In this document: positions 1 to 64,000 of the stretch, piece by piece | Numbering within the stretch: position 1 is the first letter of the stretch | How the letters are laid out: every line of letters starts with the position of its first letter | Assembly (NCBI GenBank): GCA_037893245.1 | Contig: JBAIAA010000533.1 | Coordinates: forward strand, 496,001 to 560,000 | Direction of reading: 5' to 3' | Length of the DNA: 64,000 nucleotides | Origin: Crossaster papposus | Taxonomy: Eukaryota > Echinodermata > Asteroidea > Velatida > Solasteridae | Program-made: the position numbers and the translations under genes | Notes under the pieces: generated by a model | The model's database searches: none | What the model saw: the letters and a program-made list of their open reading frames with translations, nothing else | What the model was told of the DNA's origin: nothing

Positions 1-340
1 CACTTCCTTCTCATTTCTATTTTAGTTGCTCCATTATATCAAACTTTTTTGTACATTCTGGGTTGGTGCTATTGCATTGCATAGTTCAAGAAACTTTAGT
101 TTACTAAATTTTTCATTTGTACAAGCTGTGTCGACTTGTTTGAGATTTTGTCAGCCTGTCCGCATTTGCGAACTGGATTACGTTTGCATGTTGACGTCGG
201 CCTTTTACCAATCAAAATCAGTGTCTTATTTTGAGAAACCACCGAAATTGTCAGGATTTGTCTTTGAGGCAAGTTTTAGTCATCAAAAGTTTGTCTTGTT
301 GGTGTTGACTCTTTTTTGGAGGGCGGAGCTGTGAGGCATT
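1..340. other. Upstream region / possible 5' UTR of RNF19
   Basis: AT-rich sequence ahead of the RNF19 start codon. Base composition rises sharply in G+C at about position 310, where the coding exon begins. No clear TATA box or upstream coding exon is visible. An open frame at 26-334 shows no recognisable protein and is probably chance. The promoter may lie partly outside the window. Confidence 0.35.
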
Positions 341-3300
341 ATGAAGGGCCCCGAGATCGACACCCGCTCAATACAGTCAGGAACGTCGCAGGCGACCACG
401 GACTCGGTCAAACGCAAGAAGCAGAGCAGTTTCATCCCGCGTTTCTTGCAGCGGCAGTCTAAGGCGCGGCGGGGAAGCCCGGATGTCACGCCGAGTCACA
501 GCAGCGGCGGGGTCGCGTGCACGCCCCCGCCTAAGTCGTACCGGCGCGCCGCTTCCGTGCAGGGCAGCACGACGGGCCGGGCGCTGTGCCCGCTCTGCCT
601 GATGGACCGGCCCAAGGACCAGTTCCCGGACCTCATGACGTGCGAGCATCGCTCGTGCCGGGAGTGCCTGCGTCAGTACTTGAAGATCGAGATCACGGAG
701 AGCCGCGTGAACATTGCGTGCCCGGAGTGCGCCGAGCCGCTGCACCCTAACGACATCAAGCTGGTCTTGCAGGATGAGAACTTGATGTGTAAGTACGAGG
801 AGTTCACGCTTCGTCGGCTGCTGATGATGGACTCTGACTGCAGGTGGTGTCCGGCACCAGATTGTGGGTGAGTCAATGATCTTAACCCTAACGCTCCGCA
901 ATCCTCCAATATCCTCATTGCAGTTTTGGAGGATTTTTGAGGATTGAGGATGAATGGTATTTTTAAAAAAATGAGGAGTTTGGAGGATTGAGGCTGAATG
1001 GGGTTTTTAAAAAATGATGATTTTGGAGAATTGACTTTTTTCAATCCTCCAGAATCCTCATTGCAGTTTTGAAGGATTTTTAAGGATTGAGGATGAATGG
1101 TATTTTAAAAAATTAGGATTTTTGAGAATTGAGGCTAATAGGGTTATTAAACAATTAGGATTTTTAAGGGGTTGAGGACGGTTGCTAGCAAAAAGGGCCT
1201 AGGAGGTTAGGGTTTAACGCTGTTTTTGTTTTTGTTATGTAAACTAAGAAAAAAATTTAAAAAATAAAAAGTCCGGTTTTCCGGAGGTCGCAGGTTCAAG
1301 TCCCGCCTTGCTGATTTCTTTGTTCACTTTCATTTATGCAAATTTACCTAGCCAGTTTCCCTTGTGGTTTATTTGTCTAAAATAAAAGGGACAATAGACC
1401 ATTTCTCAGTTTTTATTATCGTTTGAAGCAGAAAAAAGGTCAAAATCTAAAGAAAAGGCTTGACAAATAACCTGAGGAAGTTTTACGTACAGGTACATGT
1501 AGCTCTGTGAATGCTGTGTGTTCTGATAAAACAATGTTTTAGAATTTTGATTTGAATTCAAAATTTGCAGTCACAATTTGCATTGCGGCCACGTCCACAC
1601 GTGCGCTGTGCGTTTGTAAGACACATCTTTGAATTATTGCCAGAACATGCAGAACTCTGAAGGAATAGTTTCACAGGGAGTTTATAGTGTCAACAATATC
1701 TTTACATGTACAATGTAAAATGTACATTACAATAGGTGAGCTTTTAACAGTACGATATTTTGGCTGGTTACTTTTTGATAACTGCAATAATTGAAAGGTA
1801 GGATACACCATTGGTAAATGCTTGAATTATCACGAATGGGTGGATCTGGGAGGTTGTATTTGATAGTAAATATCGTTGAACTGACCTGTCTGAAGTTTTA
1901 CAATCGAGGATGCAGAGAAAAAAAAGCAAGACAAAGGTTGTTCCCGTTGTTTTCGCGTTCGCTAGACGGCGATCGTGATTGAAAAAAAAATCAGACCATT
2001 ACAGGATATCTAATGCAATCATTTTGCTGGATGCTTTCATGTACGTACATGTACCAGGTACATGTACAAAATGTATTTCTTAAAGTGCGGCTGAAGTCCA
2101 GCTCGATTTTGGCAAAATTGTGTTGTTCCTGATTTTAAAGTCTATACTGATTCCACATTCAGTTAAAGTTTACCTTAATGCGCCACGTTTTACCGTGAAA
2201 AAAAGGTCGAAACACTGAACCTTTCGCCAAAAGAAATCCAGCTAAAACAAAACGCTTGTATGACGTCATAATGAATTCATTGACCCCGGCACACGTCATT
2301 GTTTGGAGTTAGCTAGCTCGAGACTTTCACTGATGAACTGTACGTGTGTACACGGGGGTGTGTGGTGGTACATGTACTGTACATGTACACACGTATACTG
2401 TACACACGTGAATGTGTACATGTACACATCGGTAGCGCATTAGCCATTTTGTATTGATCGTCTTGAGAAAAAAATCGTCTATTTGTTCGCTAATTTGTTT
2501 ATCCTAATTGCCTCTAAAGTGGGAATATGCCAATTTCCTGTGTCGTTGGTGGATGCACAAGAAACGCAACGAAAAACCAAGACATATTCTGGCTTTCATT
2601 CCCCCCAAATCCTGCTGTTCGCCGAGAGTGGATCCGGTTTGTCGGTACGACGAGATCGGATTTTAAGATCTCGGACTATTCGAAGATTTGCTCCGCGCAT
2701 TTTCTAGATGAGTGTTTAGACAACACCTTCAAATTAAAAAAAAGTCTGGGCCTTCAAGCCCGATTTAAACTAAAAGATGGGTCGATCCCAACTCTGAAGT
2801 CTCCGACACTGCCTGGATTAACGCCGTTAGTTGCTAGTGCTACTTTGTCAGTTGCCACGTCGTCATCAACGTCGTCTGTTGCTGAAGGTGAATCGTCGTG
2901 CCGTAACAAGACTGAATTGGCCGGGGACAACAGTCCTGCTGGTACCGCTGGCCCGTTTCGCGGCAGGCGATCTGGGGGAGCCTACCACAAACGGGAAAAG
3001 GCCCGGGTAAGTGCTTGTGCATTGAGTCCCACGTTGTCGCGATGTTTTTGTCATAATATTGTTTTAACCACAAAGTATTTAGTTTATGATTTAATAATTC
3101 CCATGTAGGACTAAAACTTTAAAAGTAACTACATTTCTGGAAATTGTGTGAACTAGTATAAGAATGTTACCAAGTAAATTATACTAGCGTGAAGATTATT
3201 AATTTTAGAATCAAGTTACTGAAGTTCGTTATTTATAATTAAATTGGCTAATTTGCAAGATCTTTCGATGTGATCAACCGCTGTTGTAGCGTCTTGTGCA

Positions 3301-6300
3301 TGATCAATTCAACCAAATTGTGATTATCGAGGCGACAAGTGATACTAGGTTGGTATGCTGACTGATGAAATAAAGTCACGTATATTTAATATTTATTGTT
3401 GACAGATACTCCAAGAAGTAGAGCGAGAGTTTTGTACAATTACAGAGCCTCAGCAAGATGCAGATAACGTAGATTTCCCGGTACGTAAATTAAGTTTAGA
3501 TGTTACTTTGCTTCAAGTACAATTGATCAATGTTTCTACTACCTCTCTCCCCACCTCCGGAAACAAATATTAAAATTAAAACGTAATTAAAATTGTCTTT
3601 CTCGTTTTATTGCCGAGATACATTACATCAGGCCAATAATAACCCCTTACCAGTTTGAAACGCTAACTTCAGTTTTTATTTATTTTTCTTTTATGTTTAT
3701 GTGTAAAAAAGTTGAAATTTAATTTAGGAAACACATATAATGATATATAAACAATTTTTGTCAACAAATTAAAGAAATGTGTTTTGTCACAAAAATGAGG
3801 AATGTTTAATTTTCCAGGCCCAAGATGCCTGTGCGGGAAATGAAGTGTCCACTCAGACACGTTCCATGACACTAGCAATCCAACTGGATGTGGAAAAGGT
3901 TAATATATATCCCCAGCGCCCTCCAAAAAAGGTCTTTAAGAGGTCCAGGCACGTCCAAACAACCCCAAGGAAATTTCCTCGACAACGCAAAGGTAAGCTA
4001 ACTACGATCCAACACTTTAATTAAATAATGGCTTTTGAATTTGACATTTTGATAACAAATAACTTTTACTTAATTTTGATTCATTTGTTTTACCTTCAAC
4101 ATTTTTCATTGACATTCAGAGGGATGTAATCAATTAAAATGTATTTCTTACAGTAGCTCAGGCAGTTCATCGCCGCTCAAAAAAAATTCAGTGTGAAATA
4201 CTGAAGGCGACAAAGAAGTCCGTTCCACCAAGCAACAAATATTGTATTGATGAAGTGGAGGAAGTGGACAGTGATGAGCAGAGTTCCAGTAGCGACAGTT
4301 ACAAAGTGTCCAGTGACCCTAGCTCCGACTCAAACTTTGACAAAGAGTAAGGCCATTATTCACTTTTCGGCTGCCTTGTTGTAAACTTGTTTGTTGGATT
4401 GTACTTCTGTGTTGGTTTTGGTTTCGTTTCCCTTTAATTTTACTATTATTTGGGGTGGTGAGGATTATGGGGGAGGGGAGCAGTACGATTCAGAGGGTCG
4501 GGATTTACAGCTTCAAATGACTACATGCCTACCTCCGGTTACACTAATTCTTGTTTTATTAAATGTTTGCAGATCAGAAGACGAACCCAGTGAAGAAGTT
4601 GGGCCATTGGAGGAAAAGAAATACCTCGTTTTTGAAACCCATCTCCTGCAGCTATTCACCAGATGTAGCAAGTGTGCAGGCCCCTCCAGAAAACGACTAC
4701 ATCGACCACATGGTGGAATGATGGTTGAAGTCATACAGACTTGCACCATTAGATCCTGCGGCCACATAAGAAGATGGCGGAGCCAGCCTATGGTGGGGAA
4801 TGTTGGTGCTGGCAACATTTTGATATCGGCCTCCATTCTCATATCTGGCGTCTGCATTAGTAGATTTTTGCACGCACTAACCTCAATAAATGTTGCCATG
4901 ATATCAAGCCGAACATTCTTTACTCATCAGCAAAGGTTGGTTACCAAATAATAATTTTGAATTTTAAATACAATGGACCGTGGTGCTTGATTTACCTGCC
5001 ATGCCATCATATCAGAGCAAGTGCATGTACGTCTAAATGTATAATTAAAAATAAAAATCACAAATAGTGCCAAATGATTTTAAAGTTGATGAGGGTGGCT
5101 TAAAGGTAATGCATTGGTTGTACTCGTGATACTAATACAAAATCTACCCCCAAAACATAAAACTAAACAAAATAAATCAGGGAAAGACATTGATTTTCAA
5201 GCCTTTTTCTTTTTCTTTTACCGTTTAGATTTCTGCAGCCAGCCATCGTCGAGATTTGGCACCGGGAACAGCAATCCATCTTGTCCAGCTTAAAAGCAAC
5301 CAACACAAAAGCATTTCTTGGCATGGACATGCGGGCAGATTCGATGGGTCATTCGGCAAAATATGGAAGTTACAGTGTCGTTGAAATGAATCAAGGCAAA
5401 GTCTTGCATGTAGAGCTTGTTCAGGTGAATATTTTTTCCATTCATAGCAATAATTACGTTTAGTCATTTCTATTTGTTTTCTTTCTGTGTATTGCAGTCA
5501 AATGTAAATCATGATACTGTTGATACATGTACATGCATTATACACTTTACATGTACACAGAAGAGTGACACTGGCAACAAATCAAACCTCATGGAGTTGG
5601 AGGGTCTCGTTAGATCAGTCCGTTGGCTGGACAAACACAAAGTGGACGTCGAAACAATTGTCACGGACCGTCACAGGCAAATCGCAAAGTACATCCGCGA
5701 AAAGCTCTGTCCCCGGGGAATCAAACACTTCTACGACATATGGCATGTTGCCAAAGGTAAGTTGATTATAGACACTGTTGGCTTGCAACTTTCCATTTAG
5801 CTGGCGCGTGTAATTGAACATCACTCTGATAATTTGGACCTTGTCTTATTCGGTGTCTGTTTTTCTTCTGTGTACTACTCAAAGGTCTAAAGAAGAAGCT
5901 CACCGCTGCTGCAAGAAAACCAGGATGCGGGGATATTCAAAACTGGATTCAGGGCATAACGAACAACCTGTATTGGGTTGCTGCATCAACACCCGATGGG
6001 GATGGCGACTTGATGCTAGCCAAGTTCTCCAGTGTTGTGAACCATGTTTTGAATATCCACCAGCATGACAGCATCTTGTTTCCCCAATGTGCACATGGTC
6101 ATCTGGAGGACAGAAAATGGCTCACTCCAGGTATGTTATTATTACATTGCACATGTACAATTGTACATCCATGTAATTGGATTTACGCAGGCTGCAGTTT
6201 GGTGCATAGGTTGCTTAAAAGTTTTGAACAGCATGTATTTAAAAATTGTTAATATAATCATGTATATGAACTGCTTTGACAGGCTCGCAACCAGCAGAGA

Positions 6301-9300
6301 AGCTTCAGGATATTCTGAATGCGACTTATGTACGCAAGGATGTGAAGAAGCTCTCTCCATCAATGCAGACATCGAGTGTGGAGGCATTTCATGCCCTCAT
6401 CATCCAATATGCCCCGAAGATGCTAGCATTTTCATTTGAAGGCATGTGGTGCCGGTAAGGGAAATGAACCATGAACATATAAATTTTATTTCAAGGTGAT
6501 TGACTGCAAATCCATTGGTTTGGGTGTACGATGTTTAACCACATTTTAACATCATTAATTTTCATGTTCCTTAAAACCACATTTTAGAATCTACCTGGCT
6601 GCCCTCCATTTCAATGAGAACTCTGGGAGGCAACAGGCACTGGATAGACAGGGTAATCCTGCCTTCACCATTAGTTTTCCCAGGGCCAAACAGACCACAG
6701 GTGGATACAGTGTAAGGAAGGTGCCAGTGCAAACTACTTACAGTAAGTACATGTGTCCGATGAAAATAAATACTTGAGAAATTAAAAAGTTACTGTTCGT
6801 GTATCTTAGCTTGCGATGTAACGACATTGATTGACATGCATGTAACATCTTGGAACATTGATCAAGTACATAATTAATCTAAAATGCTACAAATACGTCC
6901 TCTCTATTCCCAATTAGAATTCAGTCACCGTATACTCTCCAATGTACTGGAGTTATGCAGTGGGAAAAGGAAGGATACAAGGAGCCAGTACCGGGAACTT
7001 ACAAGTAACCCGGGCTTTGTCTCCTCGAAATTTGAACGCCCCAAGAAAGAGGACGCTGTCGGGAAATTTGTTTCTCGATTCGCCAGAATCCAGCCTGTGG
7101 GGCGGCCAGAGGGATGTTCAGAGGTAACCGTACCGGAGCGAGTAATCTTTGGCAAAAAAAAGAAAAAGAAGCAAAAGAAGAAGCAAAAGAAGAGCAAAGA
7201 TGATGAACGCAAAAAAAGGAAGCCTGATGACGATGATCAGCCTGGACCTTCATCATCTAAACATGGAAAAAAAACTCATTGAAGCATAATTTTGGTTAGA
7301 TGAATTGTCCTCTTTAATTCAACAATTTAGCATTCGAAATCTACACTTTGAAATACAATGTTTAGTAAATGTATTTCTTCAGTTTGGTATGGCTTAAAAC
7401 AAAAATCTTTTGTTGTGGTGATAAATAACAAAATCAAGTTGATTGCTTGTAAGGATTAGAAATTAACTATACATGTAGTATTTAGAATTATGTCAGACAA
7501 TTTTCGATCAAAATATGGTGGTCCCCAAAACAAAACTACATGTAAAGATATTGAACATTCTGGGTAACGTTATTTGTGCAGACATTAGGACTAGGAGGTA
7601 TCGTTATAATTGTGGAACCATTCAAACGAAATAGGTACATGTAATGTGTACAAGTAATGACATGACAGTAATTTAAGTACGTAAATAAGACCAAATCATA
7701 TTGTAAGTTGATTATCAGAATGTTCTTATCAATTGCAATGTCCGACCTTAGCAATTAATGCAGTGGCTATCGTTACGGCAGTTGACAATCTGATCCCCAA
7801 ACATACTCCGCCTGACATTGACAATAATAATTGGATATCGCTCTTGGAACCAGACTGATTGACGGTAAAGTTCCAAGAGTGAAAAGCCTCGATTATTGTG
7901 ATTATCAACAATTAGCCTACAGTGCAGTGTAATTTAAGTGTACTTTAGGACCAATATGTGGCAAGTCAATTTTGTATTTCTTTTGTTTTACAAGTTACAT
8001 AGCTACTCATCTAAATCCGGATATCTGAATCCTTTGTAGCTTCCTTCAGGGTCGGGGTAGGTAGTCCTGGTCTTGTTAATAATACAGGATGGCAAACGTA
8101 CCCGGTTGTGTCGGCCGAGAAATCCCCAACACCACCTGACAACCTGACGATACGACACGTGCCGGTATTTGCTAGATACAATTAAAGAAAAGAAAGAAGA
8201 GAAATGTGAATAAAAGGTTATATGTGCTCACAAAGCATTCCCATTTTTGTATTGAACATCAACACAAAAGACATACAGTAGCATGAATTATGTCAGGTGC
8301 ATGCTAATCAACCAGTAAAGAAATGGAAAAATATCACTTAAATGAATTAATAATTAGTTTATCTGACATGTTCAGGTACATGTATTTCTTTTGGACCGTT
8401 GGACGGTTTTTAAAGATGTACGGTACTTCAAATATTAAAAGTGCATAAACCAACCCTAACTGAAATTAGAATTGTAAGTTTTAATCATTACATGTACCTT
8501 GCTCTGTCTCCTTCTACAGCCCGTGCTCCATACTGCTGCTTAAAATGAAAATAGGCAGTTTCTAAGGTTCCTGGATTTAGGCAGGTTGCCTCATACCAGG
8601 GATGATCTGTGAAACACTGCAATGTTTCTGGATCCATGTCAGTATGGTTGATTTTTTCTTTAAACACATCCATTTCGCGGCAACACTTGCAGTTTTCCAC
8701 AGTGTCCATTACAATACATTTTCCGCATGAACACCTGGAGGAAAGCAGAAAGAATTGTTTAGGTAAAATTCACAATGGTATTTTGTTTTCGAACTTTATA
8801 AACATCCACCCCCCAAAAAAACAATTTAAAAAAAAAATAAAAAAAAATCAGTTTGGCATTGGGACAGTTACTTCATAATTTAACAAGTTAACTGGGTTAC
8901 AATTTTTTAACGACTCCCTTCCTCAGATCATCAACGAACCACTGGACTCAGTGGGACAACTTGACCAGTTGGACAACTCGACCGCGCACGGCGATGCGCC
9001 GCGCTGTGTACCGTTTTACGTGATCTGAACATTTTAGTAATTTCCCCATGTTCACTAGCAATGTACATGTACAATTATTGTCACTGATTGCTCAAGCATA
9101 TTTATTCGTTTCTACAAAATCTGAGCATTTATAAACATTACCAGTCGGTATTTTCGAGACGATTTTCCCCCACTGGCTCTGCTGCTTCGGCATGGTCGGC
9201 CTCGTCATCTTCGGCGCTCTCTCCCCTACTTTCGTCAGGTCTAGCTGCCAATGGCTCAAACCGGTAGGGTTCAGCACCCCGGACAATGATTTCCTCTTCA

Positions 9301-12300
9301 GAGGCCTCAACGTTAATATCATTGTCTGACGACGACGACGTACCACTTTCGCACGAAAAACGATCAGAATCAACGCTGTAAGTCTGCCAAGAATCGTCGC
9401 TGTCGCACTCCGCCATGTCGTTTTCGCGTGTGTACAAAGTACATGTACAATGTACACGCAATCTGACAATGTACCGCGCGTGTAGCGTTAACGCGGTACA
9501 GACACTAGACTAGTCGGTGAATACAACTCCAAACAATGACGTCACACAAAAAACAGTGCGGGGCCGCTGTGACCTTTGTTTTTCAGTTTCGAGACCAAAG
9601 CGCTTCAGCGAAAAAGACACATTTTCCAGTTTTGGGGGGTTTGATTTTTTTTTCAAGTGTTTAATTTGTAATGAGTATATCTAAACACATATTAAACAGT
9701 GAAAAATTAAGATTGATCGGCCACACTTCAGCCGCACTTTAATAATTTAGTAGTAAAAATATGCACAATGTATAGTACATGTACACTGGACCAAACAGCA
9801 CTGAATGACAACCATACAACATACAGTATGTACATCCGTCTTATTGTATTGTACTGTACAGTCTACATATTTGTTATTAATAAACTATGTCAGATGGGTT
9901 CTGCATGTAGACATGAGTCATTCAACAAAAATGTTTTGGGTACAGGTATACACAGGCCAAGCCCTATACCATATAGAGTAGGTGTAAATAAAATGGCCAA
10001 TCCTTTCTGAGTTTTTCAGTTTGTTGTTTCTGTTTCCATGGATTTTGTACATGGTCGTGATCATCATACACAAAACATACCGGTAGCTCATTTTATGTTT
10101 ATACTGCAATGTCATGTACTGGTACATACATGTACATACTGTACGTGTACAGTACATGTACTTGTACTGTACATGTACATGTACACACGTTGTGTACATG
10201 TATTGGTACCGGTAAATGTACAAAGTACCGGTACATGTTGTACATACAAACTCATATTACGTGTACATGTACATGTATGCATACTGTACATTTTTGTACA
10301 TACATGTACTGTATTGGGGTCCAATAGGAAATATTGTCTTTTTTTTGTTTTTTAAATTTATCTAAATAGAAAATGTAATAGACACAAACCACAAGGGAAA
10401 CTGGCTAGGTAAATTTGCATCAATTTCAAAGTGAATAAAGAAATTGGCAAGGTGGGACTTGAACCTGTGACCTCTCGAATACCAGACCAGCGCTCTACCA
10501 ACTAAACTATCAACTAAACTATCAACTAAACTATCTTGCCCTATTTTGGCGGTCTCCAAAATTGTCAGTATCTTTGCTGGATGGTGCTAGTCAGAAGTAA
10601 ATAAACAACCGAATGTCGTGTGGCCAGGGATCACGCCCGATTTTAAGATGCAACCTGGGGCCACTTTCACAAAGCTGCTAAGCACAAAAATTTGCTTAGC
10701 ACAAGAAGGTCTATTAAAAAAACTCATTAAAAACAAGTTATCAGCCAAAATTCTACGTGTTTTTTATGCTAAGCAAAAAACCAGCTGATTATCAATCAAA
10801 AACAATAAAGATCACGTGAAAATTTGGTCTATAACCTTGTTTTTACCAAGAAAAATATTTCATGCTAAGCAAATTTTTGTGCTTAGCAGCTCCGTGAAAT
10901 TGGCCCCAGGGAAGCGTTGTTGCATGTACTTATAATGTTTGATTGATACTTGGTACATGTACTGTATGCATAGAAATGGCACAAAGCAACTAAATCTACC
11001 ACAATAACCATCTCTGCCCTCACAGGTAACCATTTACCCCTGGGTGGAGAGAAGCAATAAGGGGCAAAAAGTGCCTTGCCCAAGGGCACACGCACTGTAG
11101 TCCCAGGCCAGATTCAAACCCACAACCTGGATCTTTACTGTACAGGTTACAAATTCATTGCTCCAGACCACGTTACACTTACCCGCATTGTTTCAACGGA
11201 AATGTCAACTGGTTGGATCGTGTTGGATTCAGCTAGATTAGGGTTAATTTATTAATTTTGTTTGGGATGATTTCTTAACACAGTTTTGCGGTGATCGCGG
11301 CCGGGTGCGCCAACTGCCCCCAGCTCGCCTGCCTACGGCAAGGCTGCAGCACGTTCTTCTGCTACCACTGCAAGCAGGTCTGGCACCCCGACCAGACCTG
11401 TGATGCGGCAAGGCAACAGCGGCAGGGGCTCCTGAGGAAGACGTCACGGGCTTACAGCCAGGGCTCTGCATCATGTGAGTTAAAAAGTTCTCTGTTAAAC
11501 AAATTCAGGATCAAGGGACGTGACAAAAAGCCGTATAATTCTGTTTGCAACACATTGGTCAAGCCTGTTCAGCATAGTTTGTTTATTTCATATTTTTTCT
11601 TATTCTCAGATGGTTAAAATTTGTGAGTGGGGTCCGGGGAGTCTGCATTATTCAGATACACATTATAACAAACGACTGGAAAATAGGAAAAGCTAAAACA
11701 TTTTCTTCCCTTTTTGTGATATAAGTGGTCGCACCGAAGGCCTGCATGTACTGTACACGTGGGCAAAGTTGTCTCAGAAATCTGAGACAACTCCTGTATC
11801 TGGTCAGAGAGAGCGTGTATGCAAAGATTCCACGTACTACGCCGCTGCGCGTTTAGCGCATCCTCTTGTGTAAAGTTGTCTAATAAGGAACGTGGCGAAC
11901 TCACAAACGACGATAGGTCAATACCGGACTTATTAACCTCTGCCTCTATCAGGCTTCTTCAGGCGTATGTCCTTAGACCCTCAGCTCCGTTGAGGCAAGC
12001 CAGTCCAACGTGTCATTGTCCAGGTCAATCGTGGTGTTTGTTGGCAATGTGGACGGCCAAGGTGTACCCAGGGACTTCCAGGAAGTTCTTGTTTTTCATG
12101 CGGGTCTCCTGCAGTGGGATTACAGTCACATTGTTTCTAATGACAATCTTCAAACTTGAGCTGAAGTAGCGCTAGCGCTGCGATCTGTAGACGGTGTAAA
12201 GACATTGGTTTCGCTTAGAGATCATGCAACCTTGGAAGTCTGTTCGCTACTCGTAGGGGAGGCCACAGAGAGGCTGTCTTCATCTTCTCGTATCACTATC

Positions 12301-15300
12301 ATGCTTTGATGTATCACAATTTTGCATCACGATGCCGTATCGCGAATATCAACACATCGATGAATCATTAACCCCCGTCCCCCTACTCATTGTTATTGCA
12401 GCGGACCAGATCAAACCGTGCCCACGATGCACTGCGCTCATCATCAAGATGGACGACGGTTCCTGCAACCACATGTCCTGCGCCGTCTGCGGGGCGGAAT
12501 TCTGTTGGCTGTGCATGAAGGAGATATCGGACCTGCATTACCTCAGGTAAGAAATGGAACGTTCCAGATTTTGGTCCTAAGCCCCGCCCACCCATTACTG
12601 CCCCAAGCTCTTAACCAGTTCGCGCCAGGATTATTTTAACATCACCGACCCGACGCGCTTGTTTATTTTTAACGAAACTTGATCCGAGGCGTGTTTAGGA
12701 CGATAGTACAGGGAAGTACACCCACACGTTTCCGGCCTTGCTCGCTGCTGACAGACATTTCCAGCCTTGCTCGTGGCGTGTTTATGCGTCATCCGTTTTG
12801 AATCTGGGGAAAACTTTGCGTTTATATACGTCATCTGGCGCGAACTGGTTAAGTGTTTACTTTTCCCTAGTTTTTTTTGTCTACCATGCTCCTACTTTTT
12901 CCTACTTTTCCTACTTTTTTCTACTTTTCCTACTTTTTTCTACTTTCCTACTTTTCCTACTTTTTTCTACTTTCCTACTTTTCCCTACTTTTTTTTCTAT
13001 TTTTTTTCACTTTCCCCTACTTTTTTCCACTTCCCCCCCCCCCTCCCCCCCCCCCCCCCCCGCACCCTAATGGACTTCAATTACAGCAGACAATTACCTT
13101 GATGTATGTGTAAAACACGGACACAGTGTTTTTTAATGCGATTGACGAATCTCACTGCTTATATGACGCACATTACACATTTTCTATTCTTAGACATATA
13201 TACAGGTTACCATGGTTTCTCGTTTTAATTTCGAACAAAGCTGGCGAGATTTTTTTTTTTTAATATTCTTTATATTCCCAAGAGTCTAAAACTAACTGGC
13301 GGCAATTGACGTGAGATTTTTTAATTTTGTAAAAAAGAAAATTTGTTTGCATGTCAGCTTTATATAAAGTTTTAGCTATCCTGGAAAAAATTGATTAACC
13401 CTAACTCCCTCACCATTGTTATTGAACAATACAATTCCTTCAAAATTCTCCAACTTCCTTTGTTGTGTAAGGAGTTAGGGTTAATGCTAAAGTGCACCTT
13501 TTGCAGCTATCGAATAGTAATCAAACTAAATACTGTTAAAAAGCTTAACTTGTTGTAAAGATAGTATTGACAATAAATAACCTGTTTCAAATCTTAGGCC
13601 GAATATGCGGCAAATAACAAAATTAATGATTGTGCTCTAATTGTTCAAAAAATGTAATTTATAAAAAAACATTTCACGATTGCTGAATAGCATTCAGCAA
13701 TCGTTGAAAAAAACCACAAACAACTGCCCGTCGCCTGTTGAAAACGAATGCTGTTTTTCTTGCATTTTTCCTGGCATCCATGATTGTAAAACTTTGTGCA
13801 AGTCTGTTAAACGATATTTACATGTAGAAAAAACAACCCCCGAGTCCACCCATTCCTGATAATTCAAGCAATTACCAATGGTGTATCCTACCATTAGTTC
13901 ATCCCTTGAGAAAAGGGAATGTATTTTTGTGGAGCTCTAATTGGCTCTTTCATCTCGTGTCCTCAGTCCCTCTGGCTGCACCTTCTGGGGCAAGAAGCCG
14001 TGGAGTCGCAAGAAGAAGATCCTGTGGCAGCTGGGAACGCTAGTTGGGGCTCCAGTGGGGATAGCGCTGATTGCCGGAATAGCCATCCCGGCCATCATCA
14101 TTGGGATTCCAGTCTACGTTGGCAGAAAGGTCTGTATATTGTCAATTGTATCTTTACCAAACTAAGCTTTTGCGATTCCAGGCCAGAATCGATTAGAATC
14201 GGAATCGCGATTTTAACTTTTTGTCTCACCTGAATGAAGTTTAGAAAACGACTATGCAATAAAGCACAATAGCCGATTCCGATTCCCAGACGGAATGGCG
14301 ATTCCCAGACGGAATGGCGATTCCCAGACGGAATCGCGATTATAAATTAATTATAAATCTCAAATGTTTTTTAGCCCTACAAATTGACATGTGTGTCCCT
14401 TTGTGAAAACCGTTACGATGTGACGTCTGTAAATTTATAGAAAATAATAACAGACCAAAACATGGTTTGAGTTAGGATGTACATGTAAATGCATGTTTTC
14501 TTTGATTTAAAGGTCGTACATGTATGTATCCCCCTTATTCATAAATACCTGGGACAGTTTAGGCATTCCTATTGGTCGAGAGCCCGTCACGTGGCCGGTA
14601 TTAAACGGACGATAAAGACATGGCTGGAAGTGTTTAAACATAGATGGAAACAACATTCCGTCCCCAGGGCTCACTTTATTTCCAACCCTGAACAGTACCT
14701 CGTCTCCAATAATAAGAGCGGGTAGTGTTGAGCGCGTACAGCTTGACACCTTGGGAACGAGGTTGCCAATGGCAGTAATAGTCTGGTTCACAGTAAATAC
14801 GCTTTATTGCATGTATTGTGTAGAGAGCGACAGAGGCGGAAACATGTCATTTGACACAGACAGAATGGCGAAACACCGAAATTTACTTGCGACAATTTTC
14901 CGGGATTTTCGGGGCTTTTTGGGCTGAATTTTACAAAAAAGGTATTTATGAATGGGAATAAATGTGTGTTCGGTCGGTATTAATCACTCTGTTTAATACC
15001 TCTTGGAGTCTGGGTGCTGATAATTACCCTCGCCTTCGGCTCGGGTAATTATCAGCACCCAGACTTCAATCGGTATTAAACAGAGTGATTAAAACCTCTC
15101 GAACACACATTTATTCCCTTAGTAATTGCTTGAATTATCAGGATTGGGTGGAATTCAGGGGTTGTACATGTATTTTATATTAAATATTGATTAACTGACC
15201 TGTCCGAAGACTTACAATCATAGATGCTGAGAAAAAAATGCAAGAAAAACAGCGTTTGTTCTCAACTACTGGGCCGTTGTTCTTATATATTTTTCAGGAT

Positions 15301-18300
15301 CGCTGTCTGGCAATCAGAAACAATAACAGCATACATGTACATGTACCTAGCGTAATCATTTTGCTGGATGCCTAGAGTCATTATTTATTTTCAAATAAGT
15401 AAGACATTTCTTAATAATTATTTCCTAATGTCTGCAAACACGACCTTGATTGTATACGACCTTGGAGTTAAAAGAAAAAGAACAAAAAGTTTTTTCAACC
15501 AGAAATTGGCAGTCATCCAAAAACGTCCTGTGCAAATTGATCCAGCGGTCGTTATACTATTAATGGTAAAGCAAAGGTTGAAATCATAGACATGCGATAA
15601 AAGAACGCTGATAAACATCGCCGTTCAAAATTTTGCTGACGTACGCGGTAGATTGTCATTTTGTTGACATTAGTTGTTCTAATCTTGGTGTTTCCTAGTG
15701 TTATCACTATCGTTACAATGTACAATGTGCAGGTGAACTTCTGGGTATGATGTAAAGATACGTGTACATGTGTAGGATACACCATTTGCAGATATCGAAC
15801 ATTTTTACTACCGAATTATCAAGAAATATCTTACTTTAAAAAAAACTAATTTATGTTTGTAGGCATCCAGCAAAATGTTTGCGCTAAGTATCCTATAATT
15901 GTTAAGACAAATTTGAAGTTTATAACAAAAAATCAAGATCGTCAGACACCAATTGCCAAAAAAAACCAACAACATAAGAACGCCGTTTTTCTGCTTTCCT
16001 CGACATCCATGATTGTAAAACTTTGAACAGGTCAGTTAAACAATATTTGCTATAAAATACAACCCCCCCCCCCCAAAAAAAAAAATCCATCAATTCATGA
16101 TAATTCAAGCAATTACCAATGGTGTATATCCTACCTTTAAACACACACAGGGATTTTTTGTGGCATGACGCAAGTCGGACTTTTTCTCTGAAACTGCCCT
16201 CTCATGTTTGCCAACCTAAACCTTTGACCCGAAAATCGGCTGGGAATTTATTAGGAGGATAAAAAATAGCTGTTGATTTAAGATTTGTTTTTCAACCATT
16301 TTATTGTTATAACTAAACACAACCTGTAAAAAACAGCCCAACCTAACTCTCTCATAGCGTAGAAGTTACAATATTTGTTGATGGGTACGGTGACTGACTA
16401 CATGTTGGCACTGATAGAGGGAGGTTAAAGTTGACCAGATGTGACCCAGCACGAGTAATGCACCTATCAATTGTATGACGCACCCTCAGACCCCCGGGGG
16501 ATGTGCGTCAATGTTAACAGTGAGGCCAGATTTTGGAGTCGCATGACGCACCCGTACGTCATATCCTTGACGCACCATTCTTGGAAAACAATGACGCACA
16601 CAAGTCGCGACGGACAAAAGTCGCGACATGATCAAGCGGGGCATCGCGCTGTGTGTATGCACGCGCGCATGTCGGGCGTGTGGCCGCGCCGCGCCAGTGG
16701 TGAATGAAAGAACGGCTTTTACTTTGGTTTTCTGCTATGGCATGCTACGGTAAATAACCACAGCCGTACCGTATAAACTCAAATTTTCCAGGAACGCTTT
16801 ACTTTTGGATCGTTAATACCAGCACATGTACAATCACAAACGTTCATGTACCGCGATGCGCGATGCGCGCCATCAAAGGGGTTTTCCAATGCCCTCTAGT
16901 CTGCATGCAGGCGCTTTGTCTCGCAAGCACCCTGAAGTACCGCAAGGCATTATACACCCATTCAAAACCCGACTGGAGTGTAAGACTACGGAACGTAGTG
17001 AGAATTTAAACTGTATACCTGACTAGTAGCGATAAGCATACATGGAAAGTAATGTGTGCGACAAATTCTCCCTTGTCGTTTTGCTGAGGGGAAGTTGGCC
17101 GCGATCGAACTTGGGAAATCACATGCGGCTAAGTAAGCAAAGCAGCTGCATTGACGCTGTGTTATTCTCAATGTTATTCTTCCATTACATAGCCGAGAAT
17201 TCGGATGCAACTTGTACCTTTTCTGTGAGATATTTTACGTGCTTGTCCCAACTAGGAAGGGCTCACGCACGCAATATCTCGTGTTCTTGTGAAAAGGACG
17301 ACGCGATGTAGGCCGCCTAGACTTTCACATTTCGCGATGGGAAAACTATCGCTGTTACTTGTTAGTGTAAAATGTTGATAAAGTTGTTTGCGGTCGGCGA
17401 TTTTGACTAACAATGATCAGAAGTCGATATGGTACCATTTTTTGTTTACTCAACAAGCACAGTTTATTCGCCGCATTGACGCATGGCAATGGTTCGAAAC
17501 GGACGCACCTCGACACACCACGACGTGTTCGTGACGCACCTAAATTGCACTTTACGCACCCCCATCGTCCAGTTTTGACTGAACATTATGGAGACATGAC
17601 GCACCTCCCCCGGGGGTCCAAGGGTGCGTTATACAATTGATAGGTGCATAAATGAGACACTTTGCGGCAAAAATGAAAATTGAGATTTTGATTTCATCAT
17701 TTAAAGCTAAACAGCTTTAAATGATGAAATCAAAATCTCAATTTTTTTTTTGCCGCAAAGTGTCTCATTTACTCGTGCTGGGTCACAGATGTGATGTATA
17801 CTGTAAAGGTTGTCTCCCCCCCAAAAAAACCCCACCAAAACCAAACAAAACAGCATTTTGGCCATTTCCGAACAAGTGTCCTTTAAAAAAAATAAAAATA
17901 ACGTGAACATGTACAACAATGTATGAACATGCAGTTTGGCCAGTGGTAAATGTTTACGTGTACACTGTGTACACATACTGGTACAGGCGTTTGTTTATGG
18001 TGTAAATCATGGAGGACACATGCCTGGTGACACGAAGGTGAATTGGGGTTAGGGTTAGAATCGAGGACGACCTCGATTGAGATTCGTGTACAAAACCCAT
18101 GAGAGCTGTTCGAAAATGTACAAACAAAGGAAATTATCGAGAGGAACAAAAGAAACTCCTCGATTTACACCATAAACAAACGTGTGTACACGTACAATGA
18201 TGTACACAGGGCATAAACCACAAGCTGTTTGAAGTAACAAATAACCTCAAACCTCCAAAACTTGAATAAATACCCAAGTAACCTCAATCCTGCACAATCA

Positions 18301-21300
18301 TCCAGCATTACCGGTAGTTTAGGCCTATGACCTGGATCCTGCATTATCCTCCAGGGGCAAAAACCCCAAACACCCTCAATCCTACAAAATCCTCCGATTC
18401 TCTTTACTCTGGTAATCTTGCTACAGTAATCTCTTTAGGTTATTTCCTCTAATTGTACATTTTCTTTTATGATTCTGTTACCATGGTCACTGAGCTGTTT
18501 ACATGGTTACTAGTCTCATGTTTCAATATAATTGAGCATACATGTACATGTACATCATACTGTACAGTATGTACTGGTACACGTACATGTAGTTGCATCA
18601 CTGTGGAGACATGGCTCTGTTCTCGTGTACAAAAAGCTTAGAAAGTCAAGCACGTTTTTCAAAATGCTCCCATTTTAACCCCAATTATTTTCATGGGTTG
18701 AAATTTCGACCCAATATACCCTATATTATACCCTAACCCAAACACTAACCCTAACCCACATTCTAACCCTAGTTTTTGAGTAATTTAAGTACAATCCAAA
18801 AATCTAATTCGTGAAATTCCTAATGGAGACCTATTCATCTATAGAAATTACCCTTTCGAGACCTTTTCACTCCCATTGTCCGCATTGTGTTCACGTCTCC
18901 AGAGGGTTCGTATTTTGCACCATGTACACAGTTCATATTAAAACCATGAGCAGTTTAAAGTAACAAATAACCTCAAACCTCAAAAATTTGAATAAATACC
19001 CAAGTAACCTCAATCCTGCGCAATCATCCAGCATTACCGGTAGTTTAGGACCTATATTATGACCTACATGTAGATCCTGCATTATCATTATCTCAATCCT
19101 ACAAAATCCTACGATTCTCCTTACTCTGGTAATCTTGCTACTAGATGTAATCTTGCTACTAGATGTAATCTCTTTAGGTTATTTCCTCTAATTGTACATT
19201 TTCTTTTATGATTCTGTTACCATGGTCACTCAGCTGTTTCCATGGTTACTAGTCTCATGTTTCAATATAATTGAGCATACAATGTACATGTACGTACATC
19301 ATACATGTATACTGTACATCATACATGTATGTACTGGTAGTACAAGTACACACAATCCTCACATTTGTATCTTTGTGGAGACATCGTTTTGTTCTCATCG
19401 ACATCGTTATGTTGAGGGGTTTTAGTTGAGCGGCAGAAATAATTTGGGTTTTTACTATGGTATAAACAAATTAACAATTCAAAGGTGGGGGTTATTCCCC
19501 ATTATGTCATGGCAGGTTACATATTATGCACACTCTCATATCACGCACTTTCAGACTTTACATTGTGAACGGCCATAGTCTTCTACATAATGTACGCACG
19601 TACGGTACATGTAAGTGCGGCGGAAGTGGGGGGAAAATTCACGTCACCGTTCCGGAGAATCACGTCCCAAATAATCCCCATGTGACATCTCCGCCACATC
19701 TGCCGGTTAAATAAAGATTGTTTATTCAACTTGCCTCCGCAAACGTTTGCCGCGGATTTGCGGCTTGCAGATTCGTAGTAGGAGGGGGGAGGGGGGACAC
19801 AGACTTTGTAAGAGAGAATTTATAGAACGGAGAAGTCCTCTGTGTATTAACCGAAAGGGCGGGAAAGTGATGAAATGATTGGAAATGATGAAATGGCAAG
19901 AAAATGTCAAAAACCAAAACGGGCGTAGCGCGGTTTGCGTTAAGCGACGGCTTTGTGTCGTGCAATCTCTTTGTGTCGCGATCTCTCGTGTTCGTAGTGC
20001 GTAGGCCCTCGGACTTATTAACACATTGTGAATACTCTATGCCCAGGGTGTCGGATTGCGCAGAATATGTAAAGGCTGTGTATCAAATTGTTTTTTTTGT
20101 TCAGCCGTTGCATTTTTACTGACTAAAAGAAGAGCGATCTAAAAAAAAAAAATTTGTTCACGGCTCCAAGATAAAAAAAACAGAGCCAGCATTATAGAAT
20201 TGTACTGAAGGAAAAGAATTTGTATACATTGTTAAAATGCCAGGTTTATTTTCGTCATTAATTGCCGTTTTTGTACAGGTTGGATTTCTGTTGGCTAATT
20301 TTAGTCGGTTTTAAAAGTCAAAAATGCTTCGACAGTCTATTTGTTTGGTTGAATATTCATTTAAAAGTAGCTAAAATTGTGGCGATTAGCCCTGCATAAT
20401 TCTCTGACCCTAACAATTCCCATCCAGTCAAACCTTGAAGGTACATGTAGGATAAACCATTTTATCGTATTATGAAATGCCTTTATACTTGATTAAGTGA
20501 ATAAAAGTTTCAAGCATTCTGCAAAATCTGCTATTAAAGTACCCAAATTTGCTTAGCACAAAGAAGTCGTGCTCAGTAAAAACAGGTTACCGGCCAAAAC
20601 TACATGTATGTGCTTTTCATGCTAAGCAAAAAACAAATGAATACCAATCACAAACATTATATAGATCGGCTGAAAAAAATAGGTTGTAACCCTGTTTTTG
20701 CCAAGCAGGAATTTTCATGCTAAGCATTTTATTTATTTTTTTCAAAAACTGCCCCTAATTTACCAAATTTAGTTAACAGTATACATTTTGTTTGCAGTCG
20801 GTTGAGACTTCCATCACTGACTGTAACATTAATTCACTTTGATTTTTCTGTTTGGCTTTCACCACAGGTTCATGGAAAGTACTCAAACACGTCACGCCAT
20901 CGTCGCAACCTGGCCATAGCTGGTAGCGTCACCATGTCGGTTCTCGTGTCTCCCGTAATAGCAGCACTTACAGTCGGTGAGTCTGGTGTAATCTTTAAAA
21001 AAAAAAAGGAACTGTTTTCTCCTAATCATTCTTTTGTTGTTCCAATGGACTCTGTACATGCTTTTCCTTTTGTGTTTCTCCCACCAGCCACGATGTGCAT
21101 CATGCTGTATATATGTTGCCCTACATATGTTTTTTTCTTGTACACAGCCATTATGTCTCTTAAGAAGATATTAGGCCCTCTTAACTTATTTGATTTCTCC
21201 AATATGTGAGAGGTTCTGGCAAAATGAGACTTAACTGGGGCCGATTTCATAGAGCTGCTTAAGCACAAAATGTTGCTTAAAGGTAGGATACACCATTGGT

Positions 21301-24300
21301 CATTGCTTGAATTATCATGAATAAGTTGATTTGGGGGGTTGTATTTTATAGTAAATATCGTTTAACTGAGCTGTCCAAAGTTTTACAATCATGGATCCCG
21401 AGAAAAGAATGAAAAACAGCGGTTTTTTTTAACCGGCGTCGAGCAGTTATTCGCGATAGCGAATTTTTTATTATAAAATTATATTTTTCGGAGTAATTAC
21501 AGGATATCTAGCGCAATCATTTGCTGGATGCCTAGAATCAACATTTACTTTCAGATGAGTAAGATATTTCTTAATAATTCGGTAGTAAATATTTTCGATA
21601 TCTGCAACTGGTGTATACTACCTTTAAGCACAAAAAACCTTGCCTAATAAATCAGGCAAGGTACCAAATTTCTATGCGATTGTTGACCTAAGCTAACAGC
21701 TAAGTACCAATCACAAACAATATACATCACACGAAGTTGTGGCTGGTAAGCTGGTTTTACTAGCAAGAATGTTTTGTGCCTGGTAAGCTGGTTTTACTAA
21801 GCAAGAATGTTTTGTGATTAAGCATTTTTTATGCTTAAGCAGTTCTATAAAATTGCCCCTGGGCAGAGCTTGAAATAATGATTGTTCAGGTATTAGAAAG
21901 GAGGATACAATTCTCTTTACAATGCTGTTTGTTGCGCTTCAATCAGAAATTCTGTTTACAAGTTATGGCTGGTTAAAGTTGACATTTATCAACAAGCCGC
22001 AAAAGGAAAATATTTAAAAAAAGGCCTTTAAAGTTTCGAGTTTTGTACATATGTGATATGTAAAAATGTCAATTGTTTTTCCTTCACCAGTTCGCGCTGG
22101 GATTATTTTAACATCACCGAGCCGACGCGCGCTATTATTTTTAACAAAACTCGATCTGAGGCGGGTTCAGGTCGATGGTACCAGGAAGCACACCCACGCA
22201 TTTCCGGCCTTCCTCGCTGCTGACAGACATTTCCGGCCTTGCTCGTGGCGTGTTTATGAATCACCCGTTTTGAATCTGGGAAAACTTTGCGTGTATACGT
22301 CCTCCGGCGCAAACTGGTTAACAAGTTATGGCTTTTTAAAGTTCTCATTTATCGACGTGTCGCTAAAGTAAAATATTGATACAAAGGTTTTTCACTTTTA
22401 TTGCACTACTTCCAAACTATTTCTTAACGAAATATAGTAAGCAGGCATACAAAAGTTTACAAATATCAATAAATATACGAAAATAAAAAAAAATCACCCA
22501 ATATTCATTATCGTTTCTTACAAAGGTATTGGTGTGCCCATCCTTCTGGCTTACGTGTACGGCGTCGTGCCCGTGTCCCTGTGTCGTAGTGGGGGCTGCG
22601 GGGTCACGACCAGCGACCGAGGAGGGGTGCGGATCGACTTTGAGGACGAAAACGACATGGGCGCCATCACCCCAGGCAACACATCAGGTAAACTATGCCA
22701 ACAAGCAGCGTTACAAAAAAATTACAACCTTTTTTATATATCCCTAACCCCCTAGGTTCTTCAGCACACAAACCCTATGGAAAGTCTCCCATAACGGCAT
22801 GTACTAAATTTGTATGTGTGTATACACCTCCAATCAAGGACCTTCTATTGTTCATCTTTTGTTTATACGGAAGTCCTCCCATAGCTTTTGTACGCAAATC
22901 AAATTAGGGCACCCTATTGTTCTACGACCCCAATTTCAATCAAAAACAAACTCACATAATCAGTATGCAAAATAGTGATGAAAAAATAGTCGATGCAAAA
23001 TAAGGTTATTACAGTGGGCATCATTAGTGCGCATATGTGACCTGTCACCACAAAATGAGAGTAAAGTCGCACAATGTGATTCAGAGATATGGCCATCCAA
23101 AGTCAAAATATGAAGGGGTGGTCAATTTTAAGATTTTGTGTAATTTGAAAAGCCCGAGTCCTATTCTACATGTTGAAATTTTTTGGGTGAGATCAGATAA
23201 TCAAAAACCTCTTAAATTACGCGATTTTGCGTAGTTAGTGTTTGGATTAAAGTCCATTAGTGGTCTAATTAACACGGTAATTAAATATGCAAATCAGGTC
23301 CTCGTAAGTATCCCACGTTTTCGAAATTTTGATATTTTGTTGCTTATACAATAGTTTGTATATGTGTGGAAAATTTCAACAAGAAATAATGATTAGAACA
23401 TAGTCGTTGCTATGCTCAACCGACCCTTACATGTACTTGTCCTGTTTTGTAATCTTTTGCGTTTTTTTGTTTAGGATGTTTAAAGTAAGTTTTCTCACAA
23501 ACACGTTTTGTGAAACCAATGACTTTCTAGAGCGCTGTAGAAAGTATTTATAGCAAAATCCCCAAGTGTTATGTATCATTGGAAAGCTCTCTTTCTGAAG
23601 AATTTGAAAATACCAATATCTCAATTTTCAATATTTCCGACTTTACTCTCATTTTGTGATGACAGGTCACATGTACATGTACATTGTACCAGACAGACCC
23701 CTTTGGCAATTGTCGGTTGCCGTAGCAGTAATTACCATGTCTGATTGGATCGGTGATAACGTTGAATCACCCCTGACCCGTTTCCATGACGTGTACACAG
23801 ACAGTCACTTAATTACACACGTTAAATATTTACAACGCTGCCAAATATTGAATATCTTACAGTGTTGCAGCAAATCATTTAAATAATTAATTTGTTGGTG
23901 TCTGTAAATAAATAATTTATTATATTAGGAGTACATGTAACTGCCATTCGTATTATTTGGATTCAAATTAGTTCTGCTCTGATAATGTTTATTTTTTTTT
24001 TTTTCAATTTCCAATTCCTATTAAAATGAATGCCACAAATGTATAATTACATGTACAAACGTAGAAATAACGGGTTTGGACTCGAAAAAATGTAATTAGT
24101 CGAATTAAATTATTTTCAAAATTGCATGCGAGGCAATTTGAATGCTTCAACATACATGTAGTATATCTCGATACGGATCCCATACAAGCTTGAAGCGCTT
24201 GAAGTTAGTTACTCTTACATGAAATACAAGTGAATCAGTAGATAAACAATTTTATTGTACATGTACTGCGTACACTAGTGTGACATTTGTTATGCCGGTA

Positions 24301-27300
24301 CATACATTCGCATTTTTGTATCACTGTGGAGACATGGCTTTGTTCTCGTGTACAAAATGGTTAGAAAGTCTAGCACGTTTTTCAAAATGCTCCCATTTTA
24401 ACCATAATTTTTTTCCTGGGTTGAAATTTCGACCCAATATACATGTACCCTATATTATACCCTAACCCAAACACTAACCCTAACCCACATCCTAATCCTA
24501 GTTTTTGAGTAATTTAAGTAAAATCCAAAAATCTAATTCGTGAAATTCCCAATGGAGACCTAATCATCTATAGAAATTTACCCTCCGGAGACGTTTTGTC
24601 TCCATTGTACACATTGTGTTCATGTCTCCAGAGGGTACGGTATTTCGCACCAGATTTTTCAACATACATGTACCGGTACATGTGCCGTTATCTCTTGTAA
24701 TTTATCCACAATAACCTTATAAAATTACGTATGGTTTCATGTAGTCTTGGTTGCCAGACATCTTAGGCTAATCATGGTATGCATCGCGCTTAGGCTGCCA
24801 ACGTACGCTGTATAGACAACGGCATGACCTTCGAATATGTCGTCTTGGATAACTCACATAATCGCTCGAAAAATTTCGAGCAGAATCGTGTTGCATTTGT
24901 ATGCGCGTGTAACGTTGCGTGTAATTTTGTGATGTAACATAAACTTGACCAATAAGTCGGCGATAAATGCATATTACGTCACGTGATTAGCCACGCAACG
25001 TCACACGCGTATGCAAATGTGACACAATTTTGAAGATCATGGCGTGGTCTACGGTGTGCGTTAGAGGGCGCCTGCATCGTTGGCCTACACGTGCTGCATA
25101 CCGCGATGAGGACGTGTTGCAACCAAGACTAGGTTTCATGTTATGGTCAGTTAGTACTATAGTGGTATAAAGAGAAGATTTGTACAATACATCTTGCAAT
25201 ACGACAAAAACGTGTAAAAAAGAGACATGGCATCTCAACATTTGTCATAAAATGCAAAATTTTACAGGGAACTAATTTTCGAATGGTACAAAATTTGGCC
25301 AATTCTGTCCAACGACTTAGACAAATATCCGGAATAAATGGCGTGCAACTGGAGGTGCAGCAATATGTCACACTTTGTGCGCCAACTTCATGGAATAACC
25401 CTCTTTGCTTTCTGTGTTCCACAGATGGCAATCCCGACGTCAATAGTGCCGTCGTTAACGCCAGTATCGGCGAAGCCTCCATGAATCGGGAGAGCTACAG
25501 CCACCTGGAGGTGGCCGGCGTGATCGGTGACGACACGGTCAGCGACAACGCCAGCACACGGGCCATCGCTGGAGCCAGTCTGACCGGCAGTCTGTCGGGC
25601 AGTGGCGGCGTCGGCCCGCTGGTATTCCATTCTCACCGGTAAGCAGTTTGGTAAATTACAGGCAGGGTTCTGCCCACGGTGGTCGGTGCCAGAAAACCTG
25701 CCCTGCACTCAAGATTCCCCGACCACAACTGGCGGAATTTTCTCTTTTTCCGACCACCACACATTTTCCAACTTTTTGAATTAGAATTGACCATTTCCTT
25801 CTACATATTTACAACAACATGTAAAATGTTGTATTTACCAGTACAAAGTTGTATCCAAAGCCGTAAGTTTTGAGTACTTCTTTAGTTTGAGTCAAGTATC
25901 ATTCTAGCGAAATAGTAACGCATTGATTTCGCAATGGTTTCCAGTTACGCTGATCATTGCTTTACGCTTAGCATAACATGATACCAGTATCATCATGTAC
26001 ATGTCGCGTACCCTATTTCATAGCGTTTAGCTCACACGGTTTCTTTAGCCTGTCCATATCAGTTCCTATCCGATTTTGCCCCACACTCCAGCTCTGGAGA
26101 ACAATCAACCAAGGATACCCTATTGTGTTTCCGTTTGTTCTTGTACTATAACCTAACCCCATAGACTTAGCGTACACTTTAAGGCCCGAGGGCTGGAAGG
26201 ATCTATTGTTCGCCTATTAGGCTTCTGTTCTCGGAGGTTATGTAGTACATGAACACAGGCGCAGTTGGGAAACTAAACTGACTTATTATATTAATCAACC
26301 TGAACCTTTGACTCATTTGGTTTTACATGTAGGTTAGACGTCCATGCCGAAGTTGTGAACGGCAATCATACTCCCAGCCACAGCAGCGAGACCGCCTCCA
26401 TCAATATGTGTGATAACTGCGTCGGACAGGCCACCTCTGGTACCCTGCAGCTGGATAGAGGTGAGTGTGTGGATAAGGTTTGGCAACCAGTTAAACAGAG
26501 TTGCTAAATGCCAAATCATGACCAAGTTCGATTAAGAACTATAGATTAAGAAGTATAGTTAACCAGTTCGCGCCAGAGGACGTATAAATACACGCAAAGT
26601 TTTTCCCAGATTTAAAACAGATGACGCATAAAAACGTCACGAGCAAGGCCAAAAATGTCTGTTTGCAGCGAGCAAGGCCGAAAATTTGTGGGTGTGCTTC
26701 CCGGTACCATCGGCCTGAACCCGTCTTGGATCAAGTTTTTGTTAAAAACAATCCCGTGCTTCGGCTCAGAAATGTTAAAATAATCCTGGCACGAACTGGT
26801 TAACCATAGTTAGACTAACTCTGACAGAACTCACGCTAGTCGGCGATGGTTGGACTAGTCCAGTCGACTATTTGCGACCAGCCTACCGCAGTTGGTCTTG
26901 CTGGTTAGCAACATTTTCATGGCATAGTGCAGCGGGGACCAAAAGGCAGACAATAAAACTTTGCCATACAAATCGGCATATGTTTTGTTCATGTTAGTGT
27001 GTAAATCTGTCACTTTTGTCACCATTGTGCGATAAGAACGTCTGTTATGTAAGTTATCCAAACTACACAATAACTATTACGTTGTAAATAAACAGAATCA
27101 TGTTGAAATATTGTTTTGCCTGTGCGAGCCATATCACTCTAATGTGACTTGTGCAGGAATGACCATAATTCTTAAATGACAATGTGAGTGCATATTAATG
27201 TACCGGTATGCTATCATTTTTGTTCACAACATGGTACACAATCTAATCAATACCAAACTTTATCGGTGCTTTTTAGAAAATAACAATAGGGACCCCCTGG

Positions 27301-28070
27301 AAGTTCAAGTGGACTTTGAGCGACGGGTTTATAAAACCAGACTGAGCAGTGGGAGTTGCAGCAGTACAGAGAACAGCCACCTGGCCCACTCCGTTAGCGG
27401 CTCTCACATCTTAGGGGTGACGGGTTCCCAGCAGGAGGATCGTCGTTCGGCCACGCCAGCCGAAGACGTCTGGGAGCTGAAGAGCAGCATTGGTGGCTCC
27501 AGTGGAACTAACCCGACGAGCGCCATGCGCAAGATCAAGAGCAGCAAGAACCGTACTAGCCGCAGCAGCAAGAAGAACAGCGTCAAGATCAGCGACCGCA
27601 TAACGGAGGCGCCGTCTTCATTCTCGTGTAACCACGACAACATCAGCATCAACGACTCCATCAACTCGGAGCTCAGCGCCGCGCTCGCCGACAGCGAGTG
27701 CATGTCAGAGTGTAGCTCGTCGTCAAACATTGAAGGGGTCATCGCGGCCGCTTCCACACCCCAGAGCTCCGACCCTAAATGGAAGGGTCACAGTGGTGGC
27801 AGAAGTGGGATTGCCGACACTGGCAGGAGTGGGATCGCGGATGTCGTCCGAAGCGTGGCCTCGGAGTCTTTGTCATCAACGTCCTCGTCTCAGCGACTTC
27901 AGATTGGGGAGGGCAAGCCGCCAATTTCTCTCACAGAGGTTGAGGTGGACCGGCCCCAGTCTCATCTGGCAGCTCTGGAGGGCGACCGGAGTCCACGCGT
28001 CATTTCGCTGGAATCTCCCACGAGCATACCTTCTCTCACCAACATGGGTGTAAGATCGACTGATCTATGA
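341..28070 (+). CDS. RNF19: RNF19-type RBR E3 ubiquitin-protein ligase (dorfin family), nine coding exons
   Basis: Coding exons: 341-867, 11284-11474, 12402-12546, 13967-14129, 20868-20976, 22526-22687, 25425-25638, 26333-26460 and 27277-28070. All junctions are GT-AG and the joined frame is open for 810 codons (vertebrate RNF19A is about 840). RING1 has C83, C86, C101, H103, C106, C109, C127 and C130. The IBR spans about residues 167-215. RING2 spans about 246-275 and includes the NHMSC motif, whose Cys266 corresponds to the catalytic cysteine of RBR ligases. Two hydrophobic segments (about 307-339 and 357-395) follow, with the motifs [11 protein letters not shown] and VYVGRK and near-identity to vertebrate RNF19. 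The Ser-rich tail ends in a large last exon. Known role: an RBR ligase takes ubiquitin onto its RING2 cysteine and passes it to substrate; RNF19 acts at ER and cytoplasmic membranes on misfolded proteins. Whether this is the single pre-duplication orthologue of vertebrate RNF19A/B is inferred. Introns 1-8 are full of transposons. Confidence 0.96.
882..1217. mobile_element. TTAA-flanked inverted-repeat element with telomere-like ends
   Basis: It begins TTAACCCTAACGCTCC and ends with a near-complement, GGAGGTTAGGGTTTAA. Inside, a unit of about 145 bp rich in GGAGGATT occurs twice (about 899-1045 and 1043-1175). No coding capacity. It lies 15 bp after the exon 1 splice donor of RNF19. It shares its end sequence with elements at 13395, 43759, 46056 and 47085. 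Confidence 0.6.
1269..1376 (+). mobile_element. tRNA-derived SINE, 5'-truncated copy
   Basis: It contains a pol III B-box-like GGTTCAAGTCC followed by a tail (ttgctgatttctttgttcac, then ccttgtggtttatttgt). The same tail follows the tRNA-like parts of the copies at 10380, 41846 and 42045. The A-box half is missing. Confidence 0.6.
1791..2041. mobile_element. Family B inverted-repeat element (MITE), 3'-truncated
   Basis: It starts with the family B end AAGGTAGGATACACCATTGG and follows the family sequence (cttgaattatcacgaatggg, then tacaggatatctaatgc) up to ttgctggatgc, where it stops. The matching right end is missing. Other copies lie at 13676, 15121, 15771, 21277, 38030, 56430 and 58900. Confidence 0.75.
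2084..2097 (+). repeat. Kolobok left terminal inverted repeat
   Basis: AGTGCGGCTGAAGT directly after TTAA (2080-2083). It is the exact complement of 9725-9738; similarity continues weakly inward. Confidence 0.92.
2293..2309 (+). repeat. Kolobok left subterminal inverted repeat
   Basis: ACGTCATTGTTTGGAGT, 209 bp inside the left end, is the exact complement of 9526-9542, which lies 196 bp inside the right end. The symmetric placement suggests an internal transposase- or host-factor-binding site. Confidence 0.7.
2527..7282 (+). CDS. Kolobok transposase: THAP zinc finger plus DDE nuclease, 11 exons
   Basis: Exons: 2527-3006, 3406-3480, 3818-3992, 4154-4346, 4573-4935, 5229-5424, 5561-5756, 5885-6130, 6283-6454, 6588-6742 and 6918-7282. 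The phases fit throughout and give 871 codons. Exon 7 could instead begin at 5498, which adds a short in-frame stretch. Residues 1-90 form a THAP C2CH finger (C5, C10, C55, H58, the REW motif and a Pro-containing end), the usual DNA-binding module of such transposases. The core has [18 protein letters not shown] (first Asp about 462), IVTDRHRQI (Asp about 530), FYDIWHVAK, and [10 protein letters not shown] (Glu about 675), the Kolobok-type DDE pattern. A Lys-rich tail (about 810-871) resembles a nuclear localisation signal. Predicted role: nuclear cut-and-paste transposition at TTAA. All active-site residues are present and no frame break is seen. Family membership is inferred from motifs plus the TTAA ends. 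Confidence 0.88.
8003..9416 (-). CDS. P2X7 C-terminal (ballast) domain-like protein carried by the Kolobok element
   Basis: Minus-strand exons: 9416-9142, 8734-8498 and 8171-8003. The junctions are GT-AG, the phases fit, and the frame is open for 226 codons. The first 91 residues are acidic and Ser-rich, followed by WCSCGKC (92-98), a CKCC pair (107-110), and [11 protein letters not shown] (136-146). The end reads KYRHVSYRQ, then LPSC (197-200), then a Pro-Asp-Pro-Glu-Gly and GF motif near the C-terminus. Cys spacing, the WCxCGxC motif and the YR/LPSC/EGxYxGF tail match the cytoplasmic ballast domain of the P2X7 receptor, which is known to bind zinc and guanine nucleotide. There is no ion-channel part and no membrane segment. 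Many invertebrates have such channel-free ballast proteins of unknown role. Here the gene lies wholly inside the transposon and converges on the transposase gene. An upstream in-frame Met at 9461 is possible; the start at 9416 was chosen because the conserved-looking acidic region begins there. Confidence 0.85.
9526..9542 (-). repeat. Kolobok right subterminal inverted repeat
   Basis: ACTCCAAACAATGACGT, the partner of 2293-2309. It lies just upstream of the start of the minus-strand P2X7-like gene, so it may also be part of that promoter. Confidence 0.7.
9725..9738 (-). repeat. Kolobok right terminal inverted repeat
   Basis: ACTTCAGCCGCACT directly before TTAA (9739-9742). It is the exact complement of the left end. 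Confidence 0.92.
9760..10330. repeat. TACATGTA / TGTACA-rich low-complexity region
   Basis: Dense imperfect repeats of gtacatgtac-like palindromic motifs, heaviest at 10100-10310, with interspersed accggtac and tactgtac variants. Smaller patches occur at 2340-2440, 18536-18600 and 19270-19350. The many open frames here (Cys/Thr/Val/His-rich on both strands) are by-products of the repeat and are not genes. Confidence 0.8.
10380..10650 (-). mobile_element. tRNA-derived SINE with internally triplicated A-box segment
   Basis: Read on the - strand it has a leader (cctggccacacgacattc), then gggcaagatag, a tRNA-like A-box region, the B-box GGTTCAAGTCC and the shared tail. A 13-bp unit (aactaaactatca) occurs three times in a row at about 10499-10535, so the A-box arm is expanded. 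Same family as 1269, 41846 and 42045. Confidence 0.7.
10657..10908. mobile_element. Family C inverted-repeat element (MITE)
   Basis: Ends GGGGCCACTTTCACAAAGCT and the near-complement ggccaatttcacggagct, each followed by a gctaagcacaaaaatttgct arm. Arms of about 50 bp surround a short centre. No coding capacity. Other copies lie at 20540, 21237, 29005, 39016 and 42636. Confidence 0.8.
10960..11180. mobile_element. SINE/LINE-tail-like dispersed repeat
   Basis: It contains cacaataaccatctctgccc, the segment tacccctgggtggagagaag, and gtgccttgcccaagggcaca. The same order occurs at 44221-44540, and a fragment occurs at 28676. This is a recurrent short repeat; its family is not identified. Confidence 0.5.
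11475..12401. other. RNF19 intron 2
   Basis: Mostly unique-looking sequence with no recognised repeat or gene. A minus-strand open frame at 11614-11904 and a plus one at 11819-12169 show no familiar motif. The intron ends in ttgttattgcag before RING2 exon 3. Confidence 0.5.
12611..12852. mobile_element. Family A inverted-repeat element (TTAA MITE), full length
   Basis: TTAACCAGTTCGCGCC on the left and GGCGCGAACTGGTTAA on the right, about 242 bp. The interior carries two direct copies of a tttccggccttgctcg motif. No coding capacity. TTAA at both ends suggests a TTAA target duplication, as made by Kolobok or piggyBac transposases. At least ten more copies are in this window. Confidence 0.85.
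12870..13067 (+). repeat. Polypyrimidine tract (CTACTTTTCC-type repeats then poly-C)
   Basis: Tandem ctacttttcctacttttt units pass into an almost pure C run at about 13032-13061. Phe/Tyr-rich open frames in this region are artefacts of the repeat. Confidence 0.9.
13395..13484. mobile_element. 90-bp TTAACCCTAA-ended inverted repeat
   Basis: TTAACCCTAACTCCCT and GGAGTTAGGGTTAA face each other 90 bp apart. This is the shortest member of the set with telomere-like ends. Confidence 0.6.
13676..13896 (-). mobile_element. Family B element, truncated, minus orientation
   Basis: It reads on the - strand from gtaggatacaccattggtaa through cttgaattatcaggaatggg to the middle of the family sequence, then stops. 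It ends 70 bp before RNF19 exon 4. Confidence 0.7.
14276..14340 (+). repeat. Short tandem repeat, three units of about 21 bp
   Basis: The unit cgattcccagacggaatgg occurs three times in a row inside RNF19 intron 4. Confidence 0.75.
14527..15121. mobile_element. Palindromic repeat complex (hairpin-forming)
   Basis: The outer pair is cccttattcataaatacct (14528) against aggtatttatgaatgggaa (14939). A long near-perfect palindrome follows, centred near 15035, with arms of about 80 bp that include ggtgctgataattaccc and gggtaattatcagcaccc. The arms extend to ataaatgtgtgttcg and cgaacacacatttat. Non-coding foldback element(s) that run directly into a truncated family B copy. Confidence 0.6.
15121..15426 (+). 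mobile_element. Family B element, both ends lost
   Basis: It matches family B from taattgcttgaattatcagg to acatttcttaataatt, without the terminal gtaggatacacc blocks. Confidence 0.65.
15771..16140 (-). mobile_element. Family B element, full length, minus orientation
   Basis: It runs from gtaggatacaccatttgcag to ccaatggtgtatatcctacctttaa. Both inverted ends are present; TTAA is visible at the right end only. Confidence 0.75.
16440..17787. mobile_element. Hairpin element split by a nested transposon
   Basis: Left piece 16440-16458 (TGTGACCCAGCACGAGTAA). Right piece 17649-17787 continues aaatgagacactttgcgg, then a near-perfect palindrome centred at about 17710, and ends in actcgtgctgggtcaca. 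Removing the insert leaves a foldback element with arms of about 75 bp. Confidence 0.7.
16459..17648. mobile_element. 1.19-kb DNA transposon with about 50-bp TIRs and TAA duplication, nested
   Basis: The left end TGCACCTATCAATTG is mirrored at the right end with few mismatches over about 50 bp, including a CCCCCGGGGG core. TAA lies on both sides (16456-16458, 17649-17651). A 3-bp TAA duplication fits PIF/Harbinger. Subterminal zones carry repeated gacgcacc motifs. No transposase is recognisable inside, so it is probably non-autonomous. Confidence 0.7.
17985..18182. mobile_element. Short inverted-repeat element
   Basis: gtttgtttatggtgtaaatc (about 17986) and its exact complement gatttacaccataaacaaac (about 18162) enclose about 160 bp. 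Non-coding. Confidence 0.55.
18218..19400 (+). repeat. Tandem segmental duplication with a family I element
   Basis: A segment starting gtttgaagtaacaaataacc (18226) and continuing with cctcaaacctcc, taatctctttaggttatttcc and ccatggtcactgagctgttt recurs from about 18955. Each copy runs into a tacatgtac stretch and a family I start (18594 nearly full, 19370 fragment). The duplication has a period of about 730 bp. Short open frames at 18453 and 19192 are duplicate artefacts. Confidence 0.65.
20540..20757. mobile_element. Family C element, degenerate
   Basis: caaatttgcttagcacaaag on the left and catgctaagcattttatt, then actgcccct, on the right. It ends about 110 bp before RNF19 exon 5. Confidence 0.55.
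21237..21859. mobile_element. Family C element interrupted by a family B element
   Basis: ggggccgatttcatagagct at the left and agttctataaaattgcccct at the right are family C ends. The sequence between is split at TTAA by the family B copy at 21277-21627. The family C part also shows an internal partial duplication of gctggttttactaagcaaga. Confidence 0.75.
21277..21627 (+). mobile_element. Family B element with TTAA duplication, nested in family C
   Basis: It begins TTAAAGGTAGGATACACC and ends GGTGTATACTACCTTTAA. The host reads ttgcTTAA before it and TTAAgcac after it, a clean duplication of TTAA. This copy best defines family B as a TTAA-targeting element. Confidence 0.85.
22085..22321. mobile_element. 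Family A element (TTAA MITE)
   Basis: caccagttcgcgctgggatt at the left and cggcgcaaactggttaa at the right; the interior matches the family A consensus seen at 12611. Confidence 0.8.
23036..23671. mobile_element. Family D inverted-repeat element, long form
   Basis: TGTGACCTGTCACCACAAAA at the left and ttttgtgatgacaggtcaca at the right, 636 bp. The subterminal tgagagtaaagtcg and cgactttactctca are complementary. No coding. Other copies: 34539, 36353, 47660 and 59433. Confidence 0.85.
24292..24653 (+). mobile_element. Family I inverted-repeat element
   Basis: It runs from cactgtggagacatggcttt to catgtctccagagggtacgg, with internal taaccctaaccc runs. Near-identical copies at 45692 and (minus) 39555; a partial copy at 18594. 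No coding capacity. Confidence 0.75.
24746..25134. mobile_element. Family J long-TIR palindromic element
   Basis: Starts tcttggttgccagacatctt and ends gaggacgtgttgcaaccaag. The arms extend inward for more than 100 bp, with ggtatgcatcgcgc against gctgcataccgcga, and accttcgaatatgtcgtctt near the middle. Related copy at 50167-50479. Confidence 0.65.
25640..26332. other. RNF19 intron 7
   Basis: Unique-looking AT-rich sequence; no recognised repeat, gene or RNA was seen apart from a small catgtac patch near 25998. Confidence 0.4.
26559..26803 (-). mobile_element. Family A element, minus orientation, full length
   Basis: TTAACCAGTTCGCGCC at the left and GGCACGAACTGGTTAA at the right. The interior is the complement of the 12611 copy. 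It lies in RNF19 intron 8. Confidence 0.85.
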
Positions 28071-28675
28071 GTTAGCAAATGAGCTTCCAGTCCTTCTCTA
28101 TTGGTTTTTTAAAATTTAAAACCATGCACAAAGCTATTTTGTTTTTTCCTTCAACAAGTTTTATATTGTGTTCATTATCATGCTCATATATACCAGAGGT
28201 AAGTTGTAAAACTATAAACCTGGGCGATGTTTTTAAGACTTGAAGATTAGATTTCAAAAAAATGTCGGCACAGATAGTTTTCTGCTAAAATTCCTGCTGT
28301 AAAATAAAGTGCTTTGAAAGCGCTAAAGCACAATAATTATTAATATATCTAAATTGTTTCATTTTTTTTAAAAACTCAAAACCAATTTCCTTTTAAGCCT
28401 TTTGGTTGCTTTTCCATTCAGATATATGCTGCCCGAAGCATATTCCATCAATGCAAAGCATGCTCTTCTAATACTAATGTTTACTTTTGGCACATTTAAT
28501 CTAATCAATATTATTAATTGAACCAAGGATTGTTCCTAAGTGCCCAGTAATAGAATACTAAGGTTTACATGTAATTGTATGTTTAATTAAGGATACAGAC
28601 TGCTAATTATTACCTGCTGTTTATCAGGCTGAGCCTTTTTATTCTGCAGCCGAGATCAGCGCAATCGGATTTTGA

Positions 28676-28757
28676 CCCTCAAAGTACTAATTTCTACTCC
28701 TGGGTGGAGAGGCAATTGTTGTAAAGTGTCCAGCCCATGATCGCAAGCACTGTGTTT
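28676..28757. mobile_element. Dispersed repeat fragment
   Basis: tactcctgggtggagaggca and flanks match part of the repeats at 10960 and 44221. Confidence 0.4.
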
Positions 28758-29004
28758 TCTGTTTGAGTTTTTTAGTTCTCTTTTTGAGGAGAATTAAATA
28801 GTCCTCTGTTCAAACTGATGACGTCACATTATTTAGCTTTCTCATAGAGTACCGAAGTCAATACGTTGACTTTTGTCTGTTGCTATTGCATCGGTGCCAC
28901 ACAAAAGTTAATTAACCATGTCCCTGTGCTTTTACAATGGACATTGTCAGTCAGATAGTCATTGTATGTGTCTGACGTCACACTTCAGAACTCGATGGGA
29001 GCCT

Positions 29005-29234
29005 GGGGCAAATTTCATAGAGCTGCTAAGGCACACAAATTTGCTTAGCATAAAAATTTGTCCTTGGCAAAAACAAGGTTTACAGACCAAATTTGTACGT
29101 GGTCTTCATTGTTTTTGATTGATAATCAGCTTTTTTTTTGCTTAGAATTTTGGCTGGTAACCTGTTTTTAATGAGCAAGACTTGTTTGTGCTAAGAAAAT
29201 GTTTGTGCTTAGCAGCTCTATGAAATTGGTCCCT
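29005..29234. mobile_element. Family C element
   Basis: ggggcaaatttcatagagct at the left and agctctatgaaattggtccc at the right, with gctaagcacaaa arms. Confidence 0.75.
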
Positions 29235-30537
29235 GTTGGGATGACGATTTTGTAGCCCTGTAAAGAAAAACCCCACACATAAACAAAGTGTGACGTCATC
29301 AGTACAGAGGCTTATTTTAAAAAAACATTTCTTGGATAGGATTGTGTGTAGGATATTATTGTTGGCGCGCCAAGTGAATTAGGTAAAGGAACTCTTGAAT
29401 TTACTTGTCCAACTTCAATTTAGTTGATGGTTAACATTTCTGTTAATGAACTCAGTATAGTAAATGTTACATGTGCCAGTAATGTGATGAGTGCTCACAA
29501 ATGAGTTGCTTAATTTGCTTGTTGCAAAAGCTAACCTTATTTGGATCTGTCGATGAATTATACAATGTATATCTTTGTGCACTTGTACTTTTATTTCCAT
29601 GATTCTGTTGACGCCCTTGCTTTGTGAAACTCACCAAAATGCTTTAACCCTTCCTCTAGTATGAGAGTGTTTTACTGCAAGTCAGTGGTACACATGCCAA
29701 ACCACTCCAGTTGCAGTGCGTTGAAGGATTCTTCGCATGTACAGTGAATTGCACTTATGTAGTTAATAAATGGGCATATGGCTTTGCTTATCAGCGTAAT
29801 ACACCGTGGCCTCATAGCATGATTCAATTGACCTGCAGTTTCCTATGGCATTCCTTGGAGTGCTTTGGAGGGCCATGTTAAAAACAGAGGTTTTTTGTAG
29901 GGGAGACCACAATTGAAGTGCGTTGAAGTTTCAACAAGAGCAAGGGTTAATATTTGCAATGTTTTATTGTAAAGTAAAAATCCTGTGAAAGAGCCAGGGT
30001 AAATTAGTCATTATGTATTATGTTGTACCCATTTCACTAATAATACACGCATTGAAAGCTTTGTAAAATGCAAAATAATAGCCATGTACCTTTATGTACT
30101 ATATGTTTTGTTAGTGTTGCAAATATTGGATTGATAGTAATTCCAGGAAGAAATCCTGAAACTGCAGATAGTTTTGTGTTCTAACTGTCTTCATAATAAA
30201 CAAAAAAAGGTACAGTTTATTTTTGTTCAAACGAAACCTTTGTATAAATTTAAAGTTCTATTTGTTATAAAATTTGCGTATTCCTGACATGTTTGAAGCA
30301 GAGCTTCAGAAAAATTACTATTTCCCTAAAAAAGGGAACTGTGTAAGTCCCAATCTGTTGTGTAATTTGTTGATTAAATGTTGTACAGTTTTGAATGTAC
30401 AATGTACATGTGTAATTACTATTGGAGTTCTGATTCAGTACTGTGTAATGATAGTGTAAATTGTTAACACTGCATTTGTTTTGCAGATTTGTGTCTTAAA
30501 CTGTTAAGTTGTTCCCCAGGGGAAGAGTGAAACAGGT

Positions 30538-30602
30538 TGGGGTGGGGGTAGGGGTAGGGGTAGGGGTAGGGGTAGGGGTAGGGGTAGGGAGGGGAGGGGA
30601 GG
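30538..30602 (+). repeat. (GGGGTA)n microsatellite
   Basis: About eight consecutive gggta-type hexamers followed by a gggga run. The spaced G4 blocks could form a G-quadruplex on the sense strand of the presumed RNF19 3' UTR. Confidence 0.9.
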
Positions 30603-31289
30603 GTTTACAGTAATTCCCAGCAGAGAAGTAAATCTTTTTTGGTTTTGTTTATTGCCCAGAATAATATTCAGCATTGGTTATTCTGTGGATTTTGTAATTT
30701 TGATTGAGTGGATATGAAGACATTTTTGAGGGTTTTTGGTAAGAAGTACTACCAGAAGTTTTGAAAATAAGATTAATGTCTGAACCAGTCTGCAAAAAAA
30801 GCAAAAACCATTTATCTACATGTAACATATGCAGATTTGTTTCGTTAAAATTGCCTTTATTTTCCTAAGCAAAAAAAAAGAGTTATTTACAAGGTTTCGT
30901 GTGTATTTATGTTATTTGACTATTTTGTGGAACTTGGTGATGTGAATTTTAGTAAGAAATGCTTGTATTAATTTTCTTTTGGTTTTTGTTGTGGTTAGCA
31001 ATTGGCGTCCTGACGACAATTTGTTTAAATTTGATTTGGCTAAAAAATGAATCAAGTGTAACTGTATTTTGTGGCCTTATATTATTAAATGTGCTTGCTA
31101 TATACAGCTATTTACATTGTGTTTAATAAAACTGGAAACGTCTTGTTATTAATTGCATATTCCTTTGTTGTATCGTTATGCACAATAAAATTTGGAAGTG
31201 TTAGTGATAATGTTTATTATCGATTTTGTATTCAATTAGTTGCGCATTACTACGCAATAATCAATTTATCACATTTTTATTAGACACTG

Positions 31290-32180
31290 ATCAAGTTTTT
31301 TGCCTAATTTCGGGGTGAGGATTGTCCCGGTTTTCCGAATTTCCTTGAGACGAACCGATTTTCAATATTTTTTTCCAGTTTTTTCGCATTTCGTACGAAA
31401 GTAAGCGAAAGACTTGTACAAGTCTGGGTGTATATTATATCGAGCATACTTGCTTTGGTTACTCCCCCTGGAAATGCGCCAAATAAATGGGTAAATGTTG
31501 ATTTAACAGAGGGGTATAAATACACGGACCAAGCGCTATACTTGAGCCGTTTTCCAAACTCGAGCCTCGTCTCCATTGGGGCTCTGTCAATACAGTTTGG
31601 CAATAGTGATAGAGGCACAAGGAGCATAAACTTGGGTTTAGAAAACGGCCTTTTTCTGTGCGGGGGGCCGGGTTGTTCGATGTGCGCTTGCGCGTGCGCG
31701 CTTTTGCGCAAGTAAACATTCAACTACATGTGCTCCGTTCGTTTTCTATTTTGTAAACTTAGTCTTCGTTCTTTCTCGTCGTTGTCGACCACCAAAAGTC
31801 GTACAAAGAAACTAATATAGGAGAGGAAATATAGTAGACACTAGACTGACGAATCCCTGGAGATATTCTTGGCTGGAAACTCGAAGTAGAAACCAAAGAA
31901 TATTGCGACTTTCTCCCGACGCCGGTGTCACTCAGGCCTAGCCTAAACGTTAATGCAAAGTATGTAGGCCACGGTGCCGGTGGTATCGCTTCAAGTTCAA
32001 ATCAGGTATGATATAGGAGCAGCTAGGACAAACCCTTTTACTACTGGATAGGGCCAATAGGCTATATTATTAATACACACTACGTTAGGCCTAGCTAATA
32101 GTCAGGTAGTTGACATGTCGGGTAAATGACCCATGTCATTTTAATGTTTTTTAAATTAGGTTTTGGCCGTGGAACCAAAG
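31290..32180. other. Intergenic stretch without recognised genes
   Basis: Open frames on both strands around 31304-31723 show no known domain. A promoter-like CG-rich patch occurs near 31650-31700. Nothing firmer can be said. Confidence 0.35.
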
Positions 32181-32189
32181 TGGTAAATA

Positions 32190-32703
32190 ATATTAGGCCA
32201 AATAAAAAAAAAAAACATGTTTAGCGTCATGCCCTTTTTTAAAAAGAAAGGAGGAGGCCCTTTTATTTTTTTTTATTTTTTTCAAAATGGTTGCCCGACA
32301 CATCTTTAATTCGAGTCATGCAGTAAACATGTCACACCCTACATGTATCTTCCAATTTAAAATTAAAACATGGTTCACCCACGATTAAACATTCAAATTC
32401 ATGTGGGTCGATCAAGTATGAACCGTACACGACTACACATCACACCCTAGCCTTCCTATAAGGAAAAAATAATAATTTCCAGAGCATGTACACAGTGATG
32501 CTAAAGTCTAAAATACGATCTTAAAATTTTATTATCTTAAAAAAAATAAAAAAAATAAAATAAAATTAAAAAATATTTTTTTGCCAAAATGGTCAAATTT
32601 ATGATTTTTTTCAAAAAGAAAAAAAAAAGAAAAAAGGAGGCGGCCCCCAAAAAGGAAGCGGGCGGTGACGCTAAACATGTTTTTTATTTTATTTGGCCTT
32701 AAG
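32190..32703. mobile_element. Inverted-repeat element, about 0.5 kb, A/T-rich core
   Basis: ttaggccaaataaaa and acatgtttagcgtcatg at the left are mirrored by gtgacgctaaacatgt and ttttatttggcctta at the right. The flanking tta on each side could be a 3-bp target duplication. Confidence 0.6.
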
Positions 32704-32734
32704 CCCCCACTTTTATTTTGTATTTCATGTTGCT

Positions 32735-33195
32735 ACAGAGGATGTGCCTCTGTTTACATCTGTATTCAAATGTGCCCGTCAATGTGCGCACGCATCATGT
32801 TTTACATAAATTTGGTTTAGAGATGACATCAGAGGTCACATAATTCAAAGACGATCTGACCTGCGATGTCACTCTTTAAGCAAATTTTATATAAAACACG
32901 ATGGGTGCGCATCGCTGCCGGGCACATTTAAATACAGATGCAAACACGTGACGTCAGAGGGCACATGGTCTGTAGACCATGTGCCCTCTGTTTACATCTA
33001 TATTCAAATGTGCCCGGCGGTATGCGCACGCATCGTGTTTTACATACATTTGGTTAAGAGGCGACATCGGAGGTCACTCAAAGGTGGTCTGACCTGTGGT
33101 GTCACTCCTCAACCAAATTTTATGCAAAACACAATGTGTGCATGCGCATATCGCCGGGCACATTTGATAGTGTAAACAGAGCTAGGTACATGGTC
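32735..33195. mobile_element. Two tandem copies of a palindromic element
   Basis: Copy 1 is about 32735-32960 and copy 2 about 32983-33195. Each runs from ctgtttacatctgtattcaa and atgtgcccg to cgggcacattt and tgtaaacagag, with internal tgcgcacgcatc palindromic arms. At the junction agggcacatggtc is directly followed by its complement. Confidence 0.65.
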
Positions 33196-34538
33196 TATAC
33201 CACAAGACCCCCCCACCCCCACTACAACAACACAAAAAAATAGATTTTTTTTTTTTCAACAAATATTTATTTTTAAAAGACATTTTGGTTTCTCCGACAC
33301 CTATATTTTCAGATCTGATCGATTGAAAAGATTGTTTGATCCCTAAATTCAATTTAATACAGGTTTTGTCATTCTCTTACCATAGCATCTGATGAAGCAC
33401 TACAATTGTAAATCTTCATTTCTTTTCAAAGACATTTTGAATACATGTAACTAAGAAAAAGCAAATTTCCCAAAATTGTAAAAGACCGATGCATTACACC
33501 ACAGAGTTGAGTGTGCCATATATCAAATGAAAGCTTATTTCCTGCTTTTTCTGACCAACTGTAAAATTGAAATATTTTGATTGCATGTTTTTTTGAGACA
33601 CTATAGAATCAGAAGTTAAGATTTGGTTACACTTTTCCCAAGGTATGTACCAAAGCAAGCTTCTCTGTAGGGGTGTGCGTTTACGGGTAGTTTGGAAACC
33701 GGGTACCCGATAAAAAAGTCCAACCCCACAAATTAGGTGCATAAAGGTCCGCACTATATTATTGAATCATCAGTGAGTTAGTACAGCAAGATAGAAGCAT
33801 TTGCTTTAAGGTGTAAACTGCAAATTCGCATTTGAAACATATTTTGTTTTCCTGTGTATAGCCTGGTTTTATTTTGAAAATTCCCAACAAATGACATTCA
33901 AACCTTTCGCTTTCATCGTCTGAAATGTAGTTTGTAAAGTTTGCTACGGGAACTCAGTTTCATAATATGAAATCGGTTCCTGACATCAACGATCGGTTCC
34001 GATGCACAGCCCTACATGTACTTCTCTGTTTTTTGTGGGTTTTTTGTTTTAGCCCTAATTTTTTAGGCCTGATGAGGCAAAGTGCCTATTTTTCTAGAAT
34101 GAGCAATCTGGGTAAATTCACTAAATTCCAATGTGATCACAAAACAAAACAGATAAAAAGTTTAACAAGTTCTATTTTTTTTTAACGATATAGATTTTAT
34201 TTAAATGTCAGGAAGAACAACATCAAATATAAAGTACATTTGTACATATTCCTTGGACCAACTACATGTACACGTCTCAAAATATGACAGCATTTATAGA
34301 ATTGCATGTATTTACATTTTGTGTTTTGAGCTAGTCAAACTCCAGCACTAGGTTTTGTTGGAATCTCTTAGGATGGGTACTGGACCTTTCTTTGAATGAA
34401 ACCTAAACAAAGTTGTGATGTCATTCACAAAAACAAAAAATGAAAATCACATTTTGATGGAATCAGCATTCTGTGGGCTATCACATGATAATGCACAGCA
34501 CGACATAATACCTTTTTTTGTAAAGCTGTCATCACATA
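33196..34538. other. Intergenic region between RNF19 and DRC1
   Basis: AT-rich, with a poly-T run at about 33244-33256. No gene or named repeat is recognised; open frames at 33494-33754 (-) and 33967-34185 (+) look like chance. Confidence 0.4.
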
Positions 34539-34958
34539 TGTGACCTGTCATCACAAAATGAGCGTAAAGTCGGCAAAATTAAAAATGAAGATATGGTATT
34601 TCTAAATTCTGTGGAAACAGAGCTTTCCAATGTATAACACTTGGAGGTTTGATACTCAATATTTGTTTTATTTTTATTTTTTAGTCTGGAGTCTTAATAC
34701 AGAGATTATGAGAAAACGGGCATTTCTTGCGAGAAATTGTGTGAAAGGCATAGAAAGGCATAGTCAAAATTGTCTCAAAAACTAATTTTGTTTTTATCTG
34801 ATCGTCCGGAAAAATTGGGAATTGATTGTTGGGGATTTAGTCTTTTAAAAAACCAATATAATCTCAAAATCGACCACCCCTTCAAATTTTGACTTTGACT
34901 GGCCGTACTGGGAATCATTCCGTGCGAATTTACGCTCATTTTGTGATGACAGGTCACA
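34539..34958. mobile_element. Family D element, short form
   Basis: TGTGACCTGTCATCACAAAA at the left and its complement at the right, 420 bp, flanked by cata and tata. Near-identical in layout to 36353-36771. Confidence 0.85.
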
Positions 34959-35040
34959 TATAGTGTTGGGATTCGCCAAGATGGGTATGGTAACTAGTAA
35001 ATCACAAAAGGGAGTTGGGGTTTGGTGGTAACTACATGTA

Positions 35041-35326
35041 GTCTGGCCTATACTGAGGGACGTCTAGGTTCAGGACCCTAGTTGGCGGGATCTCCAGTTT
35101 TTGGTTGACCTTGGAGTCGATGTACTAGTGGAGCAGCTTGCTGGTGGTGGGAGAGTTAAAGTATTGACTAGTCTGGCCTATTTACTGAGAGACGTCTAGG
35201 TTCAGGACCCTAGTTGGCGGGATCTCCAGTTCTTGGTTGACCTTGGAGTTGATGTACTAGTGGAGTGGCTTGCTGGTAGTGGGGGGGGGGGGGGGGGGGG
35301 TTAAAGTATTGACTAGACTGGCCTAT
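35041..35326 (-). repeat. Two tandem partial copies of the DRC1 terminal exon
   Basis: Units starting gtctggccta at 35041 and 35171 repeat the segment that begins gactggccta at 35316, which is the true end of the DRC1 coding region. Each unit keeps about 95 bp of last-exon sequence (ggttcaggaccctagttggc) plus spacer gagttaaagtattgacta. Unit lengths are about 130 and 145 bp; the second contains a G run of more than 20 bases (35279-35300). The copies lie after the stop codon and probably contribute 3' UTR. Confidence 0.85.
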
Positions 35327-52441
<17,115 letters not shown>

Positions 52442-52791
52442 TTTTGTCTACTTTTAATGCGTTTTTTGTGCCGATTATAAACTGCCAATGCGTGTACTTA
52501 TGCAGTGGTTGCTAACGTCAAAATCGTGCATGTTTACACGACAGCCTTTACATAAAATGCAAAAAGTTTAAACAAAACAAAACACATTTTGAACTCATTT
52601 GACCCATTAAATTTAGCTGTAAAATATTTAGGTAATTATTGAACAATATTCACACTCATTAATGAAATGTTTTGTGCTCCTCTTAGTCTTATAAATCAAA
52701 ATCACTTTACATTTCTATAATTTTATTGAGGCTATAGCGAAGTAAACATTTCCCACAATTCATTGCGTTCTTTTGCACTGTACTGGCCAAC
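52442..52791. promoter_or_regulatory. Shared bidirectional promoter of DRC1 (-) and RPL11 (+)
   Basis: Only 350 bp separate the two start codons, and no repeat interrupts them. Near the RPL11 side, tcccacaattcattgcg is followed by a pyrimidine tract cttttgcactg (about 52770), a plausible 5'-TOP start as used by ribosomal protein mRNAs. That would leave a 5' UTR of about 22 nt. Transcription starts are inferred. Confidence 0.6.
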
Positions 52792-63008
<10,217 letters not shown>

Positions 63009-63268
63009 GCCCAGACGTCCACACACCGCAACGATTGCCGGAACGTCCGGGAATCCTAGCAAACCACACCCAAGGTGAAACTTGTACAGAGAGAACACTC
63101 GCGAACACTTATTGTATTTCCTCAGTCCAGGCTTGACAATGCCACTGATAGCGTTAGCGCTAACACCGGCGCATCCAGGAATCCTAGCTTATCATGCGCC
63201 TACGAGGGCACTTGCACTTGTACTGGGAGAACCTTTTTTAAACGTTCTCTGTCTTTGTGTCTCGACAA

Positions 63269-63274
63269 AATAAA
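63269..63274 (+). terminator. Candidate RPL11 polyadenylation signal
   Basis: AATAAA in gacaaaataaatgcaatc, 260 bp after the stop, the first such hexamer downstream of the coding region. Confidence 0.5.
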
Positions 63275-63286
63275 TGCAATCTGTAA

Positions 63287-63629
63287 TAGTCGGGCAGATT
63301 GGTGCTTTTTAAAACATTGTTCAGTTGACAGTAAAAGCATGGAATTTGGCACACTGTCGTCGTATATCGCTAGAAAGATATTCTGGCTATAGGCCATCCG
63401 CCAGATTTGTCCTGGGAAGAAATATAGGTAGAAGAACAAGCAATGGCAGGCATTTTCATAGTTTTTGAGAATTGCTCGTTATTTTAACTATATTTCTTCA
63501 TAGGATAAATCTGTGAGGGTCCTCTAGCTAAATGTCTTTCCCGTGACATACTCTGGCTGTGTGCCAAATTTCATGCTTTTATCATCGAATGAGCAATTCT
63601 ATCATATTGTGCACCAAAATACCCGACTA
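63287..63629. mobile_element. Palindromic inverted-repeat element
   Basis: TAGTCGGGCAGATTGGTGC and gcaccaaaatacccgacta are the ends. The inner arms (gcatggaatttggcacac against gtgtgccaaatttcatgc) also pair. It lies next to the RPL11 poly(A) signal. Confidence 0.7.
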
Positions 63630-64000
63630 TAATCAGTTGACCAAAAGAATGTTGGATTTTTGTGGGTTTATTTCGAGTGTTTGTACGAAATTTAAGAGCG
63701 CTGAGGTTAGTATGTTCTGGGATGAAGCTTAATTATTGAAACTTGTTGGGTACAAAACTCGCGTCCAAAAACATACGTGTTGGATCCGCGTTGTATCTTT
63801 TGGGTTTTTTGTAACCTTTGCTGCGGTAATATGTAACCGGCCATGGCATAATGAGGAATAACACCCACCTTTGAATCTTTAATTTTTTTACACCATAATA
63901 AAGAGCAACTCGTTAGCTTTCCAATGATACCAACACTTTTTCTGTAGCTCAAATAATTCCCAAAGATATACCACAGGAAAGTTGACAGTGCGCCGTCTAA
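63630..64000. other. Downstream end of window
   Basis: No recognised gene or repeat. Confidence 0.3.

Follow-up and report, generated by a model that had tools for sequence, protein, structure and literature searches.

A two-gene Kolobok element in Crossaster papposus

The window analyzed here is a 64,000-nt stretch of the Crossaster papposus genome. Positions 2084-9738 are occupied by a Kolobok-type element of 7,655 bp with perfect 14-bp ends, flanked on both sides by TTAA. The sequence TTAAAGTGCGGCTGAAGT is found at 2080-2097 (plus strand) and 9725-9742 (minus strand) with no mismatch between the ends; the perfect inverted repeat comprises 14 bp, to which the TTAA duplication is added. With as many as 3 mismatches allowed, the end sequence would be expected 0.06 times in the window by chance. 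The termini, AG...CT, fit the 5'-RR...YY-3' rule of Kolobok elements. A further pair of 18-bp inverted repeats lies inside the ends and may serve in transposase binding. Neither Rfam families nor tRNAs were found when the window was scanned for them.

2080-2083, no strand: left TTAA target-site duplication (single TTAA in 4/4 fetched related empty sites)
2084-2097, plus: left terminal inverted repeat, AGTGCGGCTGAAGT
2293-2310, plus: subterminal 18-bp inverted repeat, left copy, ACGTCATTGTTTGGAGTT (100% complementary to 9525-9542)
9525-9542, minus: subterminal 18-bp inverted repeat, right copy
9725-9738, minus: right terminal inverted repeat
9739-9742, no strand: right TTAA target-site duplication

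Two convergent genes lie between these ends, and their exon structures were predicted from sequence alone. The transposase gene (2527-7282) has 11 predicted exons, all with GT-AG introns, and encodes 871 aa in 2,616 nt with no internal stop. Pfam recognizes a THAP domain (1.2e-10) and a Mutator-like transposase domain (PF20700, 4.4e-8) in the product. The second gene has three predicted exons on the minus strand and encodes 226 aa, also with no internal stop; Pfam finds the P2X7 C-terminal domain (P2RX7_C, 8.1e-16) and no P2X channel domain. Kojima and Bao (2022; PMC9587614) describe such a gene in Koloboks of the Kol0 lineage, where it is the second gene, and call its protein KolX; we use that name below.

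2527-3006, plus: transposase exon 1 (THAP domain)
3406-3480, plus: transposase exon 2
3818-3992, plus: transposase exon 3
4154-4346, plus: transposase exon 4
4573-4935, plus: transposase exon 5
5229-5424, plus: transposase exon 6 (D462/D466)
5561-5756, plus: transposase exon 7 (D530, DxxH 553-556)
5885-6130, plus: transposase exon 8 (C628/H630 of zinc finger)
6283-6454, plus: transposase exon 9 (E675)
6588-6742, plus: transposase exon 10
6918-7282, plus: transposase exon 11, with stop
9142-9416, minus: KolX exon 1 (acidic N-terminus, EPYRFEP stretch)
8498-8734, minus: KolX exon 2 (six zinc cysteines)
8003-8171, minus: KolX exon 3, with stop (R546/H547/Y550/C572/R578 equivalents of rat P2X7)

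The earlier note had described a complete Kolobok with perfect ends and flanking TTAA duplications, carrying two intact genes in convergent orientation: a THAP/DDE transposase gene and a three-exon gene resembling the P2X7 C-terminal domain. The end match, the Pfam results and the open frames bear out this description in full. Aligned with five other families from the same genome, the transposase shares D462, D530, D553xxH556 and E675, and D466 is invariant as well; the exception is the C123 sequence, which lacks the H of DxxH. A DDE domain with C/DxxH and a zinc finger before the E is thus present by alignment with same-genome relatives. A profile of six DDE domains gave no convincing match to a solved structure (best E 0.64), and Pfam detected no GTP-binding insertion domain in the transposase.

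The element and its copies

When joined, the flanks of the element match copies of a dispersed repeat across a single TTAA at all four fetched loci. These related empty sites, which are 71-77% identical, carry the TTAA uninterrupted (4/4), and therefore the second gene arrived with the element. We also looked for the precise allelic empty site; both flanks were fully matched by the window itself only.

Allowing at most 1 mismatch, we counted 23 occurrences of the end sequence in the 1.02-Gb genome and 0 of its reversed control. The earlier note had recognized that copies lacking the ballast gene would count against it; matches to both genes were found in all seven two-ended copies of the family. 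The copies occupy sites with differing flanks, carrying the same two-gene unit, and end-to-end alignment of four others shows 98.2-99.7% identity with the window element. Ten copies, the window copy counted, have all three KolX exons mapped full length, and KolX is open in 8 of them; eight copies have all eleven transposase exons mapped full length, and the transposase is open in 5. Two copies depart from the TTAA pattern: in C341 one of the flanking sites reads TGAA, and in C547 the right TTAA is preceded by two additional bases.

KolX and transposase are paired across the genome

We asked how often a ballast-domain gene accompanies a transposase in this genome, a count that the earlier note had proposed. 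There were 108 ballast-domain places (from 112 matches, four second-exon matches of listed genes having been dropped); these are copies rather than independent events, and some share flanks. A Kol0-type DDE match lies within 12 kb of 43 of them, 42 times in convergent orientation, against 0.22 expected. Ten of the 43 belong to the window's family and 33 do not. When THAP matches are admitted too, the count rises to 51 of 108, 50 of them convergent, with about 0.6 expected. This larger count drew on only 21 THAP matches, 19 of which had already paired in a THAP-only test, so the chance figure they give (0.0026 per place) is too low; all 150 THAP matches give 0.0056 per place, or 0.60 for 108 places. 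In the THAP-only test itself, 124 matches were used, 26 near-identical ones having been excluded (C183, C375, C453, C611, C733, C1278 and C418). It yielded 19 pairs within 12 kb, all 19 convergent, against 0.31 expected. The DDE-only count is independent of the choice of THAP matches.

Of the 57 places left with neither a DDE nor a THAP match within 12 kb, 14 have Kolobok ends nearby, as judged with the ends of the window's family plus one other family. The remaining 43 of 108 have no assigned element. We looked for the ends of six other families (C599, C191, C123, C658, C1277 and C531) and found no convincing TTAA-bounded inverted repeat within the fetched stretches. Two AT-rich inverted pairs in those stretches were discarded as chance.

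Seen from the transposase side, 97 DDE matches fall into 88 loci, not counting some additional exons that belong to these loci, and this count added five further KolX places. No KolX match is listed within 12 kb of 41 of the 88 loci; some of these are single exons, and 15 lie in or beside an array on C721. The searches score best candidates only, so the lack of a match does not equal absence. All three query transposases came from KolX-bearing elements, and hence KolX-free relatives may be under-sampled. As a control we took 29 hand-picked representatives of 114 PF20700 matches: none was near a listed KolX place. Across the whole PF20700 list, 3 of 24 contigs also hold KolX, at a nearest distance of 164 kb.

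The two genes diverge in step

The earlier note had also suggested comparing the two proteins. Across six families, KolX and DDE distances correlate (r = 0.926), a value reached in 3 of 720 permutations. DDE domains of KolX-linked families can differ at as many as 69% of residues. In KolX, comparisons between families show saturated synonymous sites and a dN of 0.16-0.58. Between close copies, dN/dS of KolX is 0.13-0.26, based on 3 to 8 changes a pair. Within the young family, we did not detect purifying selection on KolX relative to neighboring noncoding DNA (variable sites 20/681 versus 66/1769; p = 0.39). In the first 90 codons, the window copy and copy C890 differ by 0 synonymous and 3 amino-acid changes.

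The zinc cysteines of KolX are conserved, the guanine-contact residues in part

The zinc cysteines 477/479/482/498/499/506 (rat P2X7 numbering) are conserved in all seven families having that exon, and C572 in seven of eight KolX families. Rat P2X7 has five guanine-contact residues, of which three are kept: R546 in 8/8 families, and H547 and R578 in 7/8. The other two, R574 and K583, are missing from all eight. The acidic N-terminus of KolX, including an 11-residue stretch, falls outside the P2X7 ballast match. None of the listed ballast-domain places is on contig C373, where all 12 P2X receptor matches in the genome lie.

Why does the transposon carry KolX?

We conclude that the window probably holds a young, Kol0-type two-gene Kolobok whose KolX is kept as a trans helper of transposition, being neither a passenger nor an enclosed host gene. 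By analogy with the superfamily, the THAP domain would bind the element ends and the DDE domain would cut and join at TTAA. KolX would be a free, zinc-held protein of the ballast fold, possibly still capable of holding a guanine nucleotide; it would act in trans alongside the transposase, and the transposon would retain it for its aid to transposition.

Could KolX instead be a host gene, around which the element inserted or which the ends flank by chance? It does have introns, its own strand and its own start. However, the same two-gene unit sits at differently flanked sites, and pairing with a transposase recurs in many families. Together with the related empty sites, which lack the gene, this recurrence leads us to reject a host gene for the window's family; the chance that it is one seems negligible. 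The earlier note had left KolX as either an accessory factor or a passenger. A passenger, carried without a role since it was caught between the ends, would fit the undetected within-family constraint and the Kolobok-like PF20700 transposases that have no listed KolX nearby. Against this stand the convergent linkage across families with strongly diverged DDE domains, the in-step divergence, and the modest dN beside saturated dS. Because the linkage is conserved and the two genes co-diverge, we favor an accessory and consider a passenger unlikely.

KolX might also regulate or restrain transposition, or counter host silencing, with DDE-less elements that carry KolX and THAP acting like KP repressor derivatives. 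One family has nine two-ended elements, with a listed KolX match in seven and a listed DDE match in none; the DDE-less element that we fetched holds three open KolX exons and only the THAP exon of the transposase. According to a passage in PMC7776569, repressors are encoded by small P derivatives (the 207-aa KP protein is one example), and a truncated transposase that bears THAP acts as a repressor. Yet internal deletion derivatives retain whatever the deletion left, and we doubt that regulation is the role of KolX. Our preferred reading, a trans helper, has a more specific form: KolX as a guanine-nucleotide-binding cofactor subunit of the THAP/DDE transposase, supplying in trans the cofactor that P-element transposase binds by itself. 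This is a bold and still speculative proposal, improbable as matters stand, and an open-access literature search did not find it in print. If it were true, P2X7 would carry, in its puzzling zinc and GDP/GTP sites, the relic of a transposition machine; a passage of PMC9859053 calls the functions of these sites unknown. If the ballast module began in a transposon, experiments on its original job could use a simple transposition system, and several diverged transposase-KolX pairs suited to them are available in this genome.

Comparison with known systems

The pairing of KolX and Kolobok is not new: it has been in print since 2022 (PMC9587614). That paper also derives P2X7 and Nanor from KolX. It already states both the explanation for the many channel-free ballast copies and the route by which a P2X4-like receptor could gain the domain, two proposals of the earlier note that our data support. 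Sea urchin ballast proteins were known previously (PMC7016195). What we add is that the pairing recurs across many element families in one genome, that the two genes diverge in step, that KolX conserves the zinc cysteines and some of the guanine-contact positions, and that there are multi-copy KolX elements with no detected catalytic domain.

Compared with the rat P2X7 ballast (PDB 6u9v), KolX has the zinc cysteines and the R546, H547, Y550 and R578 positions; unlike P2X7, it has no channel domain, lacks R574 and K583, and has the extra acidic N-terminus. The transposase resembles those of the P element and THAP9 in its N-terminal THAP domain and DDE catalysis. An insertion domain that binds GTP is built into P transposase, whereas Pfam finds none in the window transposase. 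P elements are not known to be TTAA-specific. KolobokP and other KolX-free lineages belong to the same superfamily, and KolobokP also occurs in echinoderms. As described in PMC9587614, however, KolX-free lineages carry other accessory proteins (a homing nuclease and others), and KolobokP has long terminal direct repeats, both unlike the window element.

The closest likeness is to the Kol0 lineage (Kolobok-1_XT and relatives), which has TTAA duplications, 5'-RR ends (here AG), a DDE domain with DxxH, a zinc finger between the second D and the E, and a ballast-like KolX with conserved cysteines. A THAP domain, also shared, is usual in Kolobok transposases (PMC6004289). The TTAA sites, termini, DDE domain with zinc finger, THAP domain and KolX found in the window element all point to its assignment to Kol0. 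The hosts listed in the Kol0 passage of PMC9587614 are vertebrates, annelids, cnidarians and sponges, whereas the host here is an echinoderm, and its mitochondrial code is of the echinoderm type. The element makes no new link, but extends the published one between Kolobok and KolX to another host group.

KolX is mobile with its transposon

The window element, a Kolobok transposon, has these features:

2084-9738: whole element, 7,655 bp; perfect 14-bp inverted ends, TTAA adjoining each side
within it, plus strand: transposase gene, 11 exons, 871 aa; THAP (N-terminal) and Mutator-like DDE (catalytic) domains
within it, minus strand: KolX gene, 3 exons, 226 aa; start close to the opposite end
2293-2310 and 9525-9542: subterminal inverted repeat of 18 bp without mismatch, ~200 bp inward of each end; candidate transposase binding site

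The sole Pfam match of the KolX protein (E up to 0.1) was P2RX7_C, the P2X7 C-terminal or ballast domain, and the four solved structures that it matched were all P2X7 receptors (best, 4.6e-8). Elsewhere in the window, 19610-19627 has three mismatches to the element's 18-base end (TGTAAGTGCGGCGGAAGT), where 0.06 matches are expected in the whole window.

The element's end sequence occurred 23 times genome-wide, against 0 in a reversed control. Four other copies could be aligned end to end (98.2-99.7% identity), and more degraded copies include those on contigs C890 (aligning piecewise at 91-96%) and C762 (92%). The flanks of the four aligned copies were unlike the window's and unlike one another. 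Two have TTAA at both ends; the exceptions are C341, with TGAA at one side, and C547, with two additional bases. Because right flanks are common to C341, C653 and C159, these may be haplotypes or duplications of a single insertion. KolX is open in 8 of the 10 copies in which all three exons were fully mapped (stops or a frameshift break it in C890 and C653), and the transposase in 5 of 8. Two loci, on C711 and C245, have in common 245 bp of the family's left end as well as nearly identical surroundings, with the remainder of the element not found there; they represent a derivative, whose two occurrences are probably haplotypes or duplicates.

Might the element instead enclose a host gene? Joined together, the element's two flanks in the window align with further copies of a dispersed repeat, and in all four repeat copies fetched the match crosses one single, empty TTAA. 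KolX therefore inserted together with the element, and the earlier note was right to treat the ballast gene as part of the transposon. It had also proposed checking other copies for that gene: matches to both genes were present in 7/7 two-ended copies of the family.

KolX pairs with Kolobok transposase across the genome

A DDE match of the KolX-bearing Kolobok lineage, Kol0, lay within 12 kb of 43 of the 108 listed ballast-domain places, 42 of them in convergent orientation, against 0.22 expected by chance. Of these 43 places, 33 belong outside the window's family. Allowing DDE or THAP raised this to 51/108, 50 convergent, against a chance figure of 0.60 computed with all 150 THAP matches. THAP matches alone (124 used) gave 19 pairs, all convergent (0.31 expected). 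In the reverse count, a ballast match accompanied 47 of 88 DDE loci at no more than 12 kb, convergently in 46; the other 41 loci had none. We conclude that KolX-transposase pairing is general in this genome.

The intronless PF20700 transposase group (114 matches on 24 contigs, three of which also hold listed ballast places) comes no nearer than 164 kb to any listed ballast place. All 12 P2X receptor matches lie on one contig without a listed ballast place; hence, among the matches listed, the ballast domain associates with transposons, not channels.

Several arrays were also seen. Intronless Mutator/Kolobok-like transposases of 620-701 aa stand head to tail on C530 (30 matches), C82 (29), C616, C887, C293 and others, spaced ~3.9-6.4 kb, and resemble published KolobokP multimers. 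At C721:224999-313547, one Kol0-type DDE exon is tandemly repeated 16 times, mostly 5.2 kb apart; among the matches listed, none to KolX falls within this array and one lies just outside, at 222983. C375 carries 13 near-identical THAP exons roughly 110-260 kb apart.

Elsewhere in the assembly, the first 699 bases of COX1 on the 16.3-kb contig C1841 are readable with AAA=Asn, AGA=Ser, ATA=Ile and TGA=Trp, judged by what we take to be the residues expected at conserved positions; the code is of the echinoderm/flatworm type. COX1 matches on C8, a contig of >5 Mb, are stop-free under the standard code, and C8 is perhaps a bacterial chromosome.

KolX diverges in step with the transposase

Across six families with both, DDE distances (0.34-0.69) and KolX distances (0.27-0.66) correlated at r = 0.926, with 3 of 720 relabellings as high: transposase and KolX diverge in parallel. 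Comparisons of KolX from different families show saturated dS and a dN of 0.16-0.58; those of close copies give a dN/dS of 0.13-0.26, based on few changes. Within the young window family, no constraint on KolX was detectable relative to adjacent noncoding DNA.

Some elements carry KolX without a detected catalytic domain. The C599 element at 2.1 Mb, the seventh to be fetched, holds THAP, a C-terminal piece and KolX; no DDE match was found in it, and for that reason it was excluded from the correlation. Another family includes a non-autonomous Kolobok:

L065:295-3495: 3.2 kb; perfect 18-bp ends, TTAA both sides

Its three predicted KolX exons are open, and a THAP exon is the only transposase part left. 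This family is multi-copy (30 end occurrences against 0 in the control). Of its nine two-ended elements, seven have a listed KolX match (the C42 and 0.6-kb C1390 elements do not) and none a DDE match among those listed; C192 combines KolX, a DDE match and one such end. DDE-less KolX elements may be plain deletion derivatives. That they instead regulate transposition, as an analogy with the P-element KP would have it, seems improbable.

Conserved residues and relation to known systems

Six zinc cysteines are kept in 7/7 families having that exon, and the seventh in 7/8; the exception is C599a, two close copies of which retain it. Functional roles of the residues follow Rump et al. 2020 (PMC7016195). 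Among rat P2X7 guanine contacts, R546 is found in 8/8 KolX families, H547 and R578 each in 7/8, and R574 and K583 in 0/8. That paper reports H547 as not found in invertebrates; in KolX, however, it is present. Four families (window, C599a, C599b, C632) share an acidic N-terminus with an 11-residue stretch, altered in C658; it falls outside the P2X7 match.

According to Kojima & Bao 2022 (PMC9587614), Kol0 Koloboks encode KolX, KolX has the ballast fold, P2X7 originated by fusion with KolX, and Nanor is likely a domesticated KolX copy. Since the link was already reported there, our finding is a confirmation with new detail. The available text of Rump et al. places the ballast domain across animals, including sea urchin, and lacks the word stem "transpos"; it considers ballast domains not expanded into large families, whereas this genome has over a hundred ballast-domain places.

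KolX moves and pairs with the transposase, diverges in step with it and conserves its metal-site residues. We infer that it assists transposition, acting in trans; more speculatively, it might hold a guanine nucleotide for the reaction. Pfam finds no P-type GTP-binding domain in the window transposase at E up to 10, with HMMER filters hiding weak matches. In this it differs from the P-element transposase, which requires GTP and has for its binding an inserted domain, described in PMC7776569 as the only one known.
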